A stretch of 64,000 bases of DNA from Malaciobacter molluscorum LMG 25693 (GTDB lineage: Bacteria > Campylobacterota > Campylobacteria > Campylobacterales > Arcobacteraceae): NCBI RefSeq assembly GCF_003544935.1, contig NZ_CP032098.1, forward strand, positions 1,798,001 to 1,862,000. The letters run 5' to 3'. The notes under the pieces were generated by a model. It made no database searches and was not told the DNA's origin. It saw only the letters and a list, made by a program, of their open reading frames with translations. Below are positions 1-64,000 of this stretch, piece after piece (positions within the stretch are counted from its first letter, which is position 1; every line of letters starts with the position of its first letter). Both the position numbers and the translations under genes were made by a program.

Positions 1-211
1 GTTTTGGAAAGTTTTCATCTATTGATAAAGTATTTTGAATTAAATCAGCACTATTTTGTACTATTGATTTCACATCTGCTGTAGAGATTTCAATCATTTC
101 TGATTGTATTTTGTCTTCTAATTTGATAATACCAAGTAATAAAAAAATTAAAAATACTGAGGATAAAAACGAAAATAAAATTAAATAAAAAGAGTTTTTC
201 AAAGTAATCAA
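1..211 (-). CDS. Membrane-anchored protein, probably a sensor, N-terminal part only
   Basis: The gene runs off the left edge, so only about 70 N-terminal residues are visible. They hold one strong hydrophobic helix (about residues 7-28) followed by a polar, helical segment that would lie in the periplasm. This is the usual beginning of a membrane-bound histidine kinase or GGDEF protein, but no catalytic domain is in the window, so the class is inferred only. The proposed start is a TTG overlapping the TGA stop of the upstream gene (TTGA), with a second in-frame TTG nine bases further. The overlap indicates translational coupling to the small periplasmic protein and, through it, to the TonB receptor. 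Confidence 0.5.
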   Translation of the reverse strand, partial: MITLKNSFYLILFSFLSSVFLIFLLLGIIKLEDKIQSEMIEISTADVKSIVQNSADLIQNTLSIDENFPK

Positions 212-672
212 TTAAAGTCCTCAATAAATTTTTGATAAGTATTTGGTAATAATATATGTTTTGTCATTAATCTATTCTTTATAAAAACAATATTTGGTCT
301 ACTTTTACTCCAAAAAAATGCACCAATAAAGATATTATTGTTTAATAATTTTTTATAATTATTTGTAAAAAAGATTGCTTTTCTATTTTTACATTTTGTA
401 ATCTCATCAAAATCTTTTTTGATATATACAAAATCAGCATCTTCACAGCTTTTACTTAACACAAACAACTTAGAGTATATTTCACTCTCAACTGAACTAA
501 TTTCTGGAATATATAATTTTATATCTTCTTTTTTATTTATCGAAAGATGCGCTATAGTTGAGATAATTTTCGCTTCAAGTTCAATTGCTTTATTATACTT
601 ATTTACTAAAAAAGTATATTGTTGTGACATTAGCAATGATGTTAATGATAATATTAATAATAAAATTTTCAT
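208..672 (-). CDS. Small periplasmic protein, YfiR-like in context
   Basis: A 154-residue protein with a clear signal peptide (MKILLLILSLTSLLMS) and no further membrane helix. The start is taken at the ATG that shares a base with the TonB receptor stop (TAATG), rather than the ATG four codons upstream. The mature part alternates helices and strands with an ADFVYI segment, and its end contains NIVFIKNRL. This arrangement resembles, weakly, the YfiR/DUF4154 periplasmic proteins that often sit between TonB receptors and membrane sensors. That family assignment is a guess from context and shape; no diagnostic cysteine pair is obvious. It probably passes a periplasmic signal to the membrane protein encoded next. 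Confidence 0.45.
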   Translation of the reverse strand: MKILLLILSLTSLLMSQQYTFLVNKYNKAIELEAKIISTIAHLSINKKEDIKLYIPEISSVESEIYSKLFVLSKSCEDADFVYIKKDFDEITKCKNRKAIFFTNNYKKLLNNNIFIGAFFWSKSRPNIVFIKNRLMTKHILLPNTYQKFIEDFN

Positions 673-2609
673 TAGAACACCCACTTCATGCTAAGCATAA
701 AATTTTTCTGTCTATCTTCGTATGAAAAATTACTTCCATTAATCAAGCCATCTTTATATAAACTTTGCGTTGATTTATCTAAAATATTTGAGCCTTGTAA
801 ACTAATAGAAAAATCATCTGTATAATTATAAGTTATTCCCATATTCAGATCATATGCACTTGGTACATAAGTATCTAAATATCTATATGAATTTCTATAG
901 ATGATTGAAGAAAAATAGCTGATTTTGCCATATTCTCCAAAAAATTTAATATATCCACCTTTACTAGAATTATTTAACTTTTGATTTAATCTTGTTGTAT
1001 AATAATTCAATACTATTTTATTATTTTCATCAAACTGATAATCGTATATAAAAGTTAAACCTTTTGAATGAACTTCATCTTCAATATTTCTAAAACCAAC
1101 AGGTGTAAAATATAAAAAGTCAGTAATTCTAACATCATTAAAGATTACTCTAAATTTAGAATTTTCAGTTGTAAATACACCCTCTGCAGTATAAATATTA
1201 TATTTTTGAGAGTTCAAATCTGTTTTTGTAGTTTTATCAGCAAAATCAACACCATAAAAGGTAGGAGGAAGTATAGTTTTTGTGTAAAAAGTCTTAAATC
1301 CCAAGTTTTCAAAAGGAGTATAAATAAACCCTACTCTATATACTTTATCAGTAGAATCTTTTATTAAAGTATCTCTTTCATATTTATTTATCTTACCATT
1401 TAAAATAAAAGTCAAGTCATCAAATAATTTATACTCATTTTCAAGAAAAAGAGAATATGTTTTTTCTTCATTGAAACCATTATAAGCATCATCATACTCT
1501 TTAACTTGATTAAAAAAGTTTACAGTTTTTCTATGTTTAATATCATAATTTTTTTTAGAAAAAGAGATACCAGCAATAAAATCATTGTTTTTATATTTAA
1601 AATCTTTAGTTAAACTTACATCTATTTTTATAAATTTTAATTTTTCATCTAATTTTTGTGGAACAGAAAAAGGTAATGTGGGTCCAAATTCCAAAACAGG
1701 AAGTAAAGAAAGTCCAACCATCGGACTCGTAGCTTTATTTTTCTCTTTTGTATCTCGATAGTTTATACTATAAGCAAATTTAGCTTTTACTGAATTATCA
1801 TAAAGAAACTTTCTGGTTAGATTTATATAAAAATCCTCTGTTTTTAGCTTACCACTATCTGGTACTACATCAGAAGACAGACCCATAAAATTATCTTTTT
1901 GACCTTTTACATATCCTATATCTATATTTGTTTTATTTTTATTTAATTGAAAATAAGCATATTTTCTATTTTCATTGTTCTTTAGATCTTGTTTTTTATA
2001 GTTTTGAGTCTCATTTTTATCATAGTTTTTAAAATATGCAAGATAAGACCATCCATTTTCTAATATCTGAGAATGCATAAATGATTGTGCTTTAGTGCCT
2101 GCTTTTTCAAACTCTAAGTTTAATTCATTACCATTTTCATTATATGCTTTCTTTGTATAAATTCTAATAAAATAAATTCCCGTATCATTTCCAAGGGCCA
2201 AAGAACTATCACCATAATAAACTTCAATATGATCCACAAAATCTAAAGGAATATCTCCCCAACCTAAAAAAGGAGATTGATTATATGGTGAACTAATTTC
2301 ATGATCATTTATAAAAAATCTAAAGAAACCACTAACCGTAGTTTTTGAACCGGCTAAAGATAAGCTTGAGTAACCAAATCTATTTTGGTTATAGTTCATA
2401 ATAGGTAGTTCTTTCAAAATATCACCTAATTTTTTATATTGCATTAGACGAATATCTTTTTGAGAATATATAAAAACGTGACCTAGTTTCTCATCTACAG
2501 TTTGAAGGGATTTATTTGAAACATCTTCATATTTATCTAACAAATCATCCAAAGATTGTGCAAAAATAATATTTGAAAGTAAAAAATAGATAAAAAATAT
2601 TTTTTTCAT
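672..2609 (-). CDS. TonB-dependent outer-membrane receptor
   Basis: A 645-residue outer-membrane protein. It has a signal peptide (residues 1-17, cleavage near FAQ/S), an N-terminal plug domain (about 25-160, with the TonB-receptor pattern of YSQKDIRLMQYKKLGDILKE and DHIEVYYG), and a long region of alternating amphipathic strands forming the barrel, ending in the aromatic terminus MKWVF typical of outer-membrane barrels. The length is normal for the family. The ligand cannot be told from the sequence. It is the first gene of a unit with the small periplasmic protein and a membrane protein, separated by 167 bases from qhpG, so it may be transcribed independently of the amine dehydrogenase genes. 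The ATG is preceded by GGGAG. Confidence 0.9.
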   Translation of the reverse strand: MKKIFFIYFLLSNIIFAQSLDDLLDKYEDVSNKSLQTVDEKLGHVFIYSQKDIRLMQYKKLGDILKELPIMNYNQNRFGYSSLSLAGSKTTVSGFFRFFINDHEISSPYNQSPFLGWGDIPLDFVDHIEVYYGDSSLALGNDTGIYFIRIYTKKAYNENGNELNLEFEKAGTKAQSFMHSQILENGWSYLAYFKNYDKNETQNYKKQDLKNNENRKYAYFQLNKNKTNIDIGYVKGQKDNFMGLSSDVVPDSGKLKTEDFYINLTRKFLYDNSVKAKFAYSINYRDTKEKNKATSPMVGLSLLPVLEFGPTLPFSVPQKLDEKLKFIKIDVSLTKDFKYKNNDFIAGISFSKKNYDIKHRKTVNFFNQVKEYDDAYNGFNEEKTYSLFLENEYKLFDDLTFILNGKINKYERDTLIKDSTDKVYRVGFIYTPFENLGFKTFYTKTILPPTFYGVDFADKTTKTDLNSQKYNIYTAEGVFTTENSKFRVIFNDVRITDFLYFTPVGFRNIEDEVHSKGLTFIYDYQFDENNKIVLNYYTTRLNQKLNNSSKGGYIKFFGEYGKISYFSSIIYRNSYRYLDTYVPSAYDLNMGITYNYTDDFSISLQGSNILDKSTQSLYKDGLINGSNFSYEDRQKNFMLSMKWVF

Positions 2610-2776
2610 TTACTCCCTAAATATAAATGTATCACTTAATTAGATTATATTATCAAAAAGTGTCTTAATTACTCTTCTAAATAAATATTATATCAGGTAA
2701 AAGTCATATGAAAGTCATTATTTTTCTATATTTTTACATTTTTTTTACACCTTTTCACTATTTTATTATTTAATTA

Positions 2777-4096
2777 TTAATTTCTTATAATATTTTGAGA
2801 AAAAATCCATTTTTTCAATATCATAATATCTTTATTTACTAAATTTTTACTCGTACAAAAATTCTCAAAATATTTGATTGCTTTTTCTTTACTGTTATTC
2901 AAACAGTATTTTGATAGAGAAACAATATCAAAATTATTTAATAACCAAACTCCTAGAGGATTATCTTTAGTAATAACAACATCATGTTCATAAATAAAAT
3001 TATCTTTTAAAATTGCTTCTTTTTTAATTGTTGGAATATTATATTTTCCTGTTTTTAGTATAGGCCAATTTTGTCTTTTTTGCCAAAATAAGCTATCAAA
3101 TCTATTTTCCATACAATAAAAATCTCTACCAACGTTTGAGAATTTATCAAAAATATAATTTACTCTTTTTTTATAAAACTCTTTTGCGATATGCTTATTT
3201 TTAGGTAGATTAAAAATTGTATTAATAACATAAGGTGCAACACTTGCCATACTCAAAGCTTGAAATGCACCATTCCCAGATAAAGGATCAATGCTTGAAG
3301 CACTATCACCAACTAAAATATATTTATCAGTAACAATATCTTTATGTATTTTTGAATAAGAATCTCTTTTTATTAAATTATTTATAAATTTAGAATCTTT
3401 TAATATCCACAAATCTAAAGATTGACTTTTAATCAAATCTAAAACTTCCTCAAAATTCTTTACATTATTTGCTAAAGATTCATCACAAGTAAATTGAATA
3501 TAACCTTTATTATTTCCTAAATATGCTTGCCATATCCATCCATCTTTAACAGAATCAATTGATGTTTTTTGTTCAACATTATCTTTAGTTTCAAGCTCTT
3601 GAAGTAGTGAGAAGCTCTTAGGACCACTAATATATTTATCTTTATAAGGAGTAAATCTACCTCTTGAATCTACAACATAATCACAAATCTCTGATAAAAT
3701 ATTTGAATTAATTTTATAATCAATTTTGGCTTTATTATTTATATTTTTGACACTTCCTATTACTTTAGCTTCAATACATTTAATTCCAAATTCTTCTGCA
3801 TCTTTTATTAAAGATTTATCAAATTTATTCCTAGATACTACAAATTCAAAATTAACGCTATTTTGTTTTGTTCCCCAATTCGCATTTCTAATAGATTGTT
3901 TAGTCAATAAACTAGCAGCATTTCTACAATTTGATAATAAAAGACCATCTTTTGTTTTTTGACTAAAACCTTCATAAGCAGTAAAACTTCTTTGCTTATA
4001 AAAAATGGTTACATTGAAACCTAGTTTTTTTAATCCAATAGCAGTTACTACACCAGCAATACCTGCTCCAAGCACTGATATATTTACTCTTTTCAT
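2777..4096 (-). CDS. qhpG: QHNDH maturation flavin monooxygenase QhpG
   Basis: A 439-residue FAD-dependent oxidoreductase of the tryptophan-halogenase/group A monooxygenase type. It shows the dinucleotide-binding motif GAGIAG near residue 10 and the second FAD motif GDSASSIDPLSGNG near residue 265. In the known QHNDH system QhpG adds the oxygen atoms to the tryptophan that becomes cysteine tryptophylquinone, after the thioether bonds are made. It abuts qhpE with no gap and is the last gene of the qhp series. Function is assigned from fold motifs plus operon position; a halogenase role is unlikely here. The cytoplasmic location follows from the lack of a signal peptide. Confidence 0.87.
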   Translation of the reverse strand: MKRVNISVLGAGIAGVVTAIGLKKLGFNVTIFYKQRSFTAYEGFSQKTKDGLLLSNCRNAASLLTKQSIRNANWGTKQNSVNFEFVVSRNKFDKSLIKDAEEFGIKCIEAKVIGSVKNINNKAKIDYKINSNILSEICDYVVDSRGRFTPYKDKYISGPKSFSLLQELETKDNVEQKTSIDSVKDGWIWQAYLGNNKGYIQFTCDESLANNVKNFEEVLDLIKSQSLDLWILKDSKFINNLIKRDSYSKIHKDIVTDKYILVGDSASSIDPLSGNGAFQALSMASVAPYVINTIFNLPKNKHIAKEFYKKRVNYIFDKFSNVGRDFYCMENRFDSLFWQKRQNWPILKTGKYNIPTIKKEAILKDNFIYEHDVVITKDNPLGVWLLNNFDIVSLSKYCLNNSKEKAIKYFENFCTSKNLVNKDIMILKKWIFSQNIIRN

Positions 4097-4726
4097 CTAT
4101 ATTCCTTGCTGTTTAATTTTTAATAAAATTTGTTCTTTACTAAAACCTTCAGATAAATATTCACAAAATATTTTTGTAAATTTTGCAACTGCAACACTAG
4201 AACCTGTAACATTTTTTTTACTTGAGAAAGGGTTACAACCAAATAACTCAAGATTATCATCTAAATAACTAATATCAAATCCTTTACATCTTCCATCAGA
4301 AGTTACACAAATAACATCTTTATAAGAAGCAGGATAAACGAAGTTTTGTCCACTTTTTGGAAAAGAAGATATAATTGTCACGCCTCTTTTTATAAGTTCA
4401 TAACATATATCTTCTATTTCTTTATAGTTTGTCAATATTCCTAAACTTAAATTTATTACATCAACTTTTTTATCTAATAAATACTCAAATGCTTTATATA
4501 AATATAATGCTGAAATATTTAATCTATTTTCAAATATTTGAATATCATATATTTTTGCATTATCACAAGTAGATATAATTTTTCCTATTTCATTGCCATG
4601 ACCTAAGTTAATACTATTTTGATTCACAACTTTTAATTCAAAATTATCTTCTTTTATTGCAACTTTTTTATAAGTATCAAATGAACAACCACTATCTATT
4701 ATTGCTACAAAAATATCTTTTTTCAT
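4097..4726 (-). CDS. qhpE: Subtilisin-like leader peptidase QhpE
   Basis: A compact 209-residue member of the S8 peptidase family without a signal peptide, so it acts in the cytoplasm. The catalytic triad is visible: Asp11 in IIDSG, His43 in NLGHGNEIG and Ser177 in TGSSVA. It is much shorter than secreted subtilisins, lacking a prodomain, as expected for QhpE, which removes the leader of the gamma subunit once the cross-links and hydroxylation are done. Its ATG overlaps the TGA stop of qhpF by four bases and its stop abuts qhpG, so the three are translationally coupled. Confidence 0.9.
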   Translation of the reverse strand: MKKDIFVAIIDSGCSFDTYKKVAIKEDNFELKVVNQNSINLGHGNEIGKIISTCDNAKIYDIQIFENRLNISALYLYKAFEYLLDKKVDVINLSLGILTNYKEIEDICYELIKRGVTIISSFPKSGQNFVYPASYKDVICVTSDGRCKGFDISYLDDNLELFGCNPFSSKKNVTGSSVAVAKFTKIFCEYLSEGFSKEQILLKIKQQGI

Positions 4727-6366
4727 TTGTCAATCTCAACAATATTTCTATTTGCTATCTTATAAACTTTATCAAAATAATTTAGCATATCATGTTGATG
4801 AGTTATTACAATAACAGTACAATTAGTAAAAAGTTTATTTAAGTTTTCAAAAAGCCACCTTGTATCATCTTTATCAATAGAGGAGGTAAATTCATCTAAA
4901 ATAATTATTTTAGGTTTTAAAAGAACAACTCTACAAAGAGCTAATCTCTGTCTTTGTCCTACAGATAAATTTTCTCCTGATTCAACTAATTTAGTATCTA
5001 ATTTATCTTTTAAGTTTTCATACCATGAGTACATTTTTACTAATTTTAAAGCTTTGATAATCTCATCTTCTAAAATATTATCAATACCTAAAGTTAAATT
5101 TTGTTTCAATGTTGTATCTAATATTACAGGTACTTGTTCCATCTTTATAATATAATCTGTAATATTTACAACTGTCTTATTTACAATATTAGTTGAACCT
5201 AAAATTATTTCACCTTTAGAAGGATTATCTATTGCACATAAAAGATTTGATAATGTACTTTTTCCACTTCCATTCTTACCTAAAAGTGCAACTTTTTCAT
5301 TTTGTTTTATAATTAAATTCAATTCATCAAAAATAATATTATTTTTATAAGAAAAGTACAAATTCTTTATATTTAAATCATATGAATTTTCATTTAAAAA
5401 TATCGTTTCTTGTTCTTTAGGAAGTATTTGTAAAACTCTATTAAAACTAACTTTTACTTTGGGAATATTATTTACAATTCCTAATATTGTATGAACAGGA
5501 GATAAAATCATTCCAAAGTATGTTAAAAATGCAACTAATTCACCAACTTGTAATTGTCTATTTATAGTTAAATATCCACCATAAAGTAATATTATTGTCT
5601 TTCCTAATAAAGATATTAAAGCTGGAATTTGAGTAAAAACTATATTTAATTTTTTATTTTTTATTACTGTTTTTTTATACTCATTTTGAACATTATCAAG
5701 ACCTTTAATAGTATAATTTTGAGCGCCTAAAGTTTTTAAAAAAGTAAGATACCTTAAACTTTCCACGAAAAATTTTGAAGTATTAGATGTCTTTTCTCTC
5801 ATATCTTTGGTACTTTCATGCATATGTTTATATAAAGGCTTAATACAAAAAAATTCTATCGGCAAAAATACAAGTATTAATATCATCAATTTTATATTAT
5901 ATGAATATATAATAATTGAAATAACAATTAAACTTAAAAAAGTAGAAAATATAGCTAAAAAAGAATCAGTAAAAAATCTTTGTAATTCACTTAAATCGAC
6001 TTGAAGTCTTGTCATTAAATCTGCTGAATGAAAAGTATTTAAAAAACTTTTTTTATGCAAAAACATTTTTTCAAATACCTTTTGTCGAAAACTAAAAAGA
6101 ATTTTCATTGAAAAATCAGTATAAAAAATATCATTTATACTCTTTACAATAATCAAAACAATAGTAAGTAAAACAGAAATAGCAACAAAAATATATAATA
6201 AATCTAAATTTGATTTGATTAAAGCTTTATCTATTATATTTTGAATAATATAAGGTTGTAGTGCAGCACCAACAGATACAATAATTGAAAACAAAAATAT
6301 GATAAAAAACCCTCTCTTGTTTTGTTTCAAGAGAGGATATAATATCTTAGATATTTGATTTTCCAC
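4723..6366 (-). CDS. qhpF: ABC exporter QhpF (fused permease and ATPase)
   Basis: A 547-residue half-transporter. The N-terminal two thirds hold about six membrane helices. The C-terminal ATPase has Walker A GKNGSGKST, the signature LSVGQRQR, Walker B IIILDEFTSS with the catalytic Glu, and the switch His in VITHQH. In the QHNDH system QhpF is the inner-membrane ABC protein needed for production of active enzyme, thought to move the finished gamma subunit into the periplasm, since this subunit has no ordinary signal peptide. It lies between qhpB (9-base gap) and qhpE (overlap). A general lipid or drug exporter is possible by sequence alone, but the context decides. Confidence 0.88.
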   Translation of the reverse strand: MENQISKILYPLLKQNKRGFFIIFLFSIIVSVGAALQPYIIQNIIDKALIKSNLDLLYIFVAISVLLTIVLIIVKSINDIFYTDFSMKILFSFRQKVFEKMFLHKKSFLNTFHSADLMTRLQVDLSELQRFFTDSFLAIFSTFLSLIVISIIIYSYNIKLMILILVFLPIEFFCIKPLYKHMHESTKDMREKTSNTSKFFVESLRYLTFLKTLGAQNYTIKGLDNVQNEYKKTVIKNKKLNIVFTQIPALISLLGKTIILLYGGYLTINRQLQVGELVAFLTYFGMILSPVHTILGIVNNIPKVKVSFNRVLQILPKEQETIFLNENSYDLNIKNLYFSYKNNIIFDELNLIIKQNEKVALLGKNGSGKSTLSNLLCAIDNPSKGEIILGSTNIVNKTVVNITDYIIKMEQVPVILDTTLKQNLTLGIDNILEDEIIKALKLVKMYSWYENLKDKLDTKLVESGENLSVGQRQRLALCRVVLLKPKIIILDEFTSSIDKDDTRWLFENLNKLFTNCTVIVITHQHDMLNYFDKVYKIANRNIVEIDK

Positions 6367-6375
6367 GATTAATTC

Positions 6376-7482
6376 TTATTTATTATGAAATACTTGTAAT
6401 GCTGCTGATCCCATATCACCTGGCAAATAAACATTTCCCAATTTTTTAAGAGTTTTAGCATCATAAATTGCAATATCATTTAGACAATTTCCTAAATATA
6501 CTTTTGTACCATCAGGTGAAATAGCTGGACTATAGTAAGTATGATCTAAAATAACTCTTTTTAAAACTTTTTTATTTTTCAGATCAAATTTAGTTAAGTC
6601 ATTTAAAGTACCATATGCAATATTTCTATTTTTAGGACTTCTCATAATTGCAAACATTAAAGTTTCATAATCTGTAAATTCAAATTGCTCTACTTTATTA
6701 GTATTTAAATCAACACTTGTAACGCCCCAATACCAACCAATTGCTTCACCATTTTTATTATATTTTTCTGTGTAATATAAAGTTGAAAAATCACCTTGTT
6801 GTTGCCCAATAATATAATTACCAGCAGAATCAGGATCAGAATAATTCTTTTTGCCCCAATTTAGGATTTTTTTAACTACTTTAACATCTTTAGTTTTTGG
6901 ATTGATTTTATATAGTGCTGAACCAATGGCATAGATTGTTCCATCTTTAGCAACACTCATCAATGTCATTTGTCTAGGTATTTTAAAACTAATAGTAGCT
7001 TTTGCATTTAAACCATCTACTACATTAAAAGAAGAAAACATTGGGTCTAAAACAGTATATCTATCTATTCCAAGTTTTGTTCTATTATATATTGCATAAA
7101 CTTTTTTACTATCTTCACTAACAGCAAGTCCTGCTAAACTCTGACCTTTTATATCTCCTTGAGTTAAGTTTGCATGAAATACTTTTTTACAAGTAGTAAT
7201 ATTATATCCAGCAATCTCTTCTCCATATCCACCTAAAATAAAAGCATGTCTATTATCAGGAGCTAAAACAATTCCACCAGGAGAAAAACTTTCATCAATT
7301 TTGCAATTATTTACTATTTTTTGTTCTTTTGCATCAACTAAAACAATATTATTTGGTCTAGTTTCTGTTACAATATAATCTCTATTTGGCTTAAGTTTAA
7401 CTATATCTGCATTTAGACATAGACAACTTGAAGCTGTAAATAAAGCTAAAAGAAGTTTACTTTTTAATTTATTATTTATCAT
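6376..7482 (-). CDS. qhpB: Quinohemoprotein amine dehydrogenase beta subunit
   Basis: A 368-residue periplasmic protein with a signal peptide (about residues 1-25, ending in CLNA/D) and repeated beta-propeller blades of the YVTN/amine dehydrogenase type, for example the NNIVLVDAKEQKIVNNC, SPDGTKVYLGN and IAIYDAKTLKKLG segments. In QHNDH the beta subunit is a seven-bladed propeller that holds the gamma subunit against the diheme alpha subunit. It begins 11 bases after the gamma subunit stop, with a good GGGAGAA ribosome site, and is followed closely by the exporter gene. The length matches the family (about 340-370 residues). Confidence 0.92.
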   Translation of the reverse strand: MINNKLKSKLLLALFTASSCLCLNADIVKLKPNRDYIVTETRPNNIVLVDAKEQKIVNNCKIDESFSPGGIVLAPDNRHAFILGGYGEEIAGYNITTCKKVFHANLTQGDIKGQSLAGLAVSEDSKKVYAIYNRTKLGIDRYTVLDPMFSSFNVVDGLNAKATISFKIPRQMTLMSVAKDGTIYAIGSALYKINPKTKDVKVVKKILNWGKKNYSDPDSAGNYIIGQQQGDFSTLYYTEKYNKNGEAIGWYWGVTSVDLNTNKVEQFEFTDYETLMFAIMRSPKNRNIAYGTLNDLTKFDLKNKKVLKRVILDHTYYSPAISPDGTKVYLGNCLNDIAIYDAKTLKKLGNVYLPGDMGSAALQVFHNK

Positions 7483-7493
7483 TCTTTTCTCCC

Positions 7494-7814
7494 TTATAGT
7501 TTTGGATATACATTATCAAACTCTCGCCATTTATCTTTACTTGATGATGATTTATCTGCCCACTGCTTATAACTTGACGAAGTATCTGGAACTTGAGTTG
7601 GCCACCAGCAAGGATCAGAACAACCGTATAAATCTGCTTCCATTGGTTGGCATAAACTTGCGATACCACCTTCATCATCTACTTCCCAACCTGGATCAAA
7701 TGTTGTAACACAACCTACAACACTAGACATAGCTAAAACTTCATCTTCTTTACCATTTTTTATCTCATCACTTAAAAGTTTAGCTTTTGGTGTTAATGGT
7801 TTAAAATATTTTAC
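7494..7814 (-). CDS. qhpC: QHNDH gamma subunit (CTQ-bearing catalytic subunit) with leader
   Basis: The 78-residue mature part (from the ATG at 7730) carries every residue of the known gamma subunit in the same numbering: Cys7-Glu16, Cys27-Asp33 and Cys41-Asp49 for the thioether cross-links, and Cys37 and Trp43 for cysteine tryptophylquinone (YGCSDPCWWPTQ). The frame stays open for exactly 28 further codons upstream to 7814, with a leader-like composition (KYFKPLTPKAKLL), which agrees with the roughly 28-residue leader I recall for QhpC. However, there is no ATG, GTG or TTG in this extension: the codon at the expected start is GTA, placed six bases after an AGGGG ribosome site. The first 14 bases overlap the end of qhpD. 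A caller would start at 7730 and miss the leader. Confidence 0.88.
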   Translation of the reverse strand, partial: VKYFKPLTPKAKLLSDEIKNGKEDEVLAMSSVVGCVTTFDPGWEVDDEGGIASLCQPMEADLYGCSDPCWWPTQVPDTSSSYKQWADKSSSSKDKWREFDNVYPKL

Positions 7815-9201
7815 TTTTTACCCCTTTGTTTGTTAAAAATTTATCAAAAAAACTAGGATTTTTTTCCCTAATTTTCACATATGAAGCAACCACAAAATCA
7901 ATCCATTCTCTTAAAGTATCACAATATTGATGTCCTTTTATTTCAGGTGTTTTATTTTTGATATAGTTTTCATGATAACAACCACCAGCACATAAATATC
8001 TAGCATGACAACTTTGACAATCTGAATTTTTTTCATTTGCTCTTTTTTCTAAAAAGTTTGATAAAGACTTTTTATCTAATCCATCTTTTATACTTCCAAA
8101 AGATTTAAAATCAGAACCAGTAAATCTATGACATAAATCAATATCTCCTTTATAAGAAACAGAAAGTAACCCTACTCCTGCACCACAAGGAAGTCTTTTT
8201 TTTCTACCTTCATGTATATCCATCATAGTTCTATGAATATTTGAAAAACCATTTAACTTTCCATTTATTGCATTTTGTACATAATGATTTCCAAGTATTT
8301 TAAACTCTTCAAAAACTTTTATTTGTTCTTGAGGTGATAGATTAAAAAAATCATTTTCACCACTTGAAACAGGTGCAAATCCTATCTCTTTAAAACCTAA
8401 ATCATTTTTCAAATGATCCCAGATTTTAAGTACATCAGAAACACCTCTTGTAAGAGTCACCCTTGCTGGAACAATTCTGTCGCCATAAACTTTAAGTAAT
8501 GTAGAAAGATTTTTTACAACACTTTTATAAGTTCCTTTACCATTACCAAAAACTCTCGTTTTATTATGTAATACTTCTGGACCATCTATACTTACTGTTA
8601 AATCAACTCTATTTTTGAAAAAATATTCAATAATATCTTTAGTAAGTAAAGTTCCATTTGTTGTAAGGGCATAACCTATATTTACACCTTTTGAACCAAA
8701 AAAATCATTTGCATATTCAATTATTTGTTTGATTAATGTAAGATTACTTAAAGGTTCTCCACCAAAAAAAGTAATTGAATAGTTTTTTAAATCTGGTGAT
8801 TCATTATAAAAAAGATCAATGGCATCTTTTGCCATTTGCATAGTCATATTTCCTCTGTTTTTTAGGCTTGTTAAATCTTCTTTATAACAATAAGTACAAC
8901 TTAAGTTACAACCAGAAGTAACATTTAAAACTAAAGCTTTAGCAGGAAATTTTTGAACTTTTACATCTTTTTCTTTAAATTGATTTCCTACTAGATTTAA
9001 ACTCATAAACTCATTGAAAATCTCTTTTTCATCACTATTTAAGTCTTCTTTATTTTCTAACTTGTTTAAAACTCTATGGCTATCTTCACATAATTCAAAA
9101 ACAGAAGAACTTGGCACATGAAAAATATAGTTTTTATTATCAACTTCTAATCTTTTGTAATTAACTCTTAAAAGAGGATAATTCTTTATGTCCATTTTCA
9201 T
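7801..9201 (-). CDS. qhpD: Radical SAM/SPASM thioether-forming maturase QhpD
   Basis: A 466-residue radical SAM protein. The cluster-binding CxxxCxxC is CNLSCTYC (Cys98, Cys102, Cys105); a C-terminal SPASM-type region supplies more cysteines (CGAG near residue 340, then CQSCHARYLCAGGC near 395-410 and a later Cys) for auxiliary clusters. QhpD makes the three intrapeptidyl Cys-to-Asp/Glu thioether bonds in the gamma subunit while the leader is still attached. It lies between the alpha and gamma subunit genes, 18 bases after qhpA, and its last codons overlap the gamma leader frame. Cytoplasmic. Confidence 0.94.
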   Translation of the reverse strand: MKMDIKNYPLLRVNYKRLEVDNKNYIFHVPSSSVFELCEDSHRVLNKLENKEDLNSDEKEIFNEFMSLNLVGNQFKEKDVKVQKFPAKALVLNVTSGCNLSCTYCYKEDLTSLKNRGNMTMQMAKDAIDLFYNESPDLKNYSITFFGGEPLSNLTLIKQIIEYANDFFGSKGVNIGYALTTNGTLLTKDIIEYFFKNRVDLTVSIDGPEVLHNKTRVFGNGKGTYKSVVKNLSTLLKVYGDRIVPARVTLTRGVSDVLKIWDHLKNDLGFKEIGFAPVSSGENDFFNLSPQEQIKVFEEFKILGNHYVQNAINGKLNGFSNIHRTMMDIHEGRKKRLPCGAGVGLLSVSYKGDIDLCHRFTGSDFKSFGSIKDGLDKKSLSNFLEKRANEKNSDCQSCHARYLCAGGCYHENYIKNKTPEIKGHQYCDTLREWIDFVVASYVKIREKNPSFFDKFLTNKGVKSKIF

Positions 9202-9219
9202 AACTAATTCTTTCTTTTA

Positions 9220-10818
9220 TTAATTTATTGGTGGGTTAACAAATTTTGGTACTGTAACAATTAGGTGTGATTTAGCTTCTAAATATTTATTATTTTGAAG
9301 AAAAGTTGCCGTAATCATTAGATTACCCACATTATTAGCCATCAATTTTCTTGTTGGATTGTATCCACCTTCACTTGGAGTAAAAAGTCCAGTATATCTA
9401 TTGATACTACCCGCATACATAATATCTCTATCTTCTTTTGCTTGCTCATCAAATGGTTTCATATTCCAAATAACATTTACAGGTTTAAGTTTTATATCAT
9501 CACTTGTACCTTTTTTGCCATCAGCTCCATTTGAAAAGCCAATTGCTTCAAATTGAGTAAATTCTTTTTTGATTTTTTCAGTTGAAGAACCATATCTTGA
9601 TATTGCATAACCTGGTATAATTTTTAAGTAATCAACTTTGTTATAAATAACAATTGCATCTTTAATAGAAGTATTACCAACTTTTAAATCAAACTGTTTT
9701 ACACTATTTATATCTTTTGCAAGAACTTCTAATTCAATTTTATTTTTTGATTTAGATATTGTTTTTAATAGTTTTAAACTTTTAGGAAGAGTAATATCTG
9801 ATGACAAACTAGAACCTACAATTACAAGTTTAGTTTTATCATTAGATTTAATAGCATTTGGAAAAATTCCTGTAATAACACTTTTTTTATTATCACTTGC
9901 TATACCTTTTAATGATGCCCCCAATTCAGAATGTTCTGTTTGATAAATTCGACCTTCAACTTCAGAATTAATAGGGTTTATATGAAGTATTTGAGAATAT
10001 CTAATACCATTAGCATCTTTTAAAGATATTCTTAACTCACTTTTAGAGTATAAAATAGCTTTACCAGAAGCTTTAAAACTTTTGCCATTTAAATAACTTT
10101 GTTCATAAATAGCAATATAACTATCATCTTTTGCTTTTGTAAGTTTTAATGTAGCATCAAAATCACCATCTTTTGCACTATGCCCTTCAAAAGTCCAAGA
10201 TAAAGGCAATTCATAATTTTTTACTGATTTTAAATAATTTGTCCAAGTTTTTTCTTGTTTACCATATAACTTTTCTAAATAAGGAACAATTTTTTTCTGT
10301 GCAATTCCTAGCCAATCTCTGTCTCTTGCATTTGCTTGAACTTCAAATGAAATAAATTGTGCCACATGAAAGTTAACTAATCCATCCCACTCTTTTGCAG
10401 TTCGTCTTTGTAAACCAATTCTTGCTTGTGAGTGACATCTTATACACATTTGTGTAAAAAGCTCATCAGTTTTCTTTTCTTGGTAATTTGGTGTTTTATC
10501 TAATACATATTTGAAAGGCTTAATCTCTTTAGGTGTTAAACCTTGATTATCAGATAAATATTTTACTACATCTTTTTCTTCTTGTTGTGTTAATAATAAT
10601 CCATGAATTCTTTGCATTCTATTTATTGTCATATACCAACCTTCTGGTGTCTTCCTTTGATCAGAAATACGACTTAAACCATCTTTTAAACTTCCTGTAT
10701 GACAGGCAATACATTTAGTTTCTAATACTTTTGCACCATTGTTTGCATCAACTGCAAACAAGGATACAGAAGATAAAAGCAAACCAAAAGCTATTTTAGA
10801 CAAATTTACATAGTTCAA
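9220..10818 (-). CDS. qhpA: Quinohemoprotein amine dehydrogenase alpha subunit (diheme)
   Basis: The large periplasmic subunit that passes electrons from the CTQ cofactor to an external acceptor while primary amines are oxidised to aldehyde and ammonia. A TTG start at 10818 is preferred: it gives 532 residues, follows AAGGAG by five bases and yields a compact signal peptide ending in SLFA/V. An ATG at 10845 would add nine residues, but has no such site. Two heme c motifs are visible, CIACH (residues 36-40) and CIRCH (125-129), followed by long beta-rich domains as in the family. It is the first gene of the minus-strand qhp operon. Confidence 0.93.
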   Translation of the reverse strand: MNYVNLSKIAFGLLLSSVSLFAVDANNGAKVLETKCIACHTGSLKDGLSRISDQRKTPEGWYMTINRMQRIHGLLLTQQEEKDVVKYLSDNQGLTPKEIKPFKYVLDKTPNYQEKKTDELFTQMCIRCHSQARIGLQRRTAKEWDGLVNFHVAQFISFEVQANARDRDWLGIAQKKIVPYLEKLYGKQEKTWTNYLKSVKNYELPLSWTFEGHSAKDGDFDATLKLTKAKDDSYIAIYEQSYLNGKSFKASGKAILYSKSELRISLKDANGIRYSQILHINPINSEVEGRIYQTEHSELGASLKGIASDNKKSVITGIFPNAIKSNDKTKLVIVGSSLSSDITLPKSLKLLKTISKSKNKIELEVLAKDINSVKQFDLKVGNTSIKDAIVIYNKVDYLKIIPGYAISRYGSSTEKIKKEFTQFEAIGFSNGADGKKGTSDDIKLKPVNVIWNMKPFDEQAKEDRDIMYAGSINRYTGLFTPSEGGYNPTRKLMANNVGNLMITATFLQNNKYLEAKSHLIVTVPKFVNPPIN

Positions 10819-10861
10819 TTTTTCTCCTTGAATGTTACTTCTCATAAATCCTGTTTAATGA

Positions 10862-10931
10862 GAGCTAAATTATAAGAATATAAAACAAAACTGTATTGTA
10901 AATAAACGACATTTATGTATATTAAATATAC
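10862..10931. promoter_or_regulatory. Divergent qhpA/qhpR promoter region with palindrome
   Basis: The roughly 150 bases between qhpA and qhpR hold a perfect TATAAT on the minus strand (positions 10874 to 10869), suitable as the -10 box for the qhp operon, and a 15-base palindrome GTATATTAAATATAC (10917-10931) with 7-base arms and a single central base, placed upstream of that box. A convincing -35 box was not found at the right distance, which would fit an activator-dependent promoter. QhpR is the obvious candidate to bind here, but AraC proteins often use direct repeats, so the palindrome could also belong to another regulator. Confidence 0.4.
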
Positions 10932-10993
10932 TATATTGAATTTTTATTATGGATAATATCTGATATACTTCAAAAAAATATGAAGGAAGTATT

Positions 10994-11818
10994 ATGATAA
11001 GATTTCAATCTTTTAAACCTAAATCAACACTAAAAGAATATATAAAATGTTATTGGATAATTGATGGTAAAAATAATATAAAAGAGTACAAAAAAACTAT
11101 TTTACCGCATGTTGAAGTATGCATTAGCTTTTTATTTCTTGAAAACAAATCTAAAAGAGTCAAAGAAAAAGAGTTTACAAGTGCAATATATATTACTCCT
11201 GCAAAAATTAAAAATTATGAATTAAAAATAAATGGAAGATTTTATTTTATTGATGTTTCATTGCATCCAGGAGTATTTTATGAAATATTCAAAATATCAC
11301 TTTCAAAACTAGAAAAAAGATCATATAATATCAATGAATTGAATATAAAATTTGATGAAAAAGTCATAGATAAAATCAATATAAATAAAGATGAAGAAGA
11401 TAAAATTATAGATATTTTAGATGATTTTTTTTCAAAATTATGTTCAAAAATAATAGATGAGAAAATAGTAGATGACATAAAAAAATTAACATTAAGTTCA
11501 AATCTTAATAAATTTTATAATGAAATAAATCTATCAAATAGACAAATTCAAAGAGAAACAAAAAAAATCACAGGATTAACCCCCAGAACAATACAAAGAA
11601 TATCTAGATTTTATAAAATTTTAAATAATTTAAAAACATTTGATGACATAAACTATTCAACACTAGCACAAAAACTTGACTTTTATGATCAATCACATCT
11701 AATAAAAGAATTTAAATATTTTTCAGGTGAAAATATAAAAAATTTTCTTATTACAAGTAAAAATTATTTGCAATTTGAAAGTGAAGAATATTGTCATCAA
11801 ATACTGAAAAAAGACTAA
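10994..11818 (+). CDS. qhpR: AraC-family regulator, probable QhpR
   Basis: A 274-residue protein with an N-terminal sensing domain containing FYFIDVSLHPG, which resembles the DUF6597-type AraC sensor, and a C-terminal AraC DNA-binding domain: first helix-turn-helix around LSNRQIQRETKKITGLTPRT and a second around YSTLAQKLDFYDQSHLIKEF with the family signature. It is transcribed away from the qhp operon. In known QHNDH loci an AraC-type activator, QhpR, switches on the operon in response to amines, so the same role is inferred. The ATG follows GAAGGAAG by four bases. Confidence 0.82.
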   Translation: MIRFQSFKPKSTLKEYIKCYWIIDGKNNIKEYKKTILPHVEVCISFLFLENKSKRVKEKEFTSAIYITPAKIKNYELKINGRFYFIDVSLHPGVFYEIFKISLSKLEKRSYNINELNIKFDEKVIDKININKDEEDKIIDILDDFFSKLCSKIIDEKIVDDIKKLTLSSNLNKFYNEINLSNRQIQRETKKITGLTPRTIQRISRFYKILNNLKTFDDINYSTLAQKLDFYDQSHLIKEFKYFSGENIKNFLITSKNYLQFESEEYCHQILKKD

Positions 11819-11834
11819 AATCTAAAAATCTAAA

Positions 11835-12005
11835 TTAAGGACGCTTTCCTCTAAGTGCCCTTGATACTGCTGATACTATTAGAAGTAATAAAAATATAAA
11901 AAATAATATTTGTGCAATATTTGCAGCTGCACCTGCAATACCTGAAAAACCTAAAATACCAGCAATTATTGCAAGTATAAAAAAAGTCAATGACCACGAT
12001 AACAT
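11835..12005 (-). CDS. DUF1328 (YtjA-like) small membrane protein
   Basis: A 56-residue protein beginning [16 protein letters not shown] and continuing with [19 protein letters not shown], the signature of DUF1328/UPF0391 membrane proteins, then a second hydrophobic stretch and a basic tail ending in RGKRP. Two membrane helices are expected in the inner membrane. A good AAGGGAGAA site precedes the ATG. In other bacteria these genes respond to envelope or osmotic stress; the neighbouring coiled-coil genes suggest a similar setting, but the molecular role is not known. Confidence 0.85.
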
Positions 12006-12229
12006 TATTTCTCCCTTATAGTTTATTTATTTTAAACATAAACCAATCTAACATATAGGGTATTAATCATAACTAAAAATTAAAATTTAAAAATCTTATA
12101 TAAAAATAATAAATTTACCCTAAGGATTTTGCACTAAAAATTTAACCACTTTGATTAAATAACTATTAATAATATTTAAGCATTGCTTTATTTGCTTTTG
12201 TTATAGTTTATATACGCAAGGAGGTTATT

Positions 12230-12283
12230 ATGAAATATAAATTAGTAAAACAGCCTTTTAATCATAATATTTTAAACCTATAA
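12230..12283 (+). CDS. 17-residue ORF with a perfect ribosome site
   Basis: ATG at 12230, encoding 17 residues (MKYKLVKQPFNHNILNL), preceded by AAGGAGGT, the best Shine-Dalgarno sequence in this neighbourhood, at ideal distance. A TATAGT/TATAT-rich stretch just upstream could be a -10 box. It ends 68 bases before the first coiled-coil gene. It may be a leader peptide or a remnant of a longer small protein; no known family was recognised. The rest of the 12,006-12,351 gap holds an inverted TAGGGTA...TACCCTA pair and AT-rich DNA with nothing else convincing. Confidence 0.35.
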   Translation: MKYKLVKQPFNHNILNL

Positions 12284-12351
12284 TATATAATTAAAATATT
12301 TTATAAAAGTAATAAGAAAAATAAAGTTTAAAAACCTCAAAGGAGAAAATT

Positions 12352-12639
12352 ATGAGTATGAAAAAAGAATATGAAAAGAAATTAGAAGCAAAATTAGACG
12401 AATGGAGTGCCCAAATAGATAAGCTAAAAGCACAAGCCGAGAGTGAAAAAGCTGATAAAAAAATAGAATATCATGAACAAATAGATAAATTGAAATCTAT
12501 GCAAGCAACTGCAAACGATAAACTTACTGAATTAAAAAATTCAAGTGATAATGCATGGGAGGATTTAAAATCAGGTATTGAAAATGCATGGGACTCTCTT
12601 GGTGATGCAATAAAATCAGCAAGTTCTAGATTTAAGTAA
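12352..12639 (+). CDS. Cytosolic coiled-coil protein
   Basis: A 95-residue, highly charged protein with no signal peptide. Heptad-like spacing runs over nearly the whole length (LEAKLDEWSAQIDKLKAQ, then QIDKLKSMQATANDKLTEL), and the end has two AW(E/D)xL repeats (NAWEDLKSGIENAWDSLGDA). Such proteins are often annotated as sll1863-like or ApoE-like stress proteins, but no function is proven. The ATG follows AAAGGAG. It precedes an exported protein of similar design by 35 bases, and the two likely form an operon. Confidence 0.7.
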   Translation: MSMKKEYEKKLEAKLDEWSAQIDKLKAQAESEKADKKIEYHEQIDKLKSMQATANDKLTELKNSSDNAWEDLKSGIENAWDSLGDAIKSASSRFK

Positions 12640-12674
12640 TTATTTTATTATAAACAAAATTAAGGAGATTAAAA

Positions 12675-13127
12675 ATGAAATTAAATGTATATATATTAAT
12701 GATAATGGCATTATTAGGTTTCACAACATTTGCATATGCTCAACCAGAAAATTCAAATATTTCAGTTAAAGAAGTAAAAAAAGATACAAAAGAGTTATTT
12801 AGTTCTATTAGCAATTATACTGTTGATAAAAAAGATCAAGCGATGAAAAGAGTAAAAAATAGTTTAGATAAACTTGATAAAAAAGTTGATGAGTTAGAGT
12901 CAAAAGTTGATAAAAAATGGGATAAAATGAGCAAAGCTGTTCGTAGTAAAACTCGTGAAAACTTAAAAACTCTTAGAAAACAACGTAATCAAGTTGCTCA
13001 ATGGTATGGAAGTATGAAAAATAGTACAGCTGATGCATGGGAAAATACAAAAAAAGGTTTTTCAAAAGCGTATAAAAATTTAGAAGAAGCTTGGGAAAAA
13101 ACAGAAAAAGAGTTTAGCTCTAAATAA
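12675..13127 (+). CDS. Exported coiled-coil protein
   Basis: A 150-residue protein with a signal peptide cleaved near AYA/Q (about residue 22) and a mature part made of heptad-rich helices (SLDKLDKKVDELESKVDKK) and repeated AWENTKK/AWEKTEK segments like those of its cytosolic neighbour. It is probably periplasmic. The shared AW(E/D) repeat hints that the two neighbours come from one ancestral helical protein, sent to two compartments. No enzyme motif is seen. AAGGAG precedes the ATG. Confidence 0.7.
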   Translation: MKLNVYILMIMALLGFTTFAYAQPENSNISVKEVKKDTKELFSSISNYTVDKKDQAMKRVKNSLDKLDKKVDELESKVDKKWDKMSKAVRSKTRENLKTLRKQRNQVAQWYGSMKNSTADAWENTKKGFSKAYKNLEEAWEKTEKEFSSK

Positions 13128-13141
13128 TAAAATAACTTGAA

Positions 13142-13184
13142 CTATAGCAGTTTAACACATTTTAAAAGTGTTAAACTGCTATAG
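13142..13184. terminator. Perfect 17-bp inverted repeat hairpin
   Basis: Arms CTATAGCAGTTTAACAC (13142-13158) and its exact complement (13168-13184) enclose a 9-base loop. It lies just after the exported coiled-coil gene. There is no T-run after it on the plus strand, so it may be a processing or stabilising hairpin rather than a classic intrinsic terminator. Confidence 0.5.
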
Positions 13185-13276
13185 ATATACTACTAAACAT
13201 AGTTTTTATTATCTATCTTTATAGGATTTAATTAGAAAAAAGATATAGTTTTATATAACACCTAAGGAACCTAAAG

Positions 13277-14326
13277 ATGAAAGATAAAAAACAAAATAAA
13301 TTTCAACAAGCCTTTATTTTAATATTATTATTTATAGTTCTTATGGGTTTTATTGGAATGATTAAAGAGTTTTTAGTAGCTCTTGTACTTGCTGCAATAT
13401 TTGCAGGTTTACTATATCCTTTTTATAATAAAATTCTTTTATATTTCAAAAATAGATCTGTATTAGCAGCTTCTACTGTAATAATAGTATCAATTTTAGC
13501 TATAGGTTTTCCACTAGCAATACTTACAGGTATGATAACAAACGAAGCGATATATTTTAGTCAAAAAACAACTCCAATAGTAAAAGAGATTTTAGATGAT
13601 AAATTCTCACTAAGTAAACAACTACCTAGTTGGTTGCCTCTACAAGACAAATTTGGTTCAATAAATGAAACTATTTTAAAAAAAGCTTCTGATGCGACTA
13701 ATGCAATAGGAAGTTGGCTAGTATCAAGTCTATCTAGTGCAACAAAAGGAACAGCTGGATTTCTTATGAGTTTGTTTATTATGTTTTATGCTATGTTTTA
13801 TTTTTTGATAAATGGAAAAAAGTTACTAGATTCTTTCTCTTCTTTATTACCTCTTTCAAAAAAAGATTATGATGAACTTATGAATCGTGGACTTATGGTA
13901 ACTAAAGCATCTCTTAAAGGTATAATTATTATTGGATTTATTCAAGCTTTATTAGTTACATTAGGTTTTTGGGTTATAGGATTTAATGCAGCTGTATTTT
14001 GGGGAAGTGTAGTTTTTATACTTTCAGCTATACCTGGACTTGGAGCACCTATAGTTTGGGTCCCAGCTGTTATCTATCTTATACTTACTGGTAGTATTGG
14101 TTGGGGAATTGCTCTTACTATATGGGGAATAATAGTAGTAGGATTAGTAGATAATCTTTTAAGACCATGGATAGTAGGAAATGATTCGAAATTACCTGAT
14201 CTTGTTATTCTTATATCAATACTTGGAGGAATAGCAACTTTTGGTCCTGTGGGTATTATCTTGGGTCCAGTAATTGCAGCACTTTTAGATACTGTACTAA
14301 ATATTTATAAAAAAAGTTTTAAATAA
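13277..14326 (+). CDS. AI-2E family transporter (PerM/UPF0118)
   Basis: A 349-residue inner-membrane protein with about seven or eight hydrophobic helices. The C-terminal part carries the family pattern: FWGSVVFILSAIPGLGAP, then a GLVDNLLRPWIVG segment and a terminal FGPVGIILGPVIAALL. Members have been linked to autoinducer export, sodium/proton exchange or unknown stress roles, so the substrate is left open. It follows the two coiled-coil genes at about 150 bases and ends in a convergent hairpin with the chemoreceptor gene. Confidence 0.88.
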   Translation: MKDKKQNKFQQAFILILLFIVLMGFIGMIKEFLVALVLAAIFAGLLYPFYNKILLYFKNRSVLAASTVIIVSILAIGFPLAILTGMITNEAIYFSQKTTPIVKEILDDKFSLSKQLPSWLPLQDKFGSINETILKKASDATNAIGSWLVSSLSSATKGTAGFLMSLFIMFYAMFYFLINGKKLLDSFSSLLPLSKKDYDELMNRGLMVTKASLKGIIIIGFIQALLVTLGFWVIGFNAAVFWGSVVFILSAIPGLGAPIVWVPAVIYLILTGSIGWGIALTIWGIIVVGLVDNLLRPWIVGNDSKLPDLVILISILGGIATFGPVGIILGPVIAALLDTVLNIYKKSFK

Positions 14327-14336
14327 ACTATTAACT

Positions 14337-14364
14337 AAGTTGAAGTTATGTTTTACTTCAACTT
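14337..14364. terminator. Convergent hairpin terminator
   Basis: A 10-bp inverted repeat AAGTTGAAGT / ACTTCAACTT with an 8-base loop lies between the convergent transporter and chemoreceptor genes and could end both transcripts. Confidence 0.6.
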
Positions 14365-14376
14365 ATATTAAAAAGT

Positions 14377-16614
14377 TTAAAAACTTTCCCACTCATCATC
14401 ACTGTCTTGTTGTGAAGTAATAACTTTATTTTCTCGCTTTGATTTCTCTTCTTTTTCTATTTTCTTATCTTTTGAGTCTTGTTTTATTTGTGTTGAATTA
14501 TTATTTGTATTCTGTTGTTTCCCCTCTTTTATTTCTATTCTATCTTTACCTAAAAACTCTTTTGCATTTGCATCTGATACTATCTTTTTTGCTATAACAT
14601 CTGTTTCTTCTGCTATTTCATGTGTTTGTGTTGCTATTGATGCATTTTGTTGTGTTTGTTGATCTAAATGCGTTACTGCATCATTTATTTGTGTTATTCC
14701 ACTCTCTTGCTCTTTACTTGCATTTGCTATCTCTTCTATCATTTTATTTGAGCTTTCTATATTTTCTAACAGTTTATCATACCCTTGAATCATCTCTGCA
14801 CTTATATTTTTACCTTCATTTGCTTTAGTTGTCGCATTTTCTACTAATTCTTTAATCTCTTTTGCTGCATCTGCACTTCTACTTGCTAGATTTCGCACTT
14901 CTTGTGCTACTACTGCAAAACCTTTTCCTGCCTCTCCTGCTGTTGCTGCTTCTACTGCTGCATTTAGAGAAAGTATATTTGTTTGGAATGCTATTTGATC
15001 AATTACTGTTATTGCTTCTTCTATTGAGTTTACTTGATTATTTATCTCATCCATTGCAACTGTTGTTTTATTTGCTAATGTTTGTCCTGTTTTTGCAGAG
15101 TTAATTAAATATTCTGCATTACTACTCATTTTCTCTATATTTTCAGAACTACTTATTATTGTACTTGTTATCTCTTCTAATGCTGCTGCTGTTTCTTCTA
15201 AGCTTGCTGCTGCTTCATTTGAACTTTTATTTAATATATCTACATTTGCCAATAATGTATCTGATGCTTTATCTAATGTAACTCCTATTGTTAATGAATT
15301 TTTCAATAATCCTGATATTTCATCTGTTAAGAAGTTTACATTATTTATAAATTCTAGCATATATCCTTCAACATTATTTGTTGATACTTTATTTACAAAC
15401 TTATAATTACTAAACTCTTTTAACAATTTTGACACTGAATCCATATTTGTTTTTATATTTAAAAGCATCATATTTAATGCATCTTTTAATTGTACCAATT
15501 GTGGATTATTAGCTATTGTCTCTAATTGTATATCTATATGCCCTTTTTTTATCTCTTCTACAACCTCTAAGGCATCACTTACTGCTTTATTATCTAATTG
15601 TAAACCTTCATTTATCTTTTTGATATTTTCATTTATTGTATCTGCCATTTGTGCAAATTCATCTTTGCCTTTTATTGATAAAGGTTCAACACTTGAAACT
15701 TCTCTATTTATATATTTAAAAAATGTCAACAATCCTTTTTCAAATTTTTGTAAATTACCCACAATGTTTTTCCCAATAAAAAATAAAACAACAATCATAA
15801 AAACAACAACAAAACTTGTAAGAGCTATACTTATAACCTTTGTTTCTTTGTTTTGTTTTTTGATTTTTTCTTCAAGTTTATTTTCAAGTTCTTTTATAGA
15901 TTTTTCTGTTGCATGAATTGTTTGTCTCAATTCATTTAATAAACCGTTTTGTTCATCTAAACCTTTATTTACTTCACTACTTGCTAAAGCTAAAAAATCT
16001 TTTTTGTAAGATATCAAATCACTTTTCATCTGTTCATTTGTAACAGTAGAAATAAGATTATCAATCTTAGTTTTAAATCTAGTTATATATTTTTCATCTA
16101 GTCTTAACATAAAGTCTTTTTCTTCTTTTCTTAGCTCATAAACAAAAGAAAGTAATTTGTAATTTCCTGATTTTTTTGCATAATCTTGTACTTTATGAAC
16201 ACTATTTCTTAAAGATCCATAGAGTCCAGTTTTTGGAGTTAATCCTTTTTTAGTATCAAGCTCTACTATTTCTAAAAATAACTTTTTATAATCTATCATA
16301 GTTTTATCGAAATTTTTAGTAAATTTTAAAGAAATACCAAACTCCACTAATATTTTATTTAAATGCGAAAGTTGTTTTTCCATCTCTTGAAAAGTAGTAA
16401 TAAAGTCCTGCTTATAAGAAAGATTTTTTCTTGAAAAAAAGTCTTTTTCATACTTTCTTAATATTAATTGATCACTCTTTAAAGAAGCAACTAATGTTCT
16501 AGCTTCAGTAAGTTTATTTAAATTGGAAATACTATGTAAATTTACAAACAATATACTAAATATTGCAGCCAAAACACAGATACTTAAGCCAAGAAATTTA
16601 TTTTTTATACTCAT
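14377..16614 (-). CDS. Methyl-accepting chemotaxis protein, HBM sensor type
   Basis: A 745-residue chemoreceptor. Order: membrane helix (about 8-28); all-helical periplasmic sensor (30-255) with the HBM-domain pattern LRKYEKDFF and [11 protein letters not shown]; second membrane helix (about 260-285); HAMP-like linkers; a signalling domain whose hairpin tip reads [20 protein letters not shown] with [15 protein letters not shown] after it. The extreme C-terminus is DDEWESF, resembling the xWxxF pentapeptide that tethers CheR/CheB. HBM receptors of the McpS type bind organic acids, but the ligand here is unknown. A close paralogue lies at 24,212-26,425. Confidence 0.93.
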
Positions 16615-16745
16615 GATTTCTCTTTTTTGTAGATATTTTCTTTATTATACTATATAAATAAATTTCAAAGGATAAAATACTTAACTAAATCTTATATTTT
16701 ATTCTTAATTTATACATAAACTGAAAAAAAATCAAATTTCAAAAA

Positions 16746-17240
16746 TTATAAAACTGCAAGTGCTTTTTCATAATCTGGTTCATCTGATGTATCTGAAACT
16801 TGCTGTGTATATATCACTTTGCCATCTTCATCTATCACAACTATTGCTCTTGAAAGAAGACCTTTTAATAATCCAGTAGTAAAAGTAACCTCATAATCTT
16901 TTCCAAAACTAGAACGAAATGAAGAAGCAACAATAACATTTTCAATACCTTCAGCTGCACAAAAACGAATAGAAGCAAAAGGTAAATCAGCAGAAACACA
17001 AAGCACTTTTACATTTTCATTTTCTGCTGCTTTTTTATTAAACTGTCGTACTGATCTTGCGCAAGTTGGTGTATCAATAGATGGAAAGATATTTAATATA
17101 GTCTTAGAACCTTTTAAATTAGCAAGTGTTATCTCACTTAAATCTGTTTTTACTAAAGTAAAATCAGGAGCAACACTTCCTACTTTTGGTAACTCACCAA
17201 TTGTTTCTACAAGTTGCCCTTTTCTCATAACTTTTGACAT
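16746..17240 (-). CDS. tpx: Thiol peroxidase Tpx
   Basis: A 164-residue atypical 2-Cys peroxiredoxin. The peroxidatic cysteine is in DTPTCARSVRQFN (about residue 60) and the resolving cysteine is in IRFCAAEG (about residue 93). The start MRKGQLVETIGELPKVGSVAPDF and the end match Tpx over the full family length. It reduces hydrogen peroxide and alkyl peroxides with thioredoxin. It appears to be a single-gene unit, with a 130-base gap to the chemoreceptor. No clear PerR box was recognised upstream. Confidence 0.95.
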   Translation of the reverse strand: MSKVMRKGQLVETIGELPKVGSVAPDFTLVKTDLSEITLANLKGSKTILNIFPSIDTPTCARSVRQFNKKAAENENVKVLCVSADLPFASIRFCAAEGIENVIVASSFRSSFGKDYEVTFTTGLLKGLLSRAIVVIDEDGKVIYTQQVSDTSDEPDYEKALAVL

Positions 17241-17474
17241 TTTTATTCCTTATTTAAGTCTTATCTTAGTTTCAATTTTCAGGAATTTTATAACTTTATT
17301 TATTAATAACTCGTTATTTATAATACTATTTTATTTTTTTAATTTAGTATTGACAAAAGAAGACTAAAACAACTTCTAATATCTTCAAATATAACCAAAT
17401 TATAAAGTTTGTAAATAATTCAAAGTTATTGTGAATATAAGGATTTATATTTTTCAATCAAAAGATACTTATCT

Positions 17475-17759
17475 TTACGAGTTTATTTTTTGATAAAAAG
17501 TTTTTAAAAAATCTAGATCAATTGAAGATAACTGTTCAATTATAAAGGTATTTACATTTTTTAAATCACCAAGCTTCTCAATAACTCTAGATAGAAGTAT
17601 AATAATTATATATGATTCATTATTTTTGACTCTTGGATCACGTAGAGGTATAATCTCATCAGCAGCACTAGATAAACGCATAATTCCTTTTTTATGAATA
17701 TTTCCTTCTTTATCTATAAAACCTTCTGGCAATTCAAACTCAAACATTATTTTAGACAT
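17475..17759 (-). CDS. Orphan protein resembling phage-tail/injection-system assembly factor
   Basis: A 94-residue soluble protein: FEFELPEGFIDKEGNIHKKG, then MRLSSAADEIIPLRDPRV, then YIIIILLSRVIEKLGDL. From memory, this order (a strand followed by MRLATAADEI-LPLRDPRV and LLSRVI-LG) is that of small proteins encoded in phage-tail-like and contractile injection loci. No tail genes lie nearby, so this is an orphan or a remnant in the defence island. Its start overlaps the end of a truncated DUF2779-like frame. The family link rests on pattern recall only. The following 17,241-17,474 stretch holds no gene that I can see. Confidence 0.55.
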   Translation of the reverse strand: MSKIMFEFELPEGFIDKEGNIHKKGIMRLSSAADEIIPLRDPRVKNNESYIIIILLSRVIEKLGDLKNVNTFIIEQLSSIDLDFLKTFYQKINS

Positions 17760-17893
17760 AAATTAATCCTTTTTTTTAATATATCCTGTGTTTGTTCATT
17801 TAATAGTGTTAAAACACTTGGCTTATACTTTTTAAGCCAAAGTGCTTTTGGGCATTGTATGCCTTTTGTGTAAAGGGATTTAGATATGTTCAT
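17747..17893 (-). pseudogene. Truncated N-terminus of a DUF2779-type protein
   Basis: Directly after the stop of the helicase gene (TAA then ATG) a frame of 48 residues opens with MNISKSLYTKGIQCPKALWL, the beginning of DUF2779-domain proteins, which are normally several hundred residues long and, as I recall, nuclease-related. The match continues through KYKPSVLT and then stops within about 20 residues. The remainder is missing, and the orphan gene at 17,475-17,759 occupies its place. This looks like a deletion relic of a third gene in the defence operon. Confidence 0.6.
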
Positions 17894-20410
17894 TTATAAA
17901 TACTTTTTAACTTCAAATTTAAACAACTCTGGTTGATTTTCTAAATATCTTAGAAAACCATTTATAGGAATAAAATTTCCATTTTCATCTAATTTTAAAT
18001 TTGTATATTGTTTATCTTTAATTAATTTACTAATAATATTAACATTCAGACCCATTTTTGAGAAATTAATTAATTTTTCGTCATTTGTACCATAAGTATT
18101 AATATTATATTCACTTTCACTAATTAATTCAAAATCATATAAAAAGTTTATTAATTTATTTAATTTAAAACTAACAAAATCTTCTTCTATCTTTAACTTT
18201 ACTATTGCTAAGTTTATTAGTTTTGCATTATCTTCTTTTGTATCATTATTATATTTTGACAAATCAACATAAACTTCTCTTAATCTATAGTCTTTATGAT
18301 TATATTTTTTTGATTCTTTTTTAACTTCACCATAAGTACTTCCAATAAACAATAAAGTATCTGTTGAATTAGCTTTCTCTTTAAAATATGAGTATGTACT
18401 ATTTATATTCTTTTTTAATGTTAATTTTTGCATTTTTTCTAAATAGTTTTTATAATATTTATATGCTTTTTCATTTTTAAGTCGTTCTATCTCAAAATCA
18501 GTAATATTATTTTCTAAACCATGAATGAAAATATTATAGACTTTTAATACTAAATCTATATTTCTAAAACTATCATTGTTTCTAAAACTGTTAATTTTAT
18601 TCTCTATAAAACCACATACGTAATCTAAATTATCATAAAAATCGTCAATATTATTTTGTATAAAATATTTTTTTACTACATCTTTAAAAGACAATGCTAT
18701 ATTTTCATCTAATAAAAAATTAGTTTTTTCTACTATTTCTTTATCATTCTTTCTTTTTTTTTCTTTTACTTCTTCTTTTGTTTCATATTCAGTTTTTAAA
18801 AACTTTAATTTATCAATATCATATTGAGATAGTAAAGGATTTTTAATCTCATCAGAAAAGCTATGATTTCTTAAATAATTGATATGATTTTCCATACCTG
18901 AACGACCTCTATATATATCTGTATTTACAAAATGTATATTTGAAACTAGTTTACTTAAATTATTTTCTTTAAAAACATAACTAAGTCTATTCACTCGTCC
19001 AATTAAATTTACTAAATCTTTCCCATTTTGATAATCCGTACTCAAAATATATAAGTTATCTATAGGAAGATTAATACCTTCAAGTATTACACTATTAGCA
19101 ATTATATATTTGAAACTGTCAATCTCTTTAAATTGATGTTCCAAATATTCCTTTATTATATTTGGCATTTTTGCATGAATATAAATAATCCCTTTTTCAA
19201 GTAATTCATTTATATAGAAACCAGAATGTACTTCATCCGCTAAAGTATCTATAATTTTTTGTATAGATGTATCAATTACTATATTTTCAAATATAGCCTG
19301 CTTTTTCAAGTCATTAGCAAACAATTCTATTTTATATGGACTATAATGAAAAATAAAATTTTTATTTTTTGATGAACTTTTTATATATGTAAATTCATCT
19401 ATATTAGACAAATATGGTTCTAGAAACTCTCCTGTAAACTTGTCATACATTGATACTGTATTATTTTTAAAAAAATATATATCATCACATTTTAAATTAT
19501 GTTCTATTTCATAAGTATCTATTCTTTCATTTCTATTTTGTTTAAGATTATTACTATCTTCAATTAAAGGTGATAAATATATAACCTTTTGGTTTTCATT
19601 TTTAATCTTATTCATTTTAATTAACCGAGATAAAATTAAACTTCTTGAATCATCACGTCTCTGTTCAAATATTTTATGTGCTTCATCTATAAATAATATT
19701 TCGAAAAAAACACCTTTATTAAGTAATCTTGTAGCTCTTTCTTGTGTTAATATTCCAATAAATCTTTTTTGGTTTTGATACATTTCATCATGCAAAATAA
19801 GTTTATAATCTAATTTTAATTCTTTAATGTTTTTAAATGTTTGAATAATTAAAGATTTAGAAGGTACTATAATTCCAATTTTAGAATATTGTTTTTTTCT
19901 AATAAACGTAGAAATTAAAGAACTTTTTCCAAAAGATGTTGGTGCAATAAAACTGAGACTATTTGAGTCACTTTGTAATAGTTTTTTTATTGAATTACTT
20001 TGTTCTAATGTTTCTACATATTTATCTTGTTCATTTATAAACTTTGATTCTAGGATTTTATGACTAATAACCTCTGATATACTATTTAATGATAAACTTT
20101 GATTATCTACTATTGTTTTACAAATAGGATAAAACCCTATTTGTAAACTAATATCATATAAAGGTCTCATATCTTTAAATAATAATGAATATTTTAAAAC
20201 AATATAATATGCTAATTTAAAATAACTTTTATACCTTTTATCTTTATTATAAAAATTAAAAAATAAAATTGCACATAATAAAATATACTCTTGATTTTCC
20301 TTCGTAATATCTTTATCATTCTGAATTAATTTATAAAAAGTATCTTTAAATTTATCGGTATTCTTTAAGTTACTTAATTGTCTTTTTTCTTTTCCTTTAT
20401 TATATGTCAT
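17894..20410 (-). CDS. DEAD/DEAH helicase, HamB/AbpB-like defence protein
   Basis: An 838-residue superfamily 2 helicase. Walker A is APTSFGKSS (about 156-164), the DEAH box is at 242-245 (FIDEAHKIF), and the second RecA domain ends in the arginine-finger motif NLIGRVNRL (about residue 475). A long helical C-terminal region follows, rich in Lys and Asn. It overlaps the upstream nuclease-like gene by 11 bases. A coupled pair of a small PD-(D/E)xK protein and a helicase of this size is the layout of the anti-phage systems Hachiman (HamA/HamB) and AbpAB. The exact system is inferred from layout and motifs, not from a search. Confidence 0.72.
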   Translation of the reverse strand: MTYNKGKEKRQLSNLKNTDKFKDTFYKLIQNDKDITKENQEYILLCAILFFNFYNKDKRYKSYFKLAYYIVLKYSLLFKDMRPLYDISLQIGFYPICKTIVDNQSLSLNSISEVISHKILESKFINEQDKYVETLEQSNSIKKLLQSDSNSLSFIAPTSFGKSSLISTFIRKKQYSKIGIIVPSKSLIIQTFKNIKELKLDYKLILHDEMYQNQKRFIGILTQERATRLLNKGVFFEILFIDEAHKIFEQRRDDSRSLILSRLIKMNKIKNENQKVIYLSPLIEDSNNLKQNRNERIDTYEIEHNLKCDDIYFFKNNTVSMYDKFTGEFLEPYLSNIDEFTYIKSSSKNKNFIFHYSPYKIELFANDLKKQAIFENIVIDTSIQKIIDTLADEVHSGFYINELLEKGIIYIHAKMPNIIKEYLEHQFKEIDSFKYIIANSVILEGINLPIDNLYILSTDYQNGKDLVNLIGRVNRLSYVFKENNLSKLVSNIHFVNTDIYRGRSGMENHINYLRNHSFSDEIKNPLLSQYDIDKLKFLKTEYETKEEVKEKKRKNDKEIVEKTNFLLDENIALSFKDVVKKYFIQNNIDDFYDNLDYVCGFIENKINSFRNNDSFRNIDLVLKVYNIFIHGLENNITDFEIERLKNEKAYKYYKNYLEKMQKLTLKKNINSTYSYFKEKANSTDTLLFIGSTYGEVKKESKKYNHKDYRLREVYVDLSKYNNDTKEDNAKLINLAIVKLKIEEDFVSFKLNKLINFLYDFELISESEYNINTYGTNDEKLINFSKMGLNVNIISKLIKDKQYTNLKLDENGNFIPINGFLRYLENQPELFKFEVKKYL

Positions 20411-21194
20411 TTATGTACCTTATAAAGTTGTCAATAGATTTTTTATTAATACAAATAATATTCATTTTTTTATATTCATAATCTTTAATAAGTTTCTTTA
20501 ATTTTGTTTCTAAATCAATATTATCAATTTTATTCCAGCCACTTTCTAAATATATTGTTGAACTAGGTATAACATTAAAATTTTTAATATTTTCAAAATC
20601 TTTTTTTACAAATCTTTTTTTGAAAATGTTTAAATTATCAATTAATGTTTTATTAGGATTAACTTGTAATAAACTAGCATGATTTACTGCATTGTTCCAT
20701 GGACTTATGGGCTTTTTATTTGAATCAAATTTTTTCCCTTGAAGTTTTTTATCTATATCATGAAAAGCTTCACCTATATTTTTATTATGGTTAGAAACCT
20801 TAGTAGTTGATAAACTAGACTTACTCTCATATATCCACATTTCTTCATTTAACTGATACAATCCATCAAATCCTTTTTTCATAGAACCTTGTTCTTCTAA
20901 ATTTTGAAAAATAAAATGTTGCTCAAAATCAAGTTCTTTCATATATAAATGACAAAAAAATTCTGCAACAAAGCCTGCTTTTTTATTTTCATCTTTTTTG
21001 TAAAACCAATTTTGCAATTCTATTTTAACTATTTCTATATCATCATCGCCAAGAACCCCATTCCAAATTGAAGCAATACCTTCATCAAGTGTTTCTTTTA
21101 ATTTAGAATCATAATCTTCTATATTAATAAAATGAAAACTTAATTTATTTTTTTTAATTTCAATTAAATGACTATCAAATGGATTTATATTCAT
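20400..21194 (-). CDS. PD-(D/E)xK nuclease-like HamA/AbpA-type defence protein
   Basis: A 264-residue soluble protein with what looks like a nuclease core: Glu78 in AGFVAEFF, Asp110 in KGFDGLY and Glu123-x-Lys125 in IYESKSS, the spacing expected of a PD-(D/E)xK fold. This fits the DUF1837/HamA-type partner of Hachiman helicases, where the helicase releases the nuclease on sensing aberrant DNA; that mechanism is family knowledge, not visible here. The ATG overlaps the TGA of a preceding gene fragment (ATGA) and has an AGGAGG site, showing that it was once downstream of another coding gene. Confidence 0.65.
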   Translation of the reverse strand: MNINPFDSHLIEIKKNKLSFHFINIEDYDSKLKETLDEGIASIWNGVLGDDDIEIVKIELQNWFYKKDENKKAGFVAEFFCHLYMKELDFEQHFIFQNLEEQGSMKKGFDGLYQLNEEMWIYESKSSLSTTKVSNHNKNIGEAFHDIDKKLQGKKFDSNKKPISPWNNAVNHASLLQVNPNKTLIDNLNIFKKRFVKKDFENIKNFNVIPSSTIYLESGWNKIDNIDLETKLKKLIKDYEYKKMNIICINKKSIDNFIRYINDI

Positions 21195-21343
21195 ATATTA
21201 TCCTCCTGCTTCAAATCCAAAACACTCATCCCATCACCCTTAAGCTCAACCTTTATCTGCAATGGAATTCTCTCTTTTGGTGCTTCACTTACTGAATTTT
21301 GTAATTGATTTAGTACATTTAGTGCTAGTTTATATTTGAAGTT
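21191..21343 (-). pseudogene. C-terminal fragment of an unidentified gene
   Basis: A 50-codon open frame without a start, ending ERIPLQIKVELKGDGMS then VLDLKQEDNI and a stop that overlaps the start of the HamA-like gene. Its codon use (many GAG, AAG and CTT) and the four-base overlap mark it as the true end of a former operon gene. The frame is closed on its upstream side by stops in the CRISPR-like repeat region, so the rest has been deleted. I do not recognise the family. Confidence 0.45.
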
Positions 21344-21361
21344 TTATTAGTTTTAAATTTT

Positions 21362-21458
21362 GTAGATTTAATACATATGATTGAATAATACATTGCTTTC
21401 AAATTGTTCTGAATATTCTTTTATTACGTAGATTTAATACATATGATTGAATAATACA
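21362..21458. CRISPR. Two-repeat CRISPR-like element
   Basis: Two identical 31-base copies (21362-21392 and 21428-21458), beginning GTAGATTTAATACATATG and ending TGAATAATACA, are separated by 35 bases of unrelated sequence, so the period is 66 bases. Repeat and spacer lengths are those of a minimal CRISPR array. Only two copies exist, the repeat has little dyad symmetry, and no cas genes are in the window. It could be the last remnant of an array or a chance repeat of an insertion target. Apart from this, 21,344-21,623 holds no gene. Confidence 0.4.
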
Positions 21459-21623
21459 AAAAAGAACAAGACTTTTATTAACTAGACTATAATATTTCAA
21501 TTATACGATTATTTTACTTATCATTTAGATAGAAAAATAACTTTTTCATATATAATTGTATATTTTATACTCTTAGTGTCAAAGTTTATGTCACATTTTT
21601 TGTATATTTGAGAAGTTTTTATT

Positions 21624-21830
21624 TTATTCTATTGTTTTTTTTAGTTTTTCATACTCTTCTAGGCTTATCTCACCTTTAGCAAGTCTTTTTTTTAGTATAT
21701 CAAGTGCAGTTTCTGACTCTTTTGGTGTCTCTTTTTTTGAGAAATAAAAAAATAAAAAAGCCACCAATACAAGACAAAAAATAAACATAAAAAATCCAGG
21801 GAACATGGGCATATTTACATATCCATACAT
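21624..21830 (-). CDS. Small SHOCT-domain membrane protein
   Basis: A 68-residue protein: one hydrophobic helix (about residues 10-30, FFMFIFCLVLVAFLFFYF) followed by a C-terminal SHOCT motif, ALDILKKRLAKGEISLEEYE. SHOCT is a short oligomerisation motif found at protein ends. It is most likely anchored in the inner membrane with the motif in the cytoplasm. No operon partner is evident: it lies 48 bases upstream of nothing on its own strand and 48 bases after the EAL gene start-to-stop boundary. Function unknown. Confidence 0.75.
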   Translation of the reverse strand: MYGYVNMPMFPGFFMFIFCLVLVAFLFFYFSKKETPKESETALDILKKRLAKGEISLEEYEKLKKTIE

Positions 21831-21878
21831 TTTATATCCTTTGATTTTATTATCATATGTATATTATATAACAACTAT

Positions 21879-24179
21879 TTATAATCTACAAGGTTTATGA
21901 AAATAATATCCTTGTGAATAATCAATTCCCAACTCTTTTACTTTTTTATATATCTGTTCATTTTCCACAAACTCAGCTATTAGTTTGATATTTTGTTTTT
22001 TTGCAAAAAGCACTATTGATTCTACTAGATTTTGAGAAAAAGGGTTTGTTGTGATATTTCTTATCAAAGAGCCATCTATTTTCAAAAAATCAGGTTGAAA
22101 CTTAAGCAATCTCTCAAAATTTGAATATCCACTACCAAAGTCATCTATTGCTATTTTTACATCACCTATTAGTTTTGACATAGATATAAAATCTTTCACA
22201 ATATTTATCTCATTTATATTTTCATCTTCAAGTAATTCAAAAGTAACTCTTCCTTTAAACTCTTTTTTTGAAATAAGTTTAAGTAAAAGAGTTTTTATTT
22301 CATTGTTTGTTATATCTGAAGCAGAAATATTTATACTTATATCTTTATTTGTTTTTTTCAAAGTTTTAAAAGAGTTTTTAATAGTCTGTTTTGTTATATT
22401 TGTATAATACCCTGTCTTTTTAGATAAGTCTAAAAAATGAAATGGAGTTATTATTTCATCATTTTTATTTAATCTTACCAATGACTCATATTTCACTATT
22501 GCTTGTGTTTTATTATCTACTATTGCTTGAAAAAAGGACTCAAAGTAACTCTGTTTATTTTCAAGTGCATCTTTTACTAACTGAAGTGTTCTTAGTTTAC
22601 TTTTAGCTTCTATTTGTCTTTTTATATAGAAGTTTTTTGCATATACTATTGAATTTGATGTTTTTATAGCATGTTCTATTCCCAAACTCACATCATCATA
22701 AATATTTTCTTTTTTATCAGAATAACTAAAACAGATTTTTATATCATAAACTAAATCTTTAAACATAATTCCTTTTTCGGAAAAGTTATAAACTACTTCT
22801 CTTAAAAGTGCGTTTATTTTTCTTATATCTACTTCTTGATTTTTAAGTAATGCAAAATACCCTTCTCCAAGATTATAAACTTTTTTTAATCCACTTGTTT
22901 TAGGAAAATAATCTAAAATTCTTTTAGTAAATTCTTGTTTGAATTCATACATAATTATCTCAGAATAAAAATCTTTTAGTAAGTTATAGTTTATGATTTT
23001 TAAAAATATCAAAACAGGTTCTTCCACATATTTTAAATCATCAAGAAGAAGTTTTTTAGAACTCATTATTTCAGATACATCGTGTCTTATACCTATTATC
23101 TCTTTTATATTCCCACTTATATCTAAAATAGGAGTGATTGTCGCATCTACATAATAAGTATCACCATTTTTTTTCTTATTTTTTATAATACCTTTGTATG
23201 TTTTTTTATCTTTTATTGTTTGCCACAGATCATCAAAAACCACTCGAGGTATATCAAAATGTCTCAAAATATTGTGTGGTTTTGAGAGTAACTCATCTTT
23301 TGAAAAGCCCGATATATTTATAAAGTTTTCATTTGCATAAGTTACTATACCTCTTTTATTTGTCTTTGTTACAATATCACTTTCATTTAGAACTCTTTTG
23401 TATTCGCTTAATTCTTTAGATTGATTTGCTAACTTTTGTATCTGTTTTGAATGTTTTATATGCAAATCAGCTTTTAAAAGTATCTCTTCGTGAATAAAAG
23501 GTTTTCTTATATAATCAATAGCTCCTAACTTCAAAGCTTTTATAAAATTATCTTTATTTTCACTTCCTGATACTACTAAAATAGGTATATCTCTTGTAGC
23601 CTTATTTCTTTTTAGGATTTCAATAAAAGTAATACCATCGGTTTTTGGCATCTCTAAATCTGTAAATATCAAATCAATTTTTTGTTCTTTTATGATTGTT
23701 AGTGCATCAGTCACATTTGAAGATAAAAAAATATTGTAATTTTTTACACTAAGTACACTGTTCATAGTCTTTAAAATAGATATAGAATCATCCACTACTA
23801 ATATTGTATTATCATTGTTACTTAATACTGATTTTATTATCTTATTTATATTACTTGCTAAAGCTCTTTTTGATAAGTTTTTTGAAAAGTGATCTACTAC
23901 TTTATACTTTGAAGTAAAATTTCTTCTTTTCATATCATGTTCACTATCTAAAACTATTATTTTAGTATTAGTTGGTGTAGATTCAGCAACTCTATTTAAA
24001 AACTTCTCTTTATGTTTTTTTATAAAACATAAATCCAATATAACAAAATCAAAAATACCTCTTTTAATCTCTTTAAAAAAATCTTTTACTTTTTTTGTAT
24101 TTATTAAATTATAATCTACTTCTTTTTTAAGCTTATCTGATAAATTAAAATCTTCAATTGTTAAGATACTTATTTGCAA
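21879..24179 (-). CDS. REC-REC-PAS-GGDEF(degenerate)-EAL signalling protein
   Basis: About 766 residues from a TTG at 24179 that follows AAAGG; a GTG at 24227, overlapping the receptor stop, is the longer choice. Order: a degenerate receiver-like region; a full receiver (LVVDDS, phosphorylation Asp in FTDLEMPK, Lys in IRKPF); a PAS domain (YANENFINISGFSKDELL); a GGDEF-like domain where the signature is replaced by GEGYF, so it is probably not a cyclase; and an EAL domain with ESLVR, NISASD, FELLE, DDFGSGYS, LKID and EFVEN. The metal and catalytic residues are kept, so c-di-GMP hydrolysis is likely. It is coupled to the chemoreceptor upstream. Confidence 0.88.
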   Translation of the reverse strand: MQISILTIEDFNLSDKLKKEVDYNLINTKKVKDFFKEIKRGIFDFVILDLCFIKKHKEKFLNRVAESTPTNTKIIVLDSEHDMKRRNFTSKYKVVDHFSKNLSKRALASNINKIIKSVLSNNDNTILVVDDSISILKTMNSVLSVKNYNIFLSSNVTDALTIIKEQKIDLIFTDLEMPKTDGITFIEILKRNKATRDIPILVVSGSENKDNFIKALKLGAIDYIRKPFIHEEILLKADLHIKHSKQIQKLANQSKELSEYKRVLNESDIVTKTNKRGIVTYANENFINISGFSKDELLSKPHNILRHFDIPRVVFDDLWQTIKDKKTYKGIIKNKKKNGDTYYVDATITPILDISGNIKEIIGIRHDVSEIMSSKKLLLDDLKYVEEPVLIFLKIINYNLLKDFYSEIIMYEFKQEFTKRILDYFPKTSGLKKVYNLGEGYFALLKNQEVDIRKINALLREVVYNFSEKGIMFKDLVYDIKICFSYSDKKENIYDDVSLGIEHAIKTSNSIVYAKNFYIKRQIEAKSKLRTLQLVKDALENKQSYFESFFQAIVDNKTQAIVKYESLVRLNKNDEIITPFHFLDLSKKTGYYTNITKQTIKNSFKTLKKTNKDISINISASDITNNEIKTLLLKLISKKEFKGRVTFELLEDENINEINIVKDFISMSKLIGDVKIAIDDFGSGYSNFERLLKFQPDFLKIDGSLIRNITTNPFSQNLVESIVLFAKKQNIKLIAEFVENEQIYKKVKELGIDYSQGYYFHKPCRL

Positions 24180-24211
24180 CTTTTTTACCTTTTTTAATAA
24201 AGCAAGAAAGC

Positions 24212-26425
24212 CTAGAAGCTTTCCCACTCATTATCATCTGTTTTTGAAGTTATTACATCATTTTTTTTAGGTTTGATTGTTTCTTCTTTTTTAACTGTTT
24301 GTTTTATCTTATTTTCTTTGAAACTATTATTAATATTTGGTATTTTTATACTATCTTTTCCTAAAAACTCTTTTGCACTTGCATCTGATACTATCTCTTT
24401 TGCTATTTTATCAGTCTCTTTTGCTACTTCTTCTGTTTGTGTTGCTATTGAAGCATTTTGTTGTGTTTGTTGATCAAGTTGCGTTATTGCGTCATTTATT
24501 TGAGTGATTCCAGTCTCTTGCTCTTTACTAGCATTTGCAATTTCTTGTATCATTTCATTTGAATTTTCTATATTTTTAAGTAATGCAATATAACCTTTTA
24601 TCATCTCATCACTTGCACTTTTACCTTCATTTGCTTTTATTGTTGCATTTTCTACTATATGTTTTATTTCTTTTGCCGCTTGAGCACTTCTACTTGCTAG
24701 ATTTCTTACTTCTTGTGCTACAACAGCAAACCCTTTTCCAGCTTCACCTGCTGTTGCTGCTTCTACTGCTGCATTAAGTGAAAGTATATTTGTTTGAAAT
24801 GCTATTTGGTCTATTACACTTATAGCTTCTTCTATTGATTTTACTTGATTATTTATCTCATCCATTGCAACTGTTGTTTTATTTGCTAATGTTTGTCCTT
24901 CATTTGCAGAATTTGTAAGTTCATTTGTAAACGAAGTCATTTTTTCTACATTTTCAGAATTATTTACTATTGTACTTGTTATCTCTTCTAATGCTGCTGC
25001 TGTCTCTTCAAGACTTGCTGCTGCTTCATTTGAACTTATATTTAAAGTATCTACATTTGATATTAGGTTATTTGATGCTTTATCTAATGCTACACCTATT
25101 AATAAAGATTTTTTAAGTAAGCTTGATATTTCATCAGTTAAAAAGTTTACATTATTTATAAAATCTAACATATAACCTTCTACACCTTTTGTATTTACTT
25201 TATTTACAAATTTATAGTTACTATACTCTTTTAATACAACAGATACAGAATCAATATTAATCTTTATATTTTCTAACATTACATTTAAAGTATCTCTTAA
25301 TTGTATTAATTGAGGATTATTTGCTTGTGTTGTAAGTTGAATATCAATATGACCTTTTTTTATCTTTTCAACTATATCAACAGCATCGCTTACTGCTTTA
25401 TTGTCTTGTTGTATTCCTTCATCAATCTTTTTTATATTTTCATTTATGCTATGTGCCATTTTTGCAAACTCATCTTTACCTTTTACACTTAGTAATTCAA
25501 AAGTTTGTGTTTCTCTATTTATATAATCAAAGAATTTTTTTAATCCTATTTCAAATTTACCTAAATTAGTTAATATATCTCTAGCTAAAATAAGTAAAAC
25601 TATGACCATAAAACAAATAATTATTATAGTTAATACAATAGATAAGATTTCCATTTCATCTATTTCATTATCTATTTTCTCTTTTACTGCTTCATCTAGA
25701 TCTTTTATAGATTTTTCAGTCATATGAATAGTATCTCTTAATTGTTTTAAAAGTCCTGTTTCTTCACCTAATCCCTTTAATTTTTCTATTTTACATATTG
25801 CTAAAAAATCTTTTTTATATGTTATCAAATAATTCTTCATCTGTTCATTTTCAATACTTTTTAGTAAAGTATCTATTTTTTTTGTGAACAATGTTATATA
25901 ATTTTCATCTAACCTTAACATAAAATCTTTTTCATCTTTTCTCAAATCATAAATCAATGCTAATAATTTATAATCATTTGATTCTTTTGCATAGGTTTCA
26001 ACTTTATGTACTGATTGTCTTAACACATCATACAATCCATCACTAGAAGACAATCCCTTTTGGGTATCTAATTTCACTATATTTAAAAATAGATTTTTAT
26101 ATTTTTCTAAGATATTTTTGAAAGTTATAGTATCTTTGGTAGAAATATCAAACTCTTTTAATATCTTGTTTAATTCTTTTACTATTTTATCAGCACCTTT
26201 ATATACTTTTAAAAACTGATCTTTATAAACTAAATCTTTTCTTGTTATAAAATCTTTTTCATATTTCCTCAGATTAAGTTGTTCAGTTTTTAACTCATTT
26301 ACAAATTGATGCGCATTATCTAATTTATTTATTTGAGATAGACTATACATATCTACTAATAATATACAAATAATACCCATAATCACACTAACACCTAAGC
26401 CAATAAATTTACCTTTAATACTCAT
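24212..26425 (-). CDS. Methyl-accepting chemotaxis protein, HBM sensor type (paralogue 2)
   Basis: A 737-residue chemoreceptor with the same layout as that at 14,377-16,614: membrane helix, helical HBM sensor ([22 protein letters not shown]), second membrane helix, linkers and the signalling hairpin, ending in NEWESF. The signalling halves are nearly identical between the two, while the sensors differ clearly, which points to duplication with ligand divergence. The stop is closely followed by, or overlaps, the EAL gene, suggesting that chemotactic input and c-di-GMP turnover are made together. AGAGAGG precedes the ATG. Confidence 0.93.
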
Positions 26426-26640
26426 ATTTTCCTCTCTTACGTGCAGATAATAATTTTTTTGATAAATTTCAGAAATATAAAAATAAAATATTAGAAAAAA
26501 ATTTTTATTTAGTTCTTAATTAATAGTAATTAAGACTTATTAAAATATTATTTAATAATAAAATTCATCTGTTTTGTTCCAAATTTATTAATTATTACTT
26601 AAATTTACAACCTAATAATAACTCAGACTTAATAAATAGA

Positions 26641-26711
26641 AACTTATAAGTGTTTGAGGATTTAACATTTTAAAGTTAATATTCCTAAAAACTTATAGGT
26701 GTGTGAATTTT
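26641..26711. promoter_or_regulatory. Direct repeats upstream of the XRE gene
   Basis: AACTTATAAGTGTTTGA (from 26641) recurs as AACTTATAGGTGTGTGA (from 26690), 49 bases apart. The second copy covers the presumed ribosome site of the XRE regulator. Such a position is typical for self-repression, so these may be its operators; this is an inference from spacing only. Confidence 0.35.
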
Positions 26712-26952
26712 GCTTGAAGATAAACCTCAAATTTTCTTAGATAAAATTGTCGAAAAAGTGAAAGAAGAAAGAAAAAAAAGAAATATTAGTCAATTAAGAT
26801 TAGCTTCCATTTTAGATTTTAGTTCTCCAAACTATATTGCTAAAATCGAAACTAGAAAACATAATGTTTCATATAATTTGGTTCATTTGTGTAAAATTGC
26901 ACAAGCTTTTGATATGGAAGTTGTAGATTTTATTCCTAAAAAAATAAACTAA
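26710..26952 (+). CDS. XRE-type helix-turn-helix regulator
   Basis: An 80-residue protein consisting of little more than one HTH_3 domain: KVKEERKKRNISQLRLASIL, then SSPNYIAKIETRKHNVS and LCKIAQAFDMEVVDF. It starts at a TTG (26710) with a weak AGGTG site; an in-frame TGA two codons upstream rules out longer versions other than with ATT. It is divergent from the second chemoreceptor gene. It could regulate itself or the receptor operon. The size is that of solitary regulators or of antitoxin-like proteins, but no toxin partner is present. Confidence 0.8.
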   Translation: MLEDKPQIFLDKIVEKVKEERKKRNISQLRLASILDFSSPNYIAKIETRKHNVSYNLVHLCKIAQAFDMEVVDFIPKKIN

Positions 26953-26980
26953 TGTAATATTTTAAATATTACATTAGTTT
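26946..26980. terminator. Convergent hairpin terminator
   Basis: A 17-bp inverted repeat (AAACTAATGTAATATTT and its complement, one central T) covers the stop codons of the two convergent genes and ends in T-runs on both strands. Confidence 0.75.
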
Positions 26981-27736
26981 CTCTTGACCGATTCTATATA
27001 AAGCAAAATCGTATTTAACTGGATCAGTTTTATCAAACTCTTTTAATTTATTGGTTAGTTGTACTACAGACATAAGATCATATGTTTTTCTATTTAGAAG
27101 TTTAAGTTTTTGAGAAACTTTAAAAGTATGAGTATCTAAAGGAATTAATAAGTCTTTTTTATCTATCTTTTCCCATAATCCTAAATCCAAGTTATCACTT
27201 CTCACCATCCATCGCAAAAACATATTCCATCTTTTGTATGGCGCATTTCCTATATATTTTATAGTTTGTGTTTTGTCTCTTTTTAATCTATTTGATACTA
27301 AAAAAGTAAATCCTTGAGAATTATAATTTGCAACTTTATAAATTATTTCTATTAAAGCATCAATACCTTCTAAAATGTTATTTTCTTTTTTATAAGCATC
27401 AAAAAATATATTATTTAAACTATCGATTTGTTTTAGTCTTCTAAAAGTTTTAAATATCATTTTTATATCAATACTATTTTGAAATCTATAATAATAGTTA
27501 TTAAGTTCTTTATCTATTATTTTTTCATTTTGAGTTAGTAAAGTAAAATCTAAACTATCTAAAAATTTCACAATAAGAGATGCTTTGCCATAACCAAAAA
27601 GTGCACAAAGTAATATTGCATATTCATCTTTATATCTACTTGCAACTAATAGTGGATCTGGTTTATCATATGATAATTCACAATTGTTATTTCTATTGCA
27701 AACTTCACTATCTAAAAGCTTTTTTATATCTTGCAT
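26969..27736 (-). CDS. TIGR02757 family protein
   Basis: A 255-residue soluble protein of the TIGR02757 family, recognised by YKDEYAILLCALFGYGKAS, KRWNMFLRWMVRSDNLDLG and the LIPLDTHTFKVS segment. The overall helical pattern and the Asp in the PLDTH motif recall HhH-GPD DNA glycosylases, but the biochemical role is not established as far as I know. It is a single minus-strand gene that shares a bidirectional hairpin with the XRE gene and is divergent from the nitroreductase. Confidence 0.85.
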   Translation of the reverse strand: MQDIKKLLDSEVCNRNNNCELSYDKPDPLLVASRYKDEYAILLCALFGYGKASLIVKFLDSLDFTLLTQNEKIIDKELNNYYYRFQNSIDIKMIFKTFRRLKQIDSLNNIFFDAYKKENNILEGIDALIEIIYKVANYNSQGFTFLVSNRLKRDKTQTIKYIGNAPYKRWNMFLRWMVRSDNLDLGLWEKIDKKDLLIPLDTHTFKVSQKLKLLNRKTYDLMSVVQLTNKLKEFDKTDPVKYDFALYRIGQEKLM

Positions 27737-27796
27737 TAGCCTACCTAAAGTTTTTGATTTGGTATAATACCAACAATTAAAAAAAAAGAGTGTTAA

Positions 27797-28381
27797 ATGA
27801 ACTATAAAGATTTAAAACAATTAGTAAACAAAAGTAGATGCACAAGAAGATTCAAACAAGATGTTCAAATAAATTCAAAAGATTTAGAGGAACTTATTGA
27901 TGTAGCAAGAGTTACTTCAAGTGCAAAAAATATGCAACCATTAAAATATATATTAGTTACAAATGAAGAAATGGTAAAAGCTTTAGCAACTACTGCAAAA
28001 TGGGCTGCTCACCTTACAAACTGGACACAAACTGAAGATGAAATACCTAGTGCTTTTATCATTATGCTAAATGATAAAAATATTGATGGATTTGCTATGT
28101 TTGATGCTGGTGTTAGTTTTGAGGCTATAAGCTTAGCTGCAAATGCAAAAAATTTAGATATTTGTGCTTTAGCTTCAATTGATAAAGATATATGCAAAGA
28201 TTTATTTGAGATAGAGGATAACTACGAAATACTTATTGGAATAGCTATTGGTATATCAAGTGAAACTATAAAAATAGTCGATGTAGAAGGTGAAAATACT
28301 AACTATTATAGAGATGAACAAGACCAACATTGTGTACCTAAAAGAGCACTACAAGATATAATAATAGGAACTTATAAATGA
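27797..28381 (+). CDS. Nitroreductase-family flavoprotein
   Basis: A 194-residue protein with the nitroreductase fold: RCTRRFKQDVQI near the N-terminus for FMN phosphate contact, VTSSAKNMQPLKYI, and DAGVSFEAISLAANAKNLD in the middle. Members use FMN and NAD(P)H to reduce nitro groups, flavins or quinones; the real substrate is unknown. The last four bases overlap the start of the SDR gene (ATGA), so both are made together. Confidence 0.87.
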   Translation: MNYKDLKQLVNKSRCTRRFKQDVQINSKDLEELIDVARVTSSAKNMQPLKYILVTNEEMVKALATTAKWAAHLTNWTQTEDEIPSAFIIMLNDKNIDGFAMFDAGVSFEAISLAANAKNLDICALASIDKDICKDLFEIEDNYEILIGIAIGISSETIKIVDVEGENTNYYRDEQDQHCVPKRALQDIIIGTYK

Positions 28382-29202
28382 AAAATATCTTGATTACAGG
28401 ATGTTCTTCTGGTATTGGATTTGAAAGTGCAAGAATTTTAAAAGAAGCAGGATATAAAGTCTATGCTACAGCAAGAAAGAAAAAAGATGTAAAAAGACTT
28501 AGAACACTTGGTTTTATCTCTTATAAACTTGATGTAACAAATGCAAAAAACATAAAAAAAGTTATTGACAAAATCATACTAGAAGATATGAAGCTTGATG
28601 CAGTTTTTAATAATGCAGGATATGGACAACCAGGTGCAGTTGAAGATATTTCTACTGATGTGTTAAGACAACAATTTGAAACTAATCTATTTGGTTTACA
28701 TGAGGTTACTATTCAAGCTATGAAAATATTTAGAAAACAAGGTTATGGAAAACTAATACAACACAGTTCAGTTCTTGGAATAATCTCTTTAAAGTTTAGA
28801 GGACCTTATAATGCTAGCAAATATGCAATAGAAGGTTTGTGTGATACATTAAGACAAGAACTAATAGGAAGTAATATTTATCTTAGTGTAATAAACACAG
28901 GTCCAGTTACTTCAAAGTTTAGAGAAAATGCACTTGCTAAATTTAAAGAAAATATAGATATAGAAAATAGCTTTTTTGAATCAACTTATAAAAATGAAGT
29001 AAAAAAAAGATTGGAATCTACAGATGACTCAAAAGCACCATTTAATTTACCACCTAGTTCGGTTGCAAATATTGCACTCGAAATAATGAACTCAAAAAAG
29101 CCAAAACCAAGATATTATGTAACAAAAGCTACTTATATTTTAGGATTTGCAAAAAGAGTTTTGAGTACAAATTTATTAGATAAGTTATTAAATAAAATTT
29201 AA
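28378..29202 (+). CDS. Short-chain dehydrogenase/reductase
   Basis: A 274-residue classical SDR. The NAD(P) site is TGCSSGIGFESA, the structural NNAG motif is at FNNAGYGQPG, and the catalytic set is Ser (HSSVLG), Tyr-x-x-x-Lys (YNASKYA) and Asn upstream. The long C-terminal region resembles SDRs acting on lipids or steroids. The substrate is not evident. It is coupled to the nitroreductase by a four-base overlap and ends in a convergent hairpin. Confidence 0.9.
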   Translation: MKNILITGCSSGIGFESARILKEAGYKVYATARKKKDVKRLRTLGFISYKLDVTNAKNIKKVIDKIILEDMKLDAVFNNAGYGQPGAVEDISTDVLRQQFETNLFGLHEVTIQAMKIFRKQGYGKLIQHSSVLGIISLKFRGPYNASKYAIEGLCDTLRQELIGSNIYLSVINTGPVTSKFRENALAKFKENIDIENSFFESTYKNEVKKRLESTDDSKAPFNLPPSSVANIALEIMNSKKPKPRYYVTKATYILGFAKRVLSTNLLDKLLNKI

Positions 29203-29223
29203 AAGAGAATAAAATTCTCTTTT
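29201..29223. terminator. Convergent hairpin terminator
   Basis: AAAAGAGAAT / ATTCTCTTTT with a 3-base loop, followed by AATTTTTTG, between the SDR and NhaC genes. Confidence 0.75.
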
Positions 29224-30934
29224 AATTTTTTGTTAAAAATGGTTTCCCATAAAATCTAACTGTAATAGCCAAAATAACTATTGCTATTGGAAGTAAAATA
29301 CTTGCAGAATATCCTAGTGCTGCCGGAATATAACCAAATACAATAGAAATAATACCTACAAATAATGCATATGGTAACTGAGTTGAGATATGATCCATAT
29401 GATCACAACTTGATCCCATAGATGAAAGAATAGATGTATCTGAAATTGGTGAACAATGATCACCAAAAATTGCACCTGTTAAAACAGCCCCAATATTTAA
29501 AATAATATAATCATTTAAAGCTGTTGCTTCTAAACCTGTATTTAATCCAATTGCATTTGCTAAAGGTATTGTTAGTGGCATTAAAATTCCCATTGTTCCA
29601 TAAGAAGTACCTGTTGAAAATGAAATAAATGAACCAAAAATAAAAATAACAGATGGAAGAATAAATTGAGGTGTGCTATCAGAAAGTAATGATACTAAAT
29701 AAACAGAAGTACCAAGCTCTTTAATAACAGCAGAAATAGACCAAGCAAGAATTAAAATAACTGCAGTAATAACTAAAGCTTTTACACCATGAACCCAAGT
29801 TTCTAATGCTTCTGATAAATTAAAGATTTTTTGTTGCATACCCATCGCTATTGCTACAATTGAAGCAAATAACGCAGCTTCAAAAAGTACAATAGAAGCA
29901 TCTGCTCCACCAAAACAATCTCTAATTGAAGCAAAAGAATATGGATTTGCTTGCACAGCTTTTAAAGCTTCACCTTCTAATGAATGTAATCCATTAAAAT
30001 AGAAACCTAAAAATGAAACAATAATTAAAACAACGATAGGAATAATTGCATTCCAAATAGAATATTCTACATTTTTTTTAGGAGCCATTGTAGAAGATTC
30101 TTGATTTAAATGTTCTTCTTCTTGTTTTTTATGTTTTGTAACTTTCCCTGTACTAGCTGCTCTTACAGCTGCTTTATGCATAGGTCCAAACTCTCTTAAA
30201 AAATATGCAGTAAAAAATACAAATGCTAACATAAGAATATTATAAAATCTATAAGGAATAGTTTCTACAAATATTGCATATGCATTTATATTTGTTTGAC
30301 CAATCATAGAATAAGCATCTTTGATTAATGAGATTTCATACCCTATCCATGTTGAGATAAGTGCAATACCTGCAATTGGAGCAGCTGTTGCATCAATAAC
30401 AAATGCTAATTTTTCTCTTGCGATTCTTAATTTATCAGTAACTGGTCTCATAATTGGACCAATAATCAAAGAGTTTGCATAGTCATCAAAAAAGATAAAA
30501 AATCCCATTAACCAAGTATATATCTGTGCACTTGCAGGAGATTTTGCTTTTGTTGCAAGTTTTTGTGCTATCGCTCTTGGTCCACCCATTTTTGTAATAA
30601 CGGCAATTAAGCCACCAATAGTTAATACTTGTAGAATAATTCCTGCATTCCATGAATCTGCCATAGAACCAATCATTTTTCTAACCATATCAACAAAACC
30701 ACCTACAAATGCGTTGAATATATTTGTATCAACCACATTTACCATAAAAGTTCCAGTAAAAATCCCAATAAATAATGAGAAGATTACATTTCTAGTTATA
30801 AATGCAAGAATAATAGCAACTGCTGGGGGCAATAAGGTTAAAGCTCCAAATAATTCTGCATTTTGTTTATTATCTGCCATTAGCATTATAGGTAAAATAA
30901 CTAATAGCAACAAACTGCTTTTCAATTTTTTCAA
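29222..30934 (-). CDS. nhaC: NhaC-family Na+/H+ antiporter
   Basis: A 570-residue integral membrane protein with a signal-like first helix and about a dozen further helices. It has the NhaC-type segments GGLIAVITKMGGPRAIA, FFDDYANSLIIGP and FGDHCSPISDTSILSS. Members exchange sodium for protons, sometimes coupled to organic anions such as malate and lactate. A loop of about 30 charged residues (KHKKQEEEHLNQE) separates the two halves. It appears to be a single-gene unit. The family is secure; the exchanged ion pair is inferred. Confidence 0.87.
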   Translation of the reverse strand: MKKLKSSLLLLVILPIMLMADNKQNAELFGALTLLPPAVAIILAFITRNVIFSLFIGIFTGTFMVNVVDTNIFNAFVGGFVDMVRKMIGSMADSWNAGIILQVLTIGGLIAVITKMGGPRAIAQKLATKAKSPASAQIYTWLMGFFIFFDDYANSLIIGPIMRPVTDKLRIAREKLAFVIDATAAPIAGIALISTWIGYEISLIKDAYSMIGQTNINAYAIFVETIPYRFYNILMLAFVFFTAYFLREFGPMHKAAVRAASTGKVTKHKKQEEEHLNQESSTMAPKKNVEYSIWNAIIPIVVLIIVSFLGFYFNGLHSLEGEALKAVQANPYSFASIRDCFGGADASIVLFEAALFASIVAIAMGMQQKIFNLSEALETWVHGVKALVITAVILILAWSISAVIKELGTSVYLVSLLSDSTPQFILPSVIFIFGSFISFSTGTSYGTMGILMPLTIPLANAIGLNTGLEATALNDYIILNIGAVLTGAIFGDHCSPISDTSILSSMGSSCDHMDHISTQLPYALFVGIISIVFGYIPAALGYSASILLPIAIVILAITVRFYGKPFLTKN

Positions 30935-31033
30935 ATTTAAGTCTCCATGTAAAATTTCTAAATTTTAACATAAAAATGATTTGATAATGATTTATAAATT
31001 GCTTGTTCTATAGTATAATAAGCTACTAATTTG

Positions 31034-31831
31034 TTAGTTTATTACTTCTTTAGTATTAGCAATTTTTTGTAAATAATCAGATATTTGAATTAAACAAAAA
31101 GTCACTAAAAATATAAATAGCCCAGGGAAAAAGCTCACCCACCAAGCTATATCTATTACTGCTTTTCCATCACTTAATAATGTTCCCCATGACATATCTG
31201 GAGGGTTTATACCAAGTCCTAAAAAAGATAGTGCTGATTCAGATAAAATTGAACCACCTACTAAAAAAGTAAAAGATATTAAAAAAATTGGTGCTAATAA
31301 TGGTGCAAAATATTTAAAAATAATTTTTGTATTTGAAACATTTGCAAGTTTTTGTATTTTTATAAAAGGTTTATTTGAAATTGCAAAACTTTCACTTCTT
31401 ATAAGTCTTGCCATACTCATCCAACCTGTAATAGAAATCACAATTATTAATATAATAGTTGAAGCTTGAATATAAGAAACTAATGCAAGTAAAAGAAAAA
31501 AAGTAGGAAAAGTTAAAAATAAATCAATTAAAATAACAATAGATTTATCAACTTTTCCTTTAAAATATCCTGCTGTAATTCCAATAAGAAGTCCAATAAA
31601 AGAAGCAATAGTTGCAGACAAAATTCCAATAATCAAAGATGTTTGTCCACCAATTAATACTCTTGCTAAAACATCTCTTCCTAATCTATCTGTTCCAAAT
31701 AAATGAGAAAAAGAAGGTGCAGCAAGTATCTCTTTTGGATTTAAATCAAAGGCAGACACAGTATAAAAAAAAGGCAATATAAATATAACAATAAAAATAA
31801 ATATTAATAAATATATTGCAACTTTAAACAT
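31034..31831 (-). CDS. ABC transporter permease, peptide/nickel (DppC/OppC) type
   Basis: A 265-residue inner-membrane permease with about six helices, the N-terminal segment HLFGTDRLGRDVLARVL and the end motif ESALSFLGLGINPPDMSWG, both diagnostic for the DppC/OppC/NikC group. It begins two bases after the rsmD stop. The matching DppB permease, ATPases and binding protein are not adjacent, so the rest of the transporter must be elsewhere or lost. It imports peptides or nickel complexes; the substrate is not resolvable. Confidence 0.88.
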   Translation of the reverse strand: MFKVAIYLLIFIFIVIFILPFFYTVSAFDLNPKEILAAPSFSHLFGTDRLGRDVLARVLIGGQTSLIIGILSATIASFIGLLIGITAGYFKGKVDKSIVILIDLFLTFPTFFLLLALVSYIQASTIILIIVISITGWMSMARLIRSESFAISNKPFIKIQKLANVSNTKIIFKYFAPLLAPIFLISFTFLVGGSILSESALSFLGLGINPPDMSWGTLLSDGKAVIDIAWWVSFFPGLFIFLVTFCLIQISDYLQKIANTKEVIN

Positions 31832-31833
31832 CT

Positions 31834-32439
31834 TTATTTTTCTTCTTTTATATAATAAGATAAAGAACTTTTCCCAAATTTTTTAGTTTTTTTAAGTTGA
31901 AATTTTCCCAAAGTTTCAGGCATAGATAGACTACTTACATGCTCAAAAGTAATCATATATATATTGTCATTTTCTATTTTTCTTACTATATCAAAAGATT
32001 TCTCATATACATCTTCCATACCATCTCTATAATCAAAAGGAGGATCAATATATACAACTATTTCATCATTTGAATTTTTTAAACTATTTAAGATAGAAGG
32101 TAACTGAATAAAAGTATCTCCATACATTGTTTGACATCTATCTGCATCTATTGATTTACAATTTTTAACTAATATATTATAAGAGTTTCTATCTATTTCT
32201 ACAAAATAGGCTCTTTTAACACCTCTACTTACAGCTTCAAGGCCAATACTTCCACTTCCTGCAAAAGCTTCTACAAATATTTTATCAATTAAATCAAATT
32301 GTAAAACATTAAAAAAAGACTCTTTTAATCTAGATTTTGAACTTCTTGTTACATCTAAAGATGGAAGTTCTAACTTTTTACCTTTATATTTACCTGAAAT
32401 TATATGTGTTGTTAAAACATTGTTATTACTATTTTTCAT
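31834..32439 (-). CDS. rsmD: 16S rRNA (guanine966-N2)-methyltransferase RsmD
   Basis: A 201-residue SAM-dependent methyltransferase that modifies G966 of 16S rRNA. Family segments are ISGKYKGKKLELP, TRSSKSRLKESFFNVL, the SAM-binding AFAGSGSIGLEAVSRG, and the catalytic DPPF at about residue 131. The size is normal. It directly precedes the ABC permease, an order that appears to be an accident of compact packing rather than a functional pairing. Confidence 0.93.
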   Translation of the reverse strand: MKNSNNNVLTTHIISGKYKGKKLELPSLDVTRSSKSRLKESFFNVLQFDLIDKIFVEAFAGSGSIGLEAVSRGVKRAYFVEIDRNSYNILVKNCKSIDADRCQTMYGDTFIQLPSILNSLKNSNDEIVVYIDPPFDYRDGMEDVYEKSFDIVRKIENDNIYMITFEHVSSLSMPETLGKFQLKKTKKFGKSSLSYYIKEEK

Positions 32440-32570
32440 CAGAATTTATTTTCTTTCAATTTTATTTTATTTGAAATTATATTTACAATAATGTTAAATA
32501 TCAGTTAATAATTATTAAAATAGTATTAATCTGAATATATTATAATCATGCTCATATTTTAGGAGAATAA

Positions 32571-33119
32571 ATGAAAAAAGAAAAAAAACTATCGCAAAAG
32601 TTAAGAAATTGGCATAGAGATTTAGGGTATTTTGTAATTGGTATTACTATTATATACTCACTTACAGGAATTATGTTAACTCTTAGAGATTTACATATAT
32701 TTGAAAAAGAGTATGTAACTATTGAAAAAATTGATGCAACAAAAAAAATTGAAAATGAAATTAAAAATAAATTTAAAGAAAAAATTGAAACTTTAAAAGT
32801 CATAGAAAATAGTGATAAATACATTAAATATCAAGCTTCTAAAAAAGAGGGAAAAAAAGTTTTAACTTATTTCAAAGATACAAATGAAGCTAAACTAATA
32901 ACAGTTGATTATCCACCATATATAAAACCTTTTATACAAGCTCATAAATCAAAATCAAAAGATAAATGGTCTTATTTAGCTCTTGCTTATTCTACTATTT
33001 TACTATTTTTAGCTATATCAGCTATTTTTATGGTAAAAGGAAAATATGGTTTTAAAAAAAGAGGTATTTATTTAACTTTAGGCGGGGTTTTATTAGTAGT
33101 TGTATTTTTATATATCTAA
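32571..33119 (+). CDS. PepSY-associated membrane protein
   Basis: A 182-residue protein with an N-terminal helix (WHRDLGYFVIGITIIYSLTG), a central periplasmic PepSY-like region (about 50-125), and two C-terminal hydrophobic helices separated by GKYGFKKRG. His in the LRNWHRDLG motif is typical of PepSY_TM proteins, some of which bind heme or take part in iron/siderophore reduction. No iron gene is adjacent, so the role is open. AGGAGAA precedes the ATG. It converges with rny. Confidence 0.85.
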   Translation: MKKEKKLSQKLRNWHRDLGYFVIGITIIYSLTGIMLTLRDLHIFEKEYVTIEKIDATKKIENEIKNKFKEKIETLKVIENSDKYIKYQASKKEGKKVLTYFKDTNEAKLITVDYPPYIKPFIQAHKSKSKDKWSYLALAYSTILLFLAISAIFMVKGKYGFKKRGIYLTLGGVLLVVVFLYI

Positions 33120-33122
33120 ATA

Positions 33123-33150
33123 TTATGCAAGATAATTCTATCTTGCATAA
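33123..33150. terminator. Convergent hairpin terminator
   Basis: TTATGCAAGATA / TATCTTGCATAA, 12-bp arms and 4-base loop, overlapping the stop of rny. Confidence 0.7.
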
Positions 33151-34703
33151 CTTTCAGCTCTTAACTCTCTGATAACATTAACTTTAATTTCACCAGGATA
33201 TTGAACTTTTTCTTCTATTTCTTGTGCAATTTCATTTGCAAGTAATACAGCCTCATCATCATTAACTAACTCAGCTTTTACAATAACTCTTACTTCTCTA
33301 CCTGCATTAATAGCATATGCATTTATTACACCTGTTTTACTAGTAGAGATATTTTCAACCTCTTCTACTCTTTTTAAGAAGCTTTCAAGAACTTCTCTTC
33401 TAGCACCTGGTCTTGCTGCACTTAAAGCATCAGCTGCACATACAGCTGCACTTTCTACATTTATTGGTTCTTCATGTCCATGATGAGCATAAATAGCATT
33501 AATTACTGTTTCATCCTCATCATACCGTTTACACATTTCTGCACCTAGGTGTACATGTGAACCTGGCATATCATGAGTAAGTGCTTTTCCAATATCATGT
33601 AATAACCCTGCACGTCTTGCTAATATTGGATCTCCATCCATTTGAACAGCTAATAATCCAGCTAAATTTGCAACTTCAAGTGTATGTTTTAACGCATTTT
33701 GTCCATAAGAAGCTCTATATCTTAATCTACCTACAAGTTTTACTAATTCAGGATGCATAGAAGTAATTCCAAGTTCTAAGATAACATCTTCACCCTCTTT
33801 TTGAATACTTTTATCAAATTCATGTTTTACTTTTTTATAAATTTCTTCAATTCTTGCAGGTTGAATTCTTCCATCTTCAAGCAACTCTTCTATTGTTTTT
33901 GTAGCAATAGCACGTCTATAAAGGTTAAAAGAAGAGATAGTTATAGTATTTGGAGTATCATCAATAATAATATCAACACCTAATAACATCTCTAAGGCTT
34001 TAATATTTCTTCCCTCTTTACCAATAATCTTACCTTTTGTTTCTTCATCACTTAAAGGTATATTATTTATCAATCTCTCTGCTGCAAACTCTCCTGCATA
34101 TCTTGTAACTGCTTGAGATAGCATATTATTTACTTCTTCTTTTGCACTTATTTCAGCAGCTTTATATTTCTTTCTAAAAATAGATGCGATTTGAGCTCTA
34201 CTCTCTTCTCTTACATTTTCAAGCATTAATTCTTTTGCTTCATCAAGTGTAAGACCAGAAGCATTTTCTAAAACTTTAATTGCTTTAGTAATTTTTTCTT
34301 CATAAGTTTTTTGTTGTTTTTTCAAACCTTGTTGAATTGTTGTGATTTTTTTATTTTTTTCAATAATTTCATCTTTTTGTTCTTGGATGATTCTTAGTTC
34401 AGTTTCGAGATGTTTATTTAACTCTTTTTCTTTTCTTTCTATTTTGAAAGCCATCTCATCATACTCTTTTTTAGCTGCTTGAAATTCTTTGTCATAATCT
34501 CTTTTTGCTTTAACTTGAGCATCTTTAAGTATTACTTCTGCTTCGTGTTCAATAACTTTAGCTTTAGCTTTTGCTTGTTCTATTAATATATCAAACTTAG
34601 CACTGTAAAATTTCTTAACAATTAAAACACTAATCAAAGCAGTAAGTAATGCCGTAACAATACCCACAACTATTGATTCCATCATTATTATCTCCATATT
34701 CAA
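33138..34703 (-). CDS. rny: Ribonuclease Y
   Basis: A membrane-anchored endoribonuclease that starts mRNA decay. N-terminal helix (about 8-30), long coiled coil to about residue 200, KH domain (GKIIGKEGRNIKALEMLLGV) and HD domain with HDIGKA and the later His-rich HHGHEEP. The longest frame begins at a TTG (34703) and has 521 residues, but ATG 34685, six bases after GGAG, is the more likely start (515 residues, MMESIVVGIV). It follows the 5-formyl-THF cyclo-ligase gene by only a few bases. Confidence 0.95.
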   Translation of the reverse strand: MNMEIIMMESIVVGIVTALLTALISVLIVKKFYSAKFDILIEQAKAKAKVIEHEAEVILKDAQVKAKRDYDKEFQAAKKEYDEMAFKIERKEKELNKHLETELRIIQEQKDEIIEKNKKITTIQQGLKKQQKTYEEKITKAIKVLENASGLTLDEAKELMLENVREESRAQIASIFRKKYKAAEISAKEEVNNMLSQAVTRYAGEFAAERLINNIPLSDEETKGKIIGKEGRNIKALEMLLGVDIIIDDTPNTITISSFNLYRRAIATKTIEELLEDGRIQPARIEEIYKKVKHEFDKSIQKEGEDVILELGITSMHPELVKLVGRLRYRASYGQNALKHTLEVANLAGLLAVQMDGDPILARRAGLLHDIGKALTHDMPGSHVHLGAEMCKRYDEDETVINAIYAHHGHEEPINVESAAVCAADALSAARPGARREVLESFLKRVEEVENISTSKTGVINAYAINAGREVRVIVKAELVNDDEAVLLANEIAQEIEEKVQYPGEIKVNVIRELRAESYAR

Positions 34704-34707
34704 AACC

Positions 34708-35244
34708 TTAATTTGTAATTATATAATCAGCTTGAATATCGTAATCATTAGATAATATTTCGGGCGTTTTACAAAGTTTAAGTTGAGTAAAAACAATACA
34801 AGGTTTATATTCTAACCTATAAAAAAACCTATCATACATTCCCTTTCCAAAACCAATTCTCTTACATAGTCCATCAATACCAACAACTGGTACAATAGCT
34901 ACATCAATTCTTTTCCCTTTAAAATGAGAATTATTTGGTTCTTTAATTCCAAACTTTTTTGTTTTTAAAGGCAAACGATACTTTACTACTTTAAAACTAT
35001 CGTCCACCATATAAGGAACATAAACATCAATTTTTTCTCTTCTAAGCGTGTTTATTAGTGGTTTTACATCCACTTCAATCCCCATAGGAACATATAAAAG
35101 TACAGTTTTTGCTCTATAATTCTTGATAAATGTATATAATTTTTTTACTATTTTTTTATTTTTATAAATCTTTGAAAAACGACTCTCAAATTCTAATCTT
35201 TTAATACACGATTTTCTAAAATCACTTTTGTGACCATTTTCCAT
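34708..35244 (-). CDS. 5-formyltetrahydrofolate cyclo-ligase
   Basis: A 178-residue enzyme that turns 5-formyl-THF into 5,10-methenyl-THF with ATP. Visible family motifs are VLLYVPMGIEVDVKPLI, and the C-terminal VVGIDGLCKRIGFGKGMYDRF with the glycine-rich ATP/folate loop. It is slightly short compared with about 190 residues, but complete. It is the first gene of a pair with rny and is divergent from the TlpA-like lipoprotein gene. Confidence 0.92.
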   Translation of the reverse strand: MENGHKSDFRKSCIKRLEFESRFSKIYKNKKIVKKLYTFIKNYRAKTVLLYVPMGIEVDVKPLINTLRREKIDVYVPYMVDDSFKVVKYRLPLKTKKFGIKEPNNSHFKGKRIDVAIVPVVGIDGLCKRIGFGKGMYDRFFYRLEYKPCIVFTQLKLCKTPEILSNDYDIQADYIITN

Positions 35245-35305
35245 ATTTAAGCCTTACTTAGGTAAAATTCTTACCCAGCAAAATATTTTACCAAAAGGAA
35301 TTAAA

Positions 35306-35866
35306 ATGCAGTTTAAGAAAATATCATTTCTTACAATTTTATCAATAGTTTTACTCACAGGTTGTGGTGATTCTAAAGTGAAAGAAGATGGTAAAGTTAA
35401 AGCTGAAGTAAAAACTCAATTCCAATTAAATAATATAAATGGAACAACAATAAATATAAAAAAAGATGAAGATAAAATTATTGTAAATGAATTTAAAGAT
35501 AAAATAATTTTATTAGACTTTTTTACAACTTGGTGCAAACCTTGTCAAGCAGAGATACCACAATTAAATAACTTGCAATCAAAATATGCAGATAATTTTA
35601 AAATTATATCTATTGCTATGGCAGAAAAAGATGGAACAGCACCTACAACTGAAGCTTTACAAGAATACAAAAATAATTTCAATATTAACTACACAATAAC
35701 AAAGGGAAAAGAAGTAGAAGAATTCTCTAAAAATTTAGGGGAAATAAAAACTATTCCTACTATTATGTTAATTGATACAAAAGGTAACATAAAAGAGACA
35801 TATATAGGTGTTGTACCTGAAGAAATGTTAGAAATTGATATAAAAAAAGCACTTGGGAATAAATAA
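35306..35866 (+). CDS. TlpA-like thioredoxin-fold lipoprotein
   Basis: A 186-residue protein with a lipoprotein signal peptide (SIVLLTGC, lipidated Cys near residue 20) and a thioredoxin fold with the active site TTWCKPCQAE and the cis-Pro in IKTIPTIML. It probably works as a periplasmic thiol reductant, for example for cytochrome c maturation. AAAGGAA precedes the ATG. The last base overlaps the ftsY start (TAATG), coupling the two genes, although the functions are unrelated. Confidence 0.9.
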   Translation: MQFKKISFLTILSIVLLTGCGDSKVKEDGKVKAEVKTQFQLNNINGTTINIKKDEDKIIVNEFKDKIILLDFFTTWCKPCQAEIPQLNNLQSKYADNFKIISIAMAEKDGTAPTTEALQEYKNNFNINYTITKGKEVEEFSKNLGEIKTIPTIMLIDTKGNIKETYIGVVPEEMLEIDIKKALGNK

Positions 35867-36924
35867 TGTTTAGTTTTTTTAAAAAGAAAAAAGAAGAAGA
35901 AAAAGAAGAATTATCTTCAATAAATGAACAACAAGAAGAGAATTCAAACACACAATCAATTGAAAATGAAATAATTGAAGAAAAAAATGAAGTTCAAGAA
36001 AAACCTAAAGAAGATATAGAAGAACAAAAAGAAGAAGAGAATTCACAGAAAAAAGGATTTTTTTCAAAAGCTTTAGAAAAAACTTTTTCAAATATTAAAA
36101 CTATTGTTCCTCACAAAAAAGAGAAAATTAGTTTTGATGATATTGAAGAACTTCTAATAGAAGCGGATATGGAGTATGAAATCATAGAAAAAGCTATGGA
36201 TGGATTACCTGAAATGATTACAAGAAAACAATTAAGACATAGACTTGTAATGCTTTTTGAGCACGCTCCTGATGTTGATTTATCAAACTTACCAAAACCT
36301 TTTGTAAGATTGATTATAGGTGTAAATGGTGCAGGAAAAACAACAACTATTGCCAAATTAGCGACAAGAGAAAAGAAAAATAATAAATCTGTAATATTAG
36401 GTGCAGGTGATACTTTTAGAGCAGCAGCAATAGAACAACTTTCTTCTTGGGCAGAAAAAATTGATGTTCCAATTATCAAAACAAAACAAGGTCATGATCC
36501 AAGTGCAGTTGCATTTGATACAATCTCTTCAGCAGTTGCAAGAGATATTGATAATGTTATTATTGATACAGCAGGACGATTACAAACACAGACAAATTTA
36601 AATAATGAATTAAAAAAGATTGTAAAAGTTTGCTCTAAAGCTATGGAAAATGCACCTCATCAAAAACTATTAATAATAGATGGTACACAAGGTAATAGTG
36701 CTATTGCACAAGCAAAAGCATTTAATGAAATGGTTCAAGTAGATGGAATAATAGTTACTAAACTTGATGGAACAGCAAAAGGTGGAGCACTTTTTTCTAT
36801 TTCTAATCAACTTGAATTACCAATTTTTTATGTTGGGGTAGGAGAAAAACAAGATGATTTAATTGAGTTTAGTCCAGATGATTTTGTTGATAGCTTATTA
36901 GACGAAATATATACTCAAGAATAA
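35866..36924 (+). CDS. ftsY: Signal recognition particle receptor FtsY
   Basis: A 352-residue GTPase that receives SRP-bound ribosomes at the inner membrane. The acidic, Glu-rich N-terminal A domain covers about residues 1-65, followed by the N domain and the G domain with GVNGAGKTTTIAKLA, DTFRAAAIEQL, DTAGRLQT and TKLDGTAKGG. Complete and of usual length. It is coupled to the TlpA-like gene upstream and followed by a three-gene sensory unit 23 bases later. Confidence 0.96.
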   Translation: MFSFFKKKKEEEKEELSSINEQQEENSNTQSIENEIIEEKNEVQEKPKEDIEEQKEEENSQKKGFFSKALEKTFSNIKTIVPHKKEKISFDDIEELLIEADMEYEIIEKAMDGLPEMITRKQLRHRLVMLFEHAPDVDLSNLPKPFVRLIIGVNGAGKTTTIAKLATREKKNNKSVILGAGDTFRAAAIEQLSSWAEKIDVPIIKTKQGHDPSAVAFDTISSAVARDIDNVIIDTAGRLQTQTNLNNELKKIVKVCSKAMENAPHQKLLIIDGTQGNSAIAQAKAFNEMVQVDGIIVTKLDGTAKGGALFSISNQLELPIFYVGVGEKQDDLIEFSPDDFVDSLLDEIYTQE

Positions 36925-36947
36925 TCTTATATAAAAAGAGGTGATTA

Positions 36948-37826
36948 TTGTCAAAAACAAATAAATATCTATTTATTATCACAATAATCACTATTTTCTC
37001 AATCTGCTTATTATTTTATGTTTTATCAATTTTAAATAGCAGTGACAAACAACTAAATATATTAGAAAATGCACTCACAACTACAAAAAATCTTATTGAT
37101 GAACAAAAAAGATATGCTCTTTCTTTGTCTATATTATTATCAGAAGATAAAGAACTAATTAATAGCTTTATAAATAAAAATAGAAAACAAAGTTTTGATA
37201 TAATAAATACAAAAATAAAGACTTTAAAAAACTTCCAAAACAGCAACTTTCAAGTACAAATTCATAATAAAGATTTATCTACTTATTTAAGAAACTGGGA
37301 TTTTAATATTAAAAATATAAAACTTGCATCTTTTAGAGAAGGATTAGTAAAAGTAAAAGATAGTAAAAAACCACTTGTTTCAATAGAGTTAGGGAAAAGA
37401 TTAAATATTAAAGCTATCTCTCCAATTATTCATAACAATAAGTTTATTGGCTCAATAGAAACTATTATTGATTTTAAATATATATCACAATATTTAGAAA
37501 AAAAAGATTTTAAACTTTTTATTTTATTAGATAAAAAATATTTAAATATTGCAACAAACTTAAAAAATAATGACAAAATTGATAATTATATATTAGTAAA
37601 TGATGCAAATATAAATGATTTAAAAGATTTACAATTATCCAATATGAAAGGTTATGGTTATATGTCAAATGAAAAATATTCATTTGTATATTTTTCTTAT
37701 TATGATTTAAACAACAAACTTTTGGGATATATATTAACATCTATCGAAAATGAAAATCATATAAATTTAAATAATTCATTTGAATATAATACAATAAATA
37801 AAAATGAAAAGATACAAATAAAATGA
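36948..37826 (+). CDS. Membrane-anchored periplasmic sensor domain protein (Cache-like)
   Basis: A 292-residue protein with one N-terminal membrane helix (about 7-28), a helical linker, and a mixed domain resembling Cache/dCache sensors (LVSIELGKRLNIKAISPIIHN, KFIGSIETIIDFKYIS). It has no second membrane helix and no kinase, cyclase or receptor module, so it ends in the periplasm. The start is a TTG after GAGGTGA. It overlaps the response regulator gene by four bases, and so probably supplies signal input to the adjoining kinase. The Cache assignment is by pattern only. Confidence 0.7.
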   Translation: MSKTNKYLFIITIITIFSICLLFYVLSILNSSDKQLNILENALTTTKNLIDEQKRYALSLSILLSEDKELINSFINKNRKQSFDIINTKIKTLKNFQNSNFQVQIHNKDLSTYLRNWDFNIKNIKLASFREGLVKVKDSKKPLVSIELGKRLNIKAISPIIHNNKFIGSIETIIDFKYISQYLEKKDFKLFILLDKKYLNIATNLKNNDKIDNYILVNDANINDLKDLQLSNMKGYGYMSNEKYSFVYFSYYDLNNKLLGYILTSIENENHINLNNSFEYNTINKNEKIQIK

Positions 37827-38488
37827 AACTTTTATTATTAGAAGATGATTATGATTATAAAATATCAATAAAAGAGTACCTTGAATCACTTGATTATGAG
37901 ATTGATGATTTTGATAATGGAGAAGATGCTCTTCATGCAATATATGACAATAACTATCAATTATTGATCTTAGATATTAGAGTCCCTAAAATAAATGGGT
38001 ATGAACTAGTAAAAATGATAAGAGAAGATAATATAAATATTCCTGTAATTTATATAACATCTCTTACAGATATAAATAATCTAAGTTTAGGATATGAACT
38101 TGGATGTAATGATTATATTAAAAAACCTTTTTCACCAAAAGAGTTAAAGTATAGAATAGAACAACTAATAAAACTATTTTATACAAGAGAAAACAATAAA
38201 AGAGTTATACTTAATTCACAGTTTTCATATGACATTATAAAAAAACAACTTTTTAAACATGAAAATGAAATTTTATTAACCAAAAAAGAGAGTGAAGTTA
38301 TATTTACTCTAATTTCAAATAAAAATAGTTTTGTAAGTATTGAAAAATTAAGAAGTGAAGTTTGGAATGACAAATATATTTGTGAAGCTGATATTAGAGT
38401 TTGTATAAAAAAAATAAGAGATAAAACCTCAAAAGATTTTATAATAAATCAAAGAGGTATAGGATATAAGATTGATAGAAAAGAGTAA
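37823..38488 (+). CDS. OmpR-family response regulator
   Basis: A 221-residue regulator: receiver domain (acidic EDD at 7-9, phosphorylation site Asp51 in LLILDIRVPK, Lys in YIKKPF) and a winged-helix DNA-binding domain (about 130-221: LTKKESEVIFTLI, VWNDKYICEADIRVCIKKIRDK, GIGYKI). It overlaps the sensor-domain gene upstream and the kinase gene downstream. The likely target is unknown; the neighbouring thiosulfate dehydrogenase gene is a candidate. Confidence 0.93.
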   Translation: MKLLLLEDDYDYKISIKEYLESLDYEIDDFDNGEDALHAIYDNNYQLLILDIRVPKINGYELVKMIREDNINIPVIYITSLTDINNLSLGYELGCNDYIKKPFSPKELKYRIEQLIKLFYTRENNKRVILNSQFSYDIIKKQLFKHENEILLTKKESEVIFTLISNKNSFVSIEKLRSEVWNDKYICEADIRVCIKKIRDKTSKDFIINQRGIGYKIDRKE

Positions 38489-39629
38489 AAACTTTATATT
38501 TAAAATATCTTTATTTTATACTTTAATATTTATAATCTTTATAGCTGTGCCTTCATATTTTTATACAAAACTTGAATTAAAAAGTTATATAAATGAACAA
38601 AATATACAAATACTTGAATATACTCAGAAATTTCAAAAAGATATATATAATTTTTCACTATCTACAAATAAAATTTTTAACTTTCCAAAATCTTTTAAAT
38701 ATGAAGTTACATTATTAGATGAAAATAAAAAAGTTATATTTGAATCAAAAAAACAAAATAATTTATCAAAAAAACTAAGTTATGAAACTACTTTATCAAA
38801 AAAACTAAGTTATGAAACTACTTTATCAAAAAATAGAATAAATGCAAAATATATAATAATTAACAAAAATATTTCATATACTCAAATATATTTAAAAACT
38901 ATCATTTTATGTCTATTTATATCTTTATTTATGTTTATATCTATCTATTTTTTGATTAAAGCAAGTATTGATCCTTTTCAAAAAGCAAATGAATATTTGG
39001 ACTCTTTTTTTAATGATGCTATGCATGAGTTAAAAACTCCTTTGGGAATAATTCAATTAAATTTGGAGATATTAGATGAAAAACAGCCAAAAACAAAAGA
39101 GATATGTCGTAGTATAAATGCAGTAAAAAATCTATTTTTAGTTTATGAAGATATAGAATATTTAATAAAACAAAAAAGTGTAAAATACAATAAAGAAGAA
39201 ATAGATTTTTCAAACTTTTTAAATCAAAGATTAGATCAATTTGATAGTTTATTAAATCCTAAAAATTTAAAATTTAACCTAAATATAGAAAATAATTTAT
39301 ATATTTATATAAATAGAACTCATTTACAAAGAGTAATTGATAATACATTATCAAATGCAATAAAATACTCTTTTAAAGAGAGTTTAATCTCTATAAATTT
39401 ACATTCAGATGCAAAAAAAAATATAATTTTTAGTGTGCATAACGTTTCTAATAAAATAAAAAACAAGAAAACAATATTTAATAGATACTACAAAGAAAAT
39501 CATATAAAAGGTGGTTTTGGAATTGGGTTAAATATTGTAAAAAATATTTGTGATACCAATAATATACTAATTGAAGTTGATTCAACAAATAAAAATGGTA
39601 CTACATTTAAATATTATTTCTTAAAATAA
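38472..39629 (+). CDS. Sensor histidine kinase
   Basis: A 385-residue kinase. First membrane helix (10-33), periplasmic domain of only about 100 residues, second helix (about 138-160), and a cytoplasmic core with the phosphoacceptor box DAMHELKTPLGII, N box NTLSNAIKYSF and G box GGFGIGLNIVKNI. No HAMP domain is obvious. The start is a TTG inside the regulator gene (17-base overlap). The periplasmic domain contains a tandem duplication of ten residues (LSKKLSYETT), coded by an exact 30-base repeat. Confidence 0.92.
   Translation: MIEKSKNFIFKISLFYTLIFIIFIAVPSYFYTKLELKSYINEQNIQILEYTQKFQKDIYNFSLSTNKIFNFPKSFKYEVTLLDENKKVIFESKKQNNLSKKLSYETTLSKKLSYETTLSKNRINAKYIIINKNISYTQIYLKTIILCLFISLFMFISIYFLIKASIDPFQKANEYLDSFFNDAMHELKTPLGIIQLNLEILDEKQPKTKEICRSINAVKNLFLVYEDIEYLIKQKSVKYNKEEIDFSNFLNQRLDQFDSLLNPKNLKFNLNIENNLYIYINRTHLQRVIDNTLSNAIKYSFKESLISINLHSDAKKNIIFSVHNVSNKIKNKKTIFNRYYKENHIKGGFGIGLNIVKNICDTNNILIEVDSTNKNGTTFKYYFLK
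38763..38833 (+). repeat. 30-bp in-frame tandem repeat
   Basis: Two identical 30-base units (38763-38792, 38793-38822) plus 11 bases of a third lie in the part of the kinase gene coding for the periplasmic domain. Each unit encodes LSKKLSYETT, so copy number changes keep the frame. Confidence 0.9.
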
Positions 39630-39707
39630 ACTTAATTTATTATGTTATAAATAAACACAAAATTTACTTTCATTTTATATAATAACTGCAAATAAAAAGG
39701 AGTTAAA

Positions 39708-40637
39708 ATGAAACTATTACTTACAACACTAGCAGTTTCATCTATATTATTTGCATCAAATATACCAGATTTACCGACAAAATATCCAGCTGGAGAGTTA
39801 GGAAAGATGGTTAAACTTGGTGAAGCAATTATGAATGAGACAGATACACATCCATTAACAAAAGATTATGTGGGTAATAATCTAAAATGTAAAAGTTGCC
39901 ATTTAATTGGGGAGAGTGGAAAACCAGGAACAACAAAAACAATCGGAACATTTATAGGAACAGCAAGTGCTTTCCCTGCTTTTTCAAAAAGAGAAAAAAC
40001 AGTTCAAACACTACAAGATAGAATTAACAACTGTTTTATGAGAAGTATGAATGGAGTAAGACCAATAGTTGATACAAAAGCTTCAATTGCTATGGCTACA
40101 TATATCACTTGGCTTTCAACTGGACACAAAATAAAAATGGATGAACATAGACCATCAAGTCCATTGACAAGTGATAGATGGGCAGCAAAACAAAAGAAAT
40201 TTGCAGCTATTCAAAAAAAAGCAACTCACAAAAACTATTTAGCTGGTAAAAATATCTATCAAAATCAATGTGCATCATGTCATGGAATGAATGGTGAAGG
40301 TATTGCAACATTCCCTCCTTTATGGGGAAAAGACAAAACTGGGAAATGGGCTAGTTATAATACAGGTGCAGGAATGAGTAAATTAAATAAAGCTCCTGCT
40401 TGGATTCAAGAAAATATGCCTTTAGGTCAAGATGGAACTTTAACTGATCAAGAAGCAGCTGATGTTGCATTATTTGTTGATGCACAAGAAAGAGCAGATT
40501 TTAATTTGAAAAAAGGGTTATTACCTAAAGAAAAAATGGGTTATTATAATTCAAAAGTACATGAAGAAAAACATTCTGTAGAATCGAACTTCAAAGCTTT
40601 TGGTCTTGACTTACAAAAAATAAAAACAGGTAAATAA
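39708..40637 (+). CDS. tsdA: Diheme cytochrome c, TsdA-like thiosulfate dehydrogenase
   Basis: A 309-residue periplasmic protein with a signal peptide (to about residue 17) and two heme motifs, CKSCH (61-65) and CASCH (188-192). Between them lies SAFPAFSKREKTVQTLQDRI followed by Cys109 in NNCFMRSMNG; this is the pattern of TsdA, in which that cysteine is the axial ligand of heme 1. TsdA joins two thiosulfates to tetrathionate, or works in reverse. SoxA-type or other diheme cytochromes are less likely because of the Cys109 motif. AAAGGAG precedes the ATG. Confidence 0.78.
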   Translation: MKLLLTTLAVSSILFASNIPDLPTKYPAGELGKMVKLGEAIMNETDTHPLTKDYVGNNLKCKSCHLIGESGKPGTTKTIGTFIGTASAFPAFSKREKTVQTLQDRINNCFMRSMNGVRPIVDTKASIAMATYITWLSTGHKIKMDEHRPSSPLTSDRWAAKQKKFAAIQKKATHKNYLAGKNIYQNQCASCHGMNGEGIATFPPLWGKDKTGKWASYNTGAGMSKLNKAPAWIQENMPLGQDGTLTDQEAADVALFVDAQERADFNLKKGLLPKEKMGYYNSKVHEEKHSVESNFKAFGLDLQKIKTGK

Positions 40638-40656
40638 AAATTAAATTTTATTTACC
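40629..40656. terminator. Convergent hairpin terminator
   Basis: GGTAAATAAAA / TTTTATTTACC with a 6-base loop, overlapping the ends of tsdA and the esterase gene. Confidence 0.6.
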
Positions 40657-41205
40657 ATTGAAAAAATCTTTGATATTTTCAATATATCCTTCAAAATTAG
40701 TAAAAGAGTGATTGCCACCCTCTTTTACTATAATTTTTGCATTTGGCAATTTTTCTAAAGCTTGTCTATAGTCTAATACTTCATCACCTTTTTGCAATAA
40801 TAATAAAAAGTTTTTTTGATTCTTAATAACATTAACTTCAAAATTCTTTAAACTATCTAAATGCTTTTGGTTACATTCAAAAGTAGATAAATCATAATAA
40901 TTTATAGCAGTACCTATTTTATTTAATGTTTCATATGGATAAATTGTAGGATTAATTAAAACTGCTTTTAAATCATACTTATTTGCCAAATATATACTAT
41001 AAAATCCACCTAATGAAGAACCTATTAAATATATATTATCATCTATTTTTTTTATTAACAAAATCAATTGTTCTAAAGTATCTATTGCTAGATTTGGGAT
41101 ATTTGATAAAGATGGCAATATAATATCATTATCAAAAGTTTCTCTTAAAATAGAAGCTTTACCTCCAAAACCACTACTGCCAAACCCATGTATATAAATT
41201 ATCAT
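40648..41205 (-). CDS. YqiA/YcfP-like alpha/beta hydrolase
   Basis: A 185-residue protein starting IYIHGFGSSGFGGKA, with the nucleophile elbow GSSLGG (Ser at about residue 84), a late Asp in KGDEVLDY and the catalytic His in GGNHSFTNFE. This is the compact hydrolase family of YqiA/YcfP; the natural ester is unknown. Its start lies two bases after the EamA transporter stop. Confidence 0.85.
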   Translation of the reverse strand: MIIYIHGFGSSGFGGKASILRETFDNDIILPSLSNIPNLAIDTLEQLILLIKKIDDNIYLIGSSLGGFYSIYLANKYDLKAVLINPTIYPYETLNKIGTAINYYDLSTFECNQKHLDSLKNFEVNVIKNQKNFLLLLQKGDEVLDYRQALEKLPNAKIIVKEGGNHSFTNFEGYIENIKDFFNGK

Positions 41206-41206
41206 T

Positions 41207-42103
41207 TTATACCTTTACTTTTTTATCTCTTTGTAATAAAAAAGTTGCAATTGTAGAGATTATAATTCCTGGAACAACTGCAAGTTCTATTGCTTTATTA
41301 TCTATAAATAAAAGTAAAATTGCAACAGCAACAGGATTTAAATATATGTATGACATCACTTTACTAGGTCCTAAAACTACTGTACTTTTTTGATAAAAAT
41401 ATACAGTTAAAATAGTTGCACCTATAATTAAATAAAGCATATCATATAATAATCTTCCTTGTATTAAATTCCAATCTAAACTTTTATTAAAAATAAATAA
41501 TCCTAATCCCATCCAAATAGCTCCACCAATCAAAGTACAAAAAACTATAACAATAGGAATATCACCTTCTTTATATAAAAACTTTAAAGAAATAGAGTAA
41601 AAACACATAGAAATTGATCCCAAAATAAATATATAATCTCCACTATTTAATGAAAAATTTATAAGTAAAGATATATCTGCTTTGAAAATAACCCAGATGG
41701 TTCCTATTAATCCAACAATATAAACTATAAATTTATTAAAACTAATATGATCTTTAAAAATAAAAAAAGCCAATATTGCAGTAAACAAAGGTACTAAAGT
41801 ATATAGTGTTGCTGTATTTAATGCTGTCGTTGTTTTTAAAGCTTCAAACATTCCCATGAAATAAAGAGAATAAAAAAGGCTTATTATCATAGCTCTTGGT
41901 ATAGTAGAAAATACTTTATTTCTATATTCTGCTTTACTTAAAATCAAAGGTAATAAAATCAATATTGCACCAATAAATCTAAGAAAAGTTAAAGATATTG
42001 GGTTTACAACTGTTGCTAAATTAATAGAAGCAATAAAAGAACCAGCTACTAAAAATGTTGCAAATAATACATAAATGTTTGCTCTTAATTTTGAAATATT
42101 CAA
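41207..42103 (-). CDS. DMT-superfamily (EamA) transporter
   Basis: A 298-residue inner-membrane protein with ten predicted helices in two EamA repeats: the first begins LRANIYVLFATFLVAGSFIA with FLRFIGAILILLPL, the second ends with GPSKVMSYIYLNPVAVAILL. Members export amino acids or other metabolites. The substrate is unknown. It forms a tight pair with the esterase. Confidence 0.88.
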   Translation of the reverse strand: MNISKLRANIYVLFATFLVAGSFIASINLATVVNPISLTFLRFIGAILILLPLILSKAEYRNKVFSTIPRAMIISLFYSLYFMGMFEALKTTTALNTATLYTLVPLFTAILAFFIFKDHISFNKFIVYIVGLIGTIWVIFKADISLLINFSLNSGDYIFILGSISMCFYSISLKFLYKEGDIPIVIVFCTLIGGAIWMGLGLFIFNKSLDWNLIQGRLLYDMLYLIIGATILTVYFYQKSTVVLGPSKVMSYIYLNPVAVAILLLFIDNKAIELAVVPGIIISTIATFLLQRDKKVKV

Positions 42104-42186
42104 ACTACAATTCCTTATAAAAATTTTTGCAAAGTTTATAAAATTAAAGAATTTTTGTCATTTACATATGTTGAGAAAACAATAAA

Positions 42187-42609
42187 TTAGTTGTTGTTAT
42201 AATATATTGTTTCTTGAAGATTAAAAGTATTATCCATTTCTGTTTCTAATTCATCAGCAAAATAGATTATATAGTTTCCGCTCTCTTTAAAAATAAAATC
42301 TTTTACTTCTTTTGAATCTCTCCATGTTATTCCTTTTAGCTCTTTCATATTTAATTCTAATACTTTCAAAGATTTAAACTTTTCTTGAGGAAAAAGTTGA
42401 ATCGCTTGAGACACATCTTGTAAAATAAACCACTCATCAGAAGGTGTTTTTATTGCTAAATTATTTGGTAATACTTTTGGCAAATTTATTTTCAATATTT
42501 TGTTCTTTAAAGCATTTTTATCTACTTCTAACTCATTAGATGAAGAATGAACAAAAGAGAATCCAAGAAAAACTACAAATAATAATGCAATAAATTTAAT
42601 TTTTTTCAT
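42187..42609 (-). CDS. Exported protein of unknown function
   Basis: About 140 residues from the ATG at 42609 (GGAAT six bases upstream), preferred over an ATG at 42648 because the signal peptide MKKIKFIALLFVVFLGFSFVHSSS then lies at the very start. The mature part is mixed, with DEWFILQDVSQAIQLFPQ and GNYIIYFADELETE; no known domain was recognised. It is likely periplasmic. It is divergent from radA and not obviously in an operon. Confidence 0.65.
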   Translation of the reverse strand: MKKIKFIALLFVVFLGFSFVHSSSNELEVDKNALKNKILKINLPKVLPNNLAIKTPSDEWFILQDVSQAIQLFPQEKFKSLKVLELNMKELKGITWRDSKEVKDFIFKESGNYIIYFADELETEMDNTFNLQETIYYNNN

Positions 42610-42811
42610 TTTTAATTCCATAATAAAATAATCAACAAACTTTAACATAATATTGTTTTAATTTACTACTAGATTTTTTATGTTTTAATTATTTATATTC
42701 AAAATAGTGATATTTATGACAATTTGAAAGATTTTTAAATAATTTTTTATATTTTAGATAAAATAAAATAAAAATAAATTATTATAAAATTATTACTTTA
42801 TAGGAGAATAA

Positions 42812-44161
42812 ATGGCAAAAAAGAACAAAACTCTTTTTGAGTGCCAACATTGCGGAGAACAAGCCACAAAATGGCTAGGAAAATGTCCTAATTGTGGTGG
42901 CTGGGATAGTTTTATAGAATTAAATCAACAGCAACAAGAAATAATCAAACAAACAGCAAAAGTTATAAATACAACTTCAAAAGCTACTCCCATAACACAA
43001 ATACAACAAGATGATGTTACAAGATTTTCTTCAAATAATGATGAATTTGATTTAGTTTTAGGTGGAGGAATTGTTCCTGGTAGTTTAACTTTAATAGGAG
43101 GAAGTCCAGGGGTTGGTAAATCAACGCTACTTTTAAAAGTTGCAGGAAGTATTGCATCTTCTGGAAAAAAAGTTTTATATGTATCAGGTGAAGAGAGTGC
43201 AGGACAAATAAAACTAAGAGCAAATAGACTTGAAGCAAACAATGATAATTTATATCTTCTAAGTGAAATAAAATTAGAAGAAATAATGGATGAGCTTTTA
43301 AGACAAGAATATGAAGTTTGTATTATAGACTCTATTCAAACAATATATTCAAGTAATCTAACTTCTGCCCCAGGATCTGTTTCACAAGTAAGAGAGATAA
43401 CTTTTGAATTGATGAGAAAAGCAAAAGATAGTGAAATTGCAATGTTTATTATTGGTCATATTACAAAAGAGGGAAGTATTGCAGGACCTAGAGTTTTAGA
43501 ACACATGGTTGATACTGTTTTATATTTTGAAGGAGAAGCAAGTAAAGAGATAAGAATGTTAAGGGGATTTAAAAATAGATTTGGTTCAACTTCTGAAATA
43601 GGTATTTTTGAGATGACAAATGAAGGTCTAGTAAGTGCAAAAGATATAGCATCAAAATTTTTCGATAAATCAAAACCACAAAGTGGTTCTGCTTTAACTG
43701 TATCTATGGAAGGAAGTCGTGCATTAATTTTAGAAGTTCAAGCATTAGTTACAGAAAGTACATACCCTAATCCTAAAAGAAGTGCAACTGGATTTGATGT
43801 AAATAGATTAAATATGCTTTTAGCACTACTTGAAAAGAAAATTGATTTGCCTTTAAATCATTATGATGTATTTGTAAATATTAGTGGGGGAATTAGAATA
43901 AAAGAGAGTTCTGCTGATTTGGCAGTAATTGCTAGTATAATCAGTTCTTTTAGAGACAGACCATTATCTAAAGAATCAGCTTTTATAGGAGAAGTATCTT
44001 TAACAGGAGAAATAAAAGATGTATATTCACTTGATATGAGACTAAAAGAAGCACAAGCACAAGGTATAAAAAAAGTAATTTGTGCACAAAAACCAAATAT
44101 CAAATTGGACTTAAAAATATATCCAGTTGAAGAAGTTCCTAAAATGATAGAACTATTCTAA
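42812..44161 (+). CDS. radA: DNA repair protein RadA
   Basis: A 449-residue RecA-like branch-migration helicase. It has the N-terminal zinc finger CQHCGEQATKWLGKCPNC, Walker A GSPGVGKST, the RadA-specific KNRFG motif (GFKNRFGSTSE) and a C-terminal Lon-like domain (IKESSADLAVIASIISS). The length is as expected. It follows an AGGAGAA site and precedes ybeY by about 50 bases. Confidence 0.96.
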   Translation: MAKKNKTLFECQHCGEQATKWLGKCPNCGGWDSFIELNQQQQEIIKQTAKVINTTSKATPITQIQQDDVTRFSSNNDEFDLVLGGGIVPGSLTLIGGSPGVGKSTLLLKVAGSIASSGKKVLYVSGEESAGQIKLRANRLEANNDNLYLLSEIKLEEIMDELLRQEYEVCIIDSIQTIYSSNLTSAPGSVSQVREITFELMRKAKDSEIAMFIIGHITKEGSIAGPRVLEHMVDTVLYFEGEASKEIRMLRGFKNRFGSTSEIGIFEMTNEGLVSAKDIASKFFDKSKPQSGSALTVSMEGSRALILEVQALVTESTYPNPKRSATGFDVNRLNMLLALLEKKIDLPLNHYDVFVNISGGIRIKESSADLAVIASIISSFRDRPLSKESAFIGEVSLTGEIKDVYSLDMRLKEAQAQGIKKVICAQKPNIKLDLKIYPVEEVPKMIELF

Positions 44162-44210
44162 AAAAATATTAAAGTTATTTAGGTAATATTTCACAAAAAA
44201 CTGGGGTTTC

Positions 44211-44633
44211 TTGATGATAGAACTAGACAATCATGTTAATTTAGATATTGATATTGCGCTAATTGAAGAAATATCTAATAGTTTAACATCTAAAGATATT
44301 GAACTTATTATTACAGATAATGAACAAATAAGAGAACTAAATAAACAACACAGAAATAAAGATAAAGCAACAGATGTTCTTAGTTTTCCTTTAGAGTTTG
44401 ATATGCCAAATATGCCTTTAGGTTCAATTGTAATTTCAAAAGATTTTGTAAAAGATAAAGCAAAAGAGTATAATCACTCAATACAAAACGAATTTACACT
44501 TCTTTTTATACATGGATTACTTCATCTTTTAGGTTATGATCATGAAGTTGATGATGGTGAACATAGACAAAAAGAAGAAGAATTAATCACAAAATATAAA
44601 CTACCTGATAGCTTAATAATAAGGAATTCATAG
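44211..44633 (+). CDS. ybeY: Endoribonuclease/rRNA maturation factor YbeY
   Basis: A 140-residue zinc hydrolase used in 16S rRNA 3-prime processing and ribosome quality control. The metal site HGLLHLLGYDHEVDDGEH is intact, and the earlier NKQHRNKDKATDVLSFP segment is typical. The start is TTG 44211 or the ATG directly after it. The stop abuts the CaCA exchanger gene. Confidence 0.95.
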   Translation: MMIELDNHVNLDIDIALIEEISNSLTSKDIELIITDNEQIRELNKQHRNKDKATDVLSFPLEFDMPNMPLGSIVISKDFVKDKAKEYNHSIQNEFTLLFIHGLLHLLGYDHEVDDGEHRQKEEELITKYKLPDSLIIRNS

Positions 44634-45554
44634 ATGGATTTTATAATTTTTATAATTTCAATGTCTGCTTTGATTTATGGTGCTGATTTTATTATTCAAC
44701 AGAGTGAAAAAATTGCATTGCACTATAATATATCACATTTTGTAATAGGTGCAACTTTAGTAGCTGTAGGTACAAGTCTTCCAGAAATGGCAGTTTCTAT
44801 GTCTGCTTCTTTAAAAGGAAATGGAGATATTGCAGTTGCAAATGTAATAGGAAGTACAATTTTTAATATTGCTTTGGTTTTAGGATGTGTATTCTTAATT
44901 GCAAAAAAAATAAATCCAACTAGAGATCTTTTTGCAAAAGATTCAGCATGGTCTCTTTTCCCTATTTTAGTATTTATTCTAATGGCAATAGATGGTAAAC
45001 TAAATGCTATTGATGGTATTTTATTTTTATTTTTAATGGGTGGATATTTGATTTTTCTAATAAACTCAAATCAAGTTGAAGAGATAGATGAAGAACTTGC
45101 AAAAGAGAAGTTTGATTGGAAGAAAACACTACTTTTATTAAGTATTGGTTTTGTATTCGTAATTGTTGGAGCAGATTTTGCAATTGATAGTGCTTCAAAT
45201 ATTGCAAGAGAATTTGGCGTTAGTGAATGGGTAATTGGACTATTTCTTATAGCTTTTGGAACAAGTTTACCTGAATTAACTATCTCTATTAAATCTGCAA
45301 TGAAAAATAATGCAGACTTAGCAATTGGAAATATAATAGGATCAAATGTAGCCAATTTTACTATGGTTTTAGGAGTTAGTTCGATTGTAAATGACTTAAA
45401 AGTTGATTTAAATGCAAACTTTTTTGATATAGCAGCTGCATTTATAGTATCTTTAATGTTAGTATTTATAACTGCAAATAAGCTTTATAATAAATCTGCT
45501 GGAATTGCTTTATTAGTAGTATTAGCATTAGTAATACAAAATAGTTTAGCATAA
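44634..45554 (+). CDS. Calcium/sodium antiporter (CaCA family, YrbG-like)
   Basis: A 306-residue membrane protein with two homologous halves, each containing the alpha-repeat: VGTSLPEMAVSMSAS plus NVIGSTIFN in the first, and FGTSLPELTISIKSA plus NIIGSNVAN in the second. About ten helices. It exchanges calcium or sodium ions across the inner membrane. It starts directly after ybeY and ends in a convergent hairpin with the Fur-family gene. Confidence 0.92.
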   Translation: MDFIIFIISMSALIYGADFIIQQSEKIALHYNISHFVIGATLVAVGTSLPEMAVSMSASLKGNGDIAVANVIGSTIFNIALVLGCVFLIAKKINPTRDLFAKDSAWSLFPILVFILMAIDGKLNAIDGILFLFLMGGYLIFLINSNQVEEIDEELAKEKFDWKKTLLLLSIGFVFVIVGADFAIDSASNIAREFGVSEWVIGLFLIAFGTSLPELTISIKSAMKNNADLAIGNIIGSNVANFTMVLGVSSIVNDLKVDLNANFFDIAAAFIVSLMLVFITANKLYNKSAGIALLVVLALVIQNSLA

Positions 45555-45565
45555 AACTAAACTAT
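45541..45565. terminator. Convergent hairpin terminator
   Basis: ATAGTTTAG / CTAAACTAT with a 7-base loop, across the ends of the antiporter and regulator genes. Confidence 0.65.
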
Positions 45566-45966
45566 TTTGAACAGTTTGGACAAAGTCCAGTAAAAACAAC
45601 ACTTGATTGTTTAATAGTATAATTTTTCAGAGTTGTTGCTTCTTCTATTAAAGAAGAAACATTTAAATCTAGATCTTCTATTTTTCCACAAGATGAACAA
45701 ACTAAATGTGAATGTTCGTCTTTTACTAATTCATAAACTGATTTTGAATTTGGTATTTTAACTTCATTTAAAAATACTTTTTCTATCATCGCATTAACGT
45801 TTTTATAAATCGTAGCTAGAGAAATAGATGGGAATTTAGCTAAAAGTTTTTTATATAAATCATCAATATTCATATGACCATTTGCATATAACTCTTCAAC
45901 TATTGCAACTCTTTGTGGTGTCACTTTTAAATTATACTCTTTTAATAAAGTTGTATAGTTCATCAT
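45562..45966 (-). CDS. perR: Fur-family regulator, PerR-like
   Basis: A 134-residue repressor: winged helix with LKVTPQRVAIVEELYANGH and SLATIYKNVNAMIEK, then a dimer domain with the metal-binding HSHLVCSSCG and a C-terminal CPNC pair. The structural zinc site (two CxxC) is complete. It is divergent from desulforubrerythrin, a peroxide-defence enzyme, so PerR is more likely than Fur; this is inferred from context. Confidence 0.8.
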   Translation of the reverse strand: MMNYTTLLKEYNLKVTPQRVAIVEELYANGHMNIDDLYKKLLAKFPSISLATIYKNVNAMIEKVFLNEVKIPNSKSVYELVKDEHSHLVCSSCGKIEDLDLNVSSLIEEATTLKNYTIKQSSVVFTGLCPNCSK

Positions 45967-46084
45967 ATTTATCTACCTTTCCTTCATGAAATAATACTAT
46001 ATATATTTTTAATTTCCCATTTTTTTTATTATTAGTAAGTTTAATCAATTAAAATAAAAAGTTTACTAAGGATAAATAACTATC

Positions 46085-46105
46085 AAAGGAAAATAATTTT
46101 CCTTT
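46085..46105. promoter_or_regulatory. Inverted repeat in perR-rbr intergenic region
   Basis: AAAGGAAAA / TTTTCCTTT with loop TAA, in the 268-base divergent region. Nearby, TTAGTAA (about 46,034) and TTACTAA (about 46,064) form a loose dyad. Either could be a regulator site or a hairpin; no exact PerR box was confirmed. Confidence 0.3.
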
Positions 46106-46234
46106 AAGTTTCAAATAATTAAATTTATTAGAAGAGAAAAAATATCTTTATATTATAAAGATTAAATTTTAAGTTTATATGAAATATAATCAATAAAAGA
46201 TGATTTTCATCAAATATAAAATATAGGAATTATT

Positions 46235-46888
46235 ATGAAACAATATGAATCATATAAATGTAGTAAATGTGGAAACACAGTAGAAGTTCAATCTGTTGGT
46301 GGAGGAGAACTTCAATGCTGTGGTGAAAAAATGGAAATGATTACTGAAAATTTAACAGCTGTTAATTTAATGAAAGCATTTGCTGGTGAATCTATGGCAA
46401 GAAACAAATATGAATATTATGCAAAAGTTGCTCAAAAAGAAGGATATAGAGATATAGCTGAACATTTCCAAAGAGCAGCAAACAATGAAAAAAAACATGC
46501 AAATTTAGAGTTAAGAGCATACAATGAAATGATAAAAGGCAAAGAGTTAGGAGATACAGTTGAAAACTTAATTGATGCAATTGCTGGTGAAAGTTATGAA
46601 AATGAAACAATGTATCCTGATTTTTCAAAAATTGCTAAAGAAGAAGGACATAATAGAATTTCTAAAATGTTAGAACTAATAGGTAAAATTGAAATTGAAC
46701 ATGAAAACATGTATAAATCACTTTTAGAAAGATTACAAAATGGTAAAGAATTTGAAAGTGAAGATGATGATGAAGAGTGGATTTGTGAAGTATGTGGACA
46801 TGTACATAGAGGTAAAAAACCACCAAAAGCCTGTCCTGTATGTAAACACCCACAAGAATATTTCTCAAGACAAAATACAAAAAAATAA
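46235..46888 (+). CDS. Desulforubrerythrin (desulforedoxin-rubrerythrin chimera)
   Basis: A 217-residue peroxide-reducing protein of three parts: an N-terminal desulforedoxin-like iron site (Cys9, Cys12, Cys28, Cys29: YKCSKCG and LQCCGEK), a diiron rubrerythrin domain with ExxH-type ligands (AGESMARNKYEYYAK, NNEKKHANLE, AGESYENETMYPDF, IEIEHENMY) and a C-terminal rubredoxin site (WICEVCGHV and CPVCKH). This architecture is known from Campylobacter jejuni (Cj0012c). It detoxifies hydrogen peroxide in the cytoplasm with NADH-derived electrons. It is divergent from the PerR-like gene. Confidence 0.93.
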   Translation: MKQYESYKCSKCGNTVEVQSVGGGELQCCGEKMEMITENLTAVNLMKAFAGESMARNKYEYYAKVAQKEGYRDIAEHFQRAANNEKKHANLELRAYNEMIKGKELGDTVENLIDAIAGESYENETMYPDFSKIAKEEGHNRISKMLELIGKIEIEHENMYKSLLERLQNGKEFESEDDDEEWICEVCGHVHRGKKPPKACPVCKHPQEYFSRQNTKK

Positions 46889-46918
46889 TAAAGTAAAGAG
46901 AACTCTTTACTTTATTAT
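46885..46918 (+). terminator. Hairpin terminator after desulforubrerythrin
   Basis: ATAATAAAGTAAAGAG / CTCTTTACTTTATTAT, 16-bp arms and a 2-base loop, starting at the stop codon. Confidence 0.7.
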
Positions 46919-46933
46919 ATTATAGAAATATCA

Positions 46934-48454
46934 ATGAAAAAAATAATAATACTTTTATTTATAATCTGCTCTTTTTTATTTTCAAAAGAGTTCAAAATAG
47001 CATCATATAATGTAGAAAATTTTTTTGATTTAAATTATGACGTGACTGAATATAAAGAGTTTATTCCAAATCGTTCACACTGGAATAAAAAAGCTTACAA
47101 AACAAAGCTTAATAATGTTCTCAAAGTATTAAATGACTTAAATGCAGATATTATTGCTCTTCAAGAAATAGAATCAAAAAAAGTGATTAATGACTTAATA
47201 AAAAAGCTTCCAGAATATAAATACTATAAATTTATCAAATATGATAATAGTAGTGTGGGAGTTGCAATATTAAGTAAAATAAAAATAATAAATAACAAAC
47301 AAATAGATGTAAAATTTCAAGATAAAATATTTAGACCAATTCTTGAAACAACATTTATACTTGATGATATTAAATTTAAAATATTTAATAATCATTGGCC
47401 ATCAAAAAGATCAAAAGAGAAGTATAGAGTAAAATATGCATATGAATTATTAAATAGAATAAAACAATTACCTTCTACTATGGACTACATAATATTAGGT
47501 GATTTAAATTCAAATTACAATGAAAATGAAACACTTTACTCTAATAAAAAATTAAATGATACTTTATATATAACTGGAATAAATAATGTTTTAAACACTA
47601 CTATTGATAATAATTTTGTATCAAAAGGAACTATTAAAAATAAACAATATTCTCACTATAACCTATGGCTTGAATTACCATACAAAAATAGATATTCATA
47701 TATATTTAAATCAAATAATTCAACACCTGATAATATGATACTACCAGCTAGTTTATTTGATGATGAGAATATATTTTATAAATATAATAGTTTTAATGTA
47801 TTTAAACCAGATTATTTGATAAAAAATAGGAAAATAAATAGATGGAATATGCGAAAACAAGATGGATTTTCAGACCATTTACCAATTTATGCAACATTTA
47901 GTACAAAAAAGTTAATAAATCAAGAAATAAAAAGATTATCAACTATACAAGATATATATGATATTACGCAAATAAATGAACCCTTTTCTTTAAAAGATGC
48001 AGTTGTTATTTACAAATCTAATAATAGTGCTATTGTAAAACAAAAAAACAGTAGAGCAATATTTATTTATAATGCACAAGATTTAAAACTTAATAATTCT
48101 TATGATTTAAAAATATTCTCTATAAAAGATTTTTATGGACTAAAAGAAATTGATAAATTTAAAATAATAAAGAAAAATAAAAAACCAAAAAATATGGATA
48201 ATTTTTATATAGATAAATTTAATGATTTTTCAGATTTAAACTTACAAAATGAAGTAATTAAGAATTTAGTTTTTACATATAAAGATAAATTCTTATATTA
48301 TGAAAATAGTAAAATTAGAGTATATTTTAAAGATAAAAATTTAATCCCTAAGGTAGAGACTAAACTTTTAATAAAAAAGGCTCAAATAGGTTACTTTAAA
48401 AAATCACCACAAATTGTCATATATAACAAAAATGATTTTAAATATTTAAAATAA
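46934..48454 (+). CDS. Secreted endonuclease/exonuclease/phosphatase-family protein
   Basis: A 506-residue protein with a signal peptide (to about residue 17). The first 330 residues form an EEP domain: FKIASYNVENFFD, IIALQEIES (metal-binding Glu), NNHWPSKR, ILGDLNSNYNE and the terminal DGFSDHLPIYATFS. The remaining 170 residues contain two OB-fold-like stretches (PFSLKDAVVIYKSNN; NSYDLKIFSIKDFYG), as in some secreted bacterial nucleases. It probably degrades extracellular or periplasmic nucleic acid. The hairpin upstream separates it from desulforubrerythrin. Confidence 0.85.
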   Translation: MKKIIILLFIICSFLFSKEFKIASYNVENFFDLNYDVTEYKEFIPNRSHWNKKAYKTKLNNVLKVLNDLNADIIALQEIESKKVINDLIKKLPEYKYYKFIKYDNSSVGVAILSKIKIINNKQIDVKFQDKIFRPILETTFILDDIKFKIFNNHWPSKRSKEKYRVKYAYELLNRIKQLPSTMDYIILGDLNSNYNENETLYSNKKLNDTLYITGINNVLNTTIDNNFVSKGTIKNKQYSHYNLWLELPYKNRYSYIFKSNNSTPDNMILPASLFDDENIFYKYNSFNVFKPDYLIKNRKINRWNMRKQDGFSDHLPIYATFSTKKLINQEIKRLSTIQDIYDITQINEPFSLKDAVVIYKSNNSAIVKQKNSRAIFIYNAQDLKLNNSYDLKIFSIKDFYGLKEIDKFKIIKKNKKPKNMDNFYIDKFNDFSDLNLQNEVIKNLVFTYKDKFLYYENSKIRVYFKDKNLIPKVETKLLIKKAQIGYFKKSPQIVIYNKNDFKYLK

Positions 48455-48535
48455 ATACAAATAAAATCGCATTACTTAATAACCAATTAAATTATTTTTG
48501 TATAAAATATCAAAAATTATAATTAGGTTATAAAA

Positions 48536-51500
48536 ATGGGCAATACATATAATGTAATAGAAGCAGGGGTTATACAATGCGCTTGTGGAGGAAAAGTAAC
48601 ACTTAAATCAACAGCAAAAGTAGAACGAATAGCAGGAGCAAAGCCTTTATACCTAAAAGATATAATAGGAGCCCCAGTAGCTTGCCCAAGAAGTAAAAAT
48701 AAATGTACAAAAGTAGCTTCAATATCAACAGCAGGAACAGAAACAAATGTAAAATCAACTGCTAATCATTTTTTATTAAGAACAGATGGATTTAAAACAG
48801 ATAAAGGAAGAGCAGTTGTATTAAAAGCACCAGGACAAACAACTTCAAAAATAATTGCCCCACCAAGTATAGAAAATGAAGATGTAATTGCAAATAAAAA
48901 AATGATTGAAGAAGAATATGTAAAACAAGAAGATAAAACTATAGAAAATTATGAACTTTATTTAATAAGAAAATCACAAAAAATATATAAACCAATAAGA
49001 CCTTCAAGAGGATTTAGAAAAGCAGATGAAACCTATGTAACTAATAAAGAAGAATCAGAATTTGATAATATATATTCTCATACCTTAGCTTTTGTATATA
49101 TAGTAAAAGGAAGTGAATATTTGGAATATAAAATTTATAATAATGGCGGAATAAATGCAGAAGAATTAAAAGATATAAGGTATCAAGATACAAAAACTGA
49201 AATAATAAGAAAATTTATTCCACTTAAAGAAAAAAGTTCATATCAAATTTATTATAGTAATTTCAAATTAAATAACCTAAGCGATATACAAAAACTTTCT
49301 GAACTAAAAATAGATACCAATTCACTAGATAGTAAAAGTGGAATTTATATAAAAGATATAGATAGTATCAATAAAAATAAAATTGAACAAAAACTTATAG
49401 ATGCACAGAAAAGTAAAAATGAAGAAAAAAATTTAAATATAATAGTTGGATTTATAGAAGATCCTATAGGAGAAATAGAAGATTTATATGAAGAGTATTA
49501 TACAAATTATAAATTGGCATATAGTTATAATCAAAAAATTTTCGATGATATAAAAAAGAGAAATTCTTATGCTTATACTATTGCAAATCTTGTAGACTAT
49601 TTTTATGTTTCTGACTTTGAAGAGGAAAAATATAGAAAAAATTTATTTACATTAAGAGATTGTTATAAAGAATTTATTGAGATGATATTTCATAATAAAG
49701 AACTATATAACTATGTTTTAAAATTTAAAGATATTGAAAATATTGTTCACAAAGATGTAAATAAAAAAGCATTTTCGTACATAAAGATGTTAACAAACTA
49801 TTCAAAAGGATTTTTTGATCATAGCTTTATCTATTTTGAAGATGAAAATAAATCAAAAATAAAAAAACATTATTTTAAAAAAAACATTTATTTTAATAAT
49901 GAATTTATTATGTTAGATAATATCAAATTTTTTTACTCTACAAATGTTAAAAAAGAATCATTGATGAGATTTACAGGAAATGATGATTATACACTTGTTA
50001 AAGAAGATGCTACACAAGTATTAGCACATATTGTTTTTTGTTTGTTCTTTTTAGATGATTTTAAAAATGATATTAAACCTTTAATAGATTATCAAAAATT
50101 TATAAAAATAAGAAATGATTTTTTAATCGCATATAGAAAAATTATTCCTTTACCAAATATAGGATATGGAAAAATTTCAAATGTAAAATCAGTTGTAGAA
50201 AATCAAGAATTCTATAATAAAACAGTATTTAAAAATAGTCAAACAACGAGAGATAAGAAAAACTTTATTAAAAAGATTTTTTCAAATAATGAAAAGAATA
50301 ATCACTTCCTAGAAGATTATAAACAATTAGATAATCATCACATTATGAAATCCTTTGATTACTCATATAAAATAAGCTATAAAAGCGATTTACTTTATAT
50401 TCCAAAAGATATAAAGTATTATCAAGAAAAAGCAGTTACATCACCTAAAACTATTTTAAAAACTATTAAAACAAAGTTTTTAGAAGGAAAATTAGAAAAG
50501 TTACTTTTACAATATAAAAGTTGTAATATAGACAGTTTTGAATATGTAGTGGGAGGTATGAATATTATCTATTCTCTTTGTTTTCCTAAGATTCCTTTAG
50601 ATGAAGAAGTATCAGTAAATGGAATATTTGCTAGTGAAGATATTAAATACCTTTTAAATTTTACAGATGATATAGTAGACAAAAAAATCAAATTAGAAGA
50701 TACTAAAAAAGAGCTTATTTTAGGAAAATATCAAATATCAGAACATTTTGATGAGTATCTTATAAAACAACTTTTAAATGAACTACTTTTTTTAAAATCA
50801 AGTAACATTGCAAAAGAAAAAGCTCAAAAGTTTTTTGATAAATATCATGAGTTAGCAAAAAATGAAAAAAAGAAAAAAGATGAAAAAACAGTAAAAAAAG
50901 ATAAAAATAATGAAGATGAAAATGAAAAAATAGAACCATTAGATTTAGATAAAGATATTAAAAAATCAGAAAAAGAGATACATTTTGTTTTAAAATTTAT
51001 GTGTGGAATAACAGATCAAATTGATAAAAGTTTGGATAAGTATATTGAAAATATTAATCAACAAAGTGAATATGGAGATAAGCACATATCAAAAACAAGA
51101 GCTTTACAATTAGGTTTAGCATTTAAAGCCTACGCTTCTATTCTAGCAATAGCTTCAATAAAAGAGTATATTTACGATAATAAAAATAAAGATATAAAAT
51201 CAACAATAGGTTTTGTAAATGATTTTGCAGGATTAAATAGTGCTTTAATAGGAATATTGCAAAATGAAAAGTTTGAAAATATAGCACAAGCTTTTTTAAA
51301 TAAAATGAATAAAAAATCAAGTGCTAAAGAGTTAATAAAAATAAACCTTGCAAATAATGACTTTTTAACAGCAACTGGTAAATTTTTTGCAAAAGTATCA
51401 GCATATTCAGTAATAATTATTGCTATACTAGATGCAATAAAATATGAGAAAAATGAAGATTATGATGCCCTAGCTGCAACTGTTGGGATGATTACTTTAA

Positions 51501-52339
51501 ATGTAGTAGCTTTATTGGTAACAAGTGGAACACCTTTACTTACGTTTGTATCAATAAGTTCAATTGCATATGCAATTGTAATGTTAAAGTTTGTTGATAG
51601 TGCATTTGAAAGCTATCTGAAAAAATCACTTTTTTATAATGATAGAATTTATTTAAAAAATAATAGAAGAAATCAAAAAATATATACTGAAGGCTTTCCA
51701 GCAAAATATCTATTAGAAACAACAAATAGAAAAGAAGAACTAAAAACTATAAATAGTGAAGGATTTAGAAGTGCTAAAAATATAACAAATTTTATAGGAG
51801 AAAATTATAAAACAAATGAGTCGTATTTTGATATAGCACTAAAAAATGAATTAAGCTTTTTACAATCTGCTATGTATGGATTCAAATTAGATAAAGAAGA
51901 AATAAAAAGTCATCAAAAAGTAAAAACAGTAAATGGATATGATATTGATTTCTATGCTTATGAAGGATTAAATATACCAAAAATTATCGCAGAAGATAAA
52001 GAGTTTAAACTTTTCTTTTATCCTTATAAAGATGAATATTTAGAGTTCAAATTAAAAGATTTAATAAAAGAAAGTATTGATTATCTTTTTAATTTCTTCC
52101 CAGAAGAGAATTCTTATTTTATTTTAAATAATTTTACAAATAAAATAAAAAAAGAGAATCATAGCTCATATATAATAGTTACAAGCTCTTTAATAGATTT
52201 AAAATATAAAGTAGTATTTAAAGATTTAAATAAAATAGCAACTTCATCAGATTTTCTACCAAAAATGGATTGTAAAATAGAAATAGAATCCTTAAAACAG
52301 ATAAGTTTTATACCTGAAGATATAAAATACTTAGAATAA
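48536..52339 (+). CDS. PAAR-like type VI secretion effector, probable pore-forming toxin
   Basis: A 1,267-residue protein. Residues 1-105 form a cysteine-containing PAAR-like/DUF4280-type cap (VIEAGVIQCACGGKVTLKS, VACPRSKNKC, FLLRTDGFK), which would sit on a VgrG spike. Residues 125-290 resemble the N-terminal region of VasX-type toxins (ENYELYLIRKSQKIYKP). A long helical body follows, including a Lys/Glu-rich linker near 775-805, then a C-terminal region with hydrophobic helices at about 952-1015 (AYSVIIIAILDAI, VGMITLNVVALLVTSG, VSISSIAYAIVMLKFV). No nuclease or peptidase motif is seen, so membrane damage is inferred. No T6SS structural genes are in the window. Confidence 0.75.
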   Translation: MGNTYNVIEAGVIQCACGGKVTLKSTAKVERIAGAKPLYLKDIIGAPVACPRSKNKCTKVASISTAGTETNVKSTANHFLLRTDGFKTDKGRAVVLKAPGQTTSKIIAPPSIENEDVIANKKMIEEEYVKQEDKTIENYELYLIRKSQKIYKPIRPSRGFRKADETYVTNKEESEFDNIYSHTLAFVYIVKGSEYLEYKIYNNGGINAEELKDIRYQDTKTEIIRKFIPLKEKSSYQIYYSNFKLNNLSDIQKLSELKIDTNSLDSKSGIYIKDIDSINKNKIEQKLIDAQKSKNEEKNLNIIVGFIEDPIGEIEDLYEEYYTNYKLAYSYNQKIFDDIKKRNSYAYTIANLVDYFYVSDFEEEKYRKNLFTLRDCYKEFIEMIFHNKELYNYVLKFKDIENIVHKDVNKKAFSYIKMLTNYSKGFFDHSFIYFEDENKSKIKKHYFKKNIYFNNEFIMLDNIKFFYSTNVKKESLMRFTGNDDYTLVKEDATQVLAHIVFCLFFLDDFKNDIKPLIDYQKFIKIRNDFLIAYRKIIPLPNIGYGKISNVKSVVENQEFYNKTVFKNSQTTRDKKNFIKKIFSNNEKNNHFLEDYKQLDNHHIMKSFDYSYKISYKSDLLYIPKDIKYYQEKAVTSPKTILKTIKTKFLEGKLEKLLLQYKSCNIDSFEYVVGGMNIIYSLCFPKIPLDEEVSVNGIFASEDIKYLLNFTDDIVDKKIKLEDTKKELILGKYQISEHFDEYLIKQLLNELLFLKSSNIAKEKAQKFFDKYHELAKNEKKKKDEKTVKKDKNNEDENEKIEPLDLDKDIKKSEKEIHFVLKFMCGITDQIDKSLDKYIENINQQSEYGDKHISKTRALQLGLAFKAYASILAIASIKEYIYDNKNKDIKSTIGFVNDFAGLNSALIGILQNEKFENIAQAFLNKMNKKSSAKELIKINLANNDFLTATGKFFAKVSAYSVIIIAILDAIKYEKNEDYDALAATVGMITLNVVALLVTSGTPLLTFVSISSIAYAIVMLKFVDSAFESYLKKSLFYNDRIYLKNNRRNQKIYTEGFPAKYLLETTNRKEELKTINSEGFRSAKNITNFIGENYKTNESYFDIALKNELSFLQSAMYGFKLDKEEIKSHQKVKTVNGYDIDFYAYEGLNIPKIIAEDKEFKLFFYPYKDEYLEFKLKDLIKESIDYLFNFFPEENSYFILNNFTNKIKKENHSSYIIVTSSLIDLKYKVVFKDLNKIATSSDFLPKMDCKIEIESLKQISFIPEDIKYLE

Positions 52340-52361
52340 TATAAAAAGAAAGAGGAATTAG

Positions 52362-53183
52362 ATGAAAGTTAAGACAATAATTAAGATATTAATAATAGCA
52401 ATATTCAGTTTAAGCTTCATTGCTTGTGAAGATAATAAAAAAGAAGTAAAAGAAATTAAATTTACTCCTTCTTTACCTATGCCTGAATGGGATGAAACAA
52501 ATAGTAAAAAAATATGGAATGTATATAAAAATTGGCACGATGCAAAAAAAGACCCAGTCCCAGCTATGAAGATAGGATATGAATATTCAGAAAAGTTACA
52601 TGACTATGAAAAAGCCTTAGAGTGGTATAAATATGCTGATTCGATGATACCTTTAGGAGAGAATTCATATTTTGCATGTTATGCATTGCAAAAGTTAAAA
52701 AGATATGATGAAGCAATAAGTTGGTGTAAAAAAGCTATTGATTTAAAATGGGATAAAGCATTGTTTAGAATGGGAAAAGTTTTAGAACTTAAAAAAGAAT
52801 TTAATAAGGCAATAAAATATTATGAACAATCATTTAAAAAAGATAAAGATAAAGTAGCAGCAAATAATTTGGGACTTATTTTTTCTTTAGAACTGAAAGA
52901 ATATGATAAAGCAGAATTATGGTTTAAAAAATCAATTCAAGAAGGCTATCAATTAGCTTATAAAAATTTTTCAATTTTTTATCATAAAAGGCTTAAGAAT
53001 GATATAAAAGCAAGTGCATATGCAATAGCAGTAATAGATACAAAATATACAAAAACTTCAGTTCTTAAATTATTACAAAAAACATGGAAAATCCCAAAAG
53101 AAACAATAAAAAAAGGTTATGAGTTACAATTAAATTCAGATGAATTTCCAATAAAATATAAAGGTAAATTAAAATTAAAGTAA
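52362..53183 (+). CDS. TPR/Sel1-type lipoprotein, putative immunity protein 1
   Basis: A 273-residue protein with a lipoprotein-type signal (FIAC, Cys about residue 22, followed by Glu-Asp) and four or five helical repeats of the TPR/Sel1 kind (YEKALEWYKYADS, YDEAISWCKKAIDLKWD, FNKAIKYYEQSFKK, YDKAELWFKKSIQEGY). It lies 22 bases after the toxin, with AGAAAGAGG before the ATG, and its gene is duplicated together with the toxin end. That pairing suggests that it protects the cell from the toxin. The function is inferred from position and co-duplication. Confidence 0.7.
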   Translation: MKVKTIIKILIIAIFSLSFIACEDNKKEVKEIKFTPSLPMPEWDETNSKKIWNVYKNWHDAKKDPVPAMKIGYEYSEKLHDYEKALEWYKYADSMIPLGENSYFACYALQKLKRYDEAISWCKKAIDLKWDKALFRMGKVLELKKEFNKAIKYYEQSFKKDKDKVAANNLGLIFSLELKEYDKAELWFKKSIQEGYQLAYKNFSIFYHKRLKNDIKASAYAIAVIDTKYTKTSVLKLLQKTWKIPKETIKKGYELQLNSDEFPIKYKGKLKLK

Positions 53184-53221
53184 ATAAGTTTGAAAATATA
53201 GCACAAGCTTTTTTAAATAAA

Positions 53222-54253
53222 ATGAATAAAAAATCAAGTGCTAAAGAGTTAATAAAAATAAACCTTGCAAATAATGACTTTTTAACAGCAACTGGTAAAT
53301 TTTTTGCAAAAGTATCAGCATATTCAGTAATAATTATTGCTATACTAGATGCAATAAAATATGAGAAAAATGAAGATTATGATGCCCTAGCTGCAACTGT
53401 TGGGATGATTACTTTAAATGTAGTAGCTTTATTGGTAACAAGTGGAACACCTTTACTTACGTTTGTATCAATAAGTTCAATTGCATATGCAATTGTAATG
53501 TTAAAGTTTGTTGATAGTGCATTTGAAAGCTATCTGAAAAAATCACTTTTTTATAATGATAGAATTTATTTAAAAAATAATAGAAGAAATCAAAAAATAT
53601 ATACTGAAGGCTTTCCAGCAAAATATCTATTAGAAACAACAAATAGAAAAGAAGAACTAAAAACTATAAATAGTGAAGGATTTAGAAGTGCTAAAAATAT
53701 AACAAATTTTATAGGAGAAAATTATAAAACAAATGAGTCGTATTTTGATATAGCACTAAAAAATGAATTAAGCTTTTTACAATCTGCTATGTATGGATTC
53801 AAATTAGATAAAGAAGAAATAAAAAGTCATCAAAAAGTAAAAACAGTAAATGGATATGATATTGATTTCTATGCTTATGAAGGATTAAAGATACCAAAAA
53901 TCATTGCAGAAGATAAAAAGTTTAAACTCTTTTTTTCTCCTTATAAAGATGAATATTTAGAAATTGGAGAAGTTTTAATAGATAGAGGAAATTTTTATCT
54001 TTTTAATTTCTTTCCAAAAGAAAATTCTTATTTTATTTTAAATAATTTTACAAATAAAATAAAAAAAGAAAATCATAGCTCATATATAATAGTTACAAGC
54101 TCTTTAATAGATTTAAAATATAAAGTAATATTTAAAGATTTAAATAAAATAGAAACTTCATCAGATTTTCTACCAAAAATGGATTGTAAAATAGAAATAG
54201 AATCATTAGAACAAATAAGTTTTATACCTGAAGATATAAAATACTTAGAATAA
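53222..54253 (+). CDS. Orphan C-terminal toxin module (duplicate of effector end)
   Basis: A 343-residue frame corresponding to residues 924-1267 of the large effector, including its hydrophobic helices, but without the PAAR-like cap. The first 220 residues are identical; between about 222 and 262 it differs (EIGEVLIDRGNFY in place of EFKLKDLIKESIDY), and the rest is close to identical. The ATG has no good ribosome site; the frame is open a few codons further upstream to the preceding stop region. It is best read as a silent orphan module that can recombine into the full effector, though expression cannot be excluded. Confidence 0.75.
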   Translation: MNKKSSAKELIKINLANNDFLTATGKFFAKVSAYSVIIIAILDAIKYEKNEDYDALAATVGMITLNVVALLVTSGTPLLTFVSISSIAYAIVMLKFVDSAFESYLKKSLFYNDRIYLKNNRRNQKIYTEGFPAKYLLETTNRKEELKTINSEGFRSAKNITNFIGENYKTNESYFDIALKNELSFLQSAMYGFKLDKEEIKSHQKVKTVNGYDIDFYAYEGLKIPKIIAEDKKFKLFFSPYKDEYLEIGEVLIDRGNFYLFNFFPKENSYFILNNFTNKIKKENHSSYIIVTSSLIDLKYKVIFKDLNKIETSSDFLPKMDCKIEIESLEQISFIPEDIKYLE

Positions 54254-54275
54254 TATAAAAAGAAAGAGGAATTAG

Positions 54276-55106
54276 ATGAAAATAAAAACAATAATAAAGA
54301 TATTAATAATAGCAATAATAAGTCTAAACTTAACTGCATGTGATGATAATAAAAGTTCAAATAATACAAAAGAAAAGGAAATTAAATTTACTCCTTCTTT
54401 ACCTATACCCAGCTCTAAAAATTTAAGAGAAATGGGATTAATAGGATTATGGTATGATGCAAAAAAAGACCCAGTCCCAGCTATGAAGATAGGATATGAA
54501 TATTCAGAAAAGTTACATGACTATGAAAAAGCCTTAGAGTGGTATAAATATGCTGATTCGATGATACCTTTAGGAGAGAATTCATATTTTGCATGTTATG
54601 CATTGCAAAAGTTAAAAAGATATGATGAAGCAATAAGTTGGTGTAAAAAAGCTATTGATTTAAAATGGGATAAAGCATTGTTTAGAATGGGAAAAGTTTT
54701 AGAACTTAAAAAAGAATTTAATAAGGCAATAAAATATTATGAACAATCATTTAAAAAAGATAAAGATAAAGTAGCAGCAAATAATTTGGGACTTATTTTT
54801 TCTTTAGAACTGAAAGAATATGATAAAGCAGAATTATGGTTTAAAAAATCAATTCAAGAAGGCTATCAATTAGCTTATAAAAATTTTTCAATTTTTTATC
54901 ATAAAAGGCTTAAGAATGATATAAAAGCAAGTGCATATGCAATAGCAGTAATAGATACAAAGTATACTAAAAGTTCAGTTCTAAAATTACTACAAAAAAC
55001 ATGGAAAATCCCAAATAATATAATCCAAAAAGGTTATGAGTTACAATTAAATTCAGATGAATTTCCAATAAAATATAAAGGTAAGTTAGATTTAGATGAA
55101 AATTAA
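54276..55106 (+). CDS. TPR/Sel1-type lipoprotein, putative immunity protein 2
   Basis: A 276-residue paralogue of the preceding immunity protein. Lipobox LTAC with Asp at position +2 (CDDN), which in enteric bacteria keeps lipoproteins in the inner membrane, the site expected for protection from a pore-former. The central repeats are identical to those of copy 1, but the segment before them differs (IPSSKNLREMGLIGLWYD in place of MPEWDETNSKKIW). It follows the orphan toxin module by 22 bases and overlaps copy 3 by 11 bases. Confidence 0.7.
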   Translation: MKIKTIIKILIIAIISLNLTACDDNKSSNNTKEKEIKFTPSLPIPSSKNLREMGLIGLWYDAKKDPVPAMKIGYEYSEKLHDYEKALEWYKYADSMIPLGENSYFACYALQKLKRYDEAISWCKKAIDLKWDKALFRMGKVLELKKEFNKAIKYYEQSFKKDKDKVAANNLGLIFSLELKEYDKAELWFKKSIQEGYQLAYKNFSIFYHKRLKNDIKASAYAIAVIDTKYTKSSVLKLLQKTWKIPNNIIQKGYELQLNSDEFPIKYKGKLDLDEN

Positions 55107-55929
55107 AACAATAATAAAGATATTAATAATAGCAATAATAAGTCTAAACTTAACTGCTTGTGAAGATAATGAAAGTTCAAATAAAATAAAAGAAGAAAAA
55201 GAAGTAAAATTTACTCCTTCTTTACCTATGCCTGAATGGGATGAAACAAATAGTAAAAAAATATGGAATGCATATAAAAATTGGCATGATGCAAAAAAAG
55301 ACCCAGTCCCAGCCATGAAGATAGGATATGCATATTCAGAGAAGTTACATGATTATGAAAAAGCCTTAGAGTGGTATAAATATGCTGATTCGATGATTGC
55401 ATTAGGAGAGAATTCATATTTTGCATGTTATGCATTGCAAAAGTTAAAAAGATATGATGAAGCAATTAGTTGGTGTAAGAAAGCTATTGATTTAAAATGG
55501 GATAAAGCATTATATCAATTAGGAACAGTTTATTATAAAAAGAATAATTTTGAGGATGCTTTAAAATGGTTTTCTAAATCATATACTAAAGGTGAAAAAA
55601 CTGCTATTACTAGTATTGGTCTTATGTATGAAAAACTAAGAAATTATAAAGAAGCTGAAAAATGGTATAAAAAAGGAATTCAAGAAAGTAATGTAGATTC
55701 ATATCATAATATTGGAAGATTTTATTTTCATATTATAAAAAATAATTTAAAAGCAAGTGCTTATACTATCGCATTAATAGATACAAAGTATACAAAAAGT
55801 TCAGTTTTAAGAGTATTACAAGATGAATGGAAAATACCAAACAATATAATCCAAAAAGGCTATGAACTACAATTAAATTCAGATGAATTTCCAATAAAAT
55901 ATAAAGGTAAGTTAGATTTAGATAAATAA
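55096..55929 (+). CDS. TPR/Sel1-type lipoprotein, putative immunity protein 3
   Basis: A 277-residue third copy without a toxin module of its own. Its signal peptide is nearly the same as that of copy 2 (NLTAC), its next segment matches copy 1 (MPEWDETNSKKIW), and its second half has its own repeats (YQLGTVYYKKNNFEDALKWF, YKEAEKWYKKGIQ), before the conserved end NIIQKGYELQLNSDEFPIK shared with copy 2. It is a mosaic of the two others plus new sequence. It begins inside the end of copy 2, and a strong terminator follows. Confidence 0.7.
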   Translation: MKIKTIIKILIIAIISLNLTACEDNESSNKIKEEKEVKFTPSLPMPEWDETNSKKIWNAYKNWHDAKKDPVPAMKIGYAYSEKLHDYEKALEWYKYADSMIALGENSYFACYALQKLKRYDEAISWCKKAIDLKWDKALYQLGTVYYKKNNFEDALKWFSKSYTKGEKTAITSIGLMYEKLRNYKEAEKWYKKGIQESNVDSYHNIGRFYFHIIKNNLKASAYTIALIDTKYTKSSVLRVLQDEWKIPNNIIQKGYELQLNSDEFPIKYKGKLDLDK

Positions 55930-55932
55930 TAT

Positions 55933-55970
55933 AAACTTAATTAATAATTTTTTATTAATTAAGTTTTTTT
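55933..55970 (+). terminator. Strong intrinsic terminator of the toxin-immunity locus
   Basis: AAACTTAATTAATAA paired with TTATTAATTAAGTTT, 4-base loop, followed by a T-run. It overlaps the stop of the convergent small membrane protein gene. Confidence 0.85.
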
Positions 55971-56326
55971 GCTCTTTGTATATCATTTGTATATTTATAT
56001 TCAATAAAATGATATACATTAGATCCTTTATTTTTTGATAAAAACATAAACATCTCAAAAATTCTAAATCCTACTCTAAAAAATCCAGTAAAAGGCAATA
56101 AATATGCCACAAGAGTTAAATGTCTATGATAAGGGTAATACTTATCAAACTCTTTTTTTAAACTCTCCAAAGCTAAACTTTGTTCTCTTAATTTTTGAGA
56201 ATCATTCGTTTTTATAACCATTACTATTACTAAAATATTTATAAAAAACATAAATATATTTGCTAACCAACCTAAAATAAATATATCTTCATAACTCAAA
56301 ATATCATATCCTAAAAAAAATTTCAT
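55955..56326 (-). CDS. Small membrane protein of unknown function
   Basis: A 123-residue protein with a strong N-terminal membrane helix (about 15-40, ILGWLANIFMFFINILVIVM), a polar helix (SQKLREQSLALESLKKEFDKY) and a second hydrophobic stretch (TLVAYLLPFTGFFRVGFRIF). No family was recognised. It is convergent with the immunity genes and divergent from murJ. It may be an ordinary core-genome protein rather than part of the toxin locus. Confidence 0.55.
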   Translation of the reverse strand: MKFFLGYDILSYEDIFILGWLANIFMFFINILVIVMVIKTNDSQKLREQSLALESLKKEFDKYYPYHRHLTLVAYLLPFTGFFRVGFRIFEMFMFLSKNKGSNVYHFIEYKYTNDIQRAKKLN

Positions 56327-56381
56327 TATTATACTAAAAATTCATTGAACCTCTAAAGCAATAATTAGATAATATATCAAA

Positions 56382-57683
56382 ATGTTAATTAAATCAATTT
56401 TTACAAATAGTAGTGGTATTCTATTTTCAAGAGTATTAGGTTTTATTAGAGATCTTCTAACTGCATCAATTTTAGGTGCAAATATATATAGTGATATATT
56501 TTTTGTAGCATTTAAACTTCCCAATCTTTTTAGACGTATTTTTGCTGAAGGTGCATTTACACAAGCTTTTATTCCAGCATATGCAAAAGCAAAATTTAAA
56601 ATTAGATTTTCTTCGATTATTTTTTTACAACTAATAGGTTTTTTATTAGTTTTATCTCTTTTTGTTACTTTTTTTTCAAGCTTAATTACTAAAGCAATAG
56701 CTTTAGGATTTGATGAAAAAACAATAAAACTTGCAGCCCCTTTAGTTGCAATAAATTTTTACTATTTGCCTTTGATTTTTATAGTTACTTTTATGGCAGC
56801 TTTATTACAATATAAAAATCACTTTGCTACAACAGCTTTCTCTACTGCACTTTTAAATTTAGCTTTAATTGCTGCATTATTAATATCTAAAGATTTAGAT
56901 AAATATGAGATTACTTATTATCTATCTTATGGTGTTTTAGTTGGTGGATTATTACAAGTTTATGTTCATTATATAGCAATAAAAAAGAAAAATTTATTAA
57001 AAATATTTACTTTTAAAAAACATACAAAAAAAGAAGAAAATAGATTTTATAAAAGTTTTTTGGGTGCTACAATTGGAAGTTCAACAGCACATATCTCTGC
57101 ATTTTTAGATACATGGCTTGCTTCTTTTTTAGTAAGTGGATCTATTTCATATTTATATTATGCAAATAGAGTATTTCAACTTCCTTTAGCTTTATTTGCT
57201 ATTGCCACATCAACTGCACTATTCCCAATGATTGCAAAAGCTATTAAAAATAAAGATGAAAAAAGAGCTTTATTTTTATTAAAAAAATCAACTACTATTC
57301 TATTTTGCTTACTTTTTTTAGCAACCTTAGTAGGTATTATTTTTAACGATTTTATCATTTGGCTTTTATTTGAAAGAGGTGCATTTACTTCAACTGATAC
57401 ACAAAATACTGCACTAATTTTAACTATGTATTTAATTGGTCTTGTTCCTTTTGGAATAGCTAAAATTTTTTCATTGTGGTTATATTCACATGAAAAACAA
57501 TTTATTACAGCTAAAATTTCGATGAAAGCTTTAGCTTTTAATATAATCTTTTCATTAGCACTTATTTTACCTTATAAAGCAGCAGGACTTGCACTAGCAA
57601 GTACATTGAGTGGATTTATATTATTTTATTTGACTATTAAAGAATTTGGTATAAATAAATTCTTCAATCTTTTTAAAAACTAA
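56382..57683 (+). CDS. murJ: Lipid II flippase MurJ
   Basis: A 433-residue MOP-superfamily membrane protein that moves lipid II across the inner membrane. The family start SSGILFSRVLGFIRDLLTASILG and FAEGAFTQAFIPAYA are clear, as are the later LFERGAFTSTDT and LPYKAAGLALASTLSG. It is shorter than many MurJ proteins (about 450-520 residues), as the two last helices seem to be missing. It precedes msbA by 45 bases, so two envelope-lipid transporters are made together. Confidence 0.93.
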   Translation: MLIKSIFTNSSGILFSRVLGFIRDLLTASILGANIYSDIFFVAFKLPNLFRRIFAEGAFTQAFIPAYAKAKFKIRFSSIIFLQLIGFLLVLSLFVTFFSSLITKAIALGFDEKTIKLAAPLVAINFYYLPLIFIVTFMAALLQYKNHFATTAFSTALLNLALIAALLISKDLDKYEITYYLSYGVLVGGLLQVYVHYIAIKKKNLLKIFTFKKHTKKEENRFYKSFLGATIGSSTAHISAFLDTWLASFLVSGSISYLYYANRVFQLPLALFAIATSTALFPMIAKAIKNKDEKRALFLLKKSTTILFCLLFLATLVGIIFNDFIIWLLFERGAFTSTDTQNTALILTMYLIGLVPFGIAKIFSLWLYSHEKQFITAKISMKALAFNIIFSLALILPYKAAGLALASTLSGFILFYLTIKEFGINKFFNLFKN

Positions 57684-57727
57684 TCTTTGGTATAATTTGT
57701 GTTTTGAAACTTTAAAATAGGATTTTT

Positions 57728-59437
57728 ATGAAAGAATTTTTTAAACAATATGTACCATATTATAAAGATTATAAATTAAAATTTTTCTATGCATTCATTG
57801 GTATGGCTTTAGCAGCAGGAGGAACAGCAGGTTCTGCTTATGTTGTAAAACCTTTACTTGATGAAATTTTCATAGCCAAAAATTTAACTATGCTTTACAC
57901 TATTCCTGCACTTGTAATAGGATTATATTTTGCAAAAGGATTTGGAAAATATGTACAGTCATATTATATTTCCTATATTGGGCAAGATATTATTAGAAAA
58001 GTTAGAGATAATTTATTAAGGCATACACTAACTTTAGATATGGAATTTTTCCAGAAAAAACATGGTGGAGAGTTAATATCTAGAATAACCAATGATATTA
58101 ATAAAATCCAATCTGCTGTTTCAAGTCAAATTGCAGAGTTTTCAAAAGAGGCACTGACTGTATTTGCTTTAATATTTGTAACAATTTATCAAAGTGCCGA
58201 ACTTGCTTTTTATGGTCTTGTTATTATGCCTCTTGCGATTATTCCTTTATCAAAACTTGCTAAAAAAATGAAAAAACTATCATACGCTTCACAAGAAAGT
58301 ATTTCAGATATTACTACGCATTTAAATGAAATTTTCAATAATATAGAGATAATTAAAGCAAATTCAACAGAAAAAATAGAAATTGATAAATTTGTAAAAC
58401 ATAATAAAAACTTTTTTAATATCTCTATAAAAACTGTTAAAACAAATGAACTTGTATCACCTGTGATGGAAACACTTGGAGCTTTTGCTATCGCTATTGT
58501 TATTGTACTTGGTGGAACAAAAGTAATTAATGGTGCTTTAACAGTCGGAGAATTCTTCTCTTTTATGACAGCACTTTTTATGCTTTATACTCCTATAAAA
58601 AAAATATCATCTTTATATAATAAAATGCAATCAGCACTTGCTGCAAATGACAGAATAAACTCACTATTAAATGTTAAAAGTTCTATTCCATCAGGTCATT
58701 TAATTATTGATGAAGAGATAAATGAAATTACATTTAAAGATGTATCTTTAAAATATGATGAAGTTCCAGCTTTAAATAATATTTCATTGAAAGTAAAAAA
58801 AGGTGAAACACTTGCCTTAGTTGGAGATAGTGGTGGAGGTAAATCTTCACTTGTAAACTTAATAATTAGATTTTATGAAACAAATGAAGGAAGTATTACT
58901 TTTAATGATGATAATATAAAAGATATAAATATTGAATCTTTAAGAAATAGTGTTTCAATTGTGACGCAAAGAGTATATATTTTTAATGATACAATATGTG
59001 AAAATATTGCATATGGTCAAGAAATAGATGAAGAAAAAATAATAAAAGTATTAAAACAAGCTCATGCATATAATTTTGTATCTGAAATGGAAAATGGAAT
59101 TCATACAAAACTAGATGAATTTGGAACAAATTTAAGTGGTGGACAAAGACAAAGAATTGCAATAGCTAGAGCTTTATATAAAAACCCTCAAATTCTAATT
59201 TTAGATGAAGCAACTTCTGCGCTTGATAATGAAAGTGAATCTATTATTTCTGAAGTAATTGATGAAATCAGTAAAGATAAAATTACATTTATTATTGCAC
59301 ACAGATTAAGTACAGTAAAACATGCTACAAATATAGCTGTATTTAAAAAAGGTGAAATAGTTTGTATAGGAAATGAAAAGCAACTTAAAAAAGATTGTGA
59401 TGAGTATAAAAGACTACATAATCTAGCGAATATTTAA
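57728..59437 (+). CDS. msbA: Lipid A/ABC exporter MsbA
   Basis: A 569-residue half-transporter with six membrane helices (about 15-310) and an ATPase: Walker A GDSGGGKSS, signature NLSGGQRQRIAIARAL, Walker B ILILDEATSAL and switch His in IAHRLST. The N-terminal YVVKPLLDEIFIAKN and the membrane part fit the MsbA group, which flips core-lipid A to the outer leaflet of the inner membrane. A multidrug exporter cannot be excluded by sequence alone, but the murJ neighbour supports the lipid role. A hairpin follows. Confidence 0.87.
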   Translation: MKEFFKQYVPYYKDYKLKFFYAFIGMALAAGGTAGSAYVVKPLLDEIFIAKNLTMLYTIPALVIGLYFAKGFGKYVQSYYISYIGQDIIRKVRDNLLRHTLTLDMEFFQKKHGGELISRITNDINKIQSAVSSQIAEFSKEALTVFALIFVTIYQSAELAFYGLVIMPLAIIPLSKLAKKMKKLSYASQESISDITTHLNEIFNNIEIIKANSTEKIEIDKFVKHNKNFFNISIKTVKTNELVSPVMETLGAFAIAIVIVLGGTKVINGALTVGEFFSFMTALFMLYTPIKKISSLYNKMQSALAANDRINSLLNVKSSIPSGHLIIDEEINEITFKDVSLKYDEVPALNNISLKVKKGETLALVGDSGGGKSSLVNLIIRFYETNEGSITFNDDNIKDINIESLRNSVSIVTQRVYIFNDTICENIAYGQEIDEEKIIKVLKQAHAYNFVSEMENGIHTKLDEFGTNLSGGQRQRIAIARALYKNPQILILDEATSALDNESESIISEVIDEISKDKITFIIAHRLSTVKHATNIAVFKKGEIVCIGNEKQLKKDCDEYKRLHNLANI

Positions 59438-59465
59438 CAACCTATTTTTAAATAGAGTTGTTAAA
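59433..59465 (+). terminator. Hairpin terminator after msbA
   Basis: TTTAACAAC / GTTGTTAAA with a further TATTT/AAATA pairing inside, then ACAAGTTTTT. Confidence 0.65.
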
Positions 59466-59520
59466 ACAAGTTTTTAATATACTTTAGATAAAATAATAAA
59501 ATTTATTAAAAGGCAAAGTA

Positions 59521-60582
59521 TTGTTTAAGTATAAAAATTTAAAGAAAATATTATTTTTATTTCAACCAGAAACTGCCCATAATCTTGCAGAGATAGCACT
59601 TAGAGTATTACAAAAAATCACAATACTTAATAATTATATGACAAAAAGAAATTTTGTTGATAATGATAAACTAACTCAAGAGATATTTGGTGTAAAATTT
59701 TTAAACCCAGTTGGATTAGCAGCTGGATTTGACAAAAATTCAACAATGGTAAAGGCTATGCCAGCTTTAGGTTTTGGATTTACAGAGATTGGAACAATGA
59801 CACCAAGACCACAAGATGGAAATCCTAAACCTAGAATGTTTAGATACCCTTCAAAAAATTCTGTTCAAAATGCAATGGGATTTAATAATGAAGGTGCACA
59901 TACAGTTTGGAAAAATTTAAATAAAGTTTATCCAAATGTTTTACCAATTGGTGTAAATATTGGCAAAAATAAAACAACACCAAAAGAGTATGCATTAAGT
60001 GATTATAAAACTCTTATCAAAAAATTTAAAAATACAGCAGATTATTTAGCAATAAATATCTCAAGCCCAAATACACCAAATCTTAGAGATTTACAAAATG
60101 AAGATTTTATTACATCTTTATTTCAAATGGCAAAAGAGATAACAGATAAACCAATTTTATTAAAAATTGCTCCTGATATGAATGCACAAGCTGCTATACA
60201 GTTATGTAAAACAGCAGTAAATGCAGGAGCTGCTGGTATTATTGCAACAAATACAACAATTGATTATAACTTAATTCCAGGGTGTAAAGACTTCGGAGGA
60301 TTAAGTGGAGAAGTATTAACTGAAAAATCTTATGAGTTATTTAAAGAAATTGCTAAAGAATTATATGGTAAAACAGTGCTTATTTCAGTAGGTGGAATAA
60401 GTAATGCTCAAGAAGCATATAGAAGAATCAAAGCTGGTGCTAGTTTAGTACAAGCATATACAGGAATGATTTTTGAAGGACCTTCTATGGTAAAAAACAT
60501 AAATGAAGGTTTAATTGAATTAATGAAAAAAGATGGATATAACAATATCAGTGAAGCAATTGGAGCTGATTTAAAAAATTAA
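59521..60582 (+). CDS. pyrD: Dihydroorotate dehydrogenase (quinone), PyrD class 2
   Basis: A 353-residue membrane-associated flavoenzyme of pyrimidine synthesis. The N-terminal hydrophobic/amphipathic region (residues 1-40, LFLFQPETAHNLAEIALRVL) marks the quinone-linked class 2. Motifs are NPVGLAAGFDKN, EIGTMTPRPQDGNPKPR, AMGFNNEGA, INISSPNTPNLR with the catalytic Ser, and the FMN-binding ISVGGISNAQEAYRRI. The start is TTG 59521 with AAAGG upstream. Confidence 0.95.
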   Translation: MFKYKNLKKILFLFQPETAHNLAEIALRVLQKITILNNYMTKRNFVDNDKLTQEIFGVKFLNPVGLAAGFDKNSTMVKAMPALGFGFTEIGTMTPRPQDGNPKPRMFRYPSKNSVQNAMGFNNEGAHTVWKNLNKVYPNVLPIGVNIGKNKTTPKEYALSDYKTLIKKFKNTADYLAINISSPNTPNLRDLQNEDFITSLFQMAKEITDKPILLKIAPDMNAQAAIQLCKTAVNAGAAGIIATNTTIDYNLIPGCKDFGGLSGEVLTEKSYELFKEIAKELYGKTVLISVGGISNAQEAYRRIKAGASLVQAYTGMIFEGPSMVKNINEGLIELMKKDGYNNISEAIGADLKN

Positions 60583-60594
60583 AGGTGAAAAACT

Positions 60595-61926
60595 ATGTTT
60601 TTTATAAAAATTTTAAAAAGAGTTAAATATCTTTTATTTTTCACTATTTTTGTGGGGGAACTTATGAGTAGTAGCAGTCTACCAAAATATTATACTAAAA
60701 CTTTAAAAAATGGATTACAAATTGTAGCTATTCCTATGGATAATGGTTCAAATGTTATATCTACAGATATTTTTTATGATGTGGGTAGTAAAGATGAGAA
60801 AATGGGTAAAAGTGGTATTGCACACATGCTTGAACACTTAAACTTCAAATCATCAAAAAACCTAAAAGCTGGTGAATTCGACGAAATTGTGAAAGGTTTT
60901 GGGGGAGTAAATAACGCAAGTACAAGCTTTGATTTTACTCACTATTATATAAAATCTAGTTCTAAAAATATGGCAAAATCTCTCGAACTTTTTGCAGAAC
61001 TTATGCAAAATCTTACTTTAAAAGATGAAGAGTTTCAACCTGAAAGAGATGTTGTAGCAGAAGAAAGAAGATGGAGAACTGATAATAATCCTATGGGATA
61101 TATGCAGTTTAGGCTATTTAATAATGCATATATTTATCATCCATATCATTGGACACCAATTGGATTTATGAATGATATAAAAAATTGGTCAATTAAAGAT
61201 ATTAGAGATTTTCATAGCACTTTTTATCAACCCAAAAATGCAGTTGTTGTAGTTGCAGGAGATATAAAAAAAGAAGAAGTTTTTGACCAAACAGAAAAAT
61301 ATTTTAAAAATATAGAAAATAAAAAAGACATAGTAAGACAAAGTTATACAGTAGAACCAAAACAAGATGGGCCAAAAAGAGTAATAATAAATAGAGATAC
61401 TCAAGTTGAAATGATCACTATTGCTTATCATATACCAAACTATGAAGATAAAGACCAAGTTGCACTTAGTGCACTTAGTGAACTTTTAAGTTCAGGTAAA
61501 AGTTCACTTTTACAAAAAATACTAGTAGATGAAAAGAAGCTTGTAAACTCTGTTTATGCATATAATATAGAATTAAAAGATCCAGGATTATTTCTATTTT
61601 CAGCAGTTTGTAATGAAGGAATAAAAGCAAAAGATGTTGAAAAAGAGATATTAAAAATCATAAAGCTTGTAAAAGATGGAGATGTTTCTAAAAAAGATAT
61701 TGAGAAAATAAAAATCAATACAAAAGCAGACTTTATCTTTTCACTTGAAAGTTCAACTTCAGTAGCTTCTATTTTAGGTAGCTACTTTGTTAGAGGCAAT
61801 ATTAAGCCTTTATTTGAATATGAAAGTGACTTAGATAAGCTAAAAAAAGAAGATATTATAAATGTAGCAAAGAAATATCTTACAAAAGATAACTCAACTA
61901 CAGTTATATTAAAAAAACAAAAATAA
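60595..61926 (+). CDS. M16-family zinc peptidase (PqqL-like)
   Basis: A 443-residue peptidase with the inverted zinc motif HMLEH and its distal Glu in the ERDVVAEERRW segment, followed by the second M16 domain. The first 20 residues are a hydrophobic signal-like helix if the ATG at 60595 is used (good AAAGGTG site); an ATG at 60664 after GGGGG would give a soluble 420-residue protein, which is the usual form. The order M16 peptidase-dapA-SDR-pgsA is conserved in Campylobacter relatives. Compartment uncertain for this reason. Confidence 0.88.
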   Translation: MFFIKILKRVKYLLFFTIFVGELMSSSSLPKYYTKTLKNGLQIVAIPMDNGSNVISTDIFYDVGSKDEKMGKSGIAHMLEHLNFKSSKNLKAGEFDEIVKGFGGVNNASTSFDFTHYYIKSSSKNMAKSLELFAELMQNLTLKDEEFQPERDVVAEERRWRTDNNPMGYMQFRLFNNAYIYHPYHWTPIGFMNDIKNWSIKDIRDFHSTFYQPKNAVVVVAGDIKKEEVFDQTEKYFKNIENKKDIVRQSYTVEPKQDGPKRVIINRDTQVEMITIAYHIPNYEDKDQVALSALSELLSSGKSSLLQKILVDEKKLVNSVYAYNIELKDPGLFLFSAVCNEGIKAKDVEKEILKIIKLVKDGDVSKKDIEKIKINTKADFIFSLESSTSVASILGSYFVRGNIKPLFEYESDLDKLKKEDIINVAKKYLTKDNSTTVILKKQK

Positions 61927-61971
61927 TAATTACACTAAAATAAAAATCGCAATTTAATAAAGGATAGATTA

Positions 61972-62859
61972 ATGGAGAATATCATTGGTGCAATGACCGC
62001 ACTTATTACACCATTTAAAAATGGAAAAGTAGATACTGAAAAATACGAGTCTTTAATAAAAAGACAGATTGAACAAGGTATTGATGTTGTTGTTCCTGTT
62101 GGAACTACTGGGGAGAGTGCAACATTATCACATGAAGAGCATAGATTATGTATTGAAATAGCAGTGGCTACTTGTAAGAATACTGGTGTAAAAGTTTTAG
62201 CAGGTGCAGGTTCAAATGCAACACATGAAGCAGTAGGAATTGCAAAACATGCACAAAAAGTTGGTGCGGATGGTTTGTTATCAGTAGCTCCATATTATAA
62301 TAAACCAACACAAAAAGGTATTTATCAACATTACAAAACAATAGCAAGTTCAGTTGAGATTCCTTTTATGTTATATAATGTACCAGGAAGAACAGGTGTT
62401 GATATTGAAGCAGATACTGCTATTAGACTTTTTGATGATGTTTCTAATATATTTGCAATAAAAGAAGCAACTGGATCTTTAGAAAGAGCAATTGAATTAA
62501 GTTCTAAAAGACCAGATTTTTGTGTAATCTCTGGTGATGATGCTATTGATTATCCAATGCTTGCAAATGGAGGAAAAGGAATTATATCAGTTACAGCTAA
62601 TTTACTGCCAAATTATAAAAGTAAATTAGTACATAGTGTTTTTGACAAAGAGTTTGATACTGCAAAAAAAATAAATGATGAATTATATGCTATAAATAAA
62701 GCACTATTTTTAGAAAGTAATCCTGTACCAATTAAAGCAGCAATGTATATTGCAGGATTAATTGATACATTAGAGTATAGATTGCCATTAACACCTCCAT
62801 CAAAGGAGACTATGAAAATTTTAGAAGAAGTTATAAAAGGGTATGAGGTAATAAAATAA
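61972..62859 (+). CDS. dapA: 4-Hydroxy-tetrahydrodipicolinate synthase
   Basis: A 295-residue lysine/diaminopimelate enzyme that joins pyruvate and aspartate semialdehyde. The active site shows VPVGTTGESATL, YNVPGRTGVD (Tyr-Arg) and the Schiff-base Lys in FAIKEATGS. Complete and of normal length. Its stop overlaps the start of the SDR gene by one base (TAATG). Confidence 0.97.
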   Translation: MENIIGAMTALITPFKNGKVDTEKYESLIKRQIEQGIDVVVPVGTTGESATLSHEEHRLCIEIAVATCKNTGVKVLAGAGSNATHEAVGIAKHAQKVGADGLLSVAPYYNKPTQKGIYQHYKTIASSVEIPFMLYNVPGRTGVDIEADTAIRLFDDVSNIFAIKEATGSLERAIELSSKRPDFCVISGDDAIDYPMLANGGKGIISVTANLLPNYKSKLVHSVFDKEFDTAKKINDELYAINKALFLESNPVPIKAAMYIAGLIDTLEYRLPLTPPSKETMKILEEVIKGYEVIK

Positions 62860-63638
62860 TGAATGAATTTATGAATGGGAAGACGTTAGTTATTTCAGGT
62901 GGAACTAAAGGAATTGGAAAAGCATGTGTTTACAAATTTGCAGAAGCAGGAGTAAATATTGCATTTACATACAATTCAAATGAACAAGTTGCACAAGATA
63001 TAGTTAAAGATGTTGAGTCAAAATTTGGGGTAAAATGTAGATGTTATTCTTTAAATATTCTAGAACCAGAAAACTATAAAGAACTATTTGAAGAGATAGA
63101 TGAAGATTTTGATAGAATAGATTTCTTTATATCAAATGCAATGATTTATGGAAGAGCAGTTGTAGGTGGTTATGGAAAATTTATGAAACTTAGACCAAGA
63201 GGATTAAATAATATCTACACAGCAACAGTAAATGCTTTTGTATGTGGTGCTCAACAAGCTGCAAAAAGAATGCAAAAAGTTGGTGGAGGTTCTATTATTA
63301 GTTTAAGTAGTACTGGTAACTTAGTATATATTGAGAACTATGCAGGTCATGGTACAAATAAAGCAGCAGTTGAAGCTATGGTTAGATATGCAGCATCAGA
63401 ACTTGGAGAGATGGGAATTCGAGTAAATGCTGTAAGTGGTGGTCCAATTGATACAGATGCTTTAAAAGCATTTACAAATTATGAAGAAGTTAGAGATAGA
63501 ACAGCTGAATTATCTCCTTTAAATAGAATGGGACAACCAACTGATTTAGCAAGTGCTTGTTACTTTTTATGTACACAAGAGTCTTCATGGGTAACAGGGC
63601 ATACGCTTATCGTAGATGGTGGGACTACGTTTAAATAA
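62859..63638 (+). CDS. SDR-family enoyl/3-oxoacyl-ACP reductase-like protein
   Basis: A 259-residue SDR: NAD(P) site GGTKGIGKA, ISNAMIYG in place of NNAG, Ser in SLSSTGN, YxxxK-like region GHGTNKAAVEAM (the expected Tyr position is YAGHGTNK), and the end GHTLIVDGGTTFK. In related bacteria this gene between dapA and pgsA is annotated as an enoyl-ACP reductase or FabG-like reductase. The catalytic Tyr spacing should be aligned before choosing. It is coupled to dapA and followed at once by pgsA. Confidence 0.85.
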   Translation: MNEFMNGKTLVISGGTKGIGKACVYKFAEAGVNIAFTYNSNEQVAQDIVKDVESKFGVKCRCYSLNILEPENYKELFEEIDEDFDRIDFFISNAMIYGRAVVGGYGKFMKLRPRGLNNIYTATVNAFVCGAQQAAKRMQKVGGGSIISLSSTGNLVYIENYAGHGTNKAAVEAMVRYAASELGEMGIRVNAVSGGPIDTDALKAFTNYEEVRDRTAELSPLNRMGQPTDLASACYFLCTQESSWVTGHTLIVDGGTTFK

Positions 63639-63641
63639 AAG

Positions 63642-64000
63642 ATGTTTAATTTACCAAATATATTAGCGCTTTTTAGAATAGCATTAGCCCCACTAATGCT
63701 ATGGTTTTTATTAGATAGAGACAACTTTATATTCTCTTCATGGCATACTTCTTGGCTTGATTATTTTGCTGGACTTATTTTTGTTATTGCTTCAGTTACT
63801 GATTTTTTTGATGGATATATAGCTAGAAATTGGAATCAAATGACAAAACTAGGTGCAATTTTAGATCCTCTTGCAGATAAGATGTTAATGCTTGCAGGTT
63901 TTTTAGGGCTTATGATGATAGATAGAGCTTCTGCATGGGCAGTATTTTTAATACTTTCACGAGAATTTTTTATCACTGGTCTTAGAGTTGTTGCTGCTGA
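63642..64000 (+). CDS. pgsA: CDP-diacylglycerol-glycerol-3-phosphate 3-phosphatidyltransferase, N-terminal part
   Basis: About 119 residues are visible before the right edge. The start MFNLPNILALFRIALAPL and the CDP-alcohol phosphotransferase motif DFFDGYIARNWNQMTKLGAI then LDPLADK (two Asp and Arg, Gly, Asp, Asp in the required pattern) identify PgsA, the first committed enzyme of phosphatidylglycerol synthesis in the inner membrane. It starts three bases after the SDR stop. The rest lies outside the window. Confidence 0.93.
   Translation, partial: MFNLPNILALFRIALAPLMLWFLLDRDNFIFSSWHTSWLDYFAGLIFVIASVTDFFDGYIARNWNQMTKLGAILDPLADKMLMLAGFLGLMMIDRASAWAVFLILSREFFITGLRVVAA

Follow-up and report, generated by a model that had tools for sequence, protein, structure and literature searches.

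The described systems closest to the locus studied here are Hachiman, AbpAB and HamMAB. In Hachiman, the published catalytic motif of HamA is D-GEXK (PMC12799240), the NAH bundle of HamB is described as binding HamA (PMC12278908), and type II loci are reported to carry HamC (DUF3223) beside hamAB (PMC8565338). AbpA is given as 538 aa long and bearing a Cap4 nuclease at its N-terminus (PMC10732053), and its HamA part is described as having catalytically inactive residues (PMC12278908). Virtually all of the protease-HamA fusions of HamMAB are stated to have lost the HamA site (PMC12799240).

The window analysed here is a stretch of 64,000 nucleotides from Malaciobacter molluscorum LMG 25693. It contains a nuclease–helicase gene pair that we consider, with a probability of about 0.86, to be a divergent Hachiman (HamAB) anti-phage system, judging from its sequence and that of its relatives.

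The gene pair and its products

The reading frames for the 264-aa and 838-aa proteins both lie on the minus strand and overlap by 11 bases (Table 1). When the region was subjected to 200 mononucleotide shuffles, the longest stop-free run averaged 75 codons and never exceeded 120, so chance ORFs of 264 or 838 codons are excluded. A preliminary description of this DNA, made from the letters alone, had proposed a small protein overlapping an 838-residue DEAH helicase, and both frames indeed prove to be real.

Table 1. Coordinates of features at the hamAB locus, numbered from the first base of the window
Feature	Position	Strand	Basis
hamA-like gene, 264 aa, putative PD-(D/E)xK effector nuclease	20400..21194	-	chain of relatives to HamA; nine-row alignment
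hamB gene, 838 aa, SF2 Ski2/Hel308-like DEAH helicase	17894..20410	-	PADLOC, PDB profile search, HamB tree
HamB N-terminal all-helical region, residues 5-146, candidate HamA-binding NAH bundle	19973..20398	-	predicted model
HamB Walker A, APTSFGKS, residues 156-163	19922..19945	-	sequence, HamB comparison
HamB motif II, DEAH, residues 242-245	19676..19687	-	sequence
HamB motif VI, GRVNR, residues 471-475	18986..19000	-	sequence
HamA Glu78 codon; acidic residue, invariant, following Lys72-x-Gly74	20961..20963	-	nine-row alignment
HamA catalytic stretch Asp110...Glu123-x-Lys125	20820..20867	-	invariant in 9/9 HamA-type proteins, window one included
Ribosome binding site AGGAGG before hamA	21202..21207	-	sequence; 7 bases ahead of first ATG
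sbcC 3'-end remnant, internal loss; stop overlaps hamA start (ATGA)	21191..21328	-	90% over 90 bp to G004 sbcC
DUF2779 5'-end remnant; ATG directly follows hamB stop	17778..17893	-	86% over 121 bp to G005 DUF2779 gene

Nine PADLOC HamB models match the 838-aa protein, the best being HamB1 (1e-40), and the HamB1 alignment is colinear, residues 30–816 falling on positions 36–822 of the 845-position profile. The C-terminus, which looked diverged in the preliminary description, aligns with this profile up to residue 816; its predicted model is of low confidence. The Walker A, DEAH and VI motifs of an SF2 helicase are intact, and G471, R472 and R475 of motif VI are invariant in an alignment of 24 HamB proteins. 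The Walker A sequence had been thought diverged, which was wrong: APTSFGKS is ordinary for HamB and occurs identically in eight other HamB proteins of the same order (loci L028, L029, L030, L032, L033, L034, L037 and L038). By its sequence, the 838-aa protein is a HamB-family helicase.

When a profile of the window HamB and its two relatives in genomes G005 and G143 was searched against the PDB, the match to 9wh1_B (1.3e-41) was followed in second place by AbpB 8zue_B (4.6e-20), and spliceosomal Brr2-type helicases (2.4e-11) ranked between the latter and the characterised HamB 8vx9_B (1.1e-9). Chain 9wh1_B is deposited as a DNA polymerase theta helicase, its partner chain being named AbpA/HamA C-terminal domain protein. 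The predicted HamB model is weak (pLDDT 58.3), and a Foldseek search with it put polymerase theta and Hel308 at the top, 8zue_B in fifth place and HamB 8vxa in 32nd, a result that supports the helicase class only. The N-terminus of the model is all-helical with moderate confidence, the 10-residue pLDDT means being 47–84 over residues 11–120 and lower on either side; the PADLOC match starts at residue 30, inside this region. A predicted helical N-terminus is as expected for an NAH bundle and is a candidate HamA-binding region.

For the nuclease, the search with HamA and HamB profiles that the preliminary description had proposed gave a different outcome: it identified the helicase through the nine PADLOC models, but no PADLOC, Pfam or NCBIfam model matched the 264-aa protein above cutoff. 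Nor did sequence searches find a solved relative, the weak matches of one of them lying above E 1. A protein of G005, from the same genus, resembles it at 29% identity (E 4.2e-8) and scores 43.8 bits against PF08878 (HamA, DUF1837; cutoff 25); it matches no PADLOC model and, like the window protein, is followed by a HamB. The relative in G143 matches PADLOC HamA1 at 2e-8, but has no PF08878 match. A profile of these three proteins, compared with nine canonical HamA proteins, gave an E-value of 1.2e-8 and a probability of 95.6, and a seven-sequence version gave 2.2e-7 and 93.5. Because the same-genus relative passes the Pfam HamA cutoff, we assigned the 264-aa protein to HamA; its standing as a HamA relative is supported by sequence via these intermediates, in place of a direct model match.

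An alignment of nine rows (the window protein, the G005 and G143 relatives and six canonical HamA proteins) shows K72, G74, E78, G108, D110, E123 and K125 to be invariant columns beyond the start. The four putative active-site residues named in the preliminary description (Glu78, Asp110, Glu123 and Lys125) were thus correctly placed. The glycine of the D-GEXK motif is missing, the window HamA having Y-E-S-K and seven relatives T/C-E-V-K. The predicted HamA model is poor (pLDDT 46.7). An 18-row HamA alignment was dropped from the modelling, the active site being misplaced in it.

Lineage and distribution

The same A-then-B pair recurs in loci L022, L023, L046, L047, L048, L049 and L050 (L047 being a near-copy of L046), that is, in 8 of 8 intact loci when the window is included. 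The ninth and tenth loci of the lineage are a deletion remnant (L051) and a locus cut by a contig end (L024). In a HamB tree of 39 rows, which contains no reference HamB or AbpB sequence, seven HamB proteins, the window copy among them, make up one side of a branch with an SH-aLRT value of 99. The window HamB is the deepest of the seven and has a long end branch (1.73) and an odd composition. The tree takes in 23 of the 51 viral loci L072–L122 and nine of the other Campylobacterales loci; those that were partial, duplicated or broken or did not match (L024, L030, L032, L034–L036, L039, L047, L051 and L123) do not appear in it.

The best PADLOC scores of five other HamB proteins of the lineage were 223–254 bits, whereas a fragment of a canonical HamB from G166 reached 630 bits. 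The PADLOC HamA models match L023, L046 and L050 weakly and do not match L022, L048 or L049. A separate Hachiman lineage for the window pair, raised in the preliminary description as a possible distinct subtype, gains support both from the HamB branch and from a HamA that passes no PADLOC or Pfam model.

A profile of the HamA lineage matches 6 of the 397 genomes of the phylum, counting the window's own and the L051 remnant. In L048, the pair sits between phage tail genes of the sheath, minor tail and tape-measure families. Scans of genome contigs with either protein, and of viral contigs with the 264-aa protein or a three-row HamA alignment, revealed no close relative, and plasmids and phages, searched by tblastn with the 264-aa protein, yielded no match. 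The pair would extend Hachiman to a lineage whose nuclease is missed or barely detected by the PADLOC and Pfam profiles used here, so that Hachiman systems of this kind may be under-counted.

The proposed sbcC–DUF2779 slot

The most informative part of the locus, absent from the preliminary description, is the pair of sbcC and DUF2779 remnants that flank hamAB (Table 1). The sbcC remnant belongs to the longer of two sbcD–sbcC types (see below), and the G004 gene that it resembles is typed as SbcC by Pfam. Published work presents the DUF2779 protein as RNase H-like, presumed to act as a 3'-5' exonuclease, and as carrying a PD-(D/E)XK-like DUF83 domain (PMC3985635); a search of the window genome for DUF2779 found no match. 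The intact order sbcD-sbcC-hamA-hamB-DUF2779 is found in G143, from another family. The locus of G004, a genome of the same genus, adjoins the same tpx gene as the window locus, and its DUF2779 and sbcCD enclose a GajA-like gene together with others; in G005 DUF2779 adjoins tpx without sbcCD there, the hamAB of this genome being on another contig. The most likely reading of these arrangements is that hamAB arrived as the cargo of an exchangeable slot bounded by sbcC and DUF2779, whose flanks have since eroded in the window genome. That both flanking genes are remnants here while hamAB is intact argues that hamAB does not strictly need SbcCD or DUF2779 in cis.

DUF2779 is present in 79 of the 296 genomes of the order, and we sampled one locus from each of 40 of these, mostly high-scoring matches located on long contigs; the upstream sequence was shorter than 10 kb in five of them. 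An sbcD–sbcC-type pair lies upstream on the same strand in 20 of the 40 loci, or in 19 of 35 when loci with less than 10 kb of upstream sequence are set aside. These 20 comprise seven of a longer and 13 of a shorter type and are spread across four families. The labels were assigned by BLAST with the G004 and G143 genes as references, and five pairs were rechecked with Pfam: in the longer type (L065, L125, L153), SbcD_C and SbcC_Walker_B exceed the Pfam cutoff, whereas the shorter type (L023, L124) consists of a calcineurin-like phosphoesterase and a Rad50-like ATPase. Because SbcC_Walker_B is only at or just under cutoff in the latter, 'SbcCD' is a looser name for it. One bracketed locus, L125, is without cargo, and the DUF2779 of L162 is a piece of only 139 aa.

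In the 19 loci with both sbcC and cargo, 65 of 68 cargo ORFs are on the same strand as the bracket. In 14 of these 19 loci, the sbcC stop and the start of the first cargo ORF lie at most 35 bases apart (starts being assigned mechanically), and in 15 the end of the last cargo ORF lies at most 50 bases from the DUF2779 start. Of 29 cargo proteins tested against PADLOC at a threshold of 1e-4 (28 from the 19 loci and one from G004), 24 had a match, and 18 of the 19 loci had at least one matching protein; L133, two of whose seven listed cargo ORFs were tested, gave no match. The types are Qat, Gabija, OLD, Lamassu LmuB, Ppl, PDC-M49 and PDC-S06, some of these subtype names being loose given PADLOC cross-matches among AAA ATPases. 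Matches were weaker in L155 and L162 (opposite strand), and GajA is split in L135. Among hand-picked control proteins outside the bracket, 1 of 10 matched PADLOC (Fisher p 8e-5 against the cargo, the loci not being independent by descent). By sequence similarity, the slot cargo thus resembles Gabija, Lamassu, Qat, Ppl or OLD systems, and in G143 it is hamAB.

Plasmids offer a closer view of the breakpoints. Seven of 29 DUF2779-bearing plasmid records were inspected, and in four Aliarcobacter plasmids sbcC and DUF2779 bracket four different cargos: one ATP-binding protein; WYL, hypothetical and DUF6602 proteins; SIR2, DUF87, DUF6602 and others; and QatABCD, on the plasmid that is also locus L153. 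In three of four pairwise comparisons, identity of ∼93% continues across sbcC up to a point no more than 4 bases from its stop; in the fourth, homology ends 10 to 22 bases before the stop. It resumes 0–7 bases from the DUF2779 start in all four. On the plasmid L166, the DUF2779 start occurs a further time as an 86-bp stretch lying between two cargo blocks; like the one in the window, this stretch is a remnant. The other three inspected plasmids are without the bracket within 9 kb, one of them having SbcCD nearby on the other strand. A published table for one of the inspected plasmids (PMC6690266) gives the order SbcD, SbcC, DUF2779, the passage concerned carrying no comment on defence, and we found no account of the slot among the matches listed for open-access literature on DUF2779, SbcCD and Arcobacter/Aliarcobacter defence.

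Interpretation and comparison with described systems

The Hachiman reading follows from the near full-length HamB homology with intact motifs, the D110, E123 and K125 residues of HamA, the overlap of the genes and their recurring pairing. By analogy with characterised systems, we infer that the window pair forms a complex, senses DNA damage, degrades DNA and protects against phage. HamB would load on broken or partly single-stranded DNA arising in phage replication, hydrolyse ATP and then release or activate HamA, and HamA would degrade phage and host DNA. Such sensing by HamB and unleashing of HamA would have arrived as cargo of the exchange slot, a delivery route read from the flanking sequences.

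Other identities were weighed against Hachiman. The preliminary description had offered Hachiman or AbpAB, the latter with an inactive HamA-like part and a separate N-terminal Cap4 nuclease as effector. AbpB comes second among the PDB sequence matches to the helicase, but 264 aa is too short to hold a Cap4 domain, characterised AbpA being more than twice that length, and the D-ExK residues are in place. We therefore rejected AbpAB as extremely improbable; the Hachiman half of the proposal stands, directly for HamB and through intermediates for HamA. Could the genes instead encode a housekeeping DNA-repair pair? Such a role would suit both the resemblance of the HamB fold to Hel308 and polymerase theta helicases and the DNA-processing nature of the former neighbours, sbcC and DUF2779. 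It is made improbable by the patchy spread of the HamA lineage (the six genomes of the phylum, its own included), by the relative among phage tail genes and by a slot otherwise mostly occupied by defence-like genes. The remnants on either side also raise the thought that the pair itself is a decaying leftover without present function, and its relative in G432 is a fused deletion remnant. Considering that both reading frames are of full length, that the motifs checked are intact and that a ribosome binding site is present, we regard this as rather improbable, and retain the divergent Hachiman system as our reading.

On the arrangement as a whole, we tentatively propose that the Campylobacterales possess a plug-in defence operon of the form sbcD-sbcC-[slot]-DUF2779, a proposal we rate as possible though still doubtful. 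Unrelated modules (Gabija, Lamassu, Qat, Ppl, OLD, Hachiman) would be exchanged whole between the sbcC stop and the DUF2779 start with the conserved flanks serving as the sites of recombination. The constant nucleases, SbcCD or the shorter Mre11-Rad50-like pair together with the DUF83/RNase H-like DUF2779 protein, would cooperate with whichever module occupies the slot and might make or clear the DNA ends that it senses. A defence island of the ordinary kind, accumulating genes without precise exchange, would account for the 20 of 40 sampled DUF2779 loci without an intact upstream sbcC (four of which have less than 10 kb upstream), the three of seven plasmids without the bracket and the two cargos that L166 seems to carry in tandem. 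It sits poorly, however, with the breakpoints at the sbcC stop (off by 10 to 22 bases in just one comparison) and at the DUF2779 start, and with the shared strand of nearly all cargo ORFs, and we think it unlikely. If sbcC and DUF2779 do mark an exchangeable slot, the genes between them in Campylobacterales would be strong new defence candidates, and the role of the two constant nucleases would be directly testable by deletion with different cargos in place.

Compared with Hachiman type I (HamAB) of E. coli ECOR31, the window pair has the same A-then-B order, a HamB-family SF2 helicase, the D-ExK residues of HamA and a predicted helical HamB N-terminus. It differs in a HamA beyond the PADLOC and Pfam models, with Tyr for Gly before the catalytic Glu, in a HamB of 838 aa as against 1174 aa for 8vx9_B, and in the placement of this HamB on its own branch of a tree that lacks the ECOR31 sequence. 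Unlike in type II, no HamC lies beside hamAB, which is flanked by the sbcC and DUF2779 remnants and a 94-aa ORF without a Pfam match. With AbpAB the pair shares a Ski2-like helicase partner and a distant similarity in helicase sequence, but the window HamA, at 264 aa, is too small to accommodate a Cap4 domain and keeps its catalytic residues. HamMAB, which combines a trypsin-like protease fused to HamA with an upstream pro-nuclease, HamM, likewise has a HamB helicase and a HamA domain; the 264-aa protein, by contrast, has no room for a protease fusion and an intact HamA site, and it is the sbcC remnant that lies directly upstream. Finally, the slot is like the defence hotspots described for E. 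coli and Pseudomonas in that different defence systems occupy one place, but here the sbcC and DUF2779 flanks are co-oriented with the cargo and the breakpoints fall next to their stop and start codons.

Decayed and phage-borne relatives of hamAB

Among the relatives of the window's hamAB pair (see table), the in-frame fusion in genome G432 seems to be a decayed copy, in which an internal deletion seems to have taken the remainder of hamA together with the Walker A/DEAH part of hamB. The L048 pair is cargo carried by a phage, and the tail genes around it encode sheath, minor tail and tape measure proteins. In the window itself, the 94-aa ORF beside the DUF2779 remnant weakly matches phrog_508, a group of tail assembly chaperones, at E 0.0024. 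Near the hamAB pair of genome G459 (locus L049), ORFs were judged by eye to resemble a transposase of the IS3 type and a coupling protein of the VirD4 type.

Coordinates of features in the window and in fetched loci
Feature	Location	Context
hamA-hamB in-frame fusion	L051:5325-7388 (G432)	relative of window hamA joined to later part of hamB
hamAB pair, same lineage as window	L048:4108-7427	flanked by phage tail genes
94-aa ORF	window 17475-17759	adjoins DUF2779 remnant
Second variable stretch	L164 10448-14540 vs L168 10860-15177	Aliarcobacter plasmids, between DUF2779 and dgt
DUF2779 gene-start copy, 86-bp	L166:4243-4327	one cargo gene block on each side
Distant HamA relative	L123:7636-10835 (NZ_CP077937.1)	Staphylococcus aureus plasmid record

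Structure of the probable slot

The stretch that varies between plasmids L164 and L168, after DUF2779 and ahead of dgt, may constitute a second slot. The extra DUF2779 start on plasmid L166 has the look of a boundary left when a new cargo went in behind an older one. Across the 40 sampled DUF2779 loci (L124-L163), the sbcD-sbcC pairs of the bracket are of two types, with an sbcC of about 780-800 aa versus about 1030-1190 aa, as if the slot had arisen or been captured twice.

Distant HamA-type proteins

The annotation of the S. aureus plasmid record splits the distant HamA relative into two short hypothetical genes; short helicase genes come next, and the whole group adjoins rlmH. On the viral contigs (L072-L122), HamA-type ORFs measure 420-520 aa in 26 of 47 cases. 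Among the shorter ones that were aligned, 13 of 14 carry FGxS in place of the GExK of canonical HamA, a replacement suggesting that these viral HamA parts are inactive.
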